64,000 nucleotides of DNA, taken from assembly GCA_023511915.1 (NCBI GenBank), contig JAIMAN010000005.1, positions 1 to 64,000 on the forward strand. The letters run 5' to 3'. Below the pieces are notes generated by a model. The model had not been told where the DNA came from, made no database searches, and saw nothing but the letters and a program-made list of their open reading frames with translations. Numbering within the stretch: the first letter of the stretch is position 1; each line of letters begins with the position of its first letter. Source of the DNA: Armatimonadota bacterium. Its GTDB lineage: Bacteria > Armatimonadota > Fimbriimonadia > Fimbriimonadales > GBS-DC. Position numbers and translations under genes: made by a program. Positions 1-64,000 of the stretch are shown here, piece by piece.

Positions 1-1
1 C

Positions 2-97
2 TGGCGGAGGGTCTGGGATTCGAACCCAGGGTAGGGAGCATAACCTCCCTACAACCGCTTAGCAGGCGGCCCCTTTCGACCACTCAGGCAACCCTCC
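2..97 (-). tRNA. tRNA-Ser (anticodon GCT), CCA encoded
   Basis: The reverse complement folds as a class II tRNA: acceptor GGAGGGT/ACCCTCC, discriminator G, encoded CCA, anticodon loop CTGCTAA giving GCT (reads AGC/AGU), a long variable arm with an 8-bp stem (GTAGGGAG/CTCCCTAC) and T-loop TTCGAAT. The long variable arm, G discriminator and anticodon together identify serine. Confidence 0.96.
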
Positions 98-111
98 GCC
101 TCGCAAGGTGA

Positions 112-140
112 ATTATACCATATGTGCAAGGGGCTGTCAA
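112..140 (-). promoter_or_regulatory. Housekeeping promoter of tRNA-Ser
   Basis: On the minus strand TTGACA is followed by a 17-nt spacer and TATAAT preceded by GG; the predicted start lies about 8 nt upstream of the tRNA. This is the only textbook -35/-10 pair with ideal spacing that I found in the window. Confidence 0.85.
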
Positions 141-150
141 GTGCCCTGTT

Positions 151-762
151 CTAATTCGGCGGCGGGGGGAAGTCCAGCACCGAGACGGGCACTTCGAAGG
201 TGACGCCCGTGCCCGCGTCGGTGATTACCAGTCGGGTCGCGCCGCGCCGCAGCCCCGTGATACGCACAGAGTTCGCACTCAGTTTCTGCGCGGTCGCCAA
301 ATTCGCATCGCGCACCGAGAAGACGAAGTCCGCGCTCACGACGCCGTTGGTCTGCAAGTCGCGCAGGGTCGCCGCGACTGGTATCTGCTCGCCCGCCCAG
401 ACCTCAATCGTCGCGGGGTTTGTCTCGATCTGGTAGCGGCTGAGGTCGTACTGAATCGAGCCGACGGCGCCTGCCACAACCGTGAACTCCTGCGCGACGA
501 CCTGCCCGTTGCTGAGGGTGGTCTCCACGCGGATGCGGTGCGCGCCTGGGGGCAGCACAATCCGCTGCGGGTTCTCCACCAGTTGCCCGTTGAGGAACAC
601 GCGCGCGCCCGTCGGGTTGCCCGTCACGGCGAGCGAGAAGGTAGTCGTACCCCCACCGCCGCCCCCGCCGCCCGAACACGCCAGCAGGCTCAGCGCAAAC
701 AGCGCGCCGAGCAGTCCCGTCGTCCATCGCATCGTCCAAGCACGCATGTTTCGGTTCTCCAT
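151..762 (-). CDS. Lipoprotein with PEGA-like and Ig-like domains
   Basis: A 203-residue protein with a signal peptide ending in the lipobox LLAC (about residues 26-29), so the mature chain should be lipid-anchored at a Cys. A Gly-rich linker follows, then a PEGA-like segment (TGARVFLNGQLV, PPGAHRIRV) of the kind seen in surface-layer and cell-wall proteins, and then a beta-rich domain resembling bacterial Ig-like folds. An internal ATG (747) has a GGAG upstream and may be the true start. The gene sits alone between a tRNA and a repeat cluster. Partner and exact role are unknown; the lipoprotein call is firm, the domain call is by eye. Confidence 0.7.
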   Translation of the reverse strand: MENRNMRAWTMRWTTGLLGALFALSLLACSGGGGGGGGTTTFSLAVTGNPTGARVFLNGQLVENPQRIVLPPGAHRIRVETTLSNGQVVAQEFTVVAGAVGSIQYDLSRYQIETNPATIEVWAGEQIPVAATLRDLQTNGVVSADFVFSVRDANLATAQKLSANSVRITGLRRGATRLVITDAGTGVTFEVPVSVLDFPPPPN

Positions 763-791
763 AACTTACTTGACTTGCAGGATTTTCGCAA

Positions 792-962
792 CCCCCTCCT
801 TATGGTTCCCCCTGCCAGCAGGGGGAACCAAGCCTGCGTCCGCTTGGCTCCCCTCGCGCAGCGGCGGAACCTATCCCGCTTCTCGGTTCCCCTCGCGCAG
901 CGGCGGAACCTGCTCCGCTTCGCGGTTCCCCTCGCGCAGCGGGGGGAACCTTAAGGAGGGGG
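792..962. repeat. Composite inverted/tandem repeat cluster (REP-like)
   Basis: An outer near-perfect inverted repeat of about 20 bp (CCCCCTCCTTATGGTTCCCC / GGGGAACCTTAAGGAGGGGG) encloses a palindrome GGTTCCCCCTGCC..GGGGGAACC (804-829) and three roughly 25-bp units of type GGTTCCCCTCGCGCAGCGGCGGAACC (about 847-871, 885-910, 924-950), each able to form a hairpin. No coding potential of its own. It fills most of the 225-bp gap before asnS. Confidence 0.8.
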
Positions 963-987
963 GCAAACCACATACTTTAGACGCCCG

Positions 988-2379
988 CTAAAACTCGGCG
1001 TTTCCAGGCGTGCGCGGGAACGGAATCACATCCCGAATGTTTTTCATGCCCGTGAGGTACATCAGCATCCGCTCGAAGCCCAGCCCGAAGCCCGAATGGG
1101 GCGCGCTGCCGTAGCGACGCAGGTCTAAGTACCACCAGTAGTCCTGCTCGTTCAGCCCCATCTCGCGGATGCGTTGCAGCAGCACCTCGTAGCGTTCCTC
1201 GCGCTGGCTGCCGCCGATAATCTCGCCCACGCGCGGTACCAGCACATCCATCGCCCGCACGGTGCGCTCGTCGTCGTTCAGGCGCATATAAAACGCCTTA
1301 ATCTCGCGCGGGTAGTCCGTCACAATCACGGGCTTTCTGAAATGCTCTTCGGTCAGGTAGCGCTCATGCTCGGTCTGCAGGTCGTTGCCCCACACGGGCG
1401 GGAACTCCCAATCGCGCGACGCGCCCTGCAGGATGCGAATCGCCTCCGTGTAGGTGATGCGCTCAAAGGGCGACTCGGCGACATGCTGCAGCGTCTCCAG
1501 CACGGTGTTGTCGATGCGCTCGTGGAAAAACTGCAAGTCTTCGTCGCAGTGGTCTAACACATAGCGAATGATGTATTTGAGAAACTCTTCGGCGAGGTCG
1601 GCGTTGTCGTGCAGGTCGTAGAACGCCATCTCGGGTTCGATCATCCAGAACTCGGCGAGGTGGCGCGGGGTGTTGCTGTTCTCGGCGCGGAAGGTCGGTC
1701 CGAAGGTGTAGACCTTGCCGAACGCAAGTGCGAAAATCTCCGCCTCCAGTTGCCCGCTGACGGTCAGGTAGGCGGGCTTGCCGAAAAAGTCCTGCGTGAA
1801 GTCCACCCGACCGTCGGGCGTGCGCGGCAGGTTCTCCAAGTCGAGCGTGGTGACGCGGAACATCGCGCCCGCGCCCTCGCAGTCAGAGGTAGTGATCATC
1901 GGGCTATGCACATACAAAAAGTCGCGCTCGTGGAAGAACTTGTGGATCGCGTAGGCGAGCGCGTGGCGCACACGAAACACCGCGCCAAAGGTGTTGCCCC
2001 GCACGCGCAGGTGGGCAATCTCACGCAGATACTCGAACGAGTGCCCCTTTTTCTGCATCGGGTAGGTCTCGGGGTCGGCGGTTCCGTAGATATGCACGGA
2101 CTGGAGGCGCAACTCCACAGGCTGCTTGGGCGCGGGCGACTCGGTGAGGACGCCAACCGCCTCGATACACGCGCCTGTGGTGATGTGGCGCAGCGTCTCT
2201 TCGGCGATCACGCCCGCCTCCGCCACAACCTGCAGGCTCTTGAAGCGCGAGCCGTCGTTGAGTTCAATAAACGAGACGCCCTTCGAATCGCGTCGGGAGC
2301 GCACCCAGCCACGCACTTTCAGCAGGCTCCCAATCGGCTGCTCATACGCCTGCTTCACGGAGACCCACTTCGGTTCCAT
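988..2379 (-). CDS. asnS: Asparaginyl-tRNA synthetase
   Basis: A 463-residue cytosolic class II aminoacyl-tRNA synthetase that charges tRNA-Asn. An N-terminal OB-fold anticodon-binding domain (about residues 10-110, [13 protein letters not shown]) precedes a catalytic core with class II motif 2 ([16 protein letters not shown]) and motif 3 ([15 protein letters not shown]), matching the AsnRS rather than AspRS pattern; length is normal. The ORF track extends upstream into fecCD, but MEPKW is the sensible start: it lies 7 nt from a GGTACAAT element, so translation is probably leaderless. It follows the ftsEX-fecCD operon but appears to have its own promoter. Confidence 0.95.
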
Positions 2380-2386
2380 GACGGAT

Positions 2387-2394
2387 ATTGTACC
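2387..2394 (-). promoter_or_regulatory. Extended -10 of asnS
   Basis: Minus-strand GGTACAAT ends 7 nt before the asnS ATG, within the 23-nt gap to fecCD; predicts a leaderless mRNA. Confidence 0.6.
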
Positions 2395-2402
2395 TGAGCA
2401 GG

Positions 2403-3401
2403 TCAGGCACTCCGTCCCTCGCCCCGCATGACCCACAGAAAGAGCGGCGCGCCAATCAGCGCGGTGATGACGCCGACGGGCAACTCGACAGGGCGCGCCA
2501 GCGTGCGAGCGAGCGTGTCCGCCCACAGCAGCAAGATTGCGCCGCCCAGCGCGGAAAGCGGCATCAGCACGCGATGGTCGCCCCCCACCACACGGCGCAG
2601 CAGGTGTGGGGTCATCCAGCCCACGAAGCCGATGATGCCCGCAATCGCCACTGTCGCGGCAGTCGCCAACGCGCCGCCCACCAGCACCGCCCACTTGAGC
2701 CGCTCCACCTGCACGCCCAAGTGCTGCGCGGTCTCCTCACCCGCCGTGTAGAGGTTCAACGCGCGCGCCTGTAGCATCAGCATCCTGCAGCCGACCAGCG
2801 CAGGCACGCTTGCCCACCCCAAGCGCATCCAGTCGGCGTTCAGCAGCCCGCCCAGCAGCCAATACAGCACGCGCGACAGGTCCTCGCCCGCCAGCACCAG
2901 CAGGAGCGTAATCACGCCCCACAAACTTGCGCTCAGCGACACGCCCACCAGCAGGAAACTGGGAATGCGCAGTTGCCCGCCCTGCCGACTCAGCCCCAGC
3001 GCGAGCATCAGCGTCAGCAGCCCGCTGCCGAACGCCAGCAGCGCAATCGCGCCAACCCAACCGCGCAGATGCCACCCCAGCAGCACGCCGACCGCCGCGC
3101 CGACCGCCGCCCCCGACGAGACGCCCACGATGTACGGGTCTGCCAGCGAGTTGCGTAGCAGCCCCTGAAACGCGCAGCCCACGCAGCCCAGCACGCCGCC
3201 GACCAGAACCGCCGTCAGCACGCGCGGCAGGCGCAACTCCCAGAGAATCACCCGCGCTGTTTCGTCGCCGCGCCCGCGCAGCGCGTCCCACAGTTCGGCA
3301 AGGCTCAGCGGAACCGCCCCCATCAGCAGACACAGCAGCGCACTCGCGCCCAATCCGCTCAGCAGGATCACAGCCGCCAGCCACGCGCGTTGGGTGCGCA
3401 C
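2403..3401 (-). CDS. FecCD/BtuC-type ABC transporter permease
   Basis: A 332-residue inner-membrane permease of the FecCD family, which imports ferric siderophores, haem or cobalamin together with an ATPase and a binding protein. Hydrophobic segments run throughout, and family-typical strings are present ([14 protein letters not shown] near the N terminus, [17 protein letters not shown], and [12 protein letters not shown] near residue 260). GTG start with GAGGGG 5 nt upstream. It lies 9 nt downstream of ftsX and is probably cotranscribed with ftsEX. No binding protein or cognate ATPase is adjacent, so the substrate cannot be assigned. Confidence 0.9.
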
Positions 3402-3410
3402 AGTCGCCCC

Positions 3411-4286
3411 TCAGATGCGCACATAGCGCAGCGTCGCCCACCACGCGCACAGCCCGCCCATCAGCGCGCCCAGCGTCGGCAGCCCGACCAGCACCACGAG
3501 CGGGGGCAGCCCAGGCGGCAAATCGCGCAGGAACGCCCACTGCTCGGTCATATAGTCGGACAACAGCGCGGCGGCAAGCAGGGTCAGCGTCGCCGCCAAC
3601 GCGCCGCCGACCAGCCCCTGCGTCATTCCCTCCAAGATGAACGGCAGCCGTATCGAGCGCAGCGTCGCGCCGACCAGCGCCATCACGCGCACCTCGCGCT
3701 GACGCGAGAAAATCGTCAGGCGCACAGTGTTGTAAATCAGGATCAGCGCCGCCAGCAGCAGCAATCCGCCCGCGCCCAGCCCAATCCAGCGCACCAAACG
3801 CGAGAGGCTCAGCACCGTCTGCAACTCCGCGCGGCTGTCGATGACCTCGTCCACCAAGGGCGACTGCTGGATGCGCTCGGCGACGGCAGGCAACTGTTCA
3901 GGATCGCGCACACGCACGGTGAGCTTGTCGGGCAGCGGGTTCGGGATGTCCGCAAGGTTCACATCCGCCGCGAGTTTCTGCTTCTGCTCTTCCCACGCGA
4001 CCTCGCGCGGGGTCAGCGTCGCCTGCGCCACCGCCTGCCACGACTCCAGCTCGGCTTTCAGCTGCAGCGCCTGCTCGCGCGTCGCGGTCATTTTGAGGAA
4101 CACCTCCGCCTCGAACTGGCTGGGCAGGGCACTGGCGGCGGCGTCCAGCTTGTACAGCGCCATGCCCGCCCCGCCCAGCAGAATCAGCGCGATACACGCG
4201 GTGCTAATCGCCGCCGCCTGCATCGTCGCGTTGCGCAGCAGGCTCTCCCAAGTCTCGTGCAGCACGAAACGGATGCGGTCAATCAT
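3411..4286 (-). CDS. ftsX: Cell-division protein FtsX
   Basis: A 291-residue inner-membrane protein of the FtsX family. A short cytoplasmic N terminus leads into TM1 (about residues 24-46), then a large periplasmic domain (about 50-165) and three further TM segments. With FtsE it forms an ABC-like complex that transmits ATPase cycles across the membrane to activate peptidoglycan hydrolases at the septum. The start overlaps the ftsE stop by 4 nt (ATGA), implying translational coupling. Length and topology are normal. No peptidoglycan hydrolase gene is adjacent. Confidence 0.92.
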   Translation of the reverse strand: MIDRIRFVLHETWESLLRNATMQAAAISTACIALILLGGAGMALYKLDAAASALPSQFEAEVFLKMTATREQALQLKAELESWQAVAQATLTPREVAWEEQKQKLAADVNLADIPNPLPDKLTVRVRDPEQLPAVAERIQQSPLVDEVIDSRAELQTVLSLSRLVRWIGLGAGGLLLLAALILIYNTVRLTIFSRQREVRVMALVGATLRSIRLPFILEGMTQGLVGGALAATLTLLAAALLSDYMTEQWAFLRDLPPGLPPLVVLVGLPTLGALMGGLCAWWATLRYVRI

Positions 4287-4996
4287 AGCAGCACCGAAGC
4301 GTACAGGCGATCCAGCTCCATGGGGTAGCCCCCGCGCGGCACATCGCTGAGAATCTGCCCGCGATCCATCGCCACCACCCGCTGGCAGGCGCGGTCAACA
4401 ATCGTGCGGTTGTGCGTCGAGACAATCACCGTCGCGCCGCGCAGGTTGATGCGCAGCAGCAGTTCGATGATCTCCCACGAGGTGTCGGGGTCGAGGTTGG
4501 CGGTCGGCTCGTCGGCGATCAGCAGGGGTGGGTTGTTGGCGATGGCGCGGGCAATTGCCGCGCGTTGCGCCTCGCCGCCCGACAGCTGACTGGGCAGCTG
4601 ACGCGCCTGCTCGTTCAGCCCCACCAGCGCCAGCACCTGCGCCACGCGCTGGCGCACCGCGCTCTCGTTGTAGCCAATCGCCCGCAAGCCGTAGGCGATG
4701 TTCTCCCACACCGTCTTGCGCGGCAGCAGCGGGTAGTCCTGCGGCACGATGCCCATCTGTCGGCGCAGAAACGGCAACTCGCGCGGCTTGAGCCGATGCA
4801 CGGGCTGCCCCAGCACCCACACTTCGCCTTCTGTGGGGCGTCGCTCGCCGTACAGGAGCTTGAAGAGCGTCGACTTGCCCGCCCCTGTCGCGCCCACCAG
4901 AAACACAAACTCGCCGCGCTCCACCCGCAAATTCACACGCCGCAGCGCGCCCTGCTCGCCATACGCCACGCTCACCTGCTTCAGCTCAACCGCCAT
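4283..4996 (-). CDS. ftsE: Cell-division ATP-binding protein FtsE
   Basis: A 237-residue ABC ATPase. Walker A GATGAGKSTLFKLLYG (about residues 35-50), signature LSGGEAQRAAIARA, Walker B LLIADEPTANLDP and the H-loop (VSTHN) are intact. The pairing with ftsX identifies it as FtsE rather than another ABC protein. The ORF track starts at a GTG one codon earlier; I prefer the ATG. It is the first gene of ftsE-ftsX-fecCD. No clear promoter was recognised in the 120-bp divergent spacer on this strand. Confidence 0.93.
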   Translation of the reverse strand: MAVELKQVSVAYGEQGALRRVNLRVERGEFVFLVGATGAGKSTLFKLLYGERRPTEGEVWVLGQPVHRLKPRELPFLRRQMGIVPQDYPLLPRKTVWENIAYGLRAIGYNESAVRQRVAQVLALVGLNEQARQLPSQLSGGEAQRAAIARAIANNPPLLIADEPTANLDPDTSWEIIELLLRINLRGATVIVSTHNRTIVDRACQRVVAMDRGQILSDVPRGGYPMELDRLYASVLL

Positions 4997-5026
4997 CACA
5001 AGCGCAATTCGCCTGCGCCGCGCCGA

Positions 5027-5040
5027 TTCCTGCCACTTTT
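5027..5040 (+). repeat. Intergenic motif TTCCTGCCACTTTT
   Basis: One copy of a recurrent intergenic motif, TTCCTGCC(A/G)(G/C)TTTT-like, about 22 nt upstream of a -10 element. Other copies lie near 14681, 23926, 24774 and 30014. Function unknown. Confidence 0.45.
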
Positions 5041-5059
5041 GGACTTACCCTGCGCGAAC

Positions 5060-5068
5060 GGGTACAAT
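5060..5068 (+). promoter_or_regulatory. Extended -10 of the 5120 oxidoreductase
   Basis: GGGTACAAT; predicted start about 45 nt upstream of the ATG, giving a leader with a normal AGGAG site. Confidence 0.6.
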
Positions 5069-5119
5069 ACATGGCATGGTTCGCGTCCCAGAGGGCTGGG
5101 CTTGACCAGGAGCAAGCGC

Positions 5120-6208
5120 ATGGAGACAGTAGGCGTCGGGATTATCGGGGCAGGCGGCATCGCGGCGGCGCACGCGAAGGCTTACCAAATGCTGGGCGCA
5201 AAAGCGCACCTGATTGGCGTCGCGGACATTGATGAAGACCGCGCACGCGCGTTCGCACGCCGCTACGAAATCCCCGTCTGGAGCACCGAAGACGAGGATA
5301 TCCTCAAGCGCGACGATATCCAAGTCGTGAGCCTGTGCCTGCCCCATCATCTGCACGCCCCTGTCGCCATCGCCGCGCTGCAGGCAGGCAAACATGTGCT
5401 GGTCGAAAAACCACTGGCAATCAGTCTGGAAGAGGCAGATGCGATGATTCGCGCGGCGCAAAAAGCCAAGCGGCGACTCAGCGTCGTGTTCCAGCTGCGC
5501 TTCGAAAGCGATGTGCAACGCGCACGGCTGATTCTGGAGCGCGGGCTGATCGGCGCGCCGTTTTATGCAGAAGCCAGCTGCCTCTGGTGGCGGCGCCCGA
5601 TGTATTACGAGAACACATGGCGCGGCAAGTGGGCAACCGAGGGCGGCGGCGCGGTCATCAATCAAGCCGTCCACCACCTCGACCTGCTGATTTATCTGCT
5701 GGGCATGCCGCAGCGCGTCTACGCCGAAATCGACACCGTCGCGCACCAAATCGAAGTGGAAGACTGGTGTCTGGCGACGCTCTACTGGGATGGGCTGAAG
5801 ACGAGCTTCTGCGCGTCCACCTGCGCCGAGCTGGAGACCGACTCCAGCCGCCTCTTGATTCTGGGCGCGCACGGCTCGCTGCAGATGTTCCCGTTCCGAC
5901 CCCACTCACGCCACGAGGAGCGCCACCTGCAAATCGGCGAGGCGTGCCGCGCCATCCCTGAACAGGAGACTCCTGGGCATACCGCCGAGATTCACGACTT
6001 CGTGCATAGCGTGCTGGAGAACCGCGAACCGCGCGTGTCGGCTACGGAAGGACGACGCGCTTTGGAACTCATCACCGCCATCTACCAGTCGGCGTTCACC
6101 CACGAGGTGGTGCATCTGCCCCTCGCGACCGACAGCCCCTGCTACACCACCGCAGGCAAACTGGAGATGGCGCGACGCTACACCGCGAGCCGAGCGAAGC
6201 GAAGCTAA
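5120..6208 (+). CDS. Gfo/Idh/MocA-family oxidoreductase
   Basis: A 362-residue NAD(P)-dependent dehydrogenase. The N-terminal Rossmann fold carries GIIGAGGIAAAHA (about residues 6-18), the family EKPLAIS motif lies near residue 100 (the Lys is the usual catalytic or cofactor-contacting residue), and the C-terminal alpha/beta domain contains NQAVHHLDLLIYLLG. Substrates of the family are mainly sugars, inositols and related polyols; the specific substrate cannot be read from sequence. Start chosen at METVG, with AGGAG 8 nt upstream; the ORF track begins about 700 nt earlier, antisense to ftsE. The response regulator follows 19 nt downstream and may be cotranscribed. Confidence 0.9.
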   Translation: METVGVGIIGAGGIAAAHAKAYQMLGAKAHLIGVADIDEDRARAFARRYEIPVWSTEDEDILKRDDIQVVSLCLPHHLHAPVAIAALQAGKHVLVEKPLAISLEEADAMIRAAQKAKRRLSVVFQLRFESDVQRARLILERGLIGAPFYAEASCLWWRRPMYYENTWRGKWATEGGGAVINQAVHHLDLLIYLLGMPQRVYAEIDTVAHQIEVEDWCLATLYWDGLKTSFCASTCAELETDSSRLLILGAHGSLQMFPFRPHSRHEERHLQIGEACRAIPEQETPGHTAEIHDFVHSVLENREPRVSATEGRRALELITAIYQSAFTHEVVHLPLATDSPCYTTAGKLEMARRYTASRAKRS

Positions 6209-6227
6209 GCGAGAGATGGAGGGAACT

Positions 6228-6818
6228 ATGGAAACGCACAAATCCACTATCCGTGTGATGGTTGCGGAGGATGAGGAGCTGACCCGACTGATGGTGCGCA
6301 CCCAGCTCGAACAGATGGGCTACGAAATCGTCGGCGAGGCAGAAACAGGCGAAGACGCTGTGCGCGTCGCGCTCCAAGCGCAGCCCGATGTCATCGTCAT
6401 GGACATTCGCATGCCCCTGATGGATGGCATCGAAGCCGCGCGACAAATCGTTGAGCAGCACCCCTGCGCCATCGTGTTCCTCACTGCCTACGCCGAAGAG
6501 GAACTGGTCAACCAAGCGACTGCTGCAGGCGCATACGCCTACCTGCTCAAACCGTTCCGCAAGCAGGAACTCGCGCCCGCCATCAATGTCGCCCTGACCC
6601 GATTCCGCGAAATGCAAACCAAAGACAAAGAGGTGCGCGAACTGCAAGAAGCCTTAGAAACCCGCAAACTCATCGAACGCGCCAAAGGCATCCTGATGGA
6701 TCGGCTGGGACTGAGCGAATCGGAAGCGTTCCGACGCATCCACTTTATGGCGCGCAACCAGAACAAAACGATGAAAGAAATCGCCCAAAGCATTATCACG
6801 GCGTCCGAGATCCTCTGA
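6228..6818 (+). CDS. Response regulator with ANTAR RNA-binding domain
   Basis: A 196-residue two-domain regulator. An N-terminal receiver has acidic residues AEDEE, the phosphoacceptor Asp in VIVMDIRMPLMDG, a Thr/Ser in FLTAYAEE and Lys in LLKPF. The C-terminal ANTAR domain (about residues 135-190) carries LIERAKGILMDRLGLSESEAF. ANTAR proteins such as AmiR and NasR bind paired hairpins in leader RNAs and cause antitermination. The start METHK is chosen over the ATG four codons earlier because GGAGGG precedes it. No histidine kinase is adjacent. The structured leader of the next gene is an obvious but unproven target. Confidence 0.9.
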   Translation: METHKSTIRVMVAEDEELTRLMVRTQLEQMGYEIVGEAETGEDAVRVALQAQPDVIVMDIRMPLMDGIEAARQIVEQHPCAIVFLTAYAEEELVNQATAAGAYAYLLKPFRKQELAPAINVALTRFREMQTKDKEVRELQEALETRKLIERAKGILMDRLGLSESEAFRRIHFMARNQNKTMKEIAQSIITASEIL

Positions 6819-6844
6819 TAATTACCAGTTTTGTCGAGCGCCCC

Positions 6845-6871
6845 TTGACAAAACCGCAATTGGGGTATAAT
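6845..6871 (+). promoter_or_regulatory. Promoter of prepilin gene 6988
   Basis: TTGACA and GGGGTATAAT are separated by 15 nt, two less than ideal; predicts a leader of about 110 nt. A TACCAGTTTTG copy of the recurrent motif lies just upstream (about 6823-6833). Confidence 0.65.
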
Positions 6872-6887
6872 AGGCTACTCCCAGGAG

Positions 6888-6925
6888 GGCAGCCCCGCAC
6901 AGACGGGACTGCCTTCGTTTATTCT
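6888..6925 (+). promoter_or_regulatory. Leader hairpin upstream of prepilin, attenuator-like
   Basis: The 5' leader contains GGCAG-C-CCCG-CACAGA-CGGG-A-CTGCC followed by a T-rich stretch (TTCGTTTATT). It could be a weak terminator or an RNA-binding site. A weaker second hairpin (CTGTCGGTTCGGCAG) lies shortly downstream. Confidence 0.45.
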
Positions 6926-6987
6926 GAAGTCTGTCGGTTCGGCAGGCAGTATCGGGAGAACATCACATAGGAGGTATGTGCAGAACC

Positions 6988-7854
6988 ATGAATCGCAAGG
7001 GCTTTACGCTGATTGAGCTGCTGGTCGTGATTGCGATTATCGCGATCTTGGCGGCTATCTTGTTCCCCGTGTTTGCGCAGGCACGCGAGAGCGCGCGCCA
7101 GACCCAATGTACCAACAACCAGAAGCAAATCGCAACCAGCGTGCTGATGTATGTGCAGGACTATGAGGAGACCTTCCCCATGAGCGCGTACTTCGGACGC
7201 AACCCGCAGGGGCAGCTGGCGCTGGTAGCGATTTACGATGTGCTGGCGCCCTACATCAAGAATGTGGACATCTTCGTCTGCCCCAGCTACCGACCTGGCA
7301 TCGACTGGCCGCAGCGCGTGCAGGCGGCAGGCTCGCCCGCCCCAGCACTGGGCACCTTCCGCTATGTCGGCTACATCCCCAACCTCGGTCTGTTCGCCGA
7401 GAACTTCTGCCCCATCGCCAATAAGCGCACCCAGGTCACCAAGATCGCTGCTGTGGACGCGCCCGTCAACACCATCATGCTGTTCGACGGCTACCTGAAG
7501 AATCAGGCTGCCCTGGAATACTTCAACTTCCTGGCGTATGCACGCCACAAAGAGGGCGTCGTGATTAACTTTGCCGACGGGCACGCGAAGTGGTACCGCT
7601 GGAACGGCATCAAGAACATCGCGCCGCGCGACCAGTTCCCCACGCCCGCAACTGCCTACAACGGGCAAGCGACGCGCGTCGGGGCAGGCGGATTCTACTA
7701 CAACTGGCGCGAGCGCGCTGGGGAAGGCTTAATCGCCACCGAAGCAGGACTGCAGGCAGTTCAAAGCACACCCAGCGGACCCGATGGTCCCTACAACGAC
7801 CTGCACGGCGTGCCCGGCACAGGCGTGACCGACTCGGAAGACACAGGCTGCTGA
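6988..7854 (+). CDS. DUF1559-type prepilin / pseudopilin
   Basis: A 288-residue secreted or pilus-like protein. The N terminus is a classic type IV prepilin signal ([25 protein letters not shown]): prepilin peptidase should cut after the Gly and methylate the following Phe, and the hydrophobic helix anchors or assembles the product. The C-terminal region has the DG-type motif [15 protein letters not shown] typical of DUF1559 (H-X9-DG) proteins of Armatimonadota and Planctomycetota. Start taken at MNRKGF, 13 nt after AGGAGG; the ATG in the track abuts that site. It has its own promoter and terminator, so it is monocistronic. A paralogue lies at 13856. Confidence 0.92.
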
Positions 7855-7875
7855 ACACACATCTATTCCTCTTGC

Positions 7876-7913
7876 CTTCGCCAAGCCTGAAATGGGCTTG
7901 GCGAAGTTTTTTT
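7876..7913 (+). terminator. Rho-independent terminator
   Basis: CTTCGCCAAGCC-tgaaat-GGGCTTGGCGAAG followed by a run of T, just after the prepilin stop codon. Confidence 0.92.
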
Positions 7914-7982
7914 AACGCCTCGCGAAACCGCAGGAACCTGCCGACAATAATCTGCGTTAATATCCATAGACAGGGGGCATCT

Positions 7983-10631
7983 ATGACGCAGGCTGAACGC
8001 GCCGAACTGGAACGCTGGATCGAGATGATCTACGAAAAAGCGCTGGAGATGGGCTTAGACCCGTTCCCCGTGCATTTCGAGGTCGCGCCCGCCCATGTGA
8101 TTTACGAACTGGGCGCATACGCCCTGCCCGCGCGATTCTCGCACTGGACTTTCGGGCGCGACTACCATGTGCAAAAGACCATGTACGAATATGGCGTCAG
8201 CCGCATCTACGAACTGGTCTTCAACTGCGACCCCTCCCAAGCGTTCCTGCTCGATGTCAACGACATGCTGGCGCACAAGTTGGTCGTCGCCCATGTGTAC
8301 GGGCACTCGGACTTTTTCAAGCACAACATCTACTTCGAGCATACCGACCGCAAGATGATTGAGCGCGCCCGCCTGCACGCCGAGCGCATCCGCCACTACG
8401 AGATGGTTCACGGACCGCTGGTGGTGGAGCAGTTCCTGGACGCCGTGCTATCGATAGAGGAACATATCGACCCTGTGCTGCCGACCTACGGCGCGCCCCC
8501 ACGCAAACAAGAAACCCAAGACGCCCCACCCGCAGGCGATACCTTCGAGGATCTGTTTTACATGGCGCAGCCCAAGCCCAAGCCCGAACCCAAGCCGCGC
8601 AGAATCCCCGAAGCGCCGCAGAAAGACCTGCTGCTGTTTGTTCGCGACCACTCGCGCGTGCTGGAAGACTGGCAACGCGACATCATCAGCATGATTCGCG
8701 AGGAGATGCTTTACTTTTTACCGCAAATTAAGACAAAGATAATTAACGAGGGCTGGGCATGTGCGACAGGCGACTCGCTGCTGATTACCTCGCGCGGGAT
8801 TATGCGCTTTGACGCCCTTTACGCCGAGCGTCAGTCGCCTGTGTCGGTCGCCGTCGGCGAGCCGTCGGCGTCCTGCGCTGTGCTGGATTATCACTGCCAG
8901 CCTGACACGCCCACGATACGCATCACGACGAAGCGCGGTTTCACGATTGAGGGAGCGCGCCAGCATCGGGTGCTGCTGCGCGACGGTCGCTGGGTGTATC
9001 TGCAAGATATTGCCATAGGCGATGAGGTCGCGTTAGCCGTGGGTACGGAGGTGTGGTCAGAGTCGTATCAGCCGCTGCCAACCGCACGCAGCCGTTCTGC
9101 AACCCTCGCCGATGTGGCGCGCGAGGCTGGCGTTTCGTACTACACAGTCTTGCGCCACCTGCGCGGGCGCAAGACCCTTCGCGCGGCGGCAATTGAGCAA
9201 GCCCTGAAACGCTACAACATTCAACCCACGAAACATGGGCGTGTCCTCACTACACGCCATAACCTGTGCTTGCCCGAATACTTGAATGAGGAGTTTGCCT
9301 ACCTGTTGGGGTATTTCGTTGGCGACGGAAACTTCACCAAATCGGGGATCGGCTTTACGACGGGCGACGCCGAAATCGTGGAGCGGCTGACAAGCCTGCT
9401 GCGCGGCTGGGGATGCAACCCGCGCGTGAAGTATGACCTGCAAAACAACAGCGCACGCTGGCGCATCGCGGTTCACTCGCGCACGCTGCGCGAACTGCTC
9501 ATCGCGATTGGGCTGTCCCCCGAACGCAAGGCGCGTCAGAAAATCGTACCGCCGATTGTGCTGCAGTCCCCGCGCGAGGTGGTTGCGGCGTTCCTGCGCG
9601 GCTACTTCGACGCCGACGCCTACGCAGGCAGCGCAGGGGTGATTCTCTCCAGCGCATCCGAGTCGCTGATTCGCACCGTGCAGACGATCCTACTCAACTT
9701 CGGCGTGCTCTCGTCGATCAGTCCGCCCCAACAAGGCGTTTACCAACTGGCGATTCGCGGCGTGTGGGCGCGCGTCTTCGCCGATAAAATCGGCTTCGGA
9801 CTCAAACGCAAGGTGGAAGCCCTGCAGCGGTATGTCGAAAACCGTCGCTGGTTCTGCCAGCAAGAGCCGTTCGATCCCGTAGTCACAATCGAGCGAGGGC
9901 GCGCCGATGTGTACGACATCACTGTCGCCGACGCGCACCGCTATGTCGCCAACGGGATGATTCACCACAACTCGTTCTGGCACGAGCGCATTCTGGAAGA
10001 CCTCCCCCTCACCCCCGACGAGCATGTGCAGTTCCGCAAGATGCACTCGGCGGTGATTCAGCCCGGCTCGCGCATGAACCTGAACCCCTACTATGTCGGC
10101 TACAAGGTGCTGCGCGACATCGAGCGGCGCTGGAACGGCGAGGTTGACCCCGACGAGGCGGAGACCGACTGGATGGGCTACCGCATCGAGCGCCCCGTCG
10201 GGCAGGGCATGCAGAAACTGTTCGAAGTGCGCACGCTGGAGTGCGACCAGACCTTCCTGCACAAGTACCTCACGGAGAAACTGGTGCGCGAGTTAGACCT
10301 CTACACCTACCGCGTGGAAGAGCATAACGGCGAGCTGGTGTGGGTGGTGGACGAGACCGACTGGCGCATCGTGCGCAACACGCTGGTAGACAACATGACC
10401 AACTTCGGCGCGCCTGTCATCACGGTCGAAGACGGCGACTGGGAGCATCGGGGCGAACTGTACCTGAAGCACCACTACGACGGCAAGCCGCTCGATATGC
10501 AACGCACGACGCGCTGCCTGCGCTATTTGGTGCGCCTGTGGGGACGCCCCGTGCATCTGGAGACCGTGATCGACGACGAGCAGGTGCTGCTCAGTTGCGA
10601 CGGGAACGCGATTGCGCAGCGCGCGTTGTAA
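7983..10631 (+). CDS. SpoVR-family protein interrupted by an in-frame intein
   Basis: An 882-residue precursor. Residues 1-259 and 664-882 together form a 478-residue SpoVR-family protein of normal length: PFPVHFEVAPAHVIYELGAY, HVYGHSDFFKHN, then NEGWA directly joined after splicing to SFWHERIL, and NLNPYYVGYKVLRDIE. SpoVR proteins are widespread and are linked to spore cortex in Bacillus and to stress or stationary-phase phenotypes elsewhere; their biochemistry is unsettled. The start follows AGGGGGCATCT and leaves a 128-nt gap after the prepilin; the track ORF begins 393 nt earlier, in the prepilin shadow. No PrkA kinase or YeaH-type partner is adjacent. The 404-residue insert is described separately. 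Confidence 0.93.
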   Translation: MTQAERAELERWIEMIYEKALEMGLDPFPVHFEVAPAHVIYELGAYALPARFSHWTFGRDYHVQKTMYEYGVSRIYELVFNCDPSQAFLLDVNDMLAHKLVVAHVYGHSDFFKHNIYFEHTDRKMIERARLHAERIRHYEMVHGPLVVEQFLDAVLSIEEHIDPVLPTYGAPPRKQETQDAPPAGDTFEDLFYMAQPKPKPEPKPRRIPEAPQKDLLLFVRDHSRVLEDWQRDIISMIREEMLYFLPQIKTKIINEGWACATGDSLLITSRGIMRFDALYAERQSPVSVAVGEPSASCAVLDYHCQPDTPTIRITTKRGFTIEGARQHRVLLRDGRWVYLQDIAIGDEVALAVGTEVWSESYQPLPTARSRSATLADVAREAGVSYYTVLRHLRGRKTLRAAAIEQALKRYNIQPTKHGRVLTTRHNLCLPEYLNEEFAYLLGYFVGDGNFTKSGIGFTTGDAEIVERLTSLLRGWGCNPRVKYDLQNNSARWRIAVHSRTLRELLIAIGLSPERKARQKIVPPIVLQSPREVVAAFLRGYFDADAYAGSAGVILSSASESLIRTVQTILLNFGVLSSISPPQQGVYQLAIRGVWARVFADKIGFGLKRKVEALQRYVENRRWFCQQEPFDPVVTIERGRADVYDITVADAHRYVANGMIHHNSFWHERILEDLPLTPDEHVQFRKMHSAVIQPGSRMNLNPYYVGYKVLRDIERRWNGEVDPDEAETDWMGYRIERPVGQGMQKLFEVRTLECDQTFLHKYLTEKLVRELDLYTYRVEEHNGELVWVVDETDWRIVRNTLVDNMTNFGAPVITVEDGDWEHRGELYLKHHYDGKPLDMQRTTRCLRYLVRLWGRPVHLETVIDDEQVLLSCDGNAIAQRAL
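8760..9971 (+). mobile_element. Intein with LAGLIDADG endonuclease inside SpoVR
   Basis: 404 codons in frame. The first residue is Cys with block A CATGDSLLITSRG; a block B-like GARQHRVLL follows near residue 65; block F VYDITVADAHRYVANGMIHHN ends in the His-Asn pair, and the +1 extein residue is Ser. Two LAGLIDADG motifs, LLGYFVGDG (about 182-190) and LRGYFDADA (about 279-287), keep the acidic catalytic residues, so the homing endonuclease may be active. A LacI-like helix-turn-helix (TLADVAREAGVSYYTVLRHL, about 115-150) lies between the splicing and nuclease parts. Insertion is at the conserved NEGWA/SFWH motif of SpoVR, as expected for an intein in an essential-looking motif. Confidence 0.95.
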
Positions 10632-10634
10632 GGC

Positions 10635-11747
10635 TCAGCCGCGCGTCAGCCTGCGGTACAACGGCGCGGTCTGCTCGACGGTGTGGCGGATGTGGAACCG
10701 CTCGGCGGTCTGCAGCGCGTTGCGGGCGAACTGCTGGGCGAGGGCGCGGTCGTTGAGCAGGCGCAGCGCGGCGTTCCCCAGCGCGTCGGGGTCGTCGGGC
10801 GGAACCAGCAGCCCCGTGCGCTCGTGTTCGACCAAGCGGCGCATCGCGGGGATGTCGGTCGCCACCACGGGCAGCCCGCAGGCAATCGCCTCCATCGTCG
10901 AAAGCCCCAGCCCCGCATCGCGCGCGGGCGCGAGCAGCACATCGGCGGCGGCGTACAACTCTTCCACCGCGCTCCAGTAGCCGAAGAAGCGCACATGGTG
11001 CGGGCGACGGCAGGCGGCGATCAGTTTCACCAAGCGCGTGTTGTCGGGTCCGTCGCCCGCCAGCCACAGGTCGGCGTCGGGCAAGCACTCCCACACCCGC
11101 TCCATCGCCCGGATCGCCACATCGAAGCCCTTGTAGCGCATGAACCGCCCCACACACAGCAGAATCGGGCGGTCGGCGGGCACGAAAAACTGCTCGCGCA
11201 TTGCCTCGCGGCGGGGCAGTTTTTCGAACCGCTCCAAGTCGATGCCGCCAGGCACGACCTCGATGCGTTCGCTGGGCACGCCGCCGCGCGTGAGTCCCGC
11301 CTTGACCTGCTCCGAGACGGCGGTAATGACGCGCGGGAACTTCGCAATCCAGCGCCACAGGGCGCGCACCAGCGCGCTCTTGCTGAGCAGCAGGTGATGC
11401 ACCGTCCACAGCCACGGGTACTGGTCGCGGAACGCCCACGCGCAGACCCAGCCTGCCCGCACCCCATGGCAGTGGACGAACGGGAACTCGTCGGCGTAGG
11501 CGCGCAGGGTGCGCACCGCGCGCGAGTCGGCAACAACGCCCGCGCGGTCGCGAATGAAGTCGGGTCCCGTGAGCGTCGGCGCATAGCCGAACTCGGGCAG
11601 GTACTTGATGAGCCCCTGCACATGGCGCAGCATGCCGCTGCTGCTGGGGCGCACGACAATCAGCACGGGCGTGCGCTCGCGTCCGTCGCCCGAATCGTCG
11701 GGCGCGTCACGCAGTTGCGGCGGGCGTTCCAACAGCAGGCTACTCAT
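10635..11747 (-). CDS. Family 4-type glycosyltransferase
   Basis: A 370-residue cytosolic GT-B glycosyltransferase of the GT4 (group 1) type. The N-terminal half carries VVRPSSSGMLRHVQGL and an HCHG motif; the C-terminal Rossmann half has VVPGGIDLERF, ILLCVGRFMRYKG and the nucleotide-sugar region EAIACGLPVVATD. Typical members build polysaccharide or glycolipid; donor and acceptor cannot be told. The ATG overlaps the moxR stop by 4 nt, so it is translationally coupled to that ATPase. It converges with spoVR with a 3-nt gap and no obvious terminator. Confidence 0.88.
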   Translation of the reverse strand: MSSLLLERPPQLRDAPDDSGDGRERTPVLIVVRPSSSGMLRHVQGLIKYLPEFGYAPTLTGPDFIRDRAGVVADSRAVRTLRAYADEFPFVHCHGVRAGWVCAWAFRDQYPWLWTVHHLLLSKSALVRALWRWIAKFPRVITAVSEQVKAGLTRGGVPSERIEVVPGGIDLERFEKLPRREAMREQFFVPADRPILLCVGRFMRYKGFDVAIRAMERVWECLPDADLWLAGDGPDNTRLVKLIAACRRPHHVRFFGYWSAVEELYAAADVLLAPARDAGLGLSTMEAIACGLPVVATDIPAMRRLVEHERTGLLVPPDDPDALGNAALRLLNDRALAQQFARNALQTAERFHIRHTVEQTAPLYRRLTRG

Positions 11748-12703
11748 CGCGGCACAGGCGTCGCCTCCAAAATGCTGGACAGGATACGGTCAGCGTTCAG
11801 CCCTTCCACCTCCGCTTCGGGCTTGAGGATCAGGCGATGGCGCAGCACGGGCGTCGCCATCTGCTTCACATCGTCGGGGGTCACAAACGCGCGCCCGCGA
11901 ATCGCCGCCAGCGCCTTGCTCACCAGCAGCAGCGCGACGCCCGCGCGCGGGCTTGCCCCAACCAGCAAATACTCGTTCTGGCGCGTGCGGCGCACAATCT
12001 GCAGGATGTAGTCGCGCACCTCATCGGCGACTTGAATCTCGCGCACCACCGCGCGCAGCCGCTCCAGTTCCTCCGCGCTCATCACAGGCTCCAGCCCGAC
12101 CTGCTCCAGTTGGTGCGTGCGGAAGCCCTCGTCGTGCAGGCGCAGAATCGCCCGCTCCTCGTCTTCGGCGGGGTAGTCCATCACCACCTTGAGCAGGAAT
12201 CGGTCTAACTGCGCTTCGGGCAGCGGGTAGGTGCCCTCGTACTCGATGGGGTTCTGCGTGGCGAACACCATAAACGGGCGGGGCAGCGCGTGCGAGACGC
12301 CGTCGATGGTCACCTTGCGCTCCTCCATCGCCTCCAGCAGCGCGGACTGCGTTTTGGGCGGCGTGCGGTTCACCTCGTCCGCCAGCACGATGTTGGCGAA
12401 GATGGGTCCGTAGCGCACGCGGAACTCGCCCGACTGCGCGTCGAAAATCGTCGTGCCGATGAGGTCGGAGGGCATCAGGTCGGGCGTGAACTGCACGCGG
12501 CGAAACTGCAGTCCCAGCGTCTGGGCGATTACGCGCACCAGCAGCGTCTTGGCAATGCCCGGCACGCCCTCAATCAGGATGTGCCCATCGGCGAGCAGGG
12601 CGCACAGCGCCTGCTCGATCACGCGCTGCTGCCCGATAATCACGCGCCCGATTTGCGCCTCTACCCGCTGCAGCGAGTCGCCCACAGAGTCGATGGTAAT
12701 CAC
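11744..12703 (-). CDS. MoxR-family AAA+ ATPase
   Basis: A 319-residue AAA+ protein: Walker A GVPGIAKTLLVR (about residues 45-56), Walker B plus MoxR signature VLADEVNRTPPKTQSALLEAMEE, sensor 1 FATQNP, and the C-terminal lid with PRAGVALL. MoxR ATPases act as chaperones or metal-insertion factors, commonly with VWA or DUF58 partners. Here the only cotranscribed gene is a glycosyltransferase, which is unusual. GTG start without a good Shine-Dalgarno; a compact hairpin lies at the predicted 5' end of the mRNA. A second moxR lies at 50005. Confidence 0.9.
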   Translation of the reverse strand: MITIDSVGDSLQRVEAQIGRVIIGQQRVIEQALCALLADGHILIEGVPGIAKTLLVRVIAQTLGLQFRRVQFTPDLMPSDLIGTTIFDAQSGEFRVRYGPIFANIVLADEVNRTPPKTQSALLEAMEERKVTIDGVSHALPRPFMVFATQNPIEYEGTYPLPEAQLDRFLLKVVMDYPAEDEERAILRLHDEGFRTHQLEQVGLEPVMSAEELERLRAVVREIQVADEVRDYILQIVRRTRQNEYLLVGASPRAGVALLLVSKALAAIRGRAFVTPDDVKQMATPVLRHRLILKPEAEVEGLNADRILSSILEATPVPR

Positions 12704-12719
12704 GCTTGCGCCCCGTGCT

Positions 12720-12739
12720 GCGTGCGCCCTCGCGCACGC
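12720..12739 (-). promoter_or_regulatory. 5' hairpin of the moxR mRNA
   Basis: GCGTGCGC-gagg-GCGCACGC, a perfect 8-bp stem. If transcription starts 7 nt after the -10 at 12746 it is the very 5' end of the transcript. Possible stabilising or regulatory element. Confidence 0.5.
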
Positions 12740-12745
12740 GGAATC

Positions 12746-12755
12746 ATTCTACCCC
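12746..12755 (-). promoter_or_regulatory. Extended -10 of moxR (11744)
   Basis: Minus-strand GGGGTAGAAT, 42 nt upstream of the GTG start. Confidence 0.5.
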
Positions 12756-12772
12756 ACGCGGGGGCGACTCTG

Positions 12773-13735
12773 TCAGTAGCGCGGGTCATGGTGGAAGTGG
12801 TGGTGCGTCTCCAGCCAGCGGATGGTGCCGCTACGCGAGCGCATCACGACCGAGTGGGTGATTGCGCCCCAGCCTGTGTAGCGCACGCCGCCGAGCAGGT
12901 TGCCGCCCGTGATGCCCGTCGCGGCGAACACCACATTGCCCCACGCGAGGTCTTCCAAGGTCAGCACGCGGTCAACATCCTCTGTGCCGAGCAGTTGCTT
13001 GGCGCGCTCGCGCTCCTGCTCGTTGCGGAACACCAGTCGCGCCTGAATCTCGCCGCCCATGCACAGCGCGGCAGCCGCCGACAGCGCCCCTTCGGGCGCG
13101 CCGCCGATGCCCATCAGCACATCGATCTCGCCCTGCGGGTCTAACGCCTCCAGCGCGAGCGACAAATCGCCGTCGGACACCAAGCGGATGCGCGCCCCCG
13201 CCTGCCGAATCTCGCGAATCAGTTGCTCGTGGCGCGGGCGATCGAGCATCCCGACGGTCAGGTCTTGCACCTCCTTGCCGAGGCTCTTGGCGATGACCTT
13301 GAGGTTCATGCGTGGCGGGAGCGTGATGTCCACCGCGCCTTTGGCGGCGGGACCGACGACGAGTTTGTCCATGTAGATGTCGGGCGCGCGGAGCAGTTTG
13401 CCCTCGCCTTCCATCGCGGCGGCGACGACGCTGATTGCGCCAGGCTGCCCCGTGGCGACGAGGTTCGTGCCCTCCACAGGGTCTACGGCGATTTGCACCG
13501 CGTAGCCGTTGCCCGTGCCGAGTTCCTCGCCGATATAGAGCATCGGCGCCTCGTCGCGTTCGCCCTCGCCGATGACCACGACGCCCTTCATGTCGATGTC
13601 GCCGAGCGTGCGGCGCATCGCCTCACACGCGGCTTGGTCTACCGCGTGTCGGTCGCCCTTGCCAACCCAACGCCCCGAACTGAGCGCCGCCGCCTCAGTC
13701 GCGCGTACAAAATCCATGCCCAAATTGCGATCCAT
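12773..13735 (-). CDS. glpX: Class II fructose-1,6-bisphosphatase
   Basis: A 320-residue cytosolic metal-dependent phosphatase of the GlpX type, converting fructose 1,6-bisphosphate to fructose 6-phosphate in gluconeogenesis. Family hallmarks include GEGERDEAPMLYIGE near residue 57, AVDPVEGTNLVATG (substrate and metal site), and GIGGAPEGALSAAA. Start set at MDRNLG, which has GAGGTG 9 nt upstream and matches the usual GlpX N terminus; the track starts at a GTG four codons earlier. Monocistronic by position. No extended -10 was recognised in the upstream spacer. Confidence 0.95.
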   Translation of the reverse strand: MDRNLGMDFVRATEAAALSSGRWVGKGDRHAVDQAACEAMRRTLGDIDMKGVVVIGEGERDEAPMLYIGEELGTGNGYAVQIAVDPVEGTNLVATGQPGAISVVAAAMEGEGKLLRAPDIYMDKLVVGPAAKGAVDITLPPRMNLKVIAKSLGKEVQDLTVGMLDRPRHEQLIREIRQAGARIRLVSDGDLSLALEALDPQGEIDVLMGIGGAPEGALSAAAALCMGGEIQARLVFRNEQERERAKQLLGTEDVDRVLTLEDLAWGNVVFAATGITGGNLLGGVRYTGWGAITHSVVMRSRSGTIRWLETHHHFHHDPRY

Positions 13736-13815
13736 AGCCATTCTCACCTCGTGTGCAGTGTCTGCATCGACGGGGAAGATGTTCGGCGGCGGCGCGAAAC
13801 TTCCTGCCGCGTGTT

Positions 13816-13849
13816 CTAAAAAAGCAAAAGCCCCGCCGAGTGCGGGGCG
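13816..13849 (-). terminator. Rho-independent terminator of prepilin 13856
   Basis: Minus strand: GCCCCGC-actcg-GCGGGGC followed by TTTTGCTTTTTT, just downstream of the prepilin stop. Confidence 0.92.
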
Positions 13850-13855
13850 TGAGAC

Positions 13856-14656
13856 TTATTGGTTGCAGTTGCCGGGGTTGTTGCGGTTCGGGCAGTTGCG
13901 GCAGGGTGTGCCGTTCGCGCGGCGCGCGGCGACGCCCCACAGGTTGAACTGACCCTGATACGGACCGACCTCGCCGACATCGAAGATGCGCGCCTGCTTG
14001 CCGTCCCAAGTGGTTGCCGTGCTGCCCGCGCCCTCGCGCACGCGCCCCTTGACCGTGCGGGCATGCCCGTCCACGAAGTTCGCGCCCGCCAGCCCGTTAT
14101 GGCGCGCCTGCAGGTACGACTGAATCGTCGTGGGCGGTCCCAGCGTGCCGTCGTACAGCATCGAGGTCTCCACAGGGAACTCAATCTGCGCAATCGAGAC
14201 CACAGGGTTGCCCGCCAGCAATCCCGGCACAACGCCGTCCTCGAACACGCACCAGTTGAAGATGTAGCCCGTGTAGCGGAAGTTCGGCAGCGCGCACACG
14301 GGCACCCCGAACGCGCCGAAGCTGCCCACAACATCGAACGCCTGACGATCCGACGGGCATAACAGCACATCAGTATTCTTAATGTAGGGGTACATCGCGT
14401 TGTACAGGGTGAAGATACACGGCTGGTTGTTCTGGGTCGTCAGGTAGATGCTCATCGGGAACCGCTCGTCGTAGTCTTGGATGTATTGCAGCACGGCGAG
14501 CGCGTTCTGCTTCATGTTGTTCGTACACTGGGTCTGTCGCGCCTTCTCACGCGCCTGCGCAAACACAGGGAACAGAATCGCCGCGAGAATCGCGATGATC
14601 GCAATCACGACCAGCAACTCGATCAGGGTGAAGCCATGTCGTCGCATAATAGACAT
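13856..14656 (-). CDS. DUF1559-type prepilin / pseudopilin
   Basis: A 266-residue paralogue of the 6988 product with the same prepilin signal ([26 protein letters not shown]), then [14 protein letters not shown] and, at the C-terminal side, [12 protein letters not shown], equivalent to the H-X9-DG motif. A Cys-rich tail ([15 protein letters not shown]) distinguishes it. Three starts are possible (TTG 14668, ATG 14656, ATG 14647); I chose MSIMRRHGF, with no clear Shine-Dalgarno for any. Expected to be processed by prepilin peptidase and either assembled or membrane-anchored. No pilus assembly genes are adjacent. Confidence 0.9.
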
Positions 14657-14680
14657 TAGATTCGGCAAGGGCTATTTTTG

Positions 14681-14694
14681 TTCCTGCCAGTTTT
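14681..14694 (+). repeat. Intergenic motif TTCCTGCCAGTTTT
   Basis: Copy of the recurrent motif, located between alaS and the prepilin gene and reading toward alaS. Related to the copies at 5027 and 23926. Confidence 0.45.
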
Positions 14695-14724
14695 AATGCG
14701 AGTTTCACAATCTTTGCGGGGTTT

Positions 14725-17385
14725 CTATCCGCGCAGTTGTTGCGCCACGAGTTGGGGCGTTTGCGCCAGCGCGTCGGCGAGGTGTTCGGGGTGTTTGCCG
14801 CCCGCTTGGGCGAAGTCGGGTCGCCCGCCGCCAGAGCCGCCGACCGCCTGCGCAATCTGGCGGATGAGGTTGCCCGCGTGGATGCCCCGCTCGATCCACT
14901 GAGGCGCGACCTTGACCACCAGCGCGACCTTGCCGTCGTGCGCTGTGCCCAGCGCGGCGACGCCGACCCCGCGCTGTATCAGCCGATCGGCGACCGCGCC
15001 CAGCGACTTGGCGTCCACGCCCTGTACCGCTTGCGCCACCACAGGCACGCCGTCCACTTCGATGGGCGTGAGGCTCTCCACCGCTTGGCTGGCGGCGCGC
15101 TGCTTGAGTTGCTCCAGTTCGGTCTGCAGCGCGTCCAGTTGGCGTTGCAGGCGTTCTACGGCGGCGGGCAGTTCGGGCACGGGCGTCTGCATGCGTTCGG
15201 CGGCGGCGCGGATGGCATGCTCGCGCTCGCGCAGCCACTGATAAAGCGCGCGTCCCGTCAGCGCCTCGATACGCCGCACCCCTGCCGCGACGCTGCCCTC
15301 ATGCACGATTTTGAACAGCCCCGCCTCCACCGTGCTGCGCAAGTGCGTGCCGCCGCACAACTCCAGCGAGAAGCCCGGAATCTCTACCATGCGCACGCGC
15401 TCGCCGTACTTCTCGCCGAACAGCATCATCGCGCCGCGCCGACGCGCCTCGTCGATGGGCACATCGGGATACACGCGCACCTCCAACGCCTGCAGCAGTT
15501 TTTCGTTCACCAGCGATTCGATGCGCTCCAGTTCGTCGGGGGTCACGGCGCGCGGGTGCGTGAAGTCGAAGCGCAGTCGGTCGGGGGCGACCAGCGACCC
15601 CGCCTGCGCGACATGGGTTCCCAGCACTTGGCGCAGTGCGGCGTGCAGCAGGTGCGTGGCGGTGTGGTTGCGCTGGATGTCAAGCCTGCGCTCGGCGTCC
15701 ACTTGCGCCTGCACGGTCTCGCCCAAGCGCAGCGCGCCCTCAAGGATCCGCGCGTGGTGGAAGTAGTAGTCGTTCGCTTTTTGGGTGTCCAGCACCTGCG
15801 CGCGTCCGCCCTGCCACTCGATAACGCCCGTGTCGCCGACCTGTCCGCCCGACTCGGCGTAAAACGGCGTGCGGTTCAGCACAATCTCGACGGTCTCGCC
15901 CGCGTGCGCTTCGGGAATCAAGTCGCCCCCGCGCACGAGTCCGACCACCTGCGCCTCGCATGCGAGTTGCTCGTAGCCGACGAACGCGGTGGGCGGGGCG
16001 TGTTGCGCCAGTTCCGCCAGCGCCGCGCCCGTCTGCACGAACAGTTTCTCGGAGATGCCGCTTGCTTCGCGGGCGCGTTGGCGTTGCGCCGCCATCGCCC
16101 GCTCGAAGCCCTGCATATCGACGGCAATCCCGCGCTCGGCGGCGATTTCCTGCGTCAACTCCACAGGGAAGCCGAAGGTGTCGTACAGGGTGAACACGCG
16201 CGCGCCCGCCAGCGTGCGGGTCTGTTGCGTCTCGGCGTCCGTCAGCATCTCCTCCAGCCGCGCCAGCCCCGCCTGCACCGTGTGGCGGAAGCGTTGCTCC
16301 TCGTAGCGCAGGGTGGTCGTGATGTAGTCCTGCCGTTGGGCGAGTTCGGGGTACTGCTCGTCCAGCGCGTCGACGACGGCGGGCGCAAGGTCGGCGAAAA
16401 ACGGCGCTTCGATGCGCAGCACGCGCTGCCCGCGCAGAATCGCGCGACGGATGATGCGCCGCAGCACATAGCCGCGCCCCTCGTTCTGCGGGATGACGCC
16501 GTCGGCAATTGTGACGGTCGCCGCGCGGATGTGGTCGGCAATCAGGCGAATGGCGGTGTCGGTCGGCTCGCCCTGCTTGTAGCGCACGCCCGCGATTTGC
16601 TCGATGCGCCGCACAATCGGCTCGAACACATCGGTCTCGAACGGGCTTTCCAGCCCCATCAGCACGGCGGCGGTGCGCTCCAGCCCCATGCCTGTGTCGA
16701 TGTTCTGCTTCGGCAGCGGGGTCAGTTTCGGTTTGCCGTTCTCCTCGCTGCGCTCGTACTGCATAAACACAAGGTTCCAAATCTCCAGCCAGCGCCCACA
16801 ATCGCACGCGGGACCGCAGTTGGGGTTATTGCATCCGGTGTCGATGCGTGTGTCGTAGAAAATCTCGGAACAGGGACCGCAGGGACCGTTGGGACCCTCG
16901 GTGATGGCGTTGGCGGGCCAGAAGTTGGTCTTCTCGCCCAGTCGCCAGATGCGGTTTTCGGGGATGCCCACCTCGCGATGCCAGATGGTGAACGCCTCGT
17001 CGTCGTCTTGGAACACGGTGAACTGCAGGCGGTCGGTGTCTACCTTCAGCCGCTCGGTCAGGAACTCCCACGCGAACAGGATTGCCTCGCGCTTGAAGTA
17101 GTCGCCGAAGCTGAAGTTGCCCAGCATCTCAAAAAAGGTCAGGTGCGACAGGTCGCCGACCGATTCGATGTCGGTGGTGCGCAGGCATTTCTGCACGGTG
17201 GTCACGCGCGGGGCAGGAGGCTGCGCCGCGCCCAGAAAGTAGGGCTTGAACTGCACCATGCCCGCGCTGGTGAACAGCAGCGACGGGTCTTTCGGCACGA
17301 GGCTGTCCGAGGGCAGCAGCAAGTGCCCCTTGTCCTGAAAGTAGCCCAAAAATGCCCGTCGCAGCGCGCTCGCGTTCCAGTGCAT
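14725..17385 (-). CDS. alaS: Alanyl-tRNA synthetase
   Basis: A full-length 886-residue class II synthetase. The catalytic domain begins in the usual way (FLGYFQDKGH, SAGMVQFKPYFLG, CLRTTDIESVGDLSHLTFFEMLGNFSFGDYFK), the editing domain carries HTATHLLHAALRQVLG and CGGTH for zinc binding, and the C-terminal DHHA1-like domain ends near GGSGGGRPDFAQAGG. It charges tRNA-Ala and edits Ser/Gly mischarging. ATG start has GGAGGGAGCG just upstream and a GGTATACT element 25 nt away. The 891-aa plus-strand ORF over the same region is a codon-bias shadow. Confidence 0.97.
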   Translation of the reverse strand: MHWNASALRRAFLGYFQDKGHLLLPSDSLVPKDPSLLFTSAGMVQFKPYFLGAAQPPAPRVTTVQKCLRTTDIESVGDLSHLTFFEMLGNFSFGDYFKREAILFAWEFLTERLKVDTDRLQFTVFQDDDEAFTIWHREVGIPENRIWRLGEKTNFWPANAITEGPNGPCGPCSEIFYDTRIDTGCNNPNCGPACDCGRWLEIWNLVFMQYERSEENGKPKLTPLPKQNIDTGMGLERTAAVLMGLESPFETDVFEPIVRRIEQIAGVRYKQGEPTDTAIRLIADHIRAATVTIADGVIPQNEGRGYVLRRIIRRAILRGQRVLRIEAPFFADLAPAVVDALDEQYPELAQRQDYITTTLRYEEQRFRHTVQAGLARLEEMLTDAETQQTRTLAGARVFTLYDTFGFPVELTQEIAAERGIAVDMQGFERAMAAQRQRAREASGISEKLFVQTGAALAELAQHAPPTAFVGYEQLACEAQVVGLVRGGDLIPEAHAGETVEIVLNRTPFYAESGGQVGDTGVIEWQGGRAQVLDTQKANDYYFHHARILEGALRLGETVQAQVDAERRLDIQRNHTATHLLHAALRQVLGTHVAQAGSLVAPDRLRFDFTHPRAVTPDELERIESLVNEKLLQALEVRVYPDVPIDEARRRGAMMLFGEKYGERVRMVEIPGFSLELCGGTHLRSTVEAGLFKIVHEGSVAAGVRRIEALTGRALYQWLREREHAIRAAAERMQTPVPELPAAVERLQRQLDALQTELEQLKQRAASQAVESLTPIEVDGVPVVAQAVQGVDAKSLGAVADRLIQRGVGVAALGTAHDGKVALVVKVAPQWIERGIHAGNLIRQIAQAVGGSGGGRPDFAQAGGKHPEHLADALAQTPQLVAQQLRG

Positions 17386-17410
17386 CGCTCCCTCCGCTGT
17401 TGCGCAGGAT

Positions 17411-17418
17411 AGTATACC
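17411..17418 (-). promoter_or_regulatory. Extended -10 of alaS
   Basis: Minus-strand GGTATACT; predicted leader about 19 nt with a GGAGG site. Confidence 0.6.
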
Positions 17419-17440
17419 TAAGCGTGAGTGAGCCGCCTGC

Positions 17441-18661
17441 CTATTTTGCGCGGGATTGACGCAGGGCGAGCGCGCTGAGCAGCAGGCTCACCAGCCACGC
17501 GCCGACGGCGACGCTGAGGATGCCCGCCTGAAAGTCGCCCGTAAGCGCGACCAGCGTGCCTGGAATGAACGAGCCGCCGACCCCGCCCAGCAGCACGGTC
17601 GTCCCGTTGTATAGCCCCGTGCCCGCGCCGACGCGCTCTGCGGGCAGCATCCCCTGCAAGGTCGCAAACTCCTGCGCGTTGAAACTGCTCTGCAGGAACA
17701 CCCCCAGCGCCAGCAGCGCAATCACCATCGCGTTGGCGTCTACATACGCCGTTAGCAGCACACACAGCCCTGCCAGCAGCAGCCCCGCACTGGCGAACGG
17801 CACACGCCTGCCCGTGCGGTCGCCCCAGTACGCCCAGAAAAACACGCCCGCAGTCCCCGCGATGAACACCCCGAACAGCGGCAGGCTCAACTCGCCGAAC
17901 GGGATGCCGCGCGTGCGGTTCAGATAACTGGGCAGCCAGTTCAGGATGCCGAACACGCAGAAGGCGTTGCACACGCCCGCCGCAAGGTACAGCCAGAACG
18001 CCAGCGGATCGCGTGCGCCGTATGCCCGCAGCGCGTCGGCGAGATGCAGGCGCGCGCCCGAACCCTGCGACGGCTGCCAATCGGGCGGCTGGTCGCTGAT
18101 GCAGCGCACCACCAACGGTAGACTAACTGCCATCCCCGCCGCGCCCAGCAGTAGAAAGGTCGCCCGCCAGCCGAACCGCTCCGCCAGCGGCACCACAATC
18201 AGCGGCGCAACCGCCAGCGCGACCAAGATGCCCGCCACATAGATCGAGTTTGCCCGCCCGCGCTCGTGCGGGGCGAACCACCGCCCGACCAGCGCGCTGT
18301 TCATCGGCATATGCACGCTCTCCGCCGCGCCCAAGAGCAGGCGCAGCGCAATCAGCGCGCCCAGCGAGCCACCCAACGGGTAAAACAGCATCGTGCAGAC
18401 CGAAAAGCCCACCACCGACGCCATCAGGCTGCGCTTGACGCCCCACCGCTCCGCCAGCGGGCTAAGGATCACCTGCGCTACGCCGAAGGTCAGGTAGAAC
18501 GCGCCCAGCAGCAGGTTGCCGTAATGCCCGATTTGGCGGTCGTCCCAGCCGAACTCGCGTGCAACCTGCGGCAGCACAATCGCCAAGTTGTTGCGATCCA
18601 AGTAATGCACGAACACCGTGACCGCCAGCACCAGCGGGATTGTCCATCGGTTGCGCGTCAT
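17441..18661 (-). CDS. MFS transporter (ACS-like)
   Basis: A 406-residue inner-membrane transporter with about 12 hydrophobic segments. The N terminus (FVHYLDRNNLAIVLPQ) and the loop 2-3 region (LSPLAERWGVKRSL) resemble the anion:cation symporter branch of the major facilitator superfamily (sugar acids, organic anions). GAAESVHMPMNSALVGRWF is consistent with this. Substrate unknown. The ATG is 8 nt from a GGTATACT element, so the mRNA is predicted leaderless. Follows the 18677 gene and precedes alaS on the same strand. Confidence 0.87.
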   Translation of the reverse strand: MTRNRWTIPLVLAVTVFVHYLDRNNLAIVLPQVAREFGWDDRQIGHYGNLLLGAFYLTFGVAQVILSPLAERWGVKRSLMASVVGFSVCTMLFYPLGGSLGALIALRLLLGAAESVHMPMNSALVGRWFAPHERGRANSIYVAGILVALAVAPLIVVPLAERFGWRATFLLLGAAGMAVSLPLVVRCISDQPPDWQPSQGSGARLHLADALRAYGARDPLAFWLYLAAGVCNAFCVFGILNWLPSYLNRTRGIPFGELSLPLFGVFIAGTAGVFFWAYWGDRTGRRVPFASAGLLLAGLCVLLTAYVDANAMVIALLALGVFLQSSFNAQEFATLQGMLPAERVGAGTGLYNGTTVLLGGVGGSFIPGTLVALTGDFQAGILSVAVGAWLVSLLLSALALRQSRAK

Positions 18662-18669
18662 GGTGGGGG

Positions 18670-18677
18670 AGTATACC
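18670..18677 (-). promoter_or_regulatory. Extended -10 of the 17441 transporter
   Basis: Minus-strand GGTATACT ending 8 nt before the ATG and touching the stop codon of the upstream gene; leaderless transcript predicted. Confidence 0.6.
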
Positions 18678-19219
18678 TACCGCCTCCGAATCAGTCGCCA
18701 AAACAGATAACTCGCCAGCGCGCCGCCGACCAGCCCGCCCAGCAGCGACGCCAGCAGCGGGGGCAGCTGCATCTGCCCAAACAGCCACGCCAGCGGCAGC
18801 GAGAGGAGAACAATCAGCCCCAGCGTGTTGAGCAGCGCGCGGCGCGCTGTGCGCTGGGCGGCGCGCTCCAGCCGAAGCATTGCCTCGAAGTCCGCCGCGC
18901 CGTGCTGCAGGTACTCGTTCAAGCCGCGCAACTCCGCCACAATCAGGTCGGCGTCCTGCGCGCTGAGCGTGCGCACCGAGCGCGGGAAGTCGAAGGTCAC
19001 ATCGACCAGCGTCTGCGCGCCCCACGGCTGCACCTTCGCATCCACGATGATGGGCAACTGGCGCGGCGACATCGTGAGCAGGGCTTTCCACAGGCTTCCC
19101 CGCGCCCAGCGCAACTCCGACGGCAAAGTCCGATAGCCCACCGCGCCGAAGTAGTCGTTCAGCCGCGCGGTAGCGGTCTGCGCATCGCACGCCGTCGCGC
19201 CCGACCAGCGGAACTTCAT
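18677..19219 (-). CDS. Uncharacterised protein with C-terminal membrane hairpin
   Basis: A 180-residue protein I do not recognise. Residues 1-120 are soluble, with mixed beta/alpha character ([22 protein letters not shown]). The last 60 residues hold two hydrophobic segments ([20 protein letters not shown] and [20 protein letters not shown]) and end in RLIRRR, suggesting a membrane anchor with the soluble part in the cytoplasm. Start MKFRW overlaps the thymidine kinase stop by 4 nt (ATGA), so it is coupled to tdk; the longer track ORF lies in the shadow of tdk. Confidence 0.75.
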
Positions 19220-19842
19220 GGCGTCTCCCCTGCGCGTCGGATACCCCGCAGCAGCCGCTTGCGATAGGCAGGCGGTACGCGGCGCACCTGATGGCAGTTG
19301 CGGCAGCGCGCCTCGTAGTGGTCGTCCGCGCCGACCAGAATCGTCGGCTCGTCCCACGCGGCAGGGCGACCGTCCACCAGCCGCTGCGTGTGGCTCGCAG
19401 GGCGACCGCACTGCACGCAAATCGCGCGGAGCTTAATCACCTCGTCCGCGTGCGCCATCAGCAACGGCATAATCCCGAACGGCTGGCGACGGAAGTCCTG
19501 ATCCAGCCCCGCCACGATGACCGTCTTGCCCGCATCCGCCAGCTCCACGCACAGGCGCACCAACTCCTCGTCGAAAAACTGCGCCTCCTCGATGGCGACG
19601 ACCTCCGTGTCGGCGTCCAGATGGCACAGCAACTCGCGCGTGTTGCGCACGGGGATGGCTTCCCACTGCACGCCGTTGTGCGTCGCGACGGCAGTGTGCG
19701 CGAAGCGGTCATCCAGCGCGTGTTTGAACACCTGCACCTTCTTGCGGGCATACATCGCGCGGCGCACAAGGCGTATCAGCTCCTCCGACTTGCCCGCGAA
19801 CATACTGCCGCAAATCACGGTTAGTTGACCCAGCGGTTTCAT
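19216..19842 (-). CDS. tdk: Thymidine kinase (type II)
   Basis: A 208-residue cytosolic enzyme phosphorylating thymidine to dTMP with ATP. Walker [14 protein letters not shown] (about residues 12-24), Walker B-like [11 protein letters not shown] with the catalytic Glu, and two Cys pairs (CVQCGRP, CRNCHQV) forming the structural zinc site of the tetrameric TK1 family. Start MKPLGQ is preferred over the longer track start because AAGGTG lies 6 nt upstream. Coupled to the downstream membrane protein. Confidence 0.95.
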
Positions 19843-19890
19843 GCGTGCACCTTCGAATTCCCGAACCCACACGCAATTCCTGCAGGGCAT

Positions 19891-19899
19891 GGGTACAAT
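19891..19899 (+). promoter_or_regulatory. Extended -10 of uspA-like gene
   Basis: GGGTACAAT, followed within the short leader by GGGAGGAT and the ATG at 19920. A TTCCTGC motif sits 14 nt upstream. Confidence 0.62.
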
Positions 19900-19919
19900 A
19901 CTGCGGGAGGATACCGACG

Positions 19920-20369
19920 ATGCGATTGCCGTTCAAGAAAATCCTTGCGCCGACGGACTTCAGCGAGCCGTCCTACTATGCGCTCGATATGGCAGTGGAG
20001 CTGGCGGAGCATTTCAACGCCGAGTTGCACCTGCTGCATGTGGTGCCGCCGTTGCATGTGGTGCCCGTGCCCGTGAATGTGGAGATTCCGCTGTACGAAA
20101 GCGAGATGCGCGAGGCGGCGGAGCGCTCGATGGAAGAACTGATGGAGCAGCGCATCCCCAAGTCGCTGACCGTGTTCGCCAGCGTGATTTGGGGCGACCC
20201 CGCCGACGAGATTATCGCCTACCAGAAGGAGAAGGGGATTGACCTCATCGTAATCGCCACGCACGGGCGCAGCGGTTGGAAGCGATGGGTCTTCGGCTCT
20301 GTCACCGAGAAGGTCGTGCGCATCCCGACCTGCCCCGTGCTGACCATCAACGCGCCACAGGAGGGCTAA
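19920..20369 (+). CDS. Universal stress protein UspA family
   Basis: A 149-residue single-domain Usp protein: [20 protein letters not shown] at the N terminus and the ATP-binding consensus [19 protein letters not shown] near the C terminus. Usp proteins bind ATP and support survival under stress. Start at MRLPFKK with GGGAGG 9 nt upstream. The glycerophosphodiesterase gene begins 3 nt after the stop, so the two form an operon. Confidence 0.92.
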
Positions 20370-20372
20370 GCC

Positions 20373-21101
20373 ATGCGGTTCTGGGACGGCAAGCGCCCGC
20401 AGATTTGGGCGCATCGCGGCGCGAGCATGCACGCCCCCGAAAACACGCTGTCCGCGTTCCGCCTCGCGCTGGAGATGGGCGCGGACTGCCTCGAACTGGA
20501 CATCACCCCCAGCGCAGACGGCGCGCCGATGGTGATTCACGACCCCAACTTGGAGCGCACGACCAACGGCGCAGGCGATGTGCGCCAACTCAGCGCGGCG
20601 GAAATCCAACGCTACGACGCGGGCGTCAAGTTCGGCGCGAAATTCGCGGGCGAGCGCATCCCCACCCTCAACGAGGTCTTCGAGGCGTTCGGCAACCGCA
20701 CACGCTACAACATCGACATGAAGACCTTCTACCCCGAAGACCGCCCGATTGTGCGCACCGTGCTGGCGCTCATCGAAGAGTACCGCCTGATGCCGAATGT
20801 AATCATCTCGTCGTTCAGTTTGGACACGCTGCGCTGGTTTACGGAAGAGTCGCGCCGCATCCGCTTGGGCGTGCTGATTAGCCAATATACGCCCCACATG
20901 CTGTTGGAGGATGGGCGACGGTGGCAGGTGCGCTACGAGGCATTGCATCCCGAACACACGCTGGTAGACCCAGAGGCGATGCGCCGCGCCCGCCAACAGC
21001 GCAAAAAGATGGTCGTCTGGACGGTGAACGACGCGGAGCGCAAGCGCGAACTCGCCCAACTCGGCGTGGACGCCATTATCACGGATGACCCTGTGCGGTA
21101 G
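20373..21101 (+). CDS. Glycerophosphodiester phosphodiesterase
   Basis: A 242-residue TIM-barrel GDPD-family enzyme: WAHRGASMHAPENTLSAF (catalytic His and the PENT motif), LELDI metal ligands, VIHDPNLERTTNG (second catalytic His), and at the end VWTVNDAERKRELAQLGVDAIITDDP. It hydrolyses glycerophosphodiesters to glycerol 3-phosphate and an alcohol. No signal peptide, so probably cytosolic. Second gene of the operon with uspA; converges with the SDR gene. Confidence 0.94.
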   Translation: MRFWDGKRPQIWAHRGASMHAPENTLSAFRLALEMGADCLELDITPSADGAPMVIHDPNLERTTNGAGDVRQLSAAEIQRYDAGVKFGAKFAGERIPTLNEVFEAFGNRTRYNIDMKTFYPEDRPIVRTVLALIEEYRLMPNVIISSFSLDTLRWFTEESRRIRLGVLISQYTPHMLLEDGRRWQVRYEALHPEHTLVDPEAMRRARQQRKKMVVWTVNDAERKRELAQLGVDAIITDDPVR

Positions 21102-21107
21102 GTGGGA

Positions 21108-21956
21108 CTATCCCCCCTCGCGCCGACCTGCCTGCACGCCCTGCCAGACAATCTCCATCGGCTCGCCGTCGGGCGTGCAGTTGTAGACCGAGAAGTCCGT
21201 GACGCCCGCCTCGCGCAGCAGGTCTTCGTCGATCCACGCTTTGCCCGTGCAGGTGTGCGGCTCGCGGCGCACCAACTCGTACACGGCGTCCGCCATAATG
21301 TCCGCCTTGCGCCACTGCTGGGGCGTGCCCAGCCCCCACGCAATCGTCGCTTGGCTCTCAATCAGCGTGCGGGGCCACAGCGCGTTCACCGCGATATTAT
21401 GCTCGCGCACCTCCTCCGCCAGCCCCAACGCCAGCATCGTCATCCCGAACTTGGAAATCATATAAGCGACCTTGCCGGGCAGCACGCTGAGGTCTATCGG
21501 TGGTGACATGTTGATAATGTGCCCCCAGCGCTGCTGAATCATCGTGGGCAGCACGAGTTGGGAGGCGACGAAACTCGCCCGCAGGTTCACCTGCATCACG
21601 AGGTCGAAGCGTTTGGGCGGCGTCTCCAGCGCGGGGTACCACCACAGCGCGCCCGCGTTGTTGACCAAGATGTCGATGCGCCCGAAGGTCTCCAGCGTGG
21701 CGTCCACCATGCGCTGCAGGGCGTTCTCGTCGCGCACATCGACTTGGAGGGGCAGCGCACGCCCGCCCAGCGCGGCGACCTCCTCCGCGACGGTGTAGAT
21801 GGTGCCGGGCAGGCGCGGGTCAGGCTCGGCGGTCTTGGCAGCGATGACCACCGCGACGCCCTCCTTCGCCAAGCGCAGCGCAATCGCGCGCCCAATCCCG
21901 CGACTCGCGCCCGTGATAATCGCCACGCGCCCCTGCAAATCGGTGTAGGTCGGCAT
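21108..21956 (-). CDS. Short-chain dehydrogenase/reductase (HSDL2-like)
   Basis: A 282-residue NAD(P)-dependent SDR. Cofactor motif TGASRGIGRAIALRLA (about residues 14-29), NNAG, and the catalytic Ser (INMSPP) and Tyr-X3-Lys (YMISK). The SPPI(D/N) region and C-terminal extension resemble hydroxysteroid dehydrogenase-like 2 proteins. Substrate unknown. ATG chosen at MPTYTDLQ, 6 nt from a GGTATGCT -10, suggesting leaderless translation. Divergent from pdhA with facing promoter elements. Confidence 0.88.
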   Translation of the reverse strand: MPTYTDLQGRVAIITGASRGIGRAIALRLAKEGVAVVIAAKTAEPDPRLPGTIYTVAEEVAALGGRALPLQVDVRDENALQRMVDATLETFGRIDILVNNAGALWWYPALETPPKRFDLVMQVNLRASFVASQLVLPTMIQQRWGHIINMSPPIDLSVLPGKVAYMISKFGMTMLALGLAEEVREHNIAVNALWPRTLIESQATIAWGLGTPQQWRKADIMADAVYELVRREPHTCTGKAWIDEDLLREAGVTDFSVYNCTPDGEPMEIVWQGVQAGRREGG

Positions 21957-21962
21957 AGCAAT

Positions 21963-21985
21963 AGCATACCCCGTTCGGGTACACT
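21963..21985. promoter_or_regulatory. Divergent -10 pair for SDR (-) and pdhA (+)
   Basis: AGCATACC (minus-strand GGTATGCT) and GGGTACACT are separated by six bases, CCGTTC. Each promoter's upstream region overlaps the other's start site, so the two polymerases cannot bind independently. Confidence 0.6.
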
Positions 21986-22008
21986 GTATGCCGACTCTGG
22001 AGGCTGGC

Positions 22009-23037
22009 ATGAAGACGACCAAACGCGCGAAGACCGCCACGAACTCGAAATCGGCGCAGCGGGCATACACCCCGACCACGCAAGAGATTGTCGATTTGTA
22101 TAAGCAGATGCTGTTTATCCGTCGCTTCGAGGAACACTGCGACAAGGCGTACCGCCAAGACAAAATCGGCGGCTATTTGCACCTGTATATTGGGCAGGAG
22201 GCGCTCGCGCTGGGCTTTATCCACCACCTGCGCCCTGAAGACCGCGTGCTGGGGCACTATCGCGACCACGCCTATGTGCTGGCGCTGGGCAGCGACCCGC
22301 GCGCGGTGATGGCGGAACTGTACGGCAAGGTCACGGGGCTGTGTCGCGGCAAGGGCGGCTCGATGCACCTGTACGACAAGGCGAAGAACTTCCTCGGCGG
22401 CTACGGCATTGTGGGCGATGTGACGGGCATCGCTACAGGCGTCGCCTTCGCCCAGAAGTACGAGGAGACAGGGGGCATCACGCTCTGCTTCTTCGGCGAC
22501 GGCGGCATGAACGCGGGACTGCTCCACGAATCGCTCAACATGGCGGGGCTGTGGAAACTGCCCGTGATTTACATCGTCGAGAACAACAAGTACGCCATGG
22601 GCACGCCCGTCGAACTGCACTCCGCTGTGCCGAACCTCGCGCAACGCGCCAGCGTCTACGGCTTCCCCAGCAAGCAGATCGACGGGATGGACATGTTTAA
22701 TGTGCTGGACGAGGCGAAGGCGATTATCGACCATGTGCGCACGCACCAAGAGCCGTACTTCGTGGAGGCGATTGTGTACCGTTTTGTGGGGCACGGCGCG
22801 GCGGACATCACGGACCCCGGCTCGTACCGCACGCGCGAGGAGGTCGACGAGTGGCGCAAGCGCGACCCGCTCACCAATCTCCAGCAGTACCTGTTAGCGC
22901 ACAACTTGGCGACGGAGGCGGACTTGAAAGTCTGGGACGAGCAGGCGCGTGAGCAGGTCGCCGACGCCGCCCGCTTCGCCGACGAAAGCCCCGACCCCGA
23001 CCCCAGCGAACTCTCCATGCATGTGCTGGCGGATTAG
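22009..23037 (+). CDS. pdhA: Pyruvate/2-oxoacid dehydrogenase E1 alpha subunit
   Basis: A 342-residue thiamine diphosphate-dependent E1 alpha: LHLYIGQEALALGF, SMHLYDKAKNFLGGYGIVG, and the TPP motif GDGGMNAGLLHESLNMAGLWKLPVIYIVENN. With the beta subunit it decarboxylates pyruvate or a branched-chain 2-oxoacid and passes the acyl group to E2. The track start (21988) lies only 2 nt from the -10 and should precede the transcript start, so I use MKTTKRAK, which has GGAGG 7 nt upstream. No pdhB or E2 is adjacent, so the partner is encoded elsewhere. It could equally serve acetoin or branched-chain substrates. Confidence 0.9.
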   Translation: MKTTKRAKTATNSKSAQRAYTPTTQEIVDLYKQMLFIRRFEEHCDKAYRQDKIGGYLHLYIGQEALALGFIHHLRPEDRVLGHYRDHAYVLALGSDPRAVMAELYGKVTGLCRGKGGSMHLYDKAKNFLGGYGIVGDVTGIATGVAFAQKYEETGGITLCFFGDGGMNAGLLHESLNMAGLWKLPVIYIVENNKYAMGTPVELHSAVPNLAQRASVYGFPSKQIDGMDMFNVLDEAKAIIDHVRTHQEPYFVEAIVYRFVGHGAADITDPGSYRTREEVDEWRKRDPLTNLQQYLLAHNLATEADLKVWDEQAREQVADAARFADESPDPDPSELSMHVLAD

Positions 23038-23057
23038 GGCATCCTCTGCCGCGTAAT

Positions 23058-23088
23058 CGGCAGGAATCGCTGTCGGGGGCAGGAATCA
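23058..23088. repeat. Paired GGCAGGAATC motifs, 20 bp apart
   Basis: CGGCAGGAATC and GGGCAGGAATC start 20 bp apart, about two helical turns, upstream of the membrane-HTH gene. They are the reverse complement of the recurrent TTCCTGCC motif. Possible operator. Confidence 0.45.
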
Positions 23089-23146
23089 TGTATCTTCCCC
23101 CGAACCGAAACGCTATCTGGGGCGCAAGAACAGGGAGGTTATCTCG

Positions 23147-23962
23147 ATGCGCGATTCACTGAAAGACATGCCGTTGTCCACCGCGCTGCTGGTGGTCGTC
23201 ACGCTGTTCGTGCTGGCGGGCAGCGTCCACCATGTGGCGTACACTTTTAGCACCTTAGAGGGCGGCAACCTGATTTGGGGCTATGTGCAGGCGTTAGGGA
23301 TTGACTTGGGTATTCTGGGGCTGGCGTATGGCATCCAGTTGCGCAAGCGGCAGGGGCGCCCGACGCTGCCCTTGTGGGGCGTGCTGATTCTGGTGACCTT
23401 CATCAGCGCGTATGCGAACTACCTGTACGGGATTATGCACCAGCAGCCGCTGCAGACCGCCAGCGCGTTCGACCAGATGGTGGTGTTCCTGCGTCCGTTC
23501 CTGCTGTCGGTGACGCTGCCGATTATTATGTTCGCGCTCATCGAAATCATCGGCGAGGATCGCAACTACGCGCTGAAGGTGCAGGCGCAGTCGGAGTCCG
23601 CGCCTACGGAGCCGCCGCCCCAGCCTGAAGCGTCCGAGACTGCGCCGCGCGAGCCAGAGCCTGTGTACGCGCTGGTGCAGCCGATGGAGCGCAACGGCAA
23701 CGGGCACGCCAGAGAAGCCACGATGGAGCAACTGCTGTGGCTGCTGTATGAGCAGCCGAACTTGCCGCGCACCAAACTCGCCGAGACGCTCGGTTGCTCG
23801 CGCCAGACGCTGTATAACTACCTGCAGGAACTCGAATCGCGCGGCTACATCCGACGCACCACCCACGGCTACGAGACCGTCGTGACCCCGCTGCCCCGCA
23901 ACGGCGCACGCAACGGAACCCGCACTTCTGCCAGTTTTCGCGACTCACGCGATTCGACTTGA
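23147..23962 (+). CDS. Four-TM membrane protein with C-terminal winged HTH
   Basis: A 271-residue protein. Residues 10-130 hold four hydrophobic segments (first near ALLVVVTLFVLAGSVHHVAY, last near FLLSVTLPIIMFALIEIIG), a layout resembling DUF2637-type proteins. A Pro/Glu-rich linker (about 140-180) leads to a helix-turn-helix (LLYEQPNLPRTKLAETLGCSRQTLYNYLQELESRGYI, quoted in part) and a basic tail. The likely topology puts the HTH in the cytoplasm, so this may be a membrane-tethered transcription factor. Target unknown; the paired motif upstream suggests autoregulation. I do not recognise a named family for the full length. Confidence 0.75.
   Translation: MRDSLKDMPLSTALLVVVTLFVLAGSVHHVAYTFSTLEGGNLIWGYVQALGIDLGILGLAYGIQLRKRQGRPTLPLWGVLILVTFISAYANYLYGIMHQQPLQTASAFDQMVVFLRPFLLSVTLPIIMFALIEIIGEDRNYALKVQAQSESAPTEPPPQPEASETAPREPEPVYALVQPMERNGNGHAREATMEQLLWLLYEQPNLPRTKLAETLGCSRQTLYNYLQELESRGYIRRTTHGYETVVTPLPRNGARNGTRTSASFRDSRDST
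23926..23938 (+). repeat. Motif TTCTGCCAGTTTT
   Basis: Variant of the recurrent motif lying inside the 3' end of the membrane-HTH gene and 45 nt upstream of the next -10. Confidence 0.4.
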
Positions 23963-23980
23963 CACACGCGCCTACCCAGC

Positions 23981-23989
23981 GGGTATAAT
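23981..23989 (+). promoter_or_regulatory. Extended -10 of the small LuxR-type gene
   Basis: GGGTATAAT. A TTGACA lies at 23959-23964, but the 19-nt spacing is long, so the extended -10 is probably dominant. Confidence 0.62.
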
Positions 23990-24018
23990 CCCTTTACTAC
24001 CAAAGGAGGTCTATGCCG

Positions 24019-24234
24019 ATGGACACGAGACTGACGGAGCGTGAGCGGAACATTCTGCATCTGTTTGCGCAGGGGCATGACGCCGAAGCGATTGCTGACC
24101 AGTTGGGGATTACCACGGAACAGGTTGAACAAGCCTCACTGAATGTCCTGTATAAGCTCTTTGGCAGCTCGCTCAACTGTACGCTGGAGCCCGAAAGCGT
24201 CGCCGAGGAGCGCGAACTCGTCGGAGTATCGTAG
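24019..24234 (+). CDS. Small LuxR/GerE-type HTH protein
   Basis: A 71-residue protein that is almost only a LuxR C-terminal-like HTH: LTERERNILHLFAQGHDAEAIADQLGITTEQVEQ, then a helix with NVLYKLF. No sensory or receiver domain. Start at the second ATG, where AAAGGAGG is 9 nt upstream; the first ATG is only 3 nt away. Monocistronic, with its own promoter and terminator. Members of this size (GerE-like) act as dimeric DNA-binding regulators; the target is unknown. Confidence 0.78.
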   Translation: MDTRLTERERNILHLFAQGHDAEAIADQLGITTEQVEQASLNVLYKLFGSSLNCTLEPESVAEERELVGVS

Positions 24235-24266
24235 ACAAGGAAAATACCTGTACCCGTCGCCAGCGG

Positions 24267-24293
24267 ACGCCCCTGAGACTTCAGGGGCGTTTG
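24267..24293 (+). terminator. Terminator between convergent genes
   Basis: ACGCCCCTGA-gact-TCAGGGGCGT followed by TTTGG; serves the small HTH gene and may also slow transcription of the convergent TPR gene. Confidence 0.7.
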
Positions 24294-24295
24294 GC

Positions 24296-24646
24296 TTACT
24301 TGAAGTAGACAATCTGTCGCTGCGCCATCTCGTTGGACGGGTCGCGCCGTAGCACCTCCTCCAGCTCGCGCTTGGCTTCTGGCTCGTAGCCCAGCATCGA
24401 GTAGGTCAGCGCCAAGTCCAAGCGCGGTTGAATCGCTTCGGGGTTTAGCCGCACGGAGGTCTCCAGCTCCTGGATTGACTCGTCAAACAGCCCCGTGAAG
24501 CAGTAGACCAGCCCCAGCAGGTGGTGCGCCTCTGCCGAGTGCGGATTGCGCTGCAGCGCCTGCTTCAGCAGTTGCTCTGCTTCCTCGTAGCGCCCTTCGT
24601 TTTTGAGCGCGAACGCTTGCTCAATCAGTTGTTTCAGGTCGCCCAT
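24296..24646 (-). CDS. Small TPR protein
   Basis: A 116-residue protein consisting of about three tetratricopeptide repeats: ALKNEGRYEEAEQLLKQALQ (about residues 12-31), AHHLLGLVYCFTGLFDESIQ, and LDLALTYSMLGYEPEAKREL. TPR units form an alpha-solenoid for protein binding. No signal peptide or membrane segment, so cytosolic. The ATG has GGAGG 12 nt upstream and a leader of roughly 75 nt from a GGGGTATAAT element. Partner unknown. Confidence 0.85.
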   Translation of the reverse strand: MGDLKQLIEQAFALKNEGRYEEAEQLLKQALQRNPHSAEAHHLLGLVYCFTGLFDESIQELETSVRLNPEAIQPRLDLALTYSMLGYEPEAKRELEEVLRRDPSNEMAQRQIVYFK

Positions 24647-24728
24647 GTCTCGTGCCTACCTCCATAGGATGCGATAATCACCGATAAGAGCTCCTTTGTT
24701 GCACGAGCGGCGCAAGTACCGTCGCCGT

Positions 24729-24738
24729 ATTATACCCC
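24729..24738 (-). promoter_or_regulatory. Extended -10 of the TPR gene
   Basis: Minus-strand GGGGTATAAT, about 80 nt upstream of the start codon. Confidence 0.62.
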
Positions 24739-24773
24739 AATTCGCGATTGTGTATACGCCGCCCAATCGCCGA

Positions 24774-24786
24774 TTCCTGCCGATTC
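24774..24786 (+). repeat. Intergenic motif TTCCTGCCGATTC
   Basis: Copy of the recurrent TTCCTGCC motif between two divergent promoters, 37 nt upstream of the phosphatase -10. Confidence 0.4.
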
Positions 24787-24820
24787 AGGGCGGCGACTTC
24801 GTGAAACCCGTATGAAAAAC

Positions 24821-24829
24821 GGGTACACT
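24821..24829 (+). promoter_or_regulatory. Extended -10 of the histidine phosphatase gene
   Basis: GGGTACACT ends 9 nt before the ATG at 24839; leaderless or near-leaderless transcript predicted. Confidence 0.6.
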
Positions 24830-24838
24830 ATCGGGCGC

Positions 24839-25471
24839 ATGCTGCGAATCTATCTGGTGCGACACGGGCAGACCGCGTGGAACCAAGTGGGACGCATTCA
24901 GGGACACTCCGACACTCCGTTAGACGCGGTGGGGCAGCGTCAGGCGCAGCAGGCGGCGCAGTGGCTATCCGTGCGCATCCAGAAACCCGTCGCCGTCTAC
25001 AGCAGCGACCTGCAGCGGGCGTGGCGCACCGCGCAGGCGATTGCCGACGCACTGGGCGCGCCGCTGCACCCTGAACCCGCCCTGCGCGAGCGACACTGGG
25101 GACTGTGGGAAGGCTTGACCAGCGACGAAATCCAGCAGCGCTTCCCCGACCACCACTTCACCTACCTGTACGACCCGATGATGGGCACGCCCCCCGAAGC
25201 CGAGCCGATGCAGGCGTTCTGGCAGCGTGTGCGCGCGTTCGGACACCGCCTGCTGGAACAGCACCCCAGCGGCGAGGTGGTCGTCGTCGGGCACGGCGGC
25301 AGCCTGCGCATCCTGCTCTGCGAGGCGCTGTCAGGCGACATCCAGACCTATCGGCGCATCCGACTGGACAACACGGGCGTCTCCGTCGTCGAGCGGGCAG
25401 GGGAGCGGCTCTATGTGAGCCTGCTGAACTACACCGACCACCTGAACGACCCCTCAGTGGACGGGTTCTGA
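24839..25471 (+). CDS. Histidine phosphatase (phosphoglycerate mutase-like)
   Basis: A 210-residue member of the histidine phosphatase superfamily: catalytic LVRHGQTAWN (about residues 5-14), RERHWGLWEGLTSDE with the acid catalyst, and VVVGHGGSLRILL with the second His. Related proteins include GpmB-like phosphatases and alpha-ribazole phosphatase (CobC); no cobalamin genes are adjacent, so the substrate is open. Start MLRIYL is used because the track start overlaps the promoter. The next gene has its own promoter. Confidence 0.88.
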   Translation: MLRIYLVRHGQTAWNQVGRIQGHSDTPLDAVGQRQAQQAAQWLSVRIQKPVAVYSSDLQRAWRTAQAIADALGAPLHPEPALRERHWGLWEGLTSDEIQQRFPDHHFTYLYDPMMGTPPEAEPMQAFWQRVRAFGHRLLEQHPSGEVVVVGHGGSLRILLCEALSGDIQTYRRIRLDNTGVSVVERAGERLYVSLLNYTDHLNDPSVDGF

Positions 25472-25474
25472 TAA

Positions 25475-25482
25475 GGTATACT
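25475..25482 (+). promoter_or_regulatory. Extended -10 of the 25546 oxidoreductase
   Basis: GGTATACT, about 60 nt upstream of the start codon. Confidence 0.6.
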
Positions 25483-25545
25483 ACCCCGCGGTTTTAGGCT
25501 TAGGCGACGCAGGTCGCCACACGCAACGAAGGAGGAGCGACGAAC

Positions 25546-26619
25546 TTGAGTAAGATAGGCGTAGGCTTTATCGGAGCAGGCGGAATCGCGCAAGGGCAGC
25601 ATATGCCCAGCTATGCGAAACTCTCCGACCGCGTGGAGTTGGTAGCCGTTGCCGATGTGAATGAAGCGGGCGCACGCGCTGCCGCCGAGCGGTTCCATAT
25701 CCCCCATGTCTATACCGACTATCGCGAGATGATCCAGCGCGACGACATCCAGGTTGTGGTCGTGGCGACGCCCAACTTCCTGCACAGGGATACGACCATC
25801 GCCGCGCTGGAGGCGGGCAAGCATGTACATTGCGAGAAGCCGCTGGCGCGCAACGCGCACGAGGCGCGCGAGATGGTGCAAACCGCGCGGCGCGTGGGCA
25901 AGCTACTCCATGTGTCGCTGCAGTGGCGGTTTTCGGGCGTCGCGCAGTTCCTGCACAAATACATCGTGCAGGAGGGCAATCTCGGCGAGGTCTATTACGC
26001 ACGCGCCCACGCGCTGCGCCGACGCGGAATCCCAGGCTGGGGCGTGTTCATCGACAAGCAGAAGCAAGGCGGCGGACCGCTGATTGATATTGGCGTGCAT
26101 ATTCTGGACACGACCCTGTGGCTGATGGGCTACCCCAAGCCCGTAGCGGCGTTCGGCGCGACCTACACCAAGTTCGGCAACCGTCCCGATGTCGTCGGGC
26201 TGATGGGACAGTGGGATCACACCAAGTTCACCGTGGAGGACTTCGCCGTCGGGCTAATCCGACTTGAAAACGGCGCGACCGTGACGCTGGAGTCGAGCTT
26301 CTGCGCGAATATCGAGCGCGACGAGTTCAACACGCTGCTGCTGGGCGACAAGGGCGGCGTGTTCGCTGACCCGATGAGCGAGCGTCCTGTGCGTATCGCG
26401 ACCGAGCAGAACCGCACGCTGTATAATGTGGAGCCTGCGAACCTGCCGAATGTCAACTCGTATCAGGCGAATGTGGAGGCGTTCGTGGACGCGGTGCTGC
26501 ACAACACGCCCGCGCCCATTCCGGGCGAGCATGGCTACTACCTGAACGCGATTATGGACGCGATTTACGAGTCGTCGGCGACGGGGCGCGAGGCGCGCAT
26601 CGATGTCGGGTTAGACTGA
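25546..26619 (+). CDS. Gfo/Idh/MocA-family oxidoreductase
   Basis: A 357-residue NAD(P)-dependent dehydrogenase, paralogous to 5120. GFIGAGGIAQGQHMPSY at the N terminus, CEKPLARNAHEA with the family Lys, and DIGVHILDTTLWLMGYP in the substrate domain. TTG start with GGAGGAGCG 7-8 nt upstream (no ATG fits). The MFS gene follows 16 nt downstream, so a sugar or polyol uptake and oxidation unit is plausible but unproven. Confidence 0.9.
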   Translation: MSKIGVGFIGAGGIAQGQHMPSYAKLSDRVELVAVADVNEAGARAAAERFHIPHVYTDYREMIQRDDIQVVVVATPNFLHRDTTIAALEAGKHVHCEKPLARNAHEAREMVQTARRVGKLLHVSLQWRFSGVAQFLHKYIVQEGNLGEVYYARAHALRRRGIPGWGVFIDKQKQGGGPLIDIGVHILDTTLWLMGYPKPVAAFGATYTKFGNRPDVVGLMGQWDHTKFTVEDFAVGLIRLENGATVTLESSFCANIERDEFNTLLLGDKGGVFADPMSERPVRIATEQNRTLYNVEPANLPNVNSYQANVEAFVDAVLHNTPAPIPGEHGYYLNAIMDAIYESSATGREARIDVGLD

Positions 26620-26635
26620 GCGGCGGGCGCGCCCT

Positions 26636-27871
26636 TTGCGGATTGTGAAGTCGCTCTCGGCGTTCTGGGCGCTGGTGGTGATGGCGGGCTTCGCCGAGCT
26701 GGGCTATGTGACGCTCAACATCTCGGCGATGCCCGTCTATTTGCGGGAAGTGGTCGGGCTGGGCGAGTCGACCATTACGGTGGTCGGCTCGGCGTTCCTG
26801 CTTATGGAGGCGATTTTCCGCGCGCCGATGGGGATGCTGAGCGACCATATCGGCAGGCGTCGGCTGATCGTGCTGGGACCGCTGCTGACGGTGTTCACCT
26901 CGATGGCGACGCTTGTCGCAAGCCACCCACTGCAATTTATTGCGCTGCGCGCGCTGGACGGTCTGGGCGCGGCGATGCTCTGGCCCGCCGTCTACGCCGC
27001 GATCGGCGACTCCGTGCCCCTTCACAAGCGGGCATGGGCGATGAGCTTTCTGAACATGACCTACATGTCGGGCATCGCGCTGGGACCGCTGGCAGGCGGG
27101 CTGGTGAACGACCTCACGGGCGCGAAGCAAGCCTCGTTCTATCTCACCGCGTGCCTATTCACCGCAGCGACGCTGATTGCGTGGCGGTTCTACCCGCGCG
27201 ATGGGCGCGCGCCCAACAGCGCGGACGGCGAATCGGGCGAGAAACTCTCGCTACGGGCGTTCCTGAACGCGCTGCGGATTGCGCCTGGGCACATGCTGCT
27301 GGCGTTCGTGGTGTTCTTCGGCATCGGGCTGATTATGCTGCTGGTCAAGCTCTACGCGATGGATGAGTTCGGGGTGAGCGAGACTTTGTTTGGGGTGGGG
27401 TTAGTCGCGCCTGCGCTGGCGATTGCCGCGCTGAGCCTGCCGCTGGGACGGCTCGCTGATCGGCTGGGACGCACGCGCAGCATCCGTCTTGGGCTGACGC
27501 TGGCGGCGGGCGTGGTGTGGAGCGTGGTCGCGCCCTCGCAACCGCCGCTGGCATGGGTGCTGGTCGCCGCCGCGCTGGGCGCGATTAGCTTCGTGCTGAC
27601 TTTCGCCGCATGGATGGCGGAGCTAAGCGAGATTGACCCCGAACGGCGCGGGGTGATGCTGGGCGCAGCAGGCACGGCGCAGGGCGTCGGCAGCATCCTC
27701 GGCGCGCTGCTCGGCGGGTTTTTGTACGAGCATGTGCCCCTGACGCTGGGCGACATTGCTATCCCCGCGCACCGCACGCCATTTATTGGCTGCGCCCTGA
27801 TGCTCACGCTCGGCGCCGCGCTCAGCTGGCTCGTGCTGAAACGCGAGCGTGCGACCAGTATCGGCGGGTAG
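26636..27871 (+). CDS. MFS transporter
   Basis: A 411-residue, roughly 12-TM inner-membrane transporter of the major facilitator superfamily. The loop 2-3 motif is GMLSDHIGRRRLIVLG and the symmetrical loop 8-9 has GRLADRLGRTRSIRLG. It resembles drug/multidrug or sugar-efflux branches; substrate unknown. Start at a TTG (track) or GTG three codons later, neither with a strong Shine-Dalgarno; probably read with the upstream oxidoreductase. Its stop codon is embedded in the -10 of the next gene. Confidence 0.87.
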   Translation: MRIVKSLSAFWALVVMAGFAELGYVTLNISAMPVYLREVVGLGESTITVVGSAFLLMEAIFRAPMGMLSDHIGRRRLIVLGPLLTVFTSMATLVASHPLQFIALRALDGLGAAMLWPAVYAAIGDSVPLHKRAWAMSFLNMTYMSGIALGPLAGGLVNDLTGAKQASFYLTACLFTAATLIAWRFYPRDGRAPNSADGESGEKLSLRAFLNALRIAPGHMLLAFVVFFGIGLIMLLVKLYAMDEFGVSETLFGVGLVAPALAIAALSLPLGRLADRLGRTRSIRLGLTLAAGVVWSVVAPSQPPLAWVLVAAALGAISFVLTFAAWMAELSEIDPERRGVMLGAAGTAQGVGSILGALLGGFLYEHVPLTLGDIAIPAHRTPFIGCALMLTLGAALSWLVLKRERATSIGG

Positions 27872-27874
27872 AAT
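27866..27874 (+). promoter_or_regulatory. Extended -10 of the Rpn-like gene
   Basis: GGGTAGAAT overlaps the stop codon (TAG) of the MFS gene and ends 6 nt before the ATG; leaderless transcript predicted. Confidence 0.5.
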
Positions 27875-27880
27875 TGTGTT

Positions 27881-28897
27881 ATGGCAGCACGGAAGCGCGC
27901 CGCCCAACGCAAACGGCATGACCAAGACAGCCCGTGGAAGGAACTGATTCGTCTCTTCTTCCCGCAGCTGATTGAGATGATCCACCCAGAACTCCACGGG
28001 CTGATAGACTGGCAGCGCGGGTACGAATTTCTGGACGCGGAACTACAGCGCATCGCGCGTCAAAGCCGCACAGGACGCCAGACGGTTGATAAACTTGTGC
28101 GGGTCTATTTCACAGATGGGATGGAACAGTGGATTTTGATACACATTGAAGTGCAGTCGCGTCCAGATCGCCTGTTCCCTGAACGCACTTACACCTATGA
28201 CGCTGCGCTATGGCTGTATTATCGCCGTCCCATCGTCACGATAGCGATTTTAGCAGACAAGAATCCGCACTGGCGTCCAACGAAGTACGAGCGTTCGCTG
28301 GCAGGTTGTCGCCTGGAGTTCGAGTTTTACACCGTGAAGCTCCTCGAGTGGGACGAGGCGGAACTGCTGGCGAACCCCAATCCGTGCGCGTTGCTGTTTG
28401 TGGCGTTTCGTCGGGCGCAGGCGTCGTCCGATGCGGAGTTCATGCTGCAGTCGCGGCTGGAGCTGGTGCGTCTGGCGTTGGATCGAGGGTATACTGAAGA
28501 GCAGGTTGGAGAGCTGATACGCTTACTGGAGTGGGTTATGGTGCTACCGGAGTTATTTGAGGAGCGCTACGAGCAGCTGCTGGAAGAGGTGAAGCGCGAG
28601 AAGGGCACGCCGTACCTGTCTGTTTCGGAGCGGAAGGCGCTGCGCGACGGCTTACAGCAGGGCTTACAGCAGGGCTTGGAACAAGGCATCGAGCGCGGCT
28701 TGGAACGCGGTTTACAGGATGGCTTGCTGAAGATCCTGCGGGGGCTGTACGGCGATGTGCCTGAGTCGTTGGAGGCGCAGGTGCGCTCGGTTCACGATGT
28801 GGCGCAGCTAAACGCGCTGTACGATGTCGCGCTGTCGGCAGGCAATCTGCAGGCGTTCGCCGAGCGGTTGAGCCGCCTATTGGAAGAGCAGGTGTAG
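27881..28897 (+). CDS. Rpn-family PD-(D/E)XK nuclease
   Basis: A 338-residue protein of the Rpn / putative transposase family. After a basic N terminus, FFPQLIEMIHPEL and DWQRGYEFLDAELQRIARQ precede the nuclease core: residues ILIHIEVQSRPD give the E-X-Q variant of the PD-(D/E)XK active site. From about residue 250 a run of four-residue repeats (GLQQGLQQGLEQGIERGLERGLQDGL, quoted in part below 20) forms a helical linker common in this family. Rpn proteins cut DNA and have been linked to recombination and phage defence. Codon use looks less GC-rich than neighbours, hinting at transfer. Confidence 0.85.
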   Translation: MAARKRAAQRKRHDQDSPWKELIRLFFPQLIEMIHPELHGLIDWQRGYEFLDAELQRIARQSRTGRQTVDKLVRVYFTDGMEQWILIHIEVQSRPDRLFPERTYTYDAALWLYYRRPIVTIAILADKNPHWRPTKYERSLAGCRLEFEFYTVKLLEWDEAELLANPNPCALLFVAFRRAQASSDAEFMLQSRLELVRLALDRGYTEEQVGELIRLLEWVMVLPELFEERYEQLLEEVKREKGTPYLSVSERKALRDGLQQGLQQGLEQGIERGLERGLQDGLLKILRGLYGDVPESLEAQVRSVHDVAQLNALYDVALSAGNLQAFAERLSRLLEEQV

Positions 28898-28922
28898 GGG
28901 CAAGGAGCGCGCCCCCTGCCCC
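28894..28922. repeat. GC-rich hairpin between convergent genes
   Basis: GTAGGGGCaaggagcgcGCCCCCTGCCCC can fold into a strong stem; lies after the Rpn-like stop codon and before the convergent isomerase. Terminator-like but without a T tract. Confidence 0.5.
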
Positions 28923-28931
28923 CTGTACGCC

Positions 28932-29969
28932 CTACCCGCGCTCGAAGGCGGCGTCGAACGCCACGCGCGACGGCTCGAAATCGATGTGGCGCACGAACTG
29001 ACACGCCTCACGCGCGCCGTGCTCGCGATCCATCCCGCTGTCTTCCCACTCCACGGAGAGCGGTCCCTGATAGCCGATTTCGTTCAGCGCGCGAATGATC
29101 TCCTCGAAGTCCACCGAGCCGCGCCCCGGCGAGCGGAAGTCCCAGTACCGACGCGAGTCGCCGAAGTTCAGATGCCCGCCAAACACGCCCGACAGGCGCG
29201 GCGTCTCTGACCACCAGACATCTTTCACATGCATGTGGAAGATGCGGTCGCGGAAGCGGCGGATGAACGCCACATAGTCCACGCCCTGATAGCCCAAGTG
29301 GCTGGGGTCGTAGTTGAAGCCGAAGCGCGGGTGTCCATCGACCGCCTCAATCGCGCGTTCCGCCGTGACGATGTCGTAGGCGATTTCCGTTGGGTGTACC
29401 TCCAGCGCGAAGTAGACATCCTCTTGCGCGAACACATCCAAAATCGGCTTCCAGCGCGCGGCGAAGTCGGCGAAGCCCTTCTCCACCAAGTCGGGCGGGT
29501 TTGGCGGGAACGAGTAGAGATACTGCCAGATGCTGCTGCCCGTGAAGCCGTTGACCACCACGCGCGTGAGTTGGCGTTTGACTTCGTCGGGGGCGCAGTT
29601 GAAGAGCCTGCGGGCGGCGCGGGCGGTGTTTTTCATCTCCTCGGCGGCGCGTTGACGCACGCCTTCGGGGTCGCCGTCGCCCCACACCCGCGCAGGCAAA
29701 ATCGCCTTGTGTCGTTCGTCAATCAGGTCGCATACCGCCTGCCCCACAAGGTGGTTGCTAATCGCGAAGCACTTCAAGCCGTATCGCCCCAGAATCTCCC
29801 AGCGCGATTCGCAGTAGCCGTCGTGCGTAAGGGCTTTCTCGACATCGAAGTGGTCGCCCCAGCACGCCAACTCCAGCCCGTCGTAGCCGAACTCGCGTGC
29901 TTTTTGCGCCATCGTTTCAAGGGGCAGGTCTGCCCACTGTCCTGTGAATAAGGTCACTGGTCGCGCCAT
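28932..29969 (-). CDS. Sugar phosphate isomerase/epimerase family protein
   Basis: A 345-residue xylose-isomerase-like TIM barrel (AP endonuclease family 2 fold). Metal and active-site regions include [29 protein letters not shown] with the metal Glu, and [14 protein letters not shown] and [10 protein letters not shown]. Such proteins isomerise or epimerise sugars and inositol intermediates and often work with Gfo/Idh/MocA enzymes, two of which lie in this window. Start at MARPVT with GGAGGTAC 9 nt upstream; the track ORF extends into a promoter region. No promoter assigned. Confidence 0.88.
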
Positions 29970-30013
29970 CGTCGTCGTACCTCCGCCGTTGGATTTCCCC
30001 GCGCGGCGCGAGT

Positions 30014-30023
30014 TTCCTGCCGA
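30014..30023 (+). repeat. Intergenic motif TTCCTGCCGA
   Basis: Copy of the recurrent motif, 26 nt upstream of the tlpA-like -10 element. Confidence 0.4.
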
Positions 30024-30047
30024 CCGACTTGAATTCTGCGCCCGCAT

Positions 30048-30055
30048 GGTATAAT
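30048..30055 (+). promoter_or_regulatory. Extended -10 of tlpA-like gene
   Basis: GGTATAAT; a possible -35 TTGAAT lies 15 nt upstream. Probably also drives the infC cluster, since no other promoter is seen before infC. Confidence 0.65.
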
Positions 30056-30073
30056 AGGTTCGTGGAGGCGATG

Positions 30074-30586
30074 ATGAAACGGTACCTATTACCCGTGGCA
30101 CTGTTAGGCTTAGCCGTGTTTCTGTACGCGACGATGCCGTCGGGTGCGCAGCTGCGCGTCGGGCAGAAGATGCCTGAGATGACCTTCAAGGACCTCAACG
30201 GCAAGGAGGTCAAACTCGGCGGCAAGCAGGACAAGGTGTACTTGGTGGACTTCTGGGCGACTTGGTGCGGACCGTGCCGCGCGGCGATACCCTATCTGCA
30301 GGAGCTGCACGACAAATATAGCAGTCGCGGGCTGGTCGTGGTGGGCGTCGCCCTCGACTCGGGTACGCCCGACGAAGTACGCGCGTTTGTCGAGCAGAAC
30401 AAGATGACCTATCCCATCGTGATCCCGCCGAACGAGCAGGAAGTGATGCGTCGTGCCCGTGTGAAAGCCTTCCCCACGATGTATATCGTGGACAAGAAGG
30501 GCGTCATCCGCTACGCCGAGGAGGGCTTCGCGCCCGAAGTGATGGAGGACATTCTGCGCGTGCTCGGTCAGACGCTGATTGAGTAG
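30074..30586 (+). CDS. TlpA/ResA-like thioredoxin-fold protein
   Basis: A 170-residue protein with an N-terminal hydrophobic signal or anchor ([18 protein letters not shown]), then a thioredoxin fold with active site [12 protein letters not shown] (CGPC) and the cis-Pro region [13 protein letters not shown]. Such proteins act outside the cytoplasmic membrane as reductants, for example in cytochrome c maturation. The start is the second of two consecutive ATGs, 5 nt after GGAGG. infC begins 26 nt downstream, an unusual but probably transcriptional linkage. Confidence 0.9.
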
Positions 30587-30612
30587 ACCAACAAAGCGAG
30601 GGTGAGGGAGCC

Positions 30613-31275
30613 ATTCAGAAGGAACTGAGGATCAACAACCGAATCCGCGCCCGCGAGGTGCGCGTCATCGATTCGGACGGGAAGCAGTTGGGCGTGATGC
30701 CCACGCGTCGCGCCGTGAGAATTGCCCAAGAGCAGGGCTTAGACCTGGTGGAAGTCGCGCCGACCGCGAACCCGCCCGTGTGCAAGATCTTAGACTACGG
30801 GCGGTACCGCTATGAGCAGGAGAAGCTGGCGAAGGAAGCCAAAAAGAAGCAAAAAGGCGGCGACATCAAAACCATCCGCCTGCGCCCTGCCATCGGCGCA
30901 CACGACATCGAAACCAAGATTCGCAACGCGATCGAGTTTTTGCAGGAAGGCGATAAGGTAAAATTCGTGGTCATCTTCCGCAGTCGCGAGTTCGGACGCC
31001 CCCAAATCGCCGAATCGCTGCTACGGAAGATTGCCGAAACGGTGCAGGACTACGGCGTCGTCGAAAAGCCGCCAGGCATGGAGGGCAGACAGATGATTAT
31101 GGTCGTCGCGCCCGCCAAAAAGCCTGCAGCGAAGCCGAAAGCGCCGCCTGCAGAAGGAGGTTCTACCGATGCCAAAAATGAAGACGAGCAAGACAGCCGC
31201 CAAGCGCTTCAAGCGCACAGCGACGGGCAAACTGATGCACAAGAAAGCCGGGAACAGCCACCTGTTCCTGAGTAA
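30613..31275 (+). CDS. infC: Translation initiation factor IF-3, AUU start
   Basis: A 220-residue IF-3. The N domain begins ELRINNRIRAREVRVIDSDGKQLGVM and the linker and C domain follow (IRLRPAIGAHDIETKIRNAIEFL, VVIFRSREFGRPQIA). The track starts at a GTG inside the conserved N domain. The conserved residues extend upstream to an ATT codon preceded by GAGGGAG, and no ATG, GTG or TTG fits, so AUU is the start, as in enterobacterial infC where it permits autorepression by IF-3. The C-terminal 36 codons are read through the rpmI start region, a 107-nt overlap, and form a low-complexity tail absent from typical IF-3. Confidence 0.93.
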   Translation: MQKELRINNRIRAREVRVIDSDGKQLGVMPTRRAVRIAQEQGLDLVEVAPTANPPVCKILDYGRYRYEQEKLAKEAKKKQKGGDIKTIRLRPAIGAHDIETKIRNAIEFLQEGDKVKFVVIFRSREFGRPQIAESLLRKIAETVQDYGVVEKPPGMEGRQMIMVVAPAKKPAAKPKAPPAEGGSTDAKNEDEQDSRQALQAHSDGQTDAQESREQPPVPE

Positions 31276-31366
31276 ATCGCCCGCACGCAAACGCCGACTC
31301 GACCAAGAAGGCGCACTCTTCGAGGGCGAGTATCGGCGCGTCAATCGCCTATTAGCAGGCAAGTAA
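31169..31366 (+). CDS. rpmI: 50S ribosomal protein L35
   Basis: A 65-residue basic protein: MPKMKTSKTAAKRFKRTATGK and SKSPARKRRL, diagnostic of L35. AGAAGGAGGT lies 7 nt upstream of the ATG, inside infC. The first 107 nt overlap infC in the +1 frame. L35 binds 23S rRNA in the large subunit. The rplT start lies 12 nt after the stop, in the standard infC-rpmI-rplT order. Confidence 0.97.
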   Translation: MPKMKTSKTAAKRFKRTATGKLMHKKAGNSHLFLSKSPARKRRLDQEGALFEGEYRRVNRLLAGK

Positions 31367-31378
31367 GGAGGAGATGCT

Positions 31379-31732
31379 ATGGCACGAGTGAAAGGCGGTA
31401 CGGTGACCCGCCGTCGCCATAAGAAGGTGCTGAAACTCGCGGAAGGCTACTACGGCGCAAAAAGCCGCCTGTTCCGCAAGGCGAACGAGCAGGTGATGAA
31501 GTCCCTGCAGTACGCCTATCGCGATAGGCGACAACGCAAGCGCGACTTCCGACGCCTGTGGATCACCCGCATCAACGCCGCATGCCGCATGCACGGCATG
31601 CGCTACCACGAGTTCATCCACGCGCTGACCGAGCGCGGCATCGAAGTGAACCGCAAGCAACTCGCGGAGATGGCAGTGCGCGACCCCGAAGCGTTCGAGA
31701 TGCTGGTGCAGTCGGTACGCCCCAGCCCGTAA
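31379..31732 (+). CDS. rplT: 50S ribosomal protein L20
   Basis: A 117-residue L20: [39 protein letters not shown] and [14 protein letters not shown], all family-typical; length normal. L20 is needed early in 50S assembly and in other bacteria represses its own operon through the leader RNA. TAAGGAGGAG precedes the ATG. pheS begins 8 nt after its stop. Confidence 0.97.
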
Positions 31733-31740
31733 GCGTCGCC

Positions 31741-32745
31741 GTGGAGAGCATCCAGCCGATTCTGGACGAGGCGGAACGCGCGATTGCGCAGGCGGCGTCC
31801 CTTGGTGACCTGCAGGCGGTGGAGACGCACTACTTGGGGCGCAAGGGCGTCGTCGGGCAACTGCTGCGCCAACTGGGCGCCCTGCCCCCCGAACAGCGAC
31901 CCCAGTTCGGGCAGCAGGTGAACGCCGCCCGCGAACACTTGGAGCGACTCTTCGCCGAGCGACGCGCCGCGCTGGAGCAGGCGGAACTCGCCCAGCGCAT
32001 TGAAGCCGAGCGACTGGACATCACGCTGCCTGGCGCGCCCCTGCGCCCCGCACGCCTGCACCCGCTGACGCTGACCATGCAGCGGGTCAAACGCGCCCTG
32101 ACGGGGCTGGGCTTTGAATTCGTGGACGGATACGACTTGGAGCGGTTCGACTACAACTTCGGCGCACTGAACTACCCCGACGACCACCCCGCGATGGACG
32201 AGCAGAACTCGTTCCACATCGCGCCAGGCTACCTGCTGCGCACGCAGACCACCTCGATTCAGGGGCGTGTCTTCGAGCAACTGCAGCGCGGCGAGCGTCG
32301 CCTGCCCATCCGCATCGCCATCATCGGGCGATGCTATCGCTACGAGAATGTGGACGCCACCCACTCGCACACCTTCCACCAAGTGGACGCCTTCATGGTG
32401 GACGAAGGGGTGAGCATGGCGCACCTGAAAGGCGTGCTGACGCAGTTCGCGCAACTGATGTTCGGCGCGGAAGTGCGCGTGCGCTTCCGACCCGACTACT
32501 TCCCGTTTGTGGAGCCAGGAGTGGACTTCGCGATTTCGTGGAAGGGCGGCTGGCTCGAACTCGGCGGCGCTGGGCTGATTCACCCCAACATTCTGGAACG
32601 CTACGGCATCGACACGGAGCGCTACAGCGGCTTCGCGTTCGGGCTGGGCATCGAGCGCATCCCGATGCTGCAGTACGGCGTGGACGACCTGCGCCTGTTT
32701 CTGGAAAACGACTTGCGCTTTCTGGAGCAGTTTCCGCTGTTGTAA
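31741..32745 (+). CDS. pheS: Phenylalanyl-tRNA synthetase alpha subunit
   Basis: A 334-residue class II synthetase subunit. An N-terminal coiled coil (residues 1-90) binds tRNA, followed by HPLTLTMQRVKRALTGLGFEF, NYPDDHPAMDEQNSFH, LLRTQTTSIQGRVF (motif 2), HTFHQVDAFMVDEGVS and FAFGLGIERIPMLQYGV (motif 3). GTG start at 31741 with no clear Shine-Dalgarno, so translation probably relies on coupling to rplT. The track ORF starts inside rplT. The beta subunit gene pheT, normally next, is absent; mdh follows instead. Confidence 0.95.
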   Translation: MESIQPILDEAERAIAQAASLGDLQAVETHYLGRKGVVGQLLRQLGALPPEQRPQFGQQVNAAREHLERLFAERRAALEQAELAQRIEAERLDITLPGAPLRPARLHPLTLTMQRVKRALTGLGFEFVDGYDLERFDYNFGALNYPDDHPAMDEQNSFHIAPGYLLRTQTTSIQGRVFEQLQRGERRLPIRIAIIGRCYRYENVDATHSHTFHQVDAFMVDEGVSMAHLKGVLTQFAQLMFGAEVRVRFRPDYFPFVEPGVDFAISWKGGWLELGGAGLIHPNILERYGIDTERYSGFAFGLGIERIPMLQYGVDDLRLFLENDLRFLEQFPLL

Positions 32746-32789
32746 GCGTCGGGCGCACCCGACGCATACGGGGCGTTCGCCGAACGCCC
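32746..32789. repeat. Two tandem hairpins between pheS and mdh
   Basis: GCGTCGGG-cgca-CCCGACGC (32746-32765) and GGGCGTTCG-c-CGAACGCCC (32771-32789). REP-like; the second is followed by TTACATA and may attenuate read-through from pheS. Confidence 0.6.
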
Positions 32790-32810
32790 TTACATAGGGA
32801 GGCAAACACG

Positions 32811-33737
32811 ATGAAGGTAGGAATCGTTGGCGGCGGCGGGCGCGTCGGCTCGAACGCCGCGTTCACACTACAACTTATCGGCGCGGTCTCGGAAGTGCTG
32901 CTGCTGGATGTGAACCGCGACGCCGCCGAAGGCGAAGCGTTAGACCTGCGGCACGGCGCAGCCTACTCGCAGCCCATCCGATTCCGCGCGGGCGACTACG
33001 CCGACCTCAACGGCGCGCACATGGTCATCATCACCGCAGGCTTGCGCCGACGCCCCGACGAGAGCCGACTGGAACTCATCAACCGCAATGTCGGGCTGTT
33101 CCGCGAGATTCTGGGCAACCTCAAAGGCGTCGCGCTTGCCGACGACGCGATTATCCTGGTCGTTTCGAACCCTGTGGACATCCTGACCTACTTGGCGGTC
33201 AAGGAATCGGGGCTGCCCGCCGAGCGCGTGATCGGGCTGGGCACGGTGCTGGACACCTGCCGCTTCCGTTCGTTTCTGGCGGAGCATTTCGGCGTGGCGG
33301 CGACCGATGTGGACGCGCTGATTCTGGGCGAACACGGCGATTCGATGGTGCCCGCGTGGAGTTGCGCGACGATTGCGGGCGTGCCCCTCAAGGACTATCC
33401 TGGCTACAGCACGGAGGCGATGGACGCCGTCTTTGAGCGCACGAAAAATTCGGGCGCGGAGGCGATTCGCCTCAAAGGGGGCGCAGGCTACGCCGTGGGC
33501 GTCTCCATCGCGCAGGTCGTGAACGCGATTGCGCTGGACACGCGCCAAGTGCTGCCTGTGTCCACCCTGCAGACGGGCGCGTTGGGCATCAGCGAGGTGT
33601 GCTTCTCGTTGCCGACGCGCGTCGGACGCAAGGGCGTCGAAGCGGTCATCGAAATCGGCGTCTCGGATGAGGAGCGCGCCGCCCTGCAAACTTCGGCAAG
33701 CGTTCTCAAGGAGACGCTGCAGAAGGTGATGAGCTGA
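32811..33737 (+). CDS. mdh: Malate dehydrogenase (LDH-like class)
   Basis: A 308-residue NAD-dependent 2-hydroxyacid dehydrogenase. GIVGGGGRVGSNAAFTLQL binds NAD, and ITAGLRRRPDESR has Arg at the specificity position that separates malate from lactate dehydrogenases (Gln in the latter). LGEHGDSMVPAWS holds the catalytic His. Start at MKVGIV with AGGGAGG 8 nt upstream. It interconverts malate and oxaloacetate in the citric acid cycle. The FmdB gene overlaps the stop codon (TGATG). The malate call rests on one residue. Confidence 0.88.
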   Translation: MKVGIVGGGGRVGSNAAFTLQLIGAVSEVLLLDVNRDAAEGEALDLRHGAAYSQPIRFRAGDYADLNGAHMVIITAGLRRRPDESRLELINRNVGLFREILGNLKGVALADDAIILVVSNPVDILTYLAVKESGLPAERVIGLGTVLDTCRFRSFLAEHFGVAATDVDALILGEHGDSMVPAWSCATIAGVPLKDYPGYSTEAMDAVFERTKNSGAEAIRLKGGAGYAVGVSIAQVVNAIALDTRQVLPVSTLQTGALGISEVCFSLPTRVGRKGVEAVIEIGVSDEERAALQTSASVLKETLQKVMS

Positions 33738-34066
33738 TGCCACTCTACGAGTATCGCTGCCTGAAGTGTCGGAAGCGGTTCTCGAGGTTGCTGGCGATTG
33801 CGCAGCGGGATGCGCCGCAGGCATGCCCCGCCTGTGGCGCGACGGAGTCGAAGCGGCTCGTCTCGCGCGTGGCGCGCCTGCGCTCGGAAGACCAGATGCT
33901 CGACGACCTTGCCGACAGCCTGGAGTTCGCGGGCGACCCCGACGACCCGCAGACAATGCGCCGCTTCATGCGCGAGATGAGCGCGGCGATGGACGAAGAC
34001 CCCTACGAGATGGAGGAAATCTTCGAGGAGGAACTCGCCGCCGAGTCGGCAGGGGACGACGAATGA
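33737..34066 (+). CDS. FmdB-type zinc ribbon protein
   Basis: A 109-residue protein with an N-terminal zinc ribbon: YEYRCLKCRKRFSRL and QACPACGATESKRLVSRVARL give the CxxC/CxxC pattern of FmdB-family regulatory proteins. The C-terminal 60 residues are acidic and helical (MDEDPYEMEEIFEEELAAE). Family function is poorly defined. Starts on the last base of the mdh stop codon and overlaps cdd by 4 nt, so it is coupled on both sides. Confidence 0.9.
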   Translation: MPLYEYRCLKCRKRFSRLLAIAQRDAPQACPACGATESKRLVSRVARLRSEDQMLDDLADSLEFAGDPDDPQTMRRFMREMSAAMDEDPYEMEEIFEEELAAESAGDDE

Positions 34067-34473
34067 ACCTATCGCCCACCGAGCAGGCGTTGGTGCAGGC
34101 GGCGCGGGCGGCGCGGGCGCACGCCTACGCGCCCTACTCGAGCTACGCCGTCGGCGCGGCGGTGCTGACCGACGACGGGCGCGTCTTCGCGGGCTGCAAT
34201 GTGGAGAACGCCAGCTACGGCTTGAGCCTCTGCGCCGAGCGCGTCGCGGTCTTCAGTGCAGTGGCTTCGGGCGCACGGCGACTCGTGGCGGCGGCGGTCT
34301 GCACGCCCGATGGCGGAACCCCCTGCGGCGCGTGCCGACAGGTGCTGCTGGAGTTCGCCGACGCGCCCGAATCGTTCGCCGTGTGGGTCGTCTCGCCCGA
34401 CCGCGTGATTGCCCGCTACACGCTTGCCGACCTGATTCCGCACGGCTTTCGGCTGGCGCCCGAAGGCGGTTAG
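34063..34473 (+). CDS. cdd: Cytidine deaminase
   Basis: A 136-residue homotetrameric-type cytidine deaminase: YSSYAVGAAVLTDDGRVFAGCNVENASYG, CAERVAVFSAV (His/Cys-Ala-Glu; here Cys and the catalytic Glu) and the zinc-binding PCGACRQVLLEF. It converts cytidine and deoxycytidine to uridine forms in pyrimidine salvage. Start MNLSPT overlaps the fmdB stop by 4 nt; its own stop overlaps the convergent kinase gene by 4 nt. Confidence 0.95.
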   Translation: MNLSPTEQALVQAARAARAHAYAPYSSYAVGAAVLTDDGRVFAGCNVENASYGLSLCAERVAVFSAVASGARRLVAAAVCTPDGGTPCGACRQVLLEFADAPESFAVWVVSPDRVIARYTLADLIPHGFRLAPEGG

Positions 34474-35543
34474 CCGTCCCGTAGGGGTTCGCCGAGTTCC
34501 GTGCCGTCGGGCAGGATGCGCAGGTAGCCCAACTGCACCCAGCGCACAGGGTCTACCGAGCGCACAGGCGACAGCAGCCCCAGCGTGCGCGCCTTGAAGT
34601 CCAGCGATTCAATCAGCCCCAGCCCGTAGCACCGCCCCGTGTAGTCGATCAGCCCCACCAGCAGGTTGTGATACGCCGACTGGGGCAGCATCACCAGTTT
34701 GTCGACGCTTGCGAGCGTCATCAGCGTTTCGATTTGCGCGTCGCTGAGCGGCTGGCGCACGATGAGGTGCAGCGAGTCGCCGACCATCTCGGCGTGCAGC
34801 AGTTCGGCGCGCACTTGGTCGGCGAGGTAGCGTCGTCGCGCGTCGGAAATCGGCTGCCCCCCGCCCAGCCGCCTGCCGATGAAACTGAACTGCTCGAGCG
34901 GGAGCGTGTGCGACTGCGCCCGTTCGAAGTAGCGGGCGAAGGCGGCGCGCCGATGTTGGGCACGGAACGGCGGCGACTTGCGCAAAATCGCCTGTGGCAC
35001 AGGCAACTCGTGCAGGTTCCAGTCGGCGCGGCGGCGCAAGGCGTCCAAAATCGGCGTGAGTTCGTCCTTGCGCTGCAGCGCGACAATCACCTGCGGGCGC
35101 AACAGGTCAATCAGCATCAGTTTGTAGGCGCGTCCGTGCCAGCCGCCGATGTAGCCGTCGGTGTCAATCACCAGGCTGTCGGGCTGGAGCAGCGTCAGGT
35201 CGTCCAGCACGCGCCGCGCCCCCGCCAGCGCAAGCGCCCCATGGCGCACGGGCGACACATCGCCCAGAAACGCCAAACTGTCGGGCGTCAGGTCTTGCAG
35301 CAACTCATAGGGCTTGCGTATTACCACGCTGCTGAACGCGGCGGGCGGTCCGACCGTCGTCTGACCCGCATCCAAGTCCACAAAGCCCACCTGCATCCCC
35401 GCCTGATGCTTGAGCTTAAGGAGCAACGAGCAGAAGGTGGTTTTGCCCGAATCGATACCGCCCAGCACCAGCACGGTCTCACGGCTGGCGACCAGTTCGT
35501 CCACCGCCTGCTGCCATTCGGGGTAGAGTTCGCGCCAGCGCAT
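34470..35543 (-). CDS. Clp1/Grc3-like polynucleotide kinase
   Basis: A 357-residue P-loop protein. Walker A GGIDSGKTTFCSLL (about residues 28-41) is followed by VDLDAGQTTVGPPA, the signature seen in Clp1, Nol9 and Grc3 5'-hydroxyl polynucleotide kinases (there DxDxGQ). Residues 100-170 have VIDTDGYIGGWHGRAYKL, and a C-terminal beta-rich domain follows. In eukaryotes and archaea these proteins phosphorylate RNA 5' ends; bacterial members are rare and their role is uncertain. The gene starts 2 nt after nadC and is probably translated from the nadC transcript. Confidence 0.8.
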   Translation of the reverse strand: MRWRELYPEWQQAVDELVASRETVLVLGGIDSGKTTFCSLLLKLKHQAGMQVGFVDLDAGQTTVGPPAAFSSVVIRKPYELLQDLTPDSLAFLGDVSPVRHGALALAGARRVLDDLTLLQPDSLVIDTDGYIGGWHGRAYKLMLIDLLRPQVIVALQRKDELTPILDALRRRADWNLHELPVPQAILRKSPPFRAQHRRAAFARYFERAQSHTLPLEQFSFIGRRLGGGQPISDARRRYLADQVRAELLHAEMVGDSLHLIVRQPLSDAQIETLMTLASVDKLVMLPQSAYHNLLVGLIDYTGRCYGLGLIESLDFKARTLGLLSPVRSVDPVRWVQLGYLRILPDGTELGEPLRDG

Positions 35544-35545
35544 GG

Positions 35546-36385
35546 CTAAAACTCCAGGTGCATCGGCAGGATGGGCGCGGAGTGGGTAATCGCGCCGACG
35601 GAGATGTAGTCCACGCCCATTTCGGCGACCGCGCGGACGGTCTCCAGCGTGACGCCGCCCGACGCCTCCAGAAAGCGCACGCGCCCTTTGGCAAGGCGCA
35701 CTGCCTCGCGCAGCGTTTCGGGGGGCATGTTGTCGAGCAGGATGCCGTCCGCGCCTGCGGCGACGGCTTGCTCAACCTGTGTGAGCGTCGTGCATTCCAC
35801 CTCGACGGCGAGCAGGTGATGCGCATGCTGGCGTGCGCGGCGCACGGCTTCGGCGATGTCGCCCCCCAGCGCGGCGAGGTGGTTGTCCTTGATGAGGATG
35901 CCGTCGTACAGCCCAACGCGGTGATTGCGCCCGCCGCCGATGCGCACGGCGTACTTCTCCAGCAGGCGCAGGGCGGGGGTCGTCTTGCGCGTGTCCACAA
36001 TCTGCGCGCCTGTGCCCGCGACGGCGTCCACGAACTGGCGTGTGCGCGTGGCGATGCCTGACAGGTGCTGCAAAAAGTTCAGCGCGGTGCGTTCCGCCTT
36101 CAGGATCGCGCGCGTGTTGCCCTCAAGCGTCAGCACGGGCGTATCGGGCGCGAGGCGCGCGCCGTCTGTCAGCGCGTTAGGGAAGCGCGCTTCAGAGTCC
36201 AGCCGCTGGAACACACGCTTGGCAATCTCCACCCCGCACAAAATGCCCTCTGCCTGGGCAAAGATGGCGCATCGGGTCTGGTGGTCAGGGGGAATCAGGC
36301 TGTCGGTTGTCCAGTCGCCCGCGCCGAGGTCTTCCTGCAGGGCGAGTTCGATGAGCGTCTCCACTGCGCGCACATCCAGCGTCAT
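35546..36385 (-). CDS. nadC: Quinolinate phosphoribosyltransferase
   Basis: A 279-residue enzyme converting quinolinate and PRPP to nicotinate mononucleotide in de novo NAD synthesis. Hallmarks: AERTALNFLQHLSGIATRT, VDTRKTTPALRLLEKYAVRIGGG (quoted in part), NHRVGLYDGILIKDNH and VEVECTTLTQVEQAV. Start MTLDVRAVE lies 8 nt from a GGGGTATACT element, so a leaderless mRNA is predicted. nadA and nadB are not in the window. Confidence 0.95.
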   Translation of the reverse strand: MTLDVRAVETLIELALQEDLGAGDWTTDSLIPPDHQTRCAIFAQAEGILCGVEIAKRVFQRLDSEARFPNALTDGARLAPDTPVLTLEGNTRAILKAERTALNFLQHLSGIATRTRQFVDAVAGTGAQIVDTRKTTPALRLLEKYAVRIGGGRNHRVGLYDGILIKDNHLAALGGDIAEAVRRARQHAHHLLAVEVECTTLTQVEQAVAAGADGILLDNMPPETLREAVRLAKGRVRFLEASGGVTLETVRAVAEMGVDYISVGAITHSAPILPMHLEF

Positions 36386-36393
36386 GCAGCCGA

Positions 36394-36403
36394 AGTATAC
36401 CCC
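36394..36403 (-). promoter_or_regulatory. Extended -10 of nadC
   Basis: Minus-strand GGGGTATACT, ending 8 nt before the ATG. Confidence 0.62.
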
Positions 36404-36414
36404 AGTAGGCGGCG

Positions 36415-37863
36415 TCAATACTCGCGATACTGCATTTGAAACAGCAGCAGCGCGACGCCGTGCGCGTGCAGCCCGCTTACGGGGCGGAAGTAGACCGCGT
36501 CCTCGCCTTCCAGGTAGCCGAACAGCGCGTCCCACGGGTGGCGCAACAGCGCCTCTTCAGGCAGCCACGGCTTGGGCATTTGGGGCGGGACATAGTTCTC
36601 CAGCAACTCATGGGCTTGCGGTGAAGACACCAAGCTCCACGATACTTCGCGAGGCGTTTGCGGGCGGTCTTGAGGCGTCAGCACTGCCAGTGGCACAAGC
36701 CGTCCCTGTGCGTCTGCCAGCCACGCTTGCCCATCCTGCCACGCGATGGCGTGATAGCGCACTATGCAGGGCATCTCGCGCGGGGCAAACGGGTCGAGCC
36801 GCTGCTGGATGTAGCGTTCCAGCAGGGGCTGCCACTCGGTGTGGGCGTGCTGAAGCGCCTGCGCCGTTAGTGCGCCGCGCGGCTCGTTCAGCGGCTGCGC
36901 GTCGTAAATCTTGACGCGCTTGGGCGCGTAGCCAGGGTAGACCCCCACGCGCGTCGCCAGAAACGGCGCGGGACGGCGCGGTTTGAACGCCTGCGCCTCG
37001 CGCCCGCCTGTGTGCAGTGGGGCAATCTTCATCTCGCGCAGCAACTCGCCCGAATCGAGGTCAATCAGCGTGCTGATGTCCAGTCGGAAGCCCGTCGCCA
37101 GCTTGATGTTCTCGTAGGCAAGCTCCATCAGGCGCAGGTTCTCGCGGATGGCGAAGTCCTTGTCGCGCCAAGTGCGCCCAAGCATCTCTTCCAGTTGCTC
37201 TTCGGGCAGGGGGCGTCGCTCGGCGAAATGCTCCTCGATGGCGCGCGCCGTGACCCACAAGTCCAGAAAGGCGCGGGTGTAGTCCTGCTCGGAGAGGGGG
37301 TTCTCGCGCGAGGCTTCGATCAGGCGCACGAGGTTGCGGATGCGCTGTTGCAGGCGGCGGGTCTTGAGGGACGCGAGATTCTCTGCGCTGTCGAGCAGTT
37401 GCTTGAGGAACGCTTCCTGCACGCCCGTTGCGCCGCGTTCGGCGAGTTCTTGGGCGAGGCGGAGCGTCTGCTCGAGGGCTTGCGTCTGCAGGTCAGCGCG
37501 TTCGGCGGTCGCTTTGGCGGCGCGTTTGCCCCCGCGTTTGGGCGCGGCGGGCGGGGTCTCCACCAGCGTCTGCTGCCCGTAGGCGAACCGTTCAGGCGAC
37601 TGCGCCCACACAATCAGCACGGCAATCGCGTGCTTGCAGAACTTGTTGAAGCGTGCGGCGGGGCAGGTGCATTTCGCGCTCGGCGCGCCGTCCTTGAACT
37701 CGATGCGCACCGTGTAGGGCTTGGAGCCTTGCACCTGCGCGTACAGCGTCGTGTCCGAGCGCGCCAAGTGCAGCAACTGGTCGCCTGCCGCAATCTGCTC
37801 GGCGTTGCGGTAGGTCGCCATATCGCACAGCGCGCGCACCTCGTCCAGCGTCATCGGCGTCAT
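36415..37863 (-). CDS. SWIM zinc-finger protein
   Basis: A 482-residue protein with an N-terminal SWIM zinc finger: CTCPAARFNKFCKH (about residues 64-77) fits CxCx(n)CxH. The rest is alpha-rich, without motifs I recognise, and a C-terminal half contains several Pro-rich turns (EMPCIVRYHAIAWQDGQ). SWIM domains bind DNA or proteins. The gene begins directly after the stop of the VWA gene and is coupled to it. In many bacteria SWIM, VWA, MoxR and DUF5682 genes form one cluster; here only the first two are present. Confidence 0.85.
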   Translation of the reverse strand: MTPMTLDEVRALCDMATYRNAEQIAAGDQLLHLARSDTTLYAQVQGSKPYTVRIEFKDGAPSAKCTCPAARFNKFCKHAIAVLIVWAQSPERFAYGQQTLVETPPAAPKRGGKRAAKATAERADLQTQALEQTLRLAQELAERGATGVQEAFLKQLLDSAENLASLKTRRLQQRIRNLVRLIEASRENPLSEQDYTRAFLDLWVTARAIEEHFAERRPLPEEQLEEMLGRTWRDKDFAIRENLRLMELAYENIKLATGFRLDISTLIDLDSGELLREMKIAPLHTGGREAQAFKPRRPAPFLATRVGVYPGYAPKRVKIYDAQPLNEPRGALTAQALQHAHTEWQPLLERYIQQRLDPFAPREMPCIVRYHAIAWQDGQAWLADAQGRLVPLAVLTPQDRPQTPREVSWSLVSSPQAHELLENYVPPQMPKPWLPEEALLRHPWDALFGYLEGEDAVYFRPVSGLHAHGVALLLFQMQYREY

Positions 37864-39036
37864 TCAGCGGCGCACCCCCTTCAGAATCTGCTCCATCAGT
37901 TCCAGCAGTTTGTTGGGCGTGGCGGCGACGGTCGGGATGTCGAGCGCGGCGACCTGTCGCGCCAGCGTCTTGTGGTACACAGGCTTGTCGTCCTCCAGCG
38001 CGAGCAGGCACAGCACCTGTACCTTGCTCTCGCGCAGGGCGCGCAGGCGCGTCAGCAGCGCGGCTTCGTCGCCCCCCTCATAAAGGTCGGTAATCAGCAC
38101 GAAGATGCACTTTTCGGGGCGCTTGACCAGATTCGCGCCGTAGGCAACCGCCTGCGCGATGTCCGTGCCTCCGCCCAACTGCAGGCTGAACAGCAACTCC
38201 ACAGGGTCGCCGCTCAGGTACGGCGTCAAGTCCACGATGCTGGTGTCGAACACCACCAAGTGCGTCTCCAGCACCTGCAGCGAGGCGAAGATGCACGCCA
38301 TCAGGCTCGCGTAAATCGCCGAGTTCGCCATGCTGCTGCTCTGGTCAACGAGAATGATAATCTGCCAGTCGCGGTAGCGCTTCTCGTTCGCCCAGAAGTA
38401 GAGCCGTTCGGGGATAATCGTCTTGCGTTCGGGCAGGTAGTTCTTGAGGTTGCTTTTGAGGGTGCGTCGCCAGTCGAGGTTGCGTGCGCTGCGGATGGGC
38501 GAGTAGCGGTTGCGTTGCAGCGCGCCGATGACGGTCTGCACGATTTGCGTCTCCAGTTTGCGGCGCAGTTCGTCGACCACTTGGCGAATCAGGTCGCGGG
38601 CGGTTTGTTTCACCTCGTCGGGGATCTGCTCCTTGAAGCTCAGGATGGTTGCGGCAAGGCGCACATCGGGTTGCAAGCGCGGCGCGATTTCGGGCTGCAG
38701 CAGTAGTTCCGCCAGCCCTGTGCGCTCGAAGGCGTCGCGCTGCACCATCGCCAGCGTGGACTGGTTGAACAGCGCACGCATCTGCTCCAGCCACTGGGGG
38801 ACATACGGCGCGGAGTCGCCCGTGCCGCCGAGGCGTTCGTTGCTGTCGTACACGAAGCTCAGCGCGCGATCCAGCGCGGTCAGCCCCATCCCTGCGGGTA
38901 GGGCGCGTTGCAGGGGGGCGTCGCCCGATTCACTCGGCTCGTCCTTGCCCCCAAGGCGGAACGCGGGGTTCGCCTGCTCCGCCCGCTGCCCCAGAATCAG
39001 CCGCCAGCGCGTCAGCGCGTCGTCGTGTGTGGACAT
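37864..39036 (-). CDS. VWA-domain protein (CoxE-like)
   Basis: A 390-residue cytosolic protein. The N-terminal 190 residues are helical; the C-terminal half is a von Willebrand A domain with an intact metal-ion-dependent adhesion site: DQSSSMANSAIY (about residues 231-242), a Thr in LGGGTDIAQAV, and Asp in LITDLYEGGDE. VWA proteins of this kind usually partner MoxR ATPases. The ATG is 8 nt from a GGTATACT element, so it is predicted leaderless. First gene of the VWA-SWIM pair. Confidence 0.88.
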   Translation of the reverse strand: MSTHDDALTRWRLILGQRAEQANPAFRLGGKDEPSESGDAPLQRALPAGMGLTALDRALSFVYDSNERLGGTGDSAPYVPQWLEQMRALFNQSTLAMVQRDAFERTGLAELLLQPEIAPRLQPDVRLAATILSFKEQIPDEVKQTARDLIRQVVDELRRKLETQIVQTVIGALQRNRYSPIRSARNLDWRRTLKSNLKNYLPERKTIIPERLYFWANEKRYRDWQIIILVDQSSSMANSAIYASLMACIFASLQVLETHLVVFDTSIVDLTPYLSGDPVELLFSLQLGGGTDIAQAVAYGANLVKRPEKCIFVLITDLYEGGDEAALLTRLRALRESKVQVLCLLALEDDKPVYHKTLARQVAALDIPTVAATPNKLLELMEQILKGVRR

Positions 39037-39044
39037 GTGAGAGG

Positions 39045-39052
39045 AGTATACC
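39045..39052 (-). promoter_or_regulatory. Extended -10 of the VWA-SWIM operon
   Basis: Minus-strand GGTATACT, 8 nt before the ATG. Confidence 0.6.
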
Positions 39053-39186
39053 TGCTATCGTTTTTGATCGCGTTCGATGCACTCTAAAGCGCACCTGCGG
39101 GGATAACGGAGGCGGCGTCCAACGATTTTGTGTGGGCATCCCAGCGCGCTAACACAACTTTCCTCTCGGCACGGCGCGCGGGGGCG

Positions 39187-40131
39187 TCATAGACCAGAAT
39201 ATCTGTGCGACCAAAGACCTGGATAAGTGCCCTCAGTCTTCTGTAGGATGAGGATGAATTCGTGAACCTTATTCACGCGGAACACTGCGGGATAGCCTAA
39301 CGGACGCAAGTTGTTATACTCATGACGCCGATCCCAGATAATCAGGTCGTCATAGATGAAGCCAATTTCCTCAAGGCTGTTGGCTAAATCGCTGTGGAAG
39401 GGGTAGAAGCGACTCTTTTTGCGAATGTCCATGACTACAACGCAGCAGTAAGCGTCAGGCTTCATCACGGCGTGAACTTTTCGGAAGATTGATTGTAGCG
39501 CGCCGAGAAACAGACGATAATCGCGGATTTTGCCAAGGTCTTTCTCTTCGTCGCCGTAGTGGCGTATCGGTTTGTAGTCCGCCGTGCGCTTTTCGAGCAG
39601 GATGTCCCAGTAGGGCGGCGAGGTGACAACAAGATCGACGCTCTCAGGGGCGACAAATTGGTCAATATCATTCGCGTCGGCTACATAGACGCGGCTCGTT
39701 GTGGCGCAAGAGTCGTCTGCCCACTCCTGTTCAAGGGTGAGGGTATTCAAGCGTTGCTCAGCGATTTGCGCGTATTCGGGGTTCAGTTCAACGCCTATGC
39801 CGTGCCTGCCCAACCGTTTCGCTGCCAGCAGAGTGCTGCCTACACCCATAAACGGATCCAGCACGGTCATTCCCCTGCGCGTGAAGCATTCAATCAGGCG
39901 TGCGGGCAGCGCCATCGGGAACATCGCAGGATGCTTCAGCGCCGCTTCTTCGGGGGTCTTGCGCAGGTCGCTCCAAATAGAGATCGAGTAGCGCGTCCAA
40001 GTCGCCCCGTCGAGGTCATTCGCGCGTTTCGTCGCGTACAGTGTGGAGGCTTCCGCGACCTGCTCTGCGTACAGCGGTTCAAGGTCTGCGGGCACAAGCG
40101 TCTCCTCCAGAGGGTACAGAGAGTCTTGCAT
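39187..40131 (-). CDS. Solitary DNA methyltransferase (N4/N6 amino type)
   Basis: A 314-residue SAM-dependent DNA methyltransferase. The SAM motif DPFMGVGSTLLAAKRLG (about residues 92-108) precedes the catalytic TSPPYWDILL (about 170-179), an order seen in the alpha/gamma classes. SPPYW is common in N4-cytosine enzymes. The C-terminal part (YPAVFRVNKVHEFILILQK) is typical of the family. No restriction endonuclease is adjacent, so it may be a regulatory or orphan methylase. Start MQDSLYP is 7 nt from a GGTATAAT -10, hence leaderless. Confidence 0.87.
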   Translation of the reverse strand: MQDSLYPLEETLVPADLEPLYAEQVAEASTLYATKRANDLDGATWTRYSISIWSDLRKTPEEAALKHPAMFPMALPARLIECFTRRGMTVLDPFMGVGSTLLAAKRLGRHGIGVELNPEYAQIAEQRLNTLTLEQEWADDSCATTSRVYVADANDIDQFVAPESVDLVVTSPPYWDILLEKRTADYKPIRHYGDEEKDLGKIRDYRLFLGALQSIFRKVHAVMKPDAYCCVVVMDIRKKSRFYPFHSDLANSLEEIGFIYDDLIIWDRRHEYNNLRPLGYPAVFRVNKVHEFILILQKTEGTYPGLWSHRYSGL

Positions 40132-40138
40132 AGAGTTG

Positions 40139-40146
40139 ATTATACC
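40139..40146 (-). promoter_or_regulatory. Extended -10 of the 39187 methyltransferase
   Basis: Minus-strand GGTATAAT, 7 nt before the ATG. Confidence 0.65.
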
Positions 40147-40165
40147 TGCACACGGAAGGGGGATG

Positions 40166-40894
40166 TCAGTACGCTCCTGTCTCGTTGGGCAGCAGGAGGT
40201 GCAGCCGAATGTCGCGGCTGCCCAGCATGCGCTCGTGTTGGCGCGGCTTTTGGCGCACCCGCGCGATGACCACCTGCGCGCGGTAGGCGGTGAGTTTGCC
40301 CTTCTGCACCAGCGCCCACGCATCCTCGTCGACGCCGATCCCGACGAGGCTTGGATGCTCCAGTAGGGCGCACAGCAGGCGCGGCAGCCGCTGCCGCTTG
40401 AGGAAGTGCTGGTCGACGATAGCGTTCGGCAGTACGCCGATTGCGGGCGCGGTGGGGCTTGCGCCGACTTTGAGGTCGCCGTCGGGCGCGTGGTCGCCTG
40501 TGGGCATGCGCGCGCCCATCAGCGACGCGCCCGCGCTCGTGCCGCCCACCACCCCGCCCCGCGCCACGACGCCCCGAATCGCTTCCAGCAACGCCGTCGC
40601 ACTGCCCAACCGCTCCGTGAAGCGGTTCTGGTCGCCGCCGGGGATCCAAACGCCCCGCGCCGACTGCACCAGCGCAACCAGTTCGCCCGCGTCCAGCGTA
40701 TCGGGCGCGACGACATCCTGTGCGCCGTTCTCGGCGAAAAACGCGGCGGATCGCTGCCCGCCCCGCGCGACATCCGCCTGCGTATGCGCCAAGATGACAA
40801 TCCGCGCGTTCGCGCCGCCCGCCAGCCGCAGCATCGTCTGGGGCACTTCGGGCGGTGTGCTGCCCCCGCCCGCCACGATGACCGCGCCGCTCAT
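40166..40894 (-). CDS. Peptidase S51 / cyanophycinase-like protein
   Basis: A 242-residue serine-hydrolase-like protein. VIVAGGG at the start, GVWIPGGDQNRFTERLG, and the nucleophile elbow GGTSAGASLMGARM place it in the S51 family, which includes cyanophycinase and dipeptidase E. Ser in GTSAGA is the expected nucleophile, and a His in the DHAPDGD segment or the DQHFLKRQRLPRLL segment could complete the site. No cyanophycin synthetase is nearby. The start overlaps the HAD gene by 4 nt; third gene of the psd operon. Confidence 0.85.
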   Translation of the reverse strand: MSGAVIVAGGGSTPPEVPQTMLRLAGGANARIVILAHTQADVARGGQRSAAFFAENGAQDVVAPDTLDAGELVALVQSARGVWIPGGDQNRFTERLGSATALLEAIRGVVARGGVVGGTSAGASLMGARMPTGDHAPDGDLKVGASPTAPAIGVLPNAIVDQHFLKRQRLPRLLCALLEHPSLVGIGVDEDAWALVQKGKLTAYRAQVVIARVRQKPRQHERMLGSRDIRLHLLLPNETGAY

Positions 40895-41622
40895 AGCCAC
40901 TCCAGCAACGGGCGCAGGTCGCGCAGGTCGGGCACGCCGCTGGCAGGGTCGGGGTGCGGCTCGCCCTCGCGGTTCACCCACGCCGCGCGCCAGCCCACAT
41001 TCCGCGCGCCCTGCACATCGTGCGCCCACGAGTTGCCCACAAACAGAATCTGCTCGCTGGGCAGCCCCAGTTCGCGCTGCACCCCCTCGAAAATCGGCGC
41101 GTGCGGCTTGCCGACGCCTACCTCGCCCTCAATCGCAACGATATCGAGCAGCCCCTCCAGCCCCAGCACCTGCAACTCGCGCCGCTGCTCGTAGGCGGGA
41201 CCGTTCGTGATGACAAACAGCGGGTAGCGTCCCCGCAGCGCGTGCAGTACCTCCAGCGTCTCCGCGTGCAGGTGGAGCATCTGCTCGCGCAGGGCGGCGT
41301 ACTCCTCGCTGATGCGCTCCGCCAGCCCGTCGGCGTCGAGGTTCAGGCTTCGTAGCAGGCGGCGGAAGGTCTCCGTGCGCGTCGCGCGCCCCTCTCGCAG
41401 ATACAGCGGATACCACCGCTCCGTGTGCAGTTCCTCCAGCACGCTGTGGAACGCCCGCTTGTAGTGCTGATCGAGTGTCTCAATCGGCAGTCCCGTCTGG
41501 GGCGCGAGGTAGCGCTCCATCATCGCCCGACGCGCCTGCACCGCAACGGGCATGTAGACGCACAGCGTGTCGTCCAAGTCGAAGCCGACCGCCCGCACCT
41601 GACCGAAGGGCGTCTCTCTCAT
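40891..41622 (-). CDS. HAD-superfamily hydrolase
   Basis: A 243-residue haloacid-dehalogenase-like phosphatase. Motif I FDLDDTLCVY, a helical C1 cap (residues 25-100), motif II FVITNGP, motif III Lys in GVGKPHAPIF, and motif IV FVGNSWAHDVQGARN. This resembles the YjjG/phosphoglycolate-phosphatase branch. The substrate is unknown. Overlaps psd and the S51 gene by 4 nt on each side, so it is translationally coupled within the operon. Confidence 0.9.
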   Translation of the reverse strand: MRETPFGQVRAVGFDLDDTLCVYMPVAVQARRAMMERYLAPQTGLPIETLDQHYKRAFHSVLEELHTERWYPLYLREGRATRTETFRRLLRSLNLDADGLAERISEEYAALREQMLHLHAETLEVLHALRGRYPLFVITNGPAYEQRRELQVLGLEGLLDIVAIEGEVGVGKPHAPIFEGVQRELGLPSEQILFVGNSWAHDVQGARNVGWRAAWVNREGEPHPDPASGVPDLRDLRPLLEWL

Positions 41623-42335
41623 GGCGATAGCACCCGCGCGAGGGGCGTCTGCCCGCCGTAGACCTGCGCGCCCGTGTGCGTGAGAATCTCCACCGCCCGC
41701 GAGAAGATTACAAGGTCTACCTGACTGCCGCGCTCGATGAACGAGAGTTTCTGCGCAGGCTTGACGCACTGCCCCTCGTGCACATAGGTCGTGATTTTGT
41801 TGACGAACTTGTCGGCGATTTCCACCATCGCGAGGCGCACCTGCTCGCCCTCGATAAAAATCGTCTGCCGCTCGTTCTGCAGGTGATACCGTTTGCCCAG
41901 CAGGTCAACCGCGCGGCGCAGCCACGCCATGCTCACATACTCCCACAAGTCCACCATCGGCAGGTTGGCGCGGGCGGGCGTGTAGACGATGCGCCGTATC
42001 GTGCCCGCAATCGGCGCGTAGTTGTAATGCACATCGAGCGGACTCATGTAGACGCCAATCAGCCAGCCTTCGGGCGCGACACCTTCCCAGTCGGCGCGGG
42101 TGATTTCGGTGATGGGGATGGCGCGCCCCAGTTTCTCGGCGAAGACCGTGCCGTCCGCGCTGACGGGGCGGATGTAGACCACCTTGCCGTCGCACGGCGC
42201 GAGGATCAGGTTCGGGTCGGGCGGCGGGATGCGCAACGGGTCGCGGTAGAACCACACCTTGCGCAGAAACCAGTTCGCGCCCGCGACCGCCGCGCCGACG
42301 CCTGCGGCCACTTTCAGCCATGCTGGGATACGCAC
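41619..42335 (-). CDS. psd: Phosphatidylserine decarboxylase-related protein
   Basis: A 238-residue protein of the PSD family, making phosphatidylethanolamine from phosphatidylserine at the membrane. The N terminus is hydrophobic (WLKVAAGVGAAVAGANWFL). Family features are ILAPCDGKVVYI, GWLIGVYMSPLDVHYNYAPIAG and, near the C terminus, ERGSQVDLVIF, where Gly-Ser is the expected autocleavage site producing the pyruvoyl group. GTG start 7 nt from a GGTACACT -10, hence leaderless. First gene of psd-HAD-S51 and divergent from tolC. Confidence 0.9.
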   Translation of the reverse strand: MRIPAWLKVAAGVGAAVAGANWFLRKVWFYRDPLRIPPPDPNLILAPCDGKVVYIRPVSADGTVFAEKLGRAIPITEITRADWEGVAPEGWLIGVYMSPLDVHYNYAPIAGTIRRIVYTPARANLPMVDLWEYVSMAWLRRAVDLLGKRYHLQNERQTIFIEGEQVRLAMVEIADKFVNKITTYVHEGQCVKPAQKLSFIERGSQVDLVIFSRAVEILTHTGAQVYGGQTPLARVLSP

Positions 42336-42337
42336 GC

Positions 42338-42350
42338 GGTATAGTGTACC
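42338..42350. promoter_or_regulatory. Overlapping bidirectional -10 for psd (-) and tolC (+)
   Basis: GGTATAGTGTACC reads as GGTATAGT on the plus strand and GGTACACT on the minus strand; the two hexamers overlap by 3 bp. The near-palindrome would give a single site used in either direction. Confidence 0.6.
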
Positions 42351-42395
42351 CGTTGTGAACAGGAACCCGCCCCCGCGCGTCGAACCATGCCTGTG

Positions 42396-43664
42396 ATGAG
42401 ACCAAGCCTTGTGTTATGCATCGGGCTGTTGGCGGTCGCTGCGGCGTGTGCGCAGGAGTCGCTGAGTCTGGACGACGCGCTGCGCTTGGCGTTGCAGAAC
42501 AACGGGCTGGCGCGCGCCGCGCTCGCCGAGACCGACGCCGCCGACGCCCGCCTCGCCGCCGCACGCGCGAACCTGTACCCCAGCATCGACCTCAGCAGCA
42601 GCACGACCCGCACGCGCATCGAAGGCGGGGGCGCAACCGCCGACACGACCCAGCGCCAGAACGGCTTCGGGCTGGAGTGGCTGCTGCTGGACAACGGGCA
42701 GCGCGAGGTGCGCATCCGCCAGAGTTCGCGCACCGCACAAGCCACGCGCCAAAACACGCGCGAGACTCTGCGCCGCGTGCTGTTCCAGACCGCACGCGCC
42801 TACTACGAGGTACTGCGCCGCAAGGAGTTGCTGCAGGTCGCCGACACTGCCGTGCGCCGCGCTGAGACGCTGCTGGAGGTCGCCAAAGCGCAGGCGGAGG
42901 TCGGCGCCGCGCCCCAGAAAGATGTGCTGCAAGCCGAAGCCGACCTTGCCAACGCCCGCGTGCAGCAGATTCAGGCGCGCAACGCCCTGCGCCTGGCGGA
43001 GACCGACCTCAAGCGGCTCATCGGCTGGGAGGCGCAGAAACCCCTGCCCGACCTGACCGCGCCCGACGCGCCGCCGACGCCCGACCCCGCGCTCAGCGTC
43101 GAGCAACTGTGGCAGCGCGCCCGCCTGCAACGCCCCGACCTGCGCGACGCCGAACTGCGCCTGCAGATCAGCCGACTGGGGCTGGACGCCGCGCGGCTCA
43201 ACAGCCTGCTGCGCCTGCAAATCAGCGTGCGCGGCTTCCGCGAATATGAGCCGAATAGCCGCACGCAAGGCAGCATCAGCATCATCGCCTCGTACCCGCT
43301 GTTCGACGGCGGGCTGACCCGCGCGAGCCTGCGCGAGGCGGAAGCGAGCCTGCAGAGTGCGCAGTTCCGCCTGCAGCAAGCCGAGCGCGACGCCTACGCC
43401 GAAGTGGAGAGCGCGCTGCTGAGCATACGCGAGGCGTCCGAGCGGCTGGAGGCGTCCCGGATCGCTGTCGCCGCCGCGCAGCGCAACTTTGACGCCGCGC
43501 AAGAGTCGCTGCGCGAGGGCGTCGGCACGATTGTGGAGGTGCTGACCGCGCAACTCGCGCTGATTACCGCCGAGACGAACCTCGTGCAGGCGACCTACGA
43601 CGCCGCCGTCGCCGAACTGCAACTGCGCCTCGCTACGGGCGAGCGGCTGCCTGTGGAGCCATGA
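42396..43664 (+). CDS. TolC-family outer-membrane efflux protein
   Basis: A 422-residue secreted protein: signal peptide MRPSLVLCIGLLAVAAACAQ, then the repeated alpha-helical/beta architecture of TolC (SLDDALRLALQNN, ATRANL-like ARANLYPSIDLSSS, and in the second half YPLFDGGLTRASLREAEASL and SLREGVGTIVEVLTAQ). It should trimerise into an outer-membrane channel, so the cell is didermic. The ATG three codons earlier is an alternative; neither has a clear Shine-Dalgarno. No inner-membrane pump or adaptor is adjacent. Confidence 0.92.
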   Translation: MRPSLVLCIGLLAVAAACAQESLSLDDALRLALQNNGLARAALAETDAADARLAAARANLYPSIDLSSSTTRTRIEGGGATADTTQRQNGFGLEWLLLDNGQREVRIRQSSRTAQATRQNTRETLRRVLFQTARAYYEVLRRKELLQVADTAVRRAETLLEVAKAQAEVGAAPQKDVLQAEADLANARVQQIQARNALRLAETDLKRLIGWEAQKPLPDLTAPDAPPTPDPALSVEQLWQRARLQRPDLRDAELRLQISRLGLDAARLNSLLRLQISVRGFREYEPNSRTQGSISIIASYPLFDGGLTRASLREAEASLQSAQFRLQQAERDAYAEVESALLSIREASERLEASRIAVAAAQRNFDAAQESLREGVGTIVEVLTAQLALITAETNLVQATYDAAVAELQLRLATGERLPVEP

Positions 43665-43701
43665 CGGGGAACTTTTCGGGACTGTGCGCTGTCCAAAAAC
43701 T

Positions 43702-43711
43702 GGTGTATAAT
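43702..43711 (+). promoter_or_regulatory. -10 element of the dockerin-protein gene
   Basis: GGTGTATAAT, with AAGGAGGCACACTG before the ATG; leader about 16 nt. Confidence 0.6.
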
Positions 43712-43733
43712 ACCGATTGAAGGAGGCACACTG

Positions 43734-44960
43734 ATGAGACGATTGCTGATTGTAGCAGGCGTGCTGGCGACTGTAGGTCAACTATTCGCGCAGGATAACT
43801 CGTGGAAACCGCTCGGCGGGTGGCGACTCATCGAGCGACTGGACGATGTGCAGGTGGTGAAGGTGCTGCGCGCCAGCGACCTTACGCTCGCGATTTTCCC
43901 GCCCAAGCCGACTTGGCAGCCTGATGACGGCGACTTTTTCCCCGCTTCCGATGTGCTGCTGTACCGACGCATGCCCACCTCCACAGGACAGCAGCAATAC
44001 TACGCCTACGAGAGCTACAACATCGTGCTGGACGATGCGAACATTCGGCGCGTGTACGACCCTGCAGGCGTGGGGCGGTTCCGCATCGGGCGCGTGGAGA
44101 TTGCGGTTTACTTTCCGTTCGCTGGATTCTATAGGATTCAGGGCTTTTGGACAGGTTCTGACGACGACCTGCCGCCCTTCCCGACCAGCGATCCGCCGAA
44201 TACCTTTCTGCGCAGCAATCAGGGACCACACACCCTGTTTGTGCCGCAGGCGGGTGTATGGCGGCTTGCCACGGATACGGATGCCGACCAGTTCAACGAG
44301 GTGTTCACCGTGCAGTGTGGTGTGCTGGATGCTTCGCTCGACCCCCAGCAGCGATTCAATTGTTATGTGGGGATTCAAGTGGAGCCGCCAGGCGCGTGGG
44401 TGTGCGGCGCCCTTCCAGGTACAGACCTGAATCTGAACTACTTCCTCGAGCACGACAGCAGTGGCTACGAAGCGTACCAGTTGCAAGGCGGCATACCTGC
44501 GACCTTCGCGCTACAGTTGGGCGGCAACGCGACGCCGTCGCTGTACGGCAGGATCACGATAGCAGGCTACACGGGTAGCTTGGAGGGCAAGGTCGCCACT
44601 ATCCGCGTGAAGCAGGGAACCCAGACCCGCACCTACACCGCGACGCTTGCCGCCAACGGGCAATATAGCGTGCCCATCGATCTGTCGGGCAACATCGAGG
44701 TGCTGGCGCAGGTCGCACCAGGATTGGCGCGGAAGGTCAACCTCAGCAATGTGTCGGGTCCCGTGCAGCAGAACTTTCTCGATCTCACCAACGGCGATGT
44801 GAACGGCGATAATGTGGTCGACGACGCCGACCTGCTGCAGGTGCTGTTCAACTTCGGCGGTTCCGACTCCGCCAGCGATGTGAACGGCGACAGCACGGTG
44901 GATGACGCTGACCTGTTGATTGTGCTGTTCAACTTCGGCAGTGCAGGCGATAGCTTCTGA
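43734..44960 (+). CDS. Secreted protein with C-terminal dockerin repeats
   Basis: A 408-residue protein with signal peptide MRRLLIVAGVLATVGQLFAQ. Residues 20-270 are beta-rich without a recognised motif. A beta-sandwich-like section (about 280-345) follows. The last 60 residues carry two EF-hand-like dockerin repeats, DVNGDNVVDDADLLQVLFNFG and DVNGDSTVDDADLLIVLFNFG (quoted to show the near-identity), which bind calcium and normally dock to cohesins. No cohesin is visible in the window. Own promoter and AAGGAGG. The 3' end overlaps the alkyltransferase-like gene by 20 nt. Confidence 0.85.
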   Translation: MRRLLIVAGVLATVGQLFAQDNSWKPLGGWRLIERLDDVQVVKVLRASDLTLAIFPPKPTWQPDDGDFFPASDVLLYRRMPTSTGQQQYYAYESYNIVLDDANIRRVYDPAGVGRFRIGRVEIAVYFPFAGFYRIQGFWTGSDDDLPPFPTSDPPNTFLRSNQGPHTLFVPQAGVWRLATDTDADQFNEVFTVQCGVLDASLDPQQRFNCYVGIQVEPPGAWVCGALPGTDLNLNYFLEHDSSGYEAYQLQGGIPATFALQLGGNATPSLYGRITIAGYTGSLEGKVATIRVKQGTQTRTYTATLAANGQYSVPIDLSGNIEVLAQVAPGLARKVNLSNVSGPVQQNFLDLTNGDVNGDNVVDDADLLQVLFNFGGSDSASDVNGDSTVDDADLLIVLFNFGSAGDSF

Positions 44961-45282
44961 CGCGCGGCGGGTCTACGCGCTGGTGCGCCAGATTCCGCAC
45001 GGCAAGGTGATGAGCTACGGGCAGGTCGCATGCGCCTGCCCGCCGCTTACCCCACGCCAAGTGGGACGCCTGATGGCTGCCGCGCTGGACGACGACATCC
45101 CGTGGTGGCGCGTGGTGGGCAGCGACGGCAGCCTGCGCATCCACAAGCGCGACCCCATGCTCGCCCAGCTCCAACAATCGCTCCTGCAGCAGGAAGGCGT
45201 GCCCTTCACCCCCAACGGGCGCGTACCCATGACCCCCGAATATGTCGCCGAGCCTGCAACCTTCGAGGTACAATTGCGGTAG
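44941..45282 (+). CDS. Alkyltransferase-like protein (ATL)
   Basis: A 113-residue protein related to O6-alkylguanine-DNA alkyltransferase: ARRVYALVRQIPHGKVMSYGQVA and RQVGRLMAAALDDDIPWWRVVGSDGSL. The active-site Cys of PCHR is replaced by Trp (PWWR), which defines alkyltransferase-like proteins that bind alkylated DNA and flag it for nucleotide-excision repair. The GTG start lies within the end of the dockerin gene; an earlier TTG is possible. Confidence 0.85.
   Translation: MQAIASDARRVYALVRQIPHGKVMSYGQVACACPPLTPRQVGRLMAAALDDDIPWWRVVGSDGSLRIHKRDPMLAQLQQSLLQQEGVPFTPNGRVPMTPEYVAEPATFEVQLR
45267..45274 (+). promoter_or_regulatory. Extended -10 of the ARC ATPase gene
   Basis: GGTACAAT inside the last codons of the ATL gene; leader about 28 nt with GAGGAGG. 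Confidence 0.55.
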
Positions 45283-45308
45283 TATCATGGTGAGGAGGTC
45301 TTATCCGA

Positions 45309-46991
45309 ATGGCACGCCGTTATGACGACGAGTTCGAATTGCCCGAGACGCAAATCCGCGCTCTGGCGATTCTGGAAGAGATTATGCGACTCGCGCCCCG
45401 CGACGACCTGCGCCTGCGCCAGATGCTCCGCCTGCTGCAACACCAACTGGAAGTCGACGAGCAGCAGATGCAGGAGGCAATCCAGGCGATTCAGGAGTAC
45501 GAGGAGGCGTATCAGAAACTGACCAGCCCCGCCAACCGAATCGGCGTCTTTCTGGGTCAGCCAGACGAGGGCGTCGCGATGGTCGCGCTGGGCGACAGCG
45601 AATACTATGCTAATATTGACCCCAAGTTAGAGAACCCCGACTTCAAAGTGGGCACGCGCGTGAAGGTCAACGAAGCGTTTGCCGTCATCGGCGACCTGGG
45701 CTATCACCCTGCGGGACCGATTGTCAAGGTGCAAGAGGTGCTGGAGGGGGATCGCCTGCGCGTCGGGTCGGACCCGCAAGGGATGACCTCGCGCATCGTG
45801 TTCCGCTCGACCGACCTGTCGGAGGTTCTCATCAAGCCTGGCGACGAGGTGCGCCTCGAACCCAACTACAAGGTCGCCATCGAACACATCCCCCACCAAG
45901 AGGTGCGCGACTACTACTTCGAAGAGGTTCCGCCCATCGAGTGGAGCCAAATCGGCGGGCAGGAAGAGGCGATTCGGCTCATCCGCGAGACCATCGAACT
46001 GCCCCTGCTACACCCCGAAGTGTTCAAGCGCTTTGAGAAGCAGCCGCTCAAGGGCATCCTGCTCTACGGACCGCCAGGCTGCGGCAAGACGCTCATCGGC
46101 AAGGCGACCGCCTACAACCTCACGCGCCAGTATTCCGAACGGATGGGCAAGCCCGTGAAGGAATACTTCATGTATATCAGCGGTCCCAAGATTCTGAACA
46201 TGTGGCTGGGCGAGACGGAGCGCATGGTGCGCGAAATCTTCTCGATTGCCCGCGAAAAAGCGCGCGAGGGCTACCTCGTGTTCATCTTCATCGACGAGGC
46301 GGAGTCGATTCTGCGCACGCGCAGTTCGGGCAGGTGGCTCAACATCTCCAACACCGTCGTGCCGCAGTTCTGCGCCGAGATGGACGGGCTGGTGAGCCTC
46401 GAGAATGTGGTGGTGATGCTCACCTCCAACCGCCCCGACTATATCGACCCCGCGATTCTGCGTCCGGGGCGCATCGACCGCAAGGTGAAGGTGCGCCGTC
46501 CCGACCGCGACGCCACGCGCGAGATTTTCGGGATTTACCTCACGCCGACGCTGCCGCTGGATCCCGAATTCGTGCGCGAGTACGACACGCCCGCCGAAGC
46601 GCGCGAGTGCCTGATTGAGCAGGGGGTGCAGTACCTCTGGCGCAAGGCGCCCGACACCGAGTTCCTGCAGGTGTATCTGCGCAACGGCGGCGTCGAGACG
46701 CTCCACTGGCGCGATATGGTCAGCGGCGCGCTCATCAAGTCGGTCGTGGATCGCGCGAAAGAGTTCGCTATCCGCCGCGCGATTGAGGAGCCGAGCGTCG
46801 AACACGGCATCCGCCCCGACGACCTCAAGCGCGCCATCGAGATGGAGTACCGCGAGAACGAAATCTTCCCCAAGTCGGATGTAATGGAGGACTGGCTCAA
46901 ACTCATCGACTACGAGCCTGAGTATGTCGCCAGCGTCAAGCCCATCCGTCCGGGCGCAACGGGCGAAGACTTGCGGCGCACGGTCATCTAA
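45309..46991 (+). CDS. ARC/Mpa-type proteasomal AAA+ ATPase
   Basis: A 560-residue ring ATPase. An N-terminal coiled coil (about residues 20-75) precedes OB-type domains (FKVGTRVKVNEAFAVIG, GDEVRLEPNYKVAIEH) and a AAA domain with GPPGCGKTLIGKA, FIFIDEAESILRTR and SNRPDYIDPAILRPGRIDRK. This order matches mycobacterial Mpa/ARC, which recognises pupylated proteins and feeds the 20S proteasome. The C terminus ends RRTVI and not the QYL-type tail used for docking. No pup, dop, pafA or prcBA is adjacent. Start has GAGGAGGTC 9 nt upstream. Confidence 0.9.
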   Translation: MARRYDDEFELPETQIRALAILEEIMRLAPRDDLRLRQMLRLLQHQLEVDEQQMQEAIQAIQEYEEAYQKLTSPANRIGVFLGQPDEGVAMVALGDSEYYANIDPKLENPDFKVGTRVKVNEAFAVIGDLGYHPAGPIVKVQEVLEGDRLRVGSDPQGMTSRIVFRSTDLSEVLIKPGDEVRLEPNYKVAIEHIPHQEVRDYYFEEVPPIEWSQIGGQEEAIRLIRETIELPLLHPEVFKRFEKQPLKGILLYGPPGCGKTLIGKATAYNLTRQYSERMGKPVKEYFMYISGPKILNMWLGETERMVREIFSIAREKAREGYLVFIFIDEAESILRTRSSGRWLNISNTVVPQFCAEMDGLVSLENVVVMLTSNRPDYIDPAILRPGRIDRKVKVRRPDRDATREIFGIYLTPTLPLDPEFVREYDTPAEARECLIEQGVQYLWRKAPDTEFLQVYLRNGGVETLHWRDMVSGALIKSVVDRAKEFAIRRAIEEPSVEHGIRPDDLKRAIEMEYRENEIFPKSDVMEDWLKLIDYEPEYVASVKPIRPGATGEDLRRTVI

Positions 46992-47006
46992 GCCGTCGTC
47001 GGTCAT

Positions 47007-47014
47007 GGTATACT
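47007..47014 (+). promoter_or_regulatory. Extended -10 of the transketolase gene
   Basis: GGTATACT; leader about 15 nt containing GGAGAGAGACC. Confidence 0.6.
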
Positions 47015-47035
47015 CTCCCGCGACGGAGAGAGACC

Positions 47036-48904
47036 ATGGCTGGATACGCCCCTGAATTGATTGCCGCGCTTCAGGCGAAAGCGAGCCTTCTGCGCATCCA
47101 CTCGATACGCACGACTACCCGCGCGGGGTCGGGACACCCGACGACCTGTATGTCGGCGGCGGATTTGGTCGCTGGGCTGTTTTTCCATGCGCTGCGGGCG
47201 GATGTACGGAACCCGCGCCACCCGCTGAACGACCGCGTGATTTTCTCTAAGGGGCACGCCGCGCCGTTGTTGTATGCAGCGTGGGCGGAGGCGGGCGCGT
47301 TCCCGATTGAGCATCTGGACACCCTGCGCGAGTTCACGAGCGATTTGGAGGGGCACCCGACGCCGCATTTTCAGTGGTACGGCGCAGCCACAGGCTCGCT
47401 GGGGCAGGGGCTGTCGATTGCGGCGGGGATGGCGCTCGCGCTCAAGCGGGACGGGCTGCCCCCGCGCGTCTACTGCCTGATGGGTGACGGTGAGACCGCC
47501 GAAGGCGCGGTGTGGGAAGCCGCCGCCTTCGCCAGCCACTACGCGCTCAACAACCTGATTGCGCTGGTGGACATCAACCGTCAGGGACAGAGCCAGCCCA
47601 CGATGCTGCAGCACGACCTGCAGACCTACCGCGCCCGCTTCGAGGCGTTCGGCTGGCAGACGGCAGTCATTGACGGGCACGACATGACCGCGATTCTGGA
47701 CGCGCTCACCGCAGCGCAATCGGCGGAGCGTCCGTTCGCGATACTGGCGCGCACGCTCAAGGGCAAGGGCGCGTCCGCTGTGGAGGACAAGGAGGGCTGG
47801 CACGGCAAGCCGCTGCCGTCCGACCTCGCGGAGCAGGCGATTGCGGAACTCACCCCGCCAGCCGCCCTGCAGGCGGCTGCGGCGCAGTTGCGTGTGCTGC
47901 CCCCCTACGACGCGCCGCTGCCCGAACCCGTCGCGCCCAAGTCGCCCAGCCTGCCCACCTACACGCTGGGACAAGAGGTCGCCACGCGCGAGGCATACGG
48001 CGACGCGCTCGTCGCGCTCGGCAACGCCGACCCGCGAATCTATGCCCTCGACGGCGATGTGAAAAACTCCACCTTCGCCGAGAAGTTCCTCAAGGCACAC
48101 CCTGACCGCTTCGTGGAGTGCTTCATTGCTGAGCAGAACATGGCGGGCGCGGCGGTCGGCGTCGCCGAGTGCGGCAAAATCCCCTTCGCCTCCAGTTTCG
48201 CCTGCTTCCTCACCCGCGCCTACGACTTCATCCGCATGGCAGCGATTGGCAGGGCGAATGTGAAGTTCTGCGGCTCGCACGCGGGCGTCTCCATCGGCGA
48301 GGACGGCCCGTCGCAGATGGGGCTGGAAGACCTCGCGATGTTCCGCGTCATCCCCGAGGCGGTGGTGCTGTACCCCAGCGACGCGGTCTCCACCGTGAAA
48401 CTTGTGGCGGAGGCGGCGCGGTATCACGGCATCGCCTACATCCGCACCACGCGCCCCAAAACGCCCGCGATTTACCCCAACGACGAGCCGTTCCCCATCG
48501 GCGGGTGCAAAATCGTGCGCCAGTCGCCCAGCGATGTGGCGACCGTCGTCGCAGCGGGCATCACGCTGCACGAGGCGCTCAAGGCGCACCAAATCCTGCA
48601 GCAAGAGGGCATTAGCATCCGCGTGATTGACCTCTACAGCGTCAAGCCGCTGGACGCCGAGACGCTGATTCGCTGCGCCCACGAGACGAACGGCGTGATC
48701 ATCACGGTGGAAGACCACTACCCCGAAGGCGGGCTTGGCGAGGCGGTTGCGGCGGCGGTGAACGGGCACGGGGTGCGCGTCCATCGGCTGGCGGTGCGCG
48801 AGATCCCGCGCTCAGGCAAGCCCGACACGCTGCTGGAGGCGTATGGGATTAACGCCCGCGCGATTGTGGAAGCGGTGCGGGCTGTGGCGCAAGGGGTGGC
48901 TTAG
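47036..48904 (+). CDS. Transketolase
   Basis: A single-chain 622-residue TPP enzyme. N-terminal TPP domain: TTRAGSGHPTTCMSAADLVAG, IFSKGHAAPLLYAAWAE, GSLGQGLSIAAGMALALK, GDGETAEGAVWEAAAFASHY (TPP motif). Pyr domain: LDGDVKNSTFAEKFLKAHPDRFVECFIAEQNMAGAAVG (quoted in part). The pattern is closer to metazoan-type transketolases than to TktA. It moves two-carbon units between sugar phosphates in the pentose-phosphate pathway. GGAGAG precedes the ATG. Monocistronic. Confidence 0.92.
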   Translation: MAGYAPELIAALQAKASLLRIHSIRTTTRAGSGHPTTCMSAADLVAGLFFHALRADVRNPRHPLNDRVIFSKGHAAPLLYAAWAEAGAFPIEHLDTLREFTSDLEGHPTPHFQWYGAATGSLGQGLSIAAGMALALKRDGLPPRVYCLMGDGETAEGAVWEAAAFASHYALNNLIALVDINRQGQSQPTMLQHDLQTYRARFEAFGWQTAVIDGHDMTAILDALTAAQSAERPFAILARTLKGKGASAVEDKEGWHGKPLPSDLAEQAIAELTPPAALQAAAAQLRVLPPYDAPLPEPVAPKSPSLPTYTLGQEVATREAYGDALVALGNADPRIYALDGDVKNSTFAEKFLKAHPDRFVECFIAEQNMAGAAVGVAECGKIPFASSFACFLTRAYDFIRMAAIGRANVKFCGSHAGVSIGEDGPSQMGLEDLAMFRVIPEAVVLYPSDAVSTVKLVAEAARYHGIAYIRTTRPKTPAIYPNDEPFPIGGCKIVRQSPSDVATVVAAGITLHEALKAHQILQQEGISIRVIDLYSVKPLDAETLIRCAHETNGVIITVEDHYPEGGLGEAVAAAVNGHGVRVHRLAVREIPRSGKPDTLLEAYGINARAIVEAVRAVAQGVA

Positions 48905-48976
48905 CCCGCGTTGAGGCGCGCGGTACCAGCTCCGCGATCCAGCCGCACTTGAACCGCTAAGTGGAGCCCGTTCCGT

Positions 48977-49906
48977 TTATGCTCCACCCGCACGATTCGA
49001 CAGCTTACCTGTTTTGCCCTCGAACAAAGCCAGCTGCGTCTTTTGACCCCACTGAAGGCTAGTCTGGATGCTCCAGATCTCGTCCAAGTTAGTCGTGAAG
49101 CGGTAGTAGGCGCGTAGGGGGAGAATTGCGTCTGCCTCGCGCTGAGCCGCCAAGCGATGCTTTATCATCGCGACATTTTCGGGGTCTATCTCGATTGCGA
49201 CGCAGTGGCGTCTTAGTTGCGTTGCAACAACGGCGGTTGTACCCGTGCCTGCAAACGGGTCTAAGACCCAGTCCTCAGGCAAACTCGCTGCAAGCAGAAT
49301 GCGCAGGAGCAACGCGATTGGCGATTGCTGCTTGTGGAACCGTTCGCCTGTCGGTGTGCGCAACGCCTCCGCGCCTGCAAAGTAGCCTGAAGTCAGCTCG
49401 CGGATGTCGTCCCACACATCCGTGAGGAACATACCGTTTTCTCGGGCGTAGCGATACTCTGGGCGCAACGGCGCGTCAATCCGCAAGCGGTTGAACACGC
49501 GCGGCTTGCGCCCTTTCGTCGCGAACGCGATGATCTGATAACTCTTGCCAAAACGCCATTCGTTGGGGACAGCCGAGGTACGCTTCGTCCAGATGATGAG
49601 GTTCTGCAGATGGAACCCCGCCTCACGCAGCACGCGCAGCGTCGGCTCGGCGTTCTTCTCACGCTGCATAAAAAACACCGCCCCGCCGTCCTGGGTGAGT
49701 GCGTAGACTTGCTCACAAACCTGATGCATCCACTGCCAATACTCGTCTTCGGGAAGGCTATCGTAGAAGTAGTTATATTCCTTACCCTGATTGAATGGTG
49801 GATCCAAAAAAGTTAGAGCAAAGCGATAGCCCTCCTGCTGCAGTTGCGTCAGTTCCTGCAAGCAGTCTCCCTGCCGCACCACTACCTGCCCTAACTCCTG
49901 ACTCAT
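48977..49906 (-). CDS. Solitary DNA methyltransferase (beta class)
   Basis: A 309-residue SAM-dependent methyltransferase. LTFLDPPFNQGKEYNYFYD (catalytic DPPF, about residues 35-53) precedes the SAM motif WVLDPFAGTGTTAVVA (about 229-244), the beta-class order found in many N6-adenine and N4-cytosine enzymes. No endonuclease is adjacent. Start MSQELG is 8 nt from a GGTATACT -10; the track ORF begins upstream of the promoter. Leaderless transcript predicted. Distinct from the 39187 enzyme, whose motif order is reversed. Confidence 0.9.
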   Translation of the reverse strand: MSQELGQVVVRQGDCLQELTQLQQEGYRFALTFLDPPFNQGKEYNYFYDSLPEDEYWQWMHQVCEQVYALTQDGGAVFFMQREKNAEPTLRVLREAGFHLQNLIIWTKRTSAVPNEWRFGKSYQIIAFATKGRKPRVFNRLRIDAPLRPEYRYARENGMFLTDVWDDIRELTSGYFAGAEALRTPTGERFHKQQSPIALLLRILLAASLPEDWVLDPFAGTGTTAVVATQLRRHCVAIEIDPENVAMIKHRLAAQREADAILPLRAYYRFTTNLDEIWSIQTSLQWGQKTQLALFEGKTGKLSNRAGGA

Positions 49907-49914
49907 ATGCCTGC

Positions 49915-49922
49915 AGTATACC
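49915..49922 (-). promoter_or_regulatory. Extended -10 of the 48977 methyltransferase
   Basis: Minus-strand GGTATACT, 8 nt before the ATG. Confidence 0.62.
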
Positions 49923-49989
49923 ATGCAGTCTGGCACGCTTTGGTGATGCGGCGCGCCTGTCGCCGTGATGCGACAGGCGTGTCCAAATA

Positions 49990-49997
49990 GGTACACT
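49990..49997 (+). promoter_or_regulatory. Extended -10 of the moxR-DUF58 operon
   Basis: GGTACACT, 7 nt before the ATG; leaderless transcript predicted. Confidence 0.62.
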
Positions 49998-50004
49998 TAC
50001 CCCG

Positions 50005-50991
50005 ATGATTCAAGAGACCGCACCCTGGCTCTCGGAGGCGGAGGCGCGCGAGGTCGCCGAACAGGCGCACGCCGTCGCACGCGCCGTCGAACAGGTGATT
50101 CTGGGCAAGAGCGACACCGTGCGCCTGATGATTATCGGACTGCTCAGCGGCGGACACCTGCTGATTGAGGACATCCCCGGCGTGGGCAAGACGACGCTCG
50201 CCCGCGCGATTGCCAAAGCCATCGGCGGACAGTTCCGACGCATCCAGTTCACGCCTGACCTGCTGCCCGCCGATGTCACTGGCTCGGTGATTTACAACCA
50301 AGCGCGCGGCGCGTTCGAGTTCCACCCTGGTCCCATCTTCGCGAACATCGTGCTGGCAGACGAAATCAACCGCGCCACGCCCAAGACGCAATCCGCGCTG
50401 CTGGAGGCGATGGAGGAGCGCACGGTGTCGGTGGAGGGCGAGTCGCACCCGCTGCCGCAGCCGTTTCTGGTGATTGCCACGCAGAACAACATCGAGATGG
50501 TGGGCACCTACCCGCTGCCCGAAGCGCAGATGGATCGCTTTTTCGCGCGGGCGTCGCTGGGCTACCCGTCGCCTGAAGTAGAGACGCAGATTCTGGAGGC
50601 GCGTCAACTACAAGCGCCGCTGGAACACCTGCAGCCTGTGCTGACGCCCGACCAACTGATGGCGCTGCAGCAGCAGACGCGCCGTCTGTATGTTAGCCCT
50701 GCGGTGCGGCGGTATATCGTGGATGTGGTGAACGCGACGCGCCGCCACCCGAAGGTGATGCTGGGCGCAAGCCCGCGCGCGTCGATTGCGCTGATGCTGG
50801 GCGCGCAGGCGCATGCGCTGCTCGCGGGCAGGCACTACACTACCCCCGACGATGTGCAGCAGATGGCGACCCCTGTGCTGGCGCATCGGCTGATGCTCCG
50901 CTCCGACACGACCAGCCCCACCCGCGCCGAGAGCATCATTCGCGAGATTCTGTCGCAAGTGCCCGTGCCGATTGGAGGCGACACGCCGTGA
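50005..50991 (+). CDS. MoxR-family AAA+ ATPase
   Basis: A 328-residue AAA+ protein: Walker A DIPGVGKTTLARAIAKA (about residues 55-71), VLADEINRATPKTQSALLEAMEE, sensor FLVIATQNNIE and the lid with PRASIALMLGAQ. MoxR proteins usually act on VWA or DUF58 partners, and a DUF58 gene overlaps its stop by 4 nt. First gene of the moxR-DUF58-pseudo-Enzyme I operon. Leaderless. Confidence 0.93.
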   Translation: MIQETAPWLSEAEAREVAEQAHAVARAVEQVILGKSDTVRLMIIGLLSGGHLLIEDIPGVGKTTLARAIAKAIGGQFRRIQFTPDLLPADVTGSVIYNQARGAFEFHPGPIFANIVLADEINRATPKTQSALLEAMEERTVSVEGESHPLPQPFLVIATQNNIEMVGTYPLPEAQMDRFFARASLGYPSPEVETQILEARQLQAPLEHLQPVLTPDQLMALQQQTRRLYVSPAVRRYIVDVVNATRRHPKVMLGASPRASIALMLGAQAHALLAGRHYTTPDDVQQMATPVLAHRLMLRSDTTSPTRAESIIREILSQVPVPIGGDTP

Positions 50992-52055
50992 GAGAATACA
51001 AACTGACCGCGCTGATGGCGGCGACCTCGTTTCTGCTCTGTTCGGGGCTGATGACGAACAACCGCCAGATGTATTGGATGGCGTGCGTGCTGGGCGCGCT
51101 GATGGGGGGCGCGTACCTGCTGGTGCGGCGCGGGGTGCAACAGACCACCGTGCAACGCCACTGCCCCACCGAACTGATGGAGGGCGAAACGGTCGATGCG
51201 CAGGTCGTCGTCGCGACGCGCGCACGCTGGGGGCTGCTGTGGGTCAAAGCGGAAGAGACCGCCTCGGCAGGGCTTGCCGTCGAGCCGCTGCCGACCGAGC
51301 AGGACAGCCCCTTCACAGGCGTGATGCACTACCGCCTCACTGCGCTGCGACGCGGGGCGCAACGGCTGGGACCCGTGTACCTCACGCTGTCGGATCCGTT
51401 CGGGCTGTTTGTGCGCCAAGAGCGCGTGGACGACACGACGGAGGTGCTGGTGTTGCCGCGCCCGATTGCGCTGCCGCGCTGGAACTGGGAGGGCGGCGGG
51501 CGCGGGCGGCTGATTGCCTCCACGCTGCACGGCAAGCGCGGCGAGGGTACCGACTGGCACGGCGTGCGCCCCTACACTCCTGGCGACCCGCTGCGCCGCA
51601 TCCACTGGCGCGCCACCGCCCGACATGGCGACTGGCATGTCAAGGAGTTCGAGGTGAGCCAACTCGCGCCGACCGTGCTGGCGTTAGAGCAAGCCCCCAC
51701 CTGGCGCGCGGACGGCGAGGCGTACCCCGACTTCGACCAAGCGATACGCCACCTCGCGTGGATTATCCTCGAAGCGCCGCGGCAGGGCGTGTCGGTGATT
51801 CTGGTCGGGGCGAACTTGCCCGAAGTGCGCCTGACGCCCGAAAGCTACACTGACCCGCGCGCGCTGCTGCGCCTGCTGGCGCGCCTGCACCCTGACGCCG
51901 ACCACTCGATTCTGGACGACCTGCCCCGCCTGATTCAGCAGTACGGCGAGCGGTATCGAATCGCGCTGTTCGCCCCGCCGCAGGAGTACGCCGTGTTCCA
52001 TATGCGCGTGCAGGGCTATCAGGCGCAGGGCTATGCGGTAGAGGTCTATGCGTGA
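50988..52055 (+). CDS. DUF58 membrane protein
   Basis: A 355-residue protein with two N-terminal TM segments (about residues 8-50; LMAATSFLLCSGLM and MYWMACVLGALMGGAYLLV), a beta-rich middle, and the DUF58 signature GTDWHGVRPYTPGDPLRRIHWRATAR (quoted in part) near residue 190, followed by a VWA-like C-terminal region. DUF58 proteins pair with MoxR ATPases and often occur with transglutaminases, which are absent here. GTG start overlaps moxR by 4 nt. Confidence 0.92.
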   Translation: MREYKLTALMAATSFLLCSGLMTNNRQMYWMACVLGALMGGAYLLVRRGVQQTTVQRHCPTELMEGETVDAQVVVATRARWGLLWVKAEETASAGLAVEPLPTEQDSPFTGVMHYRLTALRRGAQRLGPVYLTLSDPFGLFVRQERVDDTTEVLVLPRPIALPRWNWEGGGRGRLIASTLHGKRGEGTDWHGVRPYTPGDPLRRIHWRATARHGDWHVKEFEVSQLAPTVLALEQAPTWRADGEAYPDFDQAIRHLAWIILEAPRQGVSVILVGANLPEVRLTPESYTDPRALLRLLARLHPDADHSILDDLPRLIQQYGERYRIALFAPPQEYAVFHMRVQGYQAQGYAVEVYA

Positions 52056-53262
52056 GCCGTCGTCGGAGCCGCCCGCCAAGTGGACGCTGTACGGTATCCC
52101 GCTGCAGAAGGGGATTGCGCTGGGCATCGGCGCGCCGCTGTACCTGCCGACCTACGGCAACCCGATATGGTTCGACCCGCGCATGTTCGCCCAAGACGAG
52201 GACGAGTGGCGCGACATTGATTACCGCATGCCGACCGAGCCTGTGGAGGTGATTGGGCTGACGCGCACGCTGGACGACATCCCGCCCGTGCTGGCGCCCT
52301 ATGTGCGCGTGGTGGGCTGGATTGTGGAGCAGCCGCCTGAGCCGCCCCTGCCGACTGTGCCCGTGCTGCTTGCGCCGAAGTTGCCCACGCTGCTGCCCCC
52401 CGAAACGACGGTGGTGCTGGACGCGAACGCGGGCGTGGCGTACATCGAGCCGAGCGTCGCGGTGCTGGCGCGCTATCAGGCGCAGCTGCTGCGCACGGCA
52501 ACCCACACGCGCTACCATCTGGAGGGCGCGCACCTGCCCGTGCGCACTTGGGACGACCGCCCAATCCAGGTGGGTGGCGTCGCTACCGACTGGGACGCCG
52601 CGCCCGAAGTCGCGCAGGCAGGCGCGGAACTCGTGTGGCTGACCAGCGACACGCTGCCCGACGACATCCGCGCGACGGCGCACGCGCTGGGAGGCAAACC
52701 CCTGTGGCTGCGCCTGACCGAACTCACTGCCGACGACGACGCCTACTGGCAGGGGCTGCTGCGCGCCAGCGCGGAGTTGAACCTGACGCTGTTCGTGGAG
52801 CAAGCGGACGCGCTGCACGAGGCGACCGACTCGCTGGCGGTCGCGCGGGAGGCGTTGCGGATGGAGCATGTGCCCATCGGCGCGCTGGAGGTCGGACTAC
52901 TCGTGCACGAGGAGTTGCCCGACACGCTGGAGCCGCCGCCCTACGCGGTCGTTTGGGAGGTTGGGGCGTGGACGCAGGCGTTGGCGGAGCGTCTATGGGA
53001 GGCGCAGGCGACGGCGCGTGCGCTGGGCGTGCGCCGCGCGATTGTTGCGCCCGACACCGACGCCGAGACGCTCGCCCTCGCGCTGGGGCTGGAGCCGCAC
53101 ACGCTGATTGTGCCCGCAGACGCCCTTTCCGCCGCCAAGACGCGCCTTGCACTGCTGAGCGTCGCCGAGTGCCGCGAGTGGCTGCTGCTGCGCCTGCGCG
53201 ATTGGGCGAACCTTGCGCTGCGTCGTCAGCCCGATGCATGGCTCACCTCGCGCGCCCTGTGA
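52048..53262 (+). CDS. Degenerate PTS Enzyme I-like pseudoenzyme
   Basis: A 404-residue protein that follows Enzyme I (PtsI) from end to end. QKGIALGIGAPL (about 20-31) matches the N-terminal ASPGIAxG; VRVVGWIVEQ (86-95) and PPETTVVLDANAGVAYIEPS (117-136) match the swivel domain, with the GGxTSH phosphohistidine loop deleted; TWDDRPIQVGGVATDWDAAPE (168-187, in part) and the barrel strand HVPIGALEVGLL (274-285) and final ALALGLEPHTLIVP match the PEP-binding domain. The Cys of MCGE is replaced (VAPD) and the RTE-type Arg is missing. Predicted catalytically dead. Overlaps DUF58 by 8 nt. This alignment is by eye. Confidence 0.55.
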   Translation: MREPSSEPPAKWTLYGIPLQKGIALGIGAPLYLPTYGNPIWFDPRMFAQDEDEWRDIDYRMPTEPVEVIGLTRTLDDIPPVLAPYVRVVGWIVEQPPEPPLPTVPVLLAPKLPTLLPPETTVVLDANAGVAYIEPSVAVLARYQAQLLRTATHTRYHLEGAHLPVRTWDDRPIQVGGVATDWDAAPEVAQAGAELVWLTSDTLPDDIRATAHALGGKPLWLRLTELTADDDAYWQGLLRASAELNLTLFVEQADALHEATDSLAVAREALRMEHVPIGALEVGLLVHEELPDTLEPPPYAVVWEVGAWTQALAERLWEAQATARALGVRRAIVAPDTDAETLALALGLEPHTLIVPADALSAAKTRLALLSVAECREWLLLRLRDWANLALRRQPDAWLTSRAL

Positions 53263-53288
53263 GAAGAACCGTAGGTATAAGCACACTT

Positions 53289-53297
53289 GGGTACAAT
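53289..53297 (+). promoter_or_regulatory. Extended -10 of vanW-like gene
   Basis: GGGTACAAT, 11 nt before the ATG; leader at most a few nucleotides. Confidence 0.6.
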
Positions 53298-53308
53298 TTC
53301 TCGACGCG

Positions 53309-54697
53309 ATGAATCGCCGATGGGTTGGCGCGACGCTGCTCAGCGCGGTGGGGTTATTGGGGCTGGGCGCGGGCGCGCTTTTGTGGACAGTTAGCCGTGA
53401 CGCGCCGTTCCCCAGCGGGGTGCAGCTGGCGGGCTACTCGTTGGCGGGGGTGCGCCCCAGCCAACTCGGTCGCCACTTAGAGACGCTGCGCGCCGTGCTT
53501 GCCGAGCAGCCGATTGTCGTCGCGCAGGCGCCCCAGCGCGCCACGCGCCTCAAACAGTGGGGCGTCGAACTCGATGTCGCCGCCATGCAGCAGGCGGTGC
53601 TGGATGCGTGGGCGCGCGTGCCGCTGTGGGAGCGTCTGTTCGGCGCGCCGCGCGTGCAGGTCGCCCCGCAGTGGGCTGCCATTCCCGAACTGTTCCAGAC
53701 GCAACTGGAGCGCTACCGTTTTCTGGAGCGCGCCCCGCGCGACGCCCGCGTGCGCTTCGTCAACGGCGTCGTGGAAGTCATCCCCAGCCAGTCGGGGCAG
53801 ACGCTGGAACTGGAGCCGAGCCTGCAGAACCTGCTGGCTGCGCTGCGCGAGTTGCCCGCCGCGCAGACGCGCTTCGAGCTGGCGATGCGCCCCACGCCCC
53901 CGCGCATCTCCACCACAGTCGCCCGCGCCATCACGGGCGTGATGGCAAGCTACACGACGCGCTTTCCAGGCTATCAGGTCTCGCGCAACCACAACATTCG
54001 GCTGGCGGCAAGCGCACTCGACGGGCGTATCTTGCTGCCTGGCGAGCGGCTCTCGTACAATCAGGCGGTCGGCAAGCGCACGCTCAAGCAAGGGTTCCGC
54101 CCCGCGCCTGTAATCCTGTATGGCGAGAAGCGGCTGGGCGTCGGCGGCGGCATCTGCCAAGTCTCCTCCACGCTGTATAACGCCGCGCTCCTAAGCGAAC
54201 TCAAAATCGTGCGCCGCGTGAACCACTCGATCCCTGTGGACTATGTGCCCCTCGGACGCGACGCCGCCGTGACCGACACGGGCATCGACTTCGTGATCGA
54301 GAACCCGCACGACCACCCGATTGCGCTCGCGACCGAGTTGGGTCGCTCCTCGCTAACGATACGGGTGCTGGGGCAGCCTGTGGCGGGCAGGACGGTCGTG
54401 CTGAAGACCGAGCGCGGTCAGCCGAAGTCGCCGCCCATCACGCGCATCCCTGACCCGAACCTGCCTGTGGGCAAGGAGCGCGTCATCAAGAAGGGCGCGG
54501 CAGGCGTGCGCGTCGTACTCTGGCGCGAGGTGTACGAGAACGGCGTGTTGGTTGCGCGCGAGCGCGTGGCGACCAGCGTTTACCGCGCCCAGCCGCGCGT
54601 GATTGCCGTCGGTACGAAGCAAACGCCGAGCCAGTCGCCTGCGCCGACGCCTGATGCAGACGCCTCGCTGACAAGTCCGATCGCTCCCGACGAGTGA
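53309..54697 (+). CDS. VanW-family protein with G5-like domain
   Basis: A 462-residue exported or membrane-anchored protein: N-terminal TM segment (ATLLSAVGLLGLGAGALLWTV), two YoaR/PG_binding_4-like stretches, and the VanW core LAASALDGRILLPGERLSYN and VGGGICQVSSTLYNAALLSEL (quoted in part). The C-terminal part (EVYENGVLVARERVATSVYRAQP) is G5-like. VanW proteins are linked to cell-wall processes, function unknown. Start MNRRWVG is near-leaderless. Downstream of the pseudo-Enzyme I gene but with its own -10. Confidence 0.9.
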   Translation: MNRRWVGATLLSAVGLLGLGAGALLWTVSRDAPFPSGVQLAGYSLAGVRPSQLGRHLETLRAVLAEQPIVVAQAPQRATRLKQWGVELDVAAMQQAVLDAWARVPLWERLFGAPRVQVAPQWAAIPELFQTQLERYRFLERAPRDARVRFVNGVVEVIPSQSGQTLELEPSLQNLLAALRELPAAQTRFELAMRPTPPRISTTVARAITGVMASYTTRFPGYQVSRNHNIRLAASALDGRILLPGERLSYNQAVGKRTLKQGFRPAPVILYGEKRLGVGGGICQVSSTLYNAALLSELKIVRRVNHSIPVDYVPLGRDAAVTDTGIDFVIENPHDHPIALATELGRSSLTIRVLGQPVAGRTVVLKTERGQPKSPPITRIPDPNLPVGKERVIKKGAAGVRVVLWREVYENGVLVARERVATSVYRAQPRVIAVGTKQTPSQSPAPTPDADASLTSPIAPDE

Positions 54698-54793
54698 AGC
54701 TGGCAGTGCAGACGGCGCGCCGTGTGTGGAATTGTACCCCCCTCCTGACCGCTGGCTCCCTCGCCCGCGAGGGGGCGCGGGGGATTATGAAGC

Positions 54794-54831
54794 TTCCGCC
54801 CACGCTGAAGCTAACGCTTCAGCACTCCAAA
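54794..54831. repeat. Direct repeat copy 1 with internal hairpin
   Basis: TTCCGCCCACGCTGAAGCTA... (38 nt); contains the palindrome GCTGAAGC-taac-GCTTCAGC. Copy 2 at 54948 differs at about two bases. Confidence 0.8.
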
Positions 54832-54847
54832 CAGGTCGGCGCGCGGC

Positions 54848-54885
54848 TCACCCCTCTCCCACCCTGTGGGAGAGGGGCTGGGGGT
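54848..54885. repeat. Inverted repeat CCCCTCTCCCAC/GTGGGAGAGGGG
   Basis: A 12-bp arm pair separated by CCT, extended by CTCAC/GTGAG further out. A REP/MITE-like hairpin lying between the two direct repeats. Confidence 0.75.
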
Positions 54886-54947
54886 GAGGGCAGAAAGTGG
54901 GCGCACCCTGCACACAGCGAACCCAAGCGATGTACCCTTAGCGAAGA

Positions 54948-54985
54948 TTCCGCCCATGCTGAAGCTGACGCTTCAGCACTCCAAA
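54948..54985. repeat. Direct repeat copy 2 with internal hairpin
   Basis: TTCCGCCCATGCTGAAGCTG... (38 nt), near-identical to copy 1 and located 154 bp downstream. A partial relative (GACGCTGAAGTCTCAGCACT) occurs at about 58517. Confidence 0.8.
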
Positions 54986-55010
54986 TGAGGGTTAGGGTGG
55001 TGCAACGCGC

Positions 55011-55952
55011 CTACCGTCGCCAGCTGAAGGAGCGGGGCGCAGGGCGTCCACCTGCACTGGCAGACATCCGCGACGAGCCGCCGCCCGTACCACCCGCGCG
55101 CAGCGTGCTTTGCGCCAGCGACAGCAAATAGCCCTTCAGACGCTCCAAATCGCGCAGCTCCACAATCGCCAGATACTGCACCCCCTGATTGAACCGCACG
55201 CCGCTGACCCGATTGCGACGGCACAACTTCGCCAACTTGCCCGCAATCACCCAGTCGGCGGTCTTCTCGTCGATCTCGTCGCTCAAGAGCGGTCCTATCC
55301 GCCGAATCCATGTGTCCACAGGCTGCAGGTAGTGATAGTCGCCCGCGTCGATTCGGCTCTCCAAGTCGTACAGGGCGACCATATCGCGCAGCACGAGTGC
55401 GCCGACCTTGGGACCGATGCCCTTGATCTCGGTGATTTGCTGGTAGATCGGCTCCACGCGCCCCGACTGCACAATCGCCTGCTGGATGTCCATCCAGATG
55501 TTGCCAATGGTGTCTTCGGCGTACAGGCGCGCGGCGTAGCCCGCCAGCCCCTCAATCAGCCCGCGGTTCAGCTGCTCGTTGATTTTGCGCTGGTTCTCTT
55601 GGCACACCGCAACGAATGCGTTCCAGAGTTGTTCGGGCGCGTTGCCCGACGCCAGAAACGCGCTGAAGTTCGCCTTGTCGCCCCGCAGCACTTTGTCTAG
55701 CGCCTGCAGCGCGAAGCCCGAATATTCCACGCGGTCGTTCCCGCGTTTGGCGAACGCATAGTAGCCCAGCATCGCGCGGAAGGCGTAGTACGGGTCTGCC
55801 AGCGCGTCGCGCACCGCTTGACTGTCGGGCAGTTGGGTGCGCATCGCGCGCGACAGCTGCGGGAACAGCACCTCGTGCTGGAACTTCTCCGCCTTCTCGC
55901 CCGCCAGACGGTTCAGTATCGCCTCAACCTCCATCATTGTGAACTTCGCCAT
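55011..55952 (-). CDS. HhH-GPD-like protein with unusual N-terminal domain
   Basis: A 313-residue protein. Residues 1-170 are helical and unrecognised. Residues 174-190 (TEIKGIGPKVGALVLRD) form a helix-hairpin-helix whose Lys182 aligns with the catalytic Lys of the endonuclease III family; PVDTWIRRIG (211-220) supplies Asp213, equivalent to the catalytic Asp of VDTH. No iron-sulfur Cys cluster. This suggests a DNA glycosylase or lyase, or a derived DNA-binding protein. Start MAKFTMME with GGAGGCGTGAC upstream. A leader of about 115 nt separates it from its -10. Confidence 0.65.
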   Translation of the reverse strand: MAKFTMMEVEAILNRLAGEKAEKFQHEVLFPQLSRAMRTQLPDSQAVRDALADPYYAFRAMLGYYAFAKRGNDRVEYSGFALQALDKVLRGDKANFSAFLASGNAPEQLWNAFVAVCQENQRKINEQLNRGLIEGLAGYAARLYAEDTIGNIWMDIQQAIVQSGRVEPIYQQITEIKGIGPKVGALVLRDMVALYDLESRIDAGDYHYLQPVDTWIRRIGPLLSDEIDEKTADWVIAGKLAKLCRRNRVSGVRFNQGVQYLAIVELRDLERLKGYLLSLAQSTLRAGGTGGGSSRMSASAGGRPAPRSFSWRR

Positions 55953-56073
55953 GTCACGCCTCCTGTAAGTTTGTGATAGTTGTTGCCCCATAAAATCGCA
56001 GATTCCGCTGGTTAGACGGCTGGAACCTTCTCGGGGTTGCTGCCGAAATCCCGCGCTGGAGACTCCCATCTAT

Positions 56074-56081
56074 ATTATACG
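56074..56081 (-). promoter_or_regulatory. -10 element of the HhH-GPD-like gene
   Basis: Minus-strand CGTATAAT; gives a leader of about 115 nt with no recognised riboswitch. Confidence 0.5.
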
Positions 56082-56099
56082 GAAAATCGCGCGAAAAAT

Positions 56100-57221
56100 T
56101 CACCCGTAGTGCAGGAAAGGCTCGCGTCGGCGTCGGAAGGCGTCCTCGTCGCGGGCGCAGCGTTGCAGGATGCGCTCAGGCTCCGCGCCGTCCATCAGCA
56201 TGGCATGCACCTCGCGGTTCGCCAGCAGCCCCAGCGACTTGTGCGCCTCCCACTCGCGCGGATAGAGTTTGCGCAGGCAGTACGCCAGCCCGATTCCGAA
56301 GGCGAAGGGGCGCAGCTGCTCGCGATTCGTGATGAACACCGACACGCCCTGACACTCGATGCCCTTGTAGACGCTGCTGGTCGGGGTAAACACCATCGGC
56401 ACGGCGCGTGCGCCCGCGCTGGTGGGCAGCTCGTTCAGCATCCATGCCAGCGCGCGCCCATCAATCCACGGCGCGCCGACCAGCTCGAAGGGGGTGTCCG
56501 TGCCGCGCCCGACGGACAGGTTCGTGCCCTCCCACACGCCGACGCCGATATACAGGAACGCCTGTTGCAGGCGGCGCATGTTCGGCGACGGGTTCGTCCA
56601 ATACAGCCCGCAGGCGTCGTAGGTCATGTGCCGTTTCCAGCCCTCGCATGGGATGACCGTAAGGTCTGCACCGATGCCGCGCTCCGTGTTGAACATCTGC
56701 GCCAGCTCGCCGACGGTCATCCCGTGCCGCAGGGCAATCGTGTGGTAGGCGGTGAACGAGAGGCGGTCGGGGTCAGCCAAGGGTCCCTCCACCTGCCCGC
56801 CGATGGGGTTCACCCGATCCAGCACATAGAACGGGATTTTGCGCTCGGCGGCGGCTTCCATCGCCAGCCCCATCGTGGAGATGTAGGTGTAGTACCGCGC
56901 GCCGATGTCTTGGATGTCGAACAGCAGCGCGTCCAGGCTCGCCAGCTGCTGCGGGGTGGGCTTTTTGCGCTCGCCGTAGAGGCTGTAAATCGGCAGCCCT
57001 GTGCGCTCGTCGACGCCGTCGGGCACAGTCTCGTCCAGCTGCCCGCGAATGCCGTGTTCGGGGCTGAACAGCGCGCCGACCGTGATGCCCAGCCGTCGCA
57101 GCAGGTCAATTAGTGGCTCGCGTGTGGCGGTCAGCCCCGTGTGGTTGGTGATCACGCCTACTCGCGCCTTGCGCAACGGCTCCAGATGCGACTCCAGTCG
57201 GTCAATCCCGTTTCGAACCAT
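56100..57221 (-). CDS. DUF1343 / NamZ-like exo-beta-N-acetylmuramidase
   Basis: A 373-residue protein of the DUF1343 family, whose characterised member NamZ releases N-acetylmuramic acid from muropeptides. Family strings: GVITNHTGLTATREPLIDLL, FSPEHGIRGQLDETVPDGVDERTGLPIYSLYG (in part), FDIQDIGARYYTYISTM, VLDRVNPIGG and WEGTNLSVGRGTDTPFELVGAP. No signal peptide is visible, so it is predicted cytosolic, which fits muropeptide recycling. Start MVRNGID with GGAGGCGCAGGC upstream. Own -10 at 57276. Confidence 0.88.
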   Translation of the reverse strand: MVRNGIDRLESHLEPLRKARVGVITNHTGLTATREPLIDLLRRLGITVGALFSPEHGIRGQLDETVPDGVDERTGLPIYSLYGERKKPTPQQLASLDALLFDIQDIGARYYTYISTMGLAMEAAAERKIPFYVLDRVNPIGGQVEGPLADPDRLSFTAYHTIALRHGMTVGELAQMFNTERGIGADLTVIPCEGWKRHMTYDACGLYWTNPSPNMRRLQQAFLYIGVGVWEGTNLSVGRGTDTPFELVGAPWIDGRALAWMLNELPTSAGARAVPMVFTPTSSVYKGIECQGVSVFITNREQLRPFAFGIGLAYCLRKLYPREWEAHKSLGLLANREVHAMLMDGAEPERILQRCARDEDAFRRRREPFLHYG

Positions 57222-57275
57222 GCCTGCGCCTCCTGCGAAATTTGCCCCGCGACTCCCTTCGCGAATGGCAGGAGG

Positions 57276-57283
57276 AGTATACC
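57276..57283 (-). promoter_or_regulatory. Extended -10 of the DUF1343 gene
   Basis: Minus-strand GGTATACT; leader about 48 nt. Confidence 0.55.
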
Positions 57284-57320
57284 TGCTGGCGAATTGCGCA
57301 GGCACAGGGGAGGCGTCGCC

Positions 57321-57731
57321 ATGACCGATCAGAAATTCGCTACGCTGAAGCGCAAGCTGCAGCAGGAACCGAACCACGCCGATGTGATGCACTACTTTTT
57401 TGACCACTTCGCCGACCATCAGGCGTTTATCAAGATGAGTGAGCCTGTTTCGGACGAGCAGCGGCAAAAGGCGATTCACACCATGCTGCTGATTAACCTG
57501 CAGGTGCTGCTGGGCAAGCCGAATGTCGCGCTGATTAATCCGTTCGTTCTTGCCGTACCGAAGCACCGCTTGTTGCACGGCGCGTTTCTCACAGAGGGGA
57601 TGAGTGTGGGCGCGTTCTTCTACTTCGAGGACATCGACTCGGGGCTGGTCGGCGTTTCGGGCGGGCGACTGGGCGACCAGCTTTTGACGGCGCGGTTCAC
57701 GCTGGGTTTGCTGCCGCTTAGTACCGAATAG
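57321..57731 (+). CDS. Uncharacterised small protein
   Basis: A 136-residue soluble protein I do not recognise. The N-terminal 60 residues are helical (YFFDHFADHQAFIKMSE) and the C-terminal half beta-rich (GMSVGAFFYFEDIDSGLVGV). Start MTDQKF follows GGGGAGGCGTCGCC. It is divergent from the DUF1343 gene and converges with DUF429, overlapping it by 14 nt. No promoter was recognised. Confidence 0.7.
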   Translation: MTDQKFATLKRKLQQEPNHADVMHYFFDHFADHQAFIKMSEPVSDEQRQKAIHTMLLINLQVLLGKPNVALINPFVLAVPKHRLLHGAFLTEGMSVGAFFYFEDIDSGLVGVSGGRLGDQLLTARFTLGLLPLSTE

Positions 57732-58464
57732 CCATCTGCAAGCCGCGCGCGTCGTAGGCGGGGTCGCCGAGGCACAGTTCGGACTCGCCGCGGGTGTGGC
57801 GCAGTGCGCTCCATGCGAGGGCGCAGGCGTCGAGCAGGTCGTCGATGCCCGCGTGCGTGGGCGCGACTGCCTGCCGAAACGCCGTCAGCAGGCTCGCCAG
57901 CGCGTCGCCCGATTCGCCCAGCGCGCGGCGCAGGGCGTCCATCCGCACGGCTTGCCCCGCTTCCGTGCGCTTCGGGTAGGCGATGGGCGCGCCCGTCATC
58001 GCCAGAAAGCTCAGCTCAGGGTGCGCCTCCCACACCCGCGCCTGCAGGTCGGGGGTCAGCAGCGCGTCCAGCTCGCGGATGCGCGGAATCAGGTGGTACG
58101 CCTGCACGCTCAAGCCCAGCGCGCGCAGCGGCGCATACGACTCGGCGCACAGCATCGCGCGGGTCGGCGGGATGAACACGCAGCAGGCGCGCTTGCCCAG
58201 CCGCTGACGCGCGATGTGGTCGCACGGGCGCATCCGTGCCCGCCCCGACTCGTGCAGCCCAATCGGCATATCCACCGCGATTGCTCCTGCGTCGGGGTGT
58301 TGCTCCAGAATCGGCGCGAAGCGCGGGTGCAGCGCGTAGTCCAGCGTGAGGCGTCCGCCCGCTGCCTCCGCAAGGCGCACCGCCAGCCAGCCCGCCCGAC
58401 AGCCGTCCACACCCAGCGCGACGCGCGAGGATTCAGAATTGTTATTGCGTATACCTGTGCGCAC
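57718..58464 (-). CDS. DUF429 protein (RNase H-like fold)
   Basis: A 248-residue DUF429 protein: VALGVDGCRAGWLAVRL near the N terminus, AIAVDMPIGLHESG and DDLLDACALAWSA (Asp-rich C-terminal motif). The acidic positions fit an RNase H-like nuclease, as predicted for the family, but activity is unproven. GTG start (AVRTGIR) 10 nt from a GGTATATT -10; no ATG fits between the promoter and the conserved core. Overlaps the 57321 gene by 14 nt at the 3' end. Confidence 0.8.
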   Translation of the reverse strand: MRTGIRNNNSESSRVALGVDGCRAGWLAVRLAEAAGGRLTLDYALHPRFAPILEQHPDAGAIAVDMPIGLHESGRARMRPCDHIARQRLGKRACCVFIPPTRAMLCAESYAPLRALGLSVQAYHLIPRIRELDALLTPDLQARVWEAHPELSFLAMTGAPIAYPKRTEAGQAVRMDALRRALGESGDALASLLTAFRQAVAPTHAGIDDLLDACALAWSALRHTRGESELCLGDPAYDARGLQMAIRY

Positions 58465-58474
58465 TGCGCGGGTT

Positions 58475-58482
58475 AATATACC
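58475..58482 (-). promoter_or_regulatory. Extended -10 of the DUF429 gene
   Basis: Minus-strand GGTATATT, 10 nt before the GTG start. Confidence 0.5.
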
Positions 58483-58569
58483 AGAGGGCACGCGCGCTGC
58501 AACGCTCGGTTGCGGACGCTGAAGTCTCAGCACTTAAACGCTCCACTGCAGAAAGCCTGACCCCGCGCC

Positions 58570-58575
58570 GATAAT
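58570..58575 (+). promoter_or_regulatory. Candidate -10 of flgF-flgG
   Basis: GATAAT ends 8 nt before the ATG of flgF; no Shine-Dalgarno seen. A flagellar sigma promoter was not recognised. Confidence 0.4.
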
Positions 58576-58583
58576 GCCCGCTG

Positions 58584-59309
58584 ATGCTACGCGGACTGTA
58601 TGTGGCTGCCGAGGGAATGGCTGCCCGACAAAAAGCGCAGGACGCGATTGCCAACAATCTGGCGAATCTGAACACCACCGGCTTCAAGGCAGACCGCCCC
58701 GCCTTCGAGGCGGTCTACGAACGGCAACTGTACCGCGTGCAGGGGGCACGCTCGCAGCCGATTGGCGCGCTTTCGGCGGGGGCAATCCTGCGCGACCTCT
58801 ACACCGACCTGCAGCAGGGCGCGCTCACCACGACGGGCAACCCGCTCGATGTCGCCATCGACGGCGCGGGCTTTTTCGCAGTGCAGACCGCGCAGGGCGT
58901 CCGCTACACGCGCAACGGCGCGTTCCAACGGAATGCGGGCGGCATCCTCACCACCCGCGCGGGCGACCCCGTGCTGGGCGAGGGCAACCAGCCGATTCGT
59001 GTGCCGCCGAACGCGACCGTGCACATCGGCGAGGACGGCGCAGTGCTGGCGAACGGGGCGCGCGTCGGAAGGCTGCTGATTGTGCAGGGCGACCTCGCCA
59101 AAGCGCCCGACGGCGACTTCATCGGCGCGGCGCAACCCGTCGCCAACCCGCGCGTCGTCGCAGGCGCCCTCGAAGCCTCGAATGTGAACATGGTGCGCGA
59201 GATGGTCACGATGATCGAACTCATCCGCGCCTACGAAACGCACCAGAAAATCATCCACGCGCACGACAGCACGCTCGAACGCGCCATCAACGAACTACCG
59301 AAGGTATAG
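58584..59309 (+). CDS. flgF: Flagellar basal-body rod protein FlgF
   Basis: A 241-residue axial protein: MLRGLYVAAEGMAARQKAQDAIANNLANLNTTGFKADRP at the N terminus, GNPLDVAIDGAGFFAVQTAQGVRYTRNGAFQ, and the C-terminal coil LEASNVNMVREMVTMIELIRAYE (all in part). It is shorter than its neighbour and lacks the FlgG-type RLVTSNGY string, so FlgF (proximal rod) is the better call. Exported by the flagellar type III system without a cleaved signal. flgG follows 11 nt downstream. Confidence 0.88.
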   Translation: MLRGLYVAAEGMAARQKAQDAIANNLANLNTTGFKADRPAFEAVYERQLYRVQGARSQPIGALSAGAILRDLYTDLQQGALTTTGNPLDVAIDGAGFFAVQTAQGVRYTRNGAFQRNAGGILTTRAGDPVLGEGNQPIRVPPNATVHIGEDGAVLANGARVGRLLIVQGDLAKAPDGDFIGAAQPVANPRVVAGALEASNVNMVREMVTMIELIRAYETHQKIIHAHDSTLERAINELPKV

Positions 59310-59320
59310 GAGGCAACCCG

Positions 59321-60109
59321 ATGATACGCGCACTCCACACTGCCGCCGCAGGCATGGAATCGCAGCAGTTCAATATCGATGTGATTGCGAACAACTTGGC
59401 TAATGTGAACACGAACGGCTTCAAGACCGTGCGTGCGGACTTTGAGGACTTGCTGTACCAGACGCTGCGTCCTGCAGGGGCGACGGCGGCTGGGGGCACG
59501 CAGCTGCCCAGCGGCTTGCAGGTCGGGCTGGGGTCGCGCCCAGCGGCGACCTACGGGCTGTTCACGACAGGCGCGCTGCAGGTCACGGGCAACCCGCTCG
59601 ATATGGCGATTGAGGGCGATGGCTTTTTCAAGGTGCTGCTGCCCGACGGCGCAATCGCCTACACGCGCGACGGCGGGTTCAAAATGGACGCGCAGGGCAG
59701 GCTGGTCACCTCCAACGGCTACCCGCTGGAACCCGAAATCATCATCCCGCCCGACGCCGAACAAATCATGATCGGGCGCGACGGGGTGATTAGCGTGCGG
59801 CGCGGCGGGCAAGACGGCGTCGAGGAACTCGGACAAATCACGCTCGTGCGGTTTGTGAACCCTGCGGGGCTGAATCGGATTGGCATGAACCTCTACCGCC
59901 TCACGCCCGCCGCAGGCGAACCGATTGAGGGCGCGCCCGGCACGAACGGCATCGGCAGCATCGCAAGCAGCGCGCTGGAAGCCTCGAATGTGCAAATCGT
60001 CGACGAGATGGTGCGCCTGATTATGGCGCAGCGCGCCTACGAGGTCAACTCCCGCGCGATTCAGACCGCCGACGAGATGCTCAGCGTGGCGAAGGACTTG
60101 AAGCGGTAA
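59321..60109 (+). CDS. flgG: Flagellar distal rod protein FlgG
   Basis: A 262-residue rod protein: ALHTAAAGMESQQFNIDVIANNLANVNTNGFK at the N terminus, GNPLDMAIEGDGFFKVLLPDG and DAQGRLVTSNGYPLEPEIIIP in the middle, and ASSALEASNVQIVDEMVRLIMAQRAYEVNSRAI at the end (in part). Length is the FlgG norm. It forms the distal rod of the flagellar motor, so the cell is predicted motile. AGGAGG 8 nt upstream. Paired with flgF; no other flagellar genes are in the window. The stop abuts guaA. Confidence 0.93.
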   Translation: MIRALHTAAAGMESQQFNIDVIANNLANVNTNGFKTVRADFEDLLYQTLRPAGATAAGGTQLPSGLQVGLGSRPAATYGLFTTGALQVTGNPLDMAIEGDGFFKVLLPDGAIAYTRDGGFKMDAQGRLVTSNGYPLEPEIIIPPDAEQIMIGRDGVISVRRGGQDGVEELGQITLVRFVNPAGLNRIGMNLYRLTPAAGEPIEGAPGTNGIGSIASSALEASNVQIVDEMVRLIMAQRAYEVNSRAIQTADEMLSVAKDLKR

Positions 60110-61657
60110 TCACTCCCACTCAATCGTCGCAGGCGGCTTGGAACTGAGGTCGTACAGCACGCGGTTGACGCCGGGCGCCTCGTTGCTGATGCGGTTGGCG
60201 ACGCGCAGCAGCAGGTCCCACGGCAACTCGGCAGGCTCGGCGGTCATCGCGTCCTCGCTATGCACCACGCGCAGCACAATCGGGTACTGGTAGGTGCGCT
60301 GGTCGCCCATCACGCCGACCGAGCGCACATCGGGCAGCACGGCGAACGCTTGCCAGACGCGCTGCGCCCAGCCCGTGCGGGTGAGTTCCTCGTTCAGAAT
60401 CGCGTCCGCCGCGCGCACAATCGCCAACTTCTCCGCCGTTACTTCGCCCAGCACGCGCACTGCCAAGCCCGGTCCAGGGAACGGCTGCCGCCACACGATT
60501 TCGGGGGGCAGCCCCAACTCCTGCGCGACGCGGCGCACCTCGTCCTTGAACAGGTAGCGCAGCGGCTCGATGAGTTCCATACGCATCCAGTCGGGCAGCC
60601 CGCCGACATTGTGGTGCGTCTTGATTTTCGCGGCGAGGCGCGTGCCGCTCTCGATGACATCGGGGTACAGCGTGCCCTGCGCCAAGTAGCGGCACTGCCC
60701 AATCGCGTCGGCGTGCGCTTCGAACACGCGCACGAACTCCTCGCCGATGACCTTGCGCTTCTGCTCGGGGTCAACGACGCCCCGCAGTCGCTGCAGGAAC
60801 CGCTCGCGGGCGTCCACGAAAATCAGGCGGCTGGGGAAGTGCTGCGTGAACAGCGTCCGCACCTGCTCCGCCTCGCCCGCGCGCATCAGCCCGTGATCGA
60901 CGAAGATGCAGGTGAGTTGCTCGCCGATGGCGCGTTGCACCAGCGCGGCGACCGTGCAGGAGTCGACGCCGCCGCTGACGGCGCACAGCACGCGCTCGCT
61001 GCCCACCTGCGCGCGGATGCGGGCGACGCTCTCGTCGATGAAGTTGCGCATCGTCCAGTCGCCCTTGCAGCCGCACACCGCATACAGGAACTGGCGCAGC
61101 AGGTGCATGCCGAACGGCGTGTGCGCCACTTCGGGATGGAACTGCACGCCGTAGAGATGTCGCTGCAGGTCGCCCATCGCCGCGACGGGCGTGTTCTCGG
61201 TCTCCGCCAGCACTACAAAACCTGGCGGGGGCGTCTGCACCATGTCGCCGTGGCTCATCCAGCAGGTCAGGTGGAAGTCCAGTTGCTCGAACAGCGGTTC
61301 GGCATGCACGACGGTCAGCAGCGTGCGCCCGTACTCGCGCTGTGCAGCAGGCTGCACGACGCCGCCCAGCAGGTGCGCCATCAACTGATGCCCGTAGCAG
61401 ATGCCCAGCACAGGCACGCCCAGCGTGAACAGTTCGGGGTCGACGCGCGGGGCGTTCGGCTCATAGACGCTCGCGGGACCGCCCGACAGGATAATGCCCT
61501 TTGGCTGGCGGGCGCGTAGGGCGTGCAGGGGCGTATCATACGGCAGAATCTCGCAGAACACATTGCACTCGCGCACGCGCCGCGCAATCAACTGCGTGTA
61601 TTGCCCGCCGAAGTCCAGAATCGCGACCTGCTCGTGCGCGCCGATTGGGGTCTCCAT
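60110..61657 (-). CDS. guaA: GMP synthase (glutamine-hydrolysing)
   Basis: A 515-residue enzyme converting XMP to GMP with glutamine and ATP. The N-terminal class I amidotransferase has [18 protein letters not shown], the nucleophile [15 protein letters not shown] and [11 protein letters not shown]; the C-terminal ATP-pyrophosphatase has the PP-loop [14 protein letters not shown] and the dimer domain [24 protein letters not shown] (in part) and ends IEWE. Start METPIGA lies 8 nt from a GGTATCCT -10; the ATG six codons earlier overlaps that element, so leaderless translation is predicted. Confidence 0.96.
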
Positions 61658-61665
61658 CGGGGAAT

Positions 61666-61673
61666 AGGATACC
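61666..61673 (-). promoter_or_regulatory. Extended -10 of guaA
   Basis: Minus-strand GGTATCCT, 8 nt before the chosen ATG. Confidence 0.5.
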
Positions 61674-61753
61674 ATGCAATCCACGGGCGGCACAATCGCC
61701 GTCGACGCCGCGTAGCAGGAATCCCCGCGCCCGCGCCGAATGCCCATAGCGCC

Positions 61754-62971
61754 ATGCTACGCACGATATTCGGCTTCGAGATGCCGACGCGCCTGCTGTT
61801 TGGGCAGGGCGCAGTGGAGAACTTGGGCTTCGAGTGCAGTTTGAACGGTTGGGCAAGCGCGCTCATCGTCACGGACGCGGGCGTCCACAAGGCGGGGCTG
61901 ACGCAGCCAGTGGAGGCGCAGTTGCAGGCGCAGGGTGTGCGCTACCGCCACTACACGGGCGTCGTGCCGAACCCTACGATTGAGAGCATCGAGGCGGCGG
62001 TACCCGACGCGCAGGCGGTCGATGTGGTGATTGCCGTCGGCGGGGGCAGCGTGATGGACAGCGCGAAGCTCATCAACGCTATTCGCACGCACGGCGGGCG
62101 CGTGCGCGACTACGAGGGCACGGACACCGTCCCCGCGCCGTGCAAGCCGCTGGTCGCTATCCCCACCACCGCAGGCACGGGCAGCGAGGTCACTTTCATC
62201 GCGATGTTCACCGACGCGGGCAAACGCCAAAAAATGCCCGTGCTGAGTCGCCACCTCGCGCCCCACTTGGCGATTGTTGACCCTGAGATGACGCGCAACC
62301 TGCCCCCCGACGCCACCGCGCAGACGGGGCTGGACGCGCTCACGCACGCCATCGAAGCGATTGTCGACCTGCAGGCGAACCCGTTCTCGGACATGCTGGC
62401 GTTCGAGGCGATACGGCTGATCACGCGCTACTTGCCGCGCGCGGTCGCCGACGGGCGCGAGGACATCGAAGCGCGCGGGGCGATGGCGTTTGCCGCGACG
62501 ATTGCAGGCGCAGCGTTCAACAACAGCATGGTCGGGCTGGCGCACGCGATGGCGCACGCGTTGGGCGGGCTGTATGACCTCCCGCACGGGCTGTGCTGCG
62601 CGCTCGCGCTGCCGGTGGCGATGCACTTCAACCTCGAAAGCCGACGCGAGCGGTTCGAGGAAATCGCGCAGGTGATGGGCTACGCGCACACCCAATCAGA
62701 GGTCGTGCCGATGCCCGGCGCAGTGGTGCAAGGCAGCGTGTGGGACAAGACCTTCACCGCCGAAGACGCGGTTCTGCGCGTGCGCCAACTGATGAGCGAG
62801 GTCGGGCTGCCCGCGCACCTGATCGATGTCGGCGTGGAAGTTTCCGAGAGCGACTTGGAGACGCTTGCCGACCTGACGCTGGCGGACGGCTCGATTCTGT
62901 TCAATCCTGTCCCGCCGACGCGCGAGCAGGTGAAAGACCTGCTGCGCCATATCGCTACCTACACGGAGTGA
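61754..62971 (+). CDS. Iron-containing alcohol dehydrogenase
   Basis: A 405-residue family III dehydrogenase: [12 protein letters not shown]-binding [30 protein letters not shown], and metal-ligand region [23 protein letters not shown] with two His, plus [14 protein letters not shown]. Members reduce aldehydes or oxidise alcohols and diols; the substrate is unknown. Start MLRTIFG; the spacer lacks a clear extended -10 or Shine-Dalgarno. The next gene begins 5 nt downstream. Confidence 0.92.
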
Positions 62972-62975
62972 CCGC

Positions 62976-64000
62976 ATGCTACGGAGGGAGATTCTGGGTA
63001 TCCCGCTTGGGATTTGGCTGGGCAGCGTCGTGTACGCGCTGCTGTGCATCGTGTTGCGCTCGTACTATATCGACTACGAGGGTCTGCGGCAGATTGCGGC
63101 GGTTTCGGAGGGCATCAGTCGCGCCTCGACGACCTGGTGGAGCGGGCAGAGCGTGCTGGGCGTGCTGATGCTGTGGCTGGTCACGCTGCCGCTGAAGTTC
63201 GTGCTGCCGTTGGTGGACGCGGCGCAGAGTGTAGGCGCGCTGAGCATCTGGGCGTCGGGGCTTATCCTGTATCGGATCCTGCGCTTGGCGGGGCTAAGCG
63301 TTGGGCTGTGCGGCTGGCTCACCTTTCTGTTCTACGGCGCGAATGTCGCGTGGGTGAGCGCGACGATGTTGCCTGTGGCGGCGCTGTCGCTGCTACTGAC
63401 CGCGTGGTGGGGGCTGAACGCGATTCGCTGGCTGGCGGAGCGTGAGTTGGATGCGGCGGGCGGGACGCGGCTGGGCGTGCTGGCGGGCGTGCTGGGGCTG
63501 GTGAACCTGTTCGCGCTGCTGCCTGCGTTGGCGGTCGGCATTCTCGGGCTGCGTCGGGGCAGTGGCGCGGGGCTGTTGGGCGCGGCAGCAGGTGTCGCGC
63601 TCGTGGGCTACCTAATCGTCTACTTCGCCGTCTTGCCCAGCACGGTGCAGGTCGGCGGCGCGACGCGACCCAAACCGTCGATTGTGGAGTGGTTCTGGAC
63701 GGGCGAAGGCGCAAGCGCGGCGGACATTCCGCGCTATTCGGGGCTGTATTGGCGCGCGATGGGCGAGCAGGCACAAAACGCGATTCTCGCGCTGGGGCAG
63801 CCGTTCCGCGTGCGCGATGTGTACCAATACTATGTGCAAGGGCGGTTCATCACGCTGATCAAGGGGCTGTTTCTGCTGCTGGCGCTGGCGTTCGTGATTG
63901 TGCTGGGGGTGATACGGTTGTCGGGCGAGCGCGTGCCGACTGAGCGGCTGGTGAGTGCGGTGCGCGGCGTGGGCGGGCTTACGCTGCTGCTCGCGCTGAT
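62976..64000 (+). CDS. Multi-pass membrane protein, truncated by the window edge
   Basis: At least 341 residues, open to the end of the window, so absent from the ORF track. I read the frame through without a stop. About eight hydrophobic segments are visible (IPLGIWLGSVVYALLCIVL, LGVLMLWLVTLPLKFVLPLV, LGLVNLFALLPALAVGILGL, LIKGLFLLLALAFVIVLGVI). The periplasmic-looking loop after residue 30 and a second near residue 230 recall GT-C-type membrane glycosyltransferases, but no catalytic motif is secure. Starts 5 nt after the alcohol dehydrogenase stop. Confidence 0.75.
   Translation, partial: MLRREILGIPLGIWLGSVVYALLCIVLRSYYIDYEGLRQIAAVSEGISRASTTWWSGQSVLGVLMLWLVTLPLKFVLPLVDAAQSVGALSIWASGLILYRILRLAGLSVGLCGWLTFLFYGANVAWVSATMLPVAALSLLLTAWWGLNAIRWLAERELDAAGGTRLGVLAGVLGLVNLFALLPALAVGILGLRRGSGAGLLGAAAGVALVGYLIVYFAVLPSTVQVGGATRPKPSIVEWFWTGEGASAADIPRYSGLYWRAMGEQAQNAILALGQPFRVRDVYQYYVQGRFITLIKGLFLLLALAFVIVLGVIRLSGERVPTERLVSAVRGVGGLTLLLAL

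Follow-up and report, generated by a model that had tools for sequence, protein, structure and literature searches.

Does the segment that interrupts the spoVR gene of an Armatimonadota bacterium belong to the SpoVR protein, or is it an intein that would remove itself from it, and if so, did it arrive at its site by homing? The gene lies in a stretch of 64,000 nucleotides, hereafter called the window. SpoVR is a stress- and sporulation-linked protein, outside replication, repair and recombination in the usual sense. Inteins have been described as concentrated in proteins of those three processes (PMC5874633).

The first-pass annotation had read the gene as a SpoVR reading frame carrying a 404-codon in-frame insert. 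Its coordinates, lengths and motifs proved correct on reading the open frame, on profile searches and on an alignment of 28 SpoVR inteins, hereafter A1 (Table 1). Deleting the insert in silico yields, as that annotation had predicted, a 478-residue SpoVR in which ...KIINEGWA is joined to SFWHERILED.... In Pfam the open frame gives a full-length match to the SpoVR family PF04293 (411 bits), split into two stretches that flank the intein, and the insert itself matches Intein_splicing (E 5e-10) and LAGLIDADG_3 (PF14528, E 1e-23). A search of the open frame against NCBIfam returned the intein C-terminal model TIGR01443 and many intein-containing proteins. The predicted spliced host is thus a full-length member of PF04293, from which it differs in that most members of the family have no intein. 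Profile and motif matches, the predicted fold and the comparison with empty sites all identify the insert as an intein. No prkA directly adjoins the gene in the window, where the neighbors, judged by eye, are pilin-like and glycosyltransferase-like; the prkA of the same genome lies on another contig (G000:C120:6649-7722).

Table 1. Parts of the interrupted spoVR gene, in window coordinates
Feature	Position	Strand	Remarks
Intein-containing spoVR	7983..10631	+	882 codons plus stop, open in frame throughout; precursor 882 aa
Likely ribosome-binding site AGGGGG	7972..7977	+	read from sequence; ATG start downstream
N-extein, 259 codons, ending ...INEGWA	7983..8759	+	PF04293 positions 3-273
Intein, 404 codons, Cys1 to Asn404	8760..9971	+	class-1
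Splicing block A, CATGDSLLIT	8760..8789	+	alignment A1; Cys1 invariant in 28
Splicing block B around His69, EGARQH	8943..8972	+	His69 invariant in 28; Ala66 at usual Thr
LacI-type helix-turn-helix insert, about intein residues 112-152	9093..9215	+	PF00356 and model helices
First LAGLIDADG motif LLGYFVGDG, Asp189	9303..9329	+	alignment A1; PF14528
Second LAGLIDADG motif LRGYFDADA, Asp286	9594..9620	+	alignment A1; PF14528
Splicing blocks F and G, VYDITVADAHRYVANGMIHHN	9909..9971	+	A1 invariants; TIGR01443
C-extein, 219 codons, starting SFWHER (Ser+1)	9972..10628	+	PF04293 269-406 at 9972-10409
SpoVR_C PF24755 in C-extein	about 10413-10568	+	Pfam profile match

Of the features expected of a class-1 intein, the insert has an N-terminal nucleophile (Cys1), Asp386 in block F, His403-Asn404 in block G and Ser+1 in the C-extein. 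Cys1, His69, Val384, Asp386, His393, His403 and Asn404 are invariant across the 28 inteins of A1. The TxxH motif of block B retains its histidine, while its threonine is replaced by alanine; the relatives in A1 likewise have no threonine there, and splicing may be slower in its absence. The two LAGLIDADG motifs of the endonuclease are intact, both acidic residues (Asp189 and Asp286) being kept.

A LacI-type helix-turn-helix, overlooked in the earlier reading, follows block B and precedes the first LAGLIDADG motif. The PF00356 match (E 1.5e-5, residues 115-143) falls slightly below Pfam's own cut-off, and the AlphaFold model places three helices at intein residues 116-151. LacI matches occur in 10 of the 28 SpoVR inteins, and further members match other helix-turn-helix families, 9 of them the transposase-type HTH_Tnp_1. 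The model of the intein (pLDDT 91.9) has a Hint fold and matched intein structures with a Foldseek probability of 1.00, its top PDB matches being the endonuclease-bearing inteins TliVMA, PhoVMA, PI-TkoII, PI-PfuI and PI-SceI. TliVMA and PhoVMA (PDB 7qsu, 7qss, 7qst), the closest in sequence and fold, likewise nest a double-LAGLIDADG endonuclease in a Hint domain. They differ in their host, the archaeal V-ATPase subunit A, and share 18-20% identity with the SpoVR intein, which is distinguished by a helix-turn-helix of LacI type placed after block B and ahead of the first LAGLIDADG motif. Since accessory domains resembling a helix-turn-helix are known in TliVMA and PI-TkoII (PMC8966425), the one in the SpoVR intein is a variation rather than a new principle. 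PI-SceI, the yeast VMA1 intein, also combines splicing and endonuclease in one protein and carries an accessory DNA-binding region inserted within its Hint domain (PMC8966425), but its host and its kind of accessory region are different, and identity is 12-15%.

The insertion site was compared with 115 intein-free SpoVR proteins. N255, E256, G257, A259 and H263 show no variation among them and W258 nearly none, and windows around the site have the lowest entropy in SpoVR, ranking among the best of 466. The first-pass annotation had taken EGWASFWH to be functionally critical. As a statement of conservation this stands for the five invariant positions, whereas +1 (S, T or C) and +2 (F, Y, L or I) vary. 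At +1, 114 of the 115 carry Ser, Thr or Cys, so a usable nucleophile is nearly always present. The site chosen by the intein marks the SpoVR motif as probably essential, as judged from sequence. A PDB sequence search with the N-extein found no relative, and no solved SpoVR structure was found. Split family matches from Armatimonadota, Chromatiales, Ktedonobacteria, Chloroflexia and Acidobacteriota gave no evident second insertion site in SpoVR. Two members of the genus, L076 (genome G161) with NEGWATLFH and L077 (G171) with NEGWATLVH, are unusual after the site, where W is otherwise nearly fixed; these sites might be homing-resistant.

Empty and filled sites, which the earlier reading had proposed to look for, both occur within the genus. 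Among 11 genomes with a full-length spoVR, two are filled (the window and G163, locus L007) and nine are empty. The G163 intein lies at exactly the same codon, and that genome is complete and in one contig, so the insert is neither a chance feature nor an artifact of assembly. The junctions between filled and empty genes are exact, with no residue gained or lost. The exact junction, and the many SpoVR proteins that lack the segment, speak strongly against its being an ordinary SpoVR domain, an alternative the earlier reading had itself raised.

In the host tree the window and G163 spoVR genes are sisters, which would suggest a single ancient gain; that possibility was set aside because the two inteins are too divergent. 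They differ at 92 of 190 fourfold sites (48%), compared with 44 of 209 in the exteins (21%, p 9e-9) and 1180 of 4786 in 25 neighboring genes (25%; p 6e-12 against the intein). Correspondingly, dS is 1.03 for the intein (CI 0.82-1.35) and 0.39 for the exteins (0.31-0.50), and the intein value exceeds those of all other single genes compared (0.15-0.63). The two inteins are as divergent as SpoVR genes are between genera of the family. The excess over exteins and neighbors indicates that at least one of these congeneric inteins was probably acquired or replaced independently, as recurrent homing predicts; this speaks for a homing element and against an ancestral domain. Differing codon constraint or mutation could account for part of the higher dS, although no neighboring gene reaches it. 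The intein dN/dS of 0.125 (0.06 for the exteins) indicates that it is still constrained. A co-conversion tract, considered on account of reduced extein dS near the intein, was rejected: simple co-conversion does not account for greater divergence in the intein than on either side of it, and the segments compared are short. At the phylum level the intein tree largely follows the host tree, so inheritance over long vertical lines or within clades also plays a part. L033 is discordant, its host grouping with Chloroflexota and its intein with Acidobacteriota and Armatimonadota.

A DNA pattern for NEGWA-C-xx-G-[DE] was searched in GTDB contigs. SpoVR with an intein starting at the same codon accounted for 35 of the 37 matches, from Chloroflexota, Pseudomonadota, Acidobacteriota, Armatimonadota, Planctomycetota and one bin labeled Actinomycetota; 27 of the 35 were traced to the C-terminal junction. 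In whole-genome searches, counting split matches by eye, the site was filled in 4 of 59 SpoVR-bearing genomes of Armatimonadota, 4 of 93 of Chromatiales, 14 of 45 of Ktedonobacteria and at least 28 of 91 of Chloroflexia, and in a sample of Acidobacteriota in 4 of 56. The part of the literature that was searched, papers rather than intein databases, contained no link between inteins and SpoVR. The earlier remark that a SpoVR host is uncommon therefore holds for that literature but not for nature, where such inteins are frequent in several classes. Host and insertion site are apparently unreported, and the breadth of their occurrence was unexpected. In the Chloroflexus group (L003, L011, L024) the inteins are 274-279 aa long and have lost the catalytic LAGLIDADG residues while keeping every splicing residue, which makes them candidate natural mini-inteins. 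Decay is also seen in the L023 intein, which has lost key residues.

The +1 position differs between empty and filled proteobacterial genes. Intein-free Chromatiales genes have Thr or Ser in 44 cases and Cys in four (L108, L188, L200 and L201, reading NEGWACFWH), while Cys+1 is found in all eleven filled proteobacterial genes read to the C-terminal junction, and among the genes studied here it is otherwise confined to them. L200 is the sister of the filled L183 in the tree. A Cys+1 empty gene is either the trace of a lost intein or an allele more easily invaded; a loss scar is not forced, since two of the four lie far from filled genes.

A search of viral (IMG/VR) contigs with A1 found tailed-phage contigs whose SpoVR-family proteins have inteins at the same site, in L202 (NEGHA/SWVD, the slash marking the insertion), L203-L205 (NEGFA/SFFH), L206 (NEGWA/SYNH), and L207 and L250 (NEG[WF]A/TYWH). 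The contigs of L207 and L250 carry a terminase, that of L202 a head maturation protease, and the 335-kb contig of L204 a terminase-like match. Adjoining the L204 spoVR are a homing endonuclease and a fragment of a ribonucleotide-reductase gene that matches an intein domain. The L207 terminase, near spoVR, also matches intein or LAGLIDADG domains. DUF444 (YeaH family) adjoins SpoVR in L202, L206, L207 and L250, and PrkA in L206. The spoVR, PrkA and DUF444 set of L206 resembles bacterial yeaGH-ycgB gene sets, and the Thermus phages phiLo (L265) and MN1 (L266) share with it a spoVR beside a PrkA-type serine kinase. Carriage of spoVR by a phage has been described for RsoM2USA (PMC8504454). No intein-sized insert was found in SpoVR of phiLo, MN1 or four huge-phage records. 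In the tree the phage inteins fall among the bacterial ones, but at 24-35% identity they are distant and give no sign of a recent jump from phage to bacterium. The L207 and L250 inteins may represent a separate lineage that occupies this site; phage carriage of SpoVR inteins is plausible. The SpoVR site is a recurrent intein target across phyla and in some phages.

From sequence I infer with high confidence that the element is a canonical class-1 intein with a LAGLIDADG homing endonuclease, able to splice, cleave and home. According to this model, a full-length intein bearing endonuclease and helix-turn-helix invaded spoVR at one codon boundary within NEGWA(S/T)xWH. Once the precursor is translated, Cys1 would undergo an N-to-S acyl shift, the N-extein would be transferred to Ser+1, and Asn404 would cyclize with the assistance of His403; ligation of the exteins would then give the normal 478-residue SpoVR and free the 404-residue intein. 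The freed intein, directed by both its endonuclease and its helix-turn-helix, would cut intein-free spoVR alleles, and recombination would copy the intein into the cut allele. Such a selfish element would persist at a conserved site that both supplies targets and punishes imprecise loss.

It has also been weighed whether host selection maintains the intein as a regulator whose conditional splicing, responding to redox, temperature or metal, holds SpoVR inactive until needed. An insertion in an invariant motif should indeed make the precursor inactive, conditional splicing is known in other inteins (PMC6195587, PMC5790916), and the Chloroflexus-group copies keep every splicing residue after losing their catalytic ones. 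These residues must be kept anyway for the sake of the host protein, however; the window intein retains both endonuclease Asp residues, and its kind is patchily present, in the genus and in classes with many intact empty genes. A regulatory role is accordingly quite unlikely. That the insertion is dead and inactivates spoVR in this strain, for which the Thr to Ala change in block B might speak, is very improbable, since the nucleophiles are all intact, the relatives share the change, and the dN/dS values suggest constraint on intein and exteins alike. The probability is close to negligible that a bacterial-intein-like (BIL) or other Hint domain processes SpoVR without ligation, or that the segment is an ordinary SpoVR domain. 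The Hint fold is shared with BILs, but these are found in variable host regions (PMC5874633) and this site is invariant; the insert contains a LAGLIDADG endonuclease and is followed by the nucleophile Ser+1, and the segment is absent from most SpoVR with no residue gained or lost.

With this predicted splicing and homing element, SpoVR is a non-replication host whose site occurs empty, full, endonuclease-dead and miniature, a single genus having both the filled and the empty allele. In two whole bacterial classes about one in three genomes with SpoVR has the intein at this one codon boundary, as do phages, which provides a test case for site choice, spread and possible host regulation. A wider proposal, which I consider unlikely, is that SpoVR is a major unlisted intein niche beyond DNA replication and repair, common to several bacterial phyla and to phages bearing DUF444(yeaH)-spoVR (one with prkA), that these phages are carriers, and that some endonuclease-less Chloroflexus inteins are conditional switches on a stress-survival protein.

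The same genome holds a second intein, in the MutS P-loop at GPNMSGK/S (G000 contig C59:3844-7782, L079). It too bears LAGLIDADG and interrupts a conserved motif, and is 36-37% identical to the SpoVR intein over the matched parts; its host, unlike SpoVR, is a classical DNA-repair protein, interrupted at its P-loop. The MutS site is empty in G163 and most congeners, while G171, G161 and G165 seem to have a related insert.
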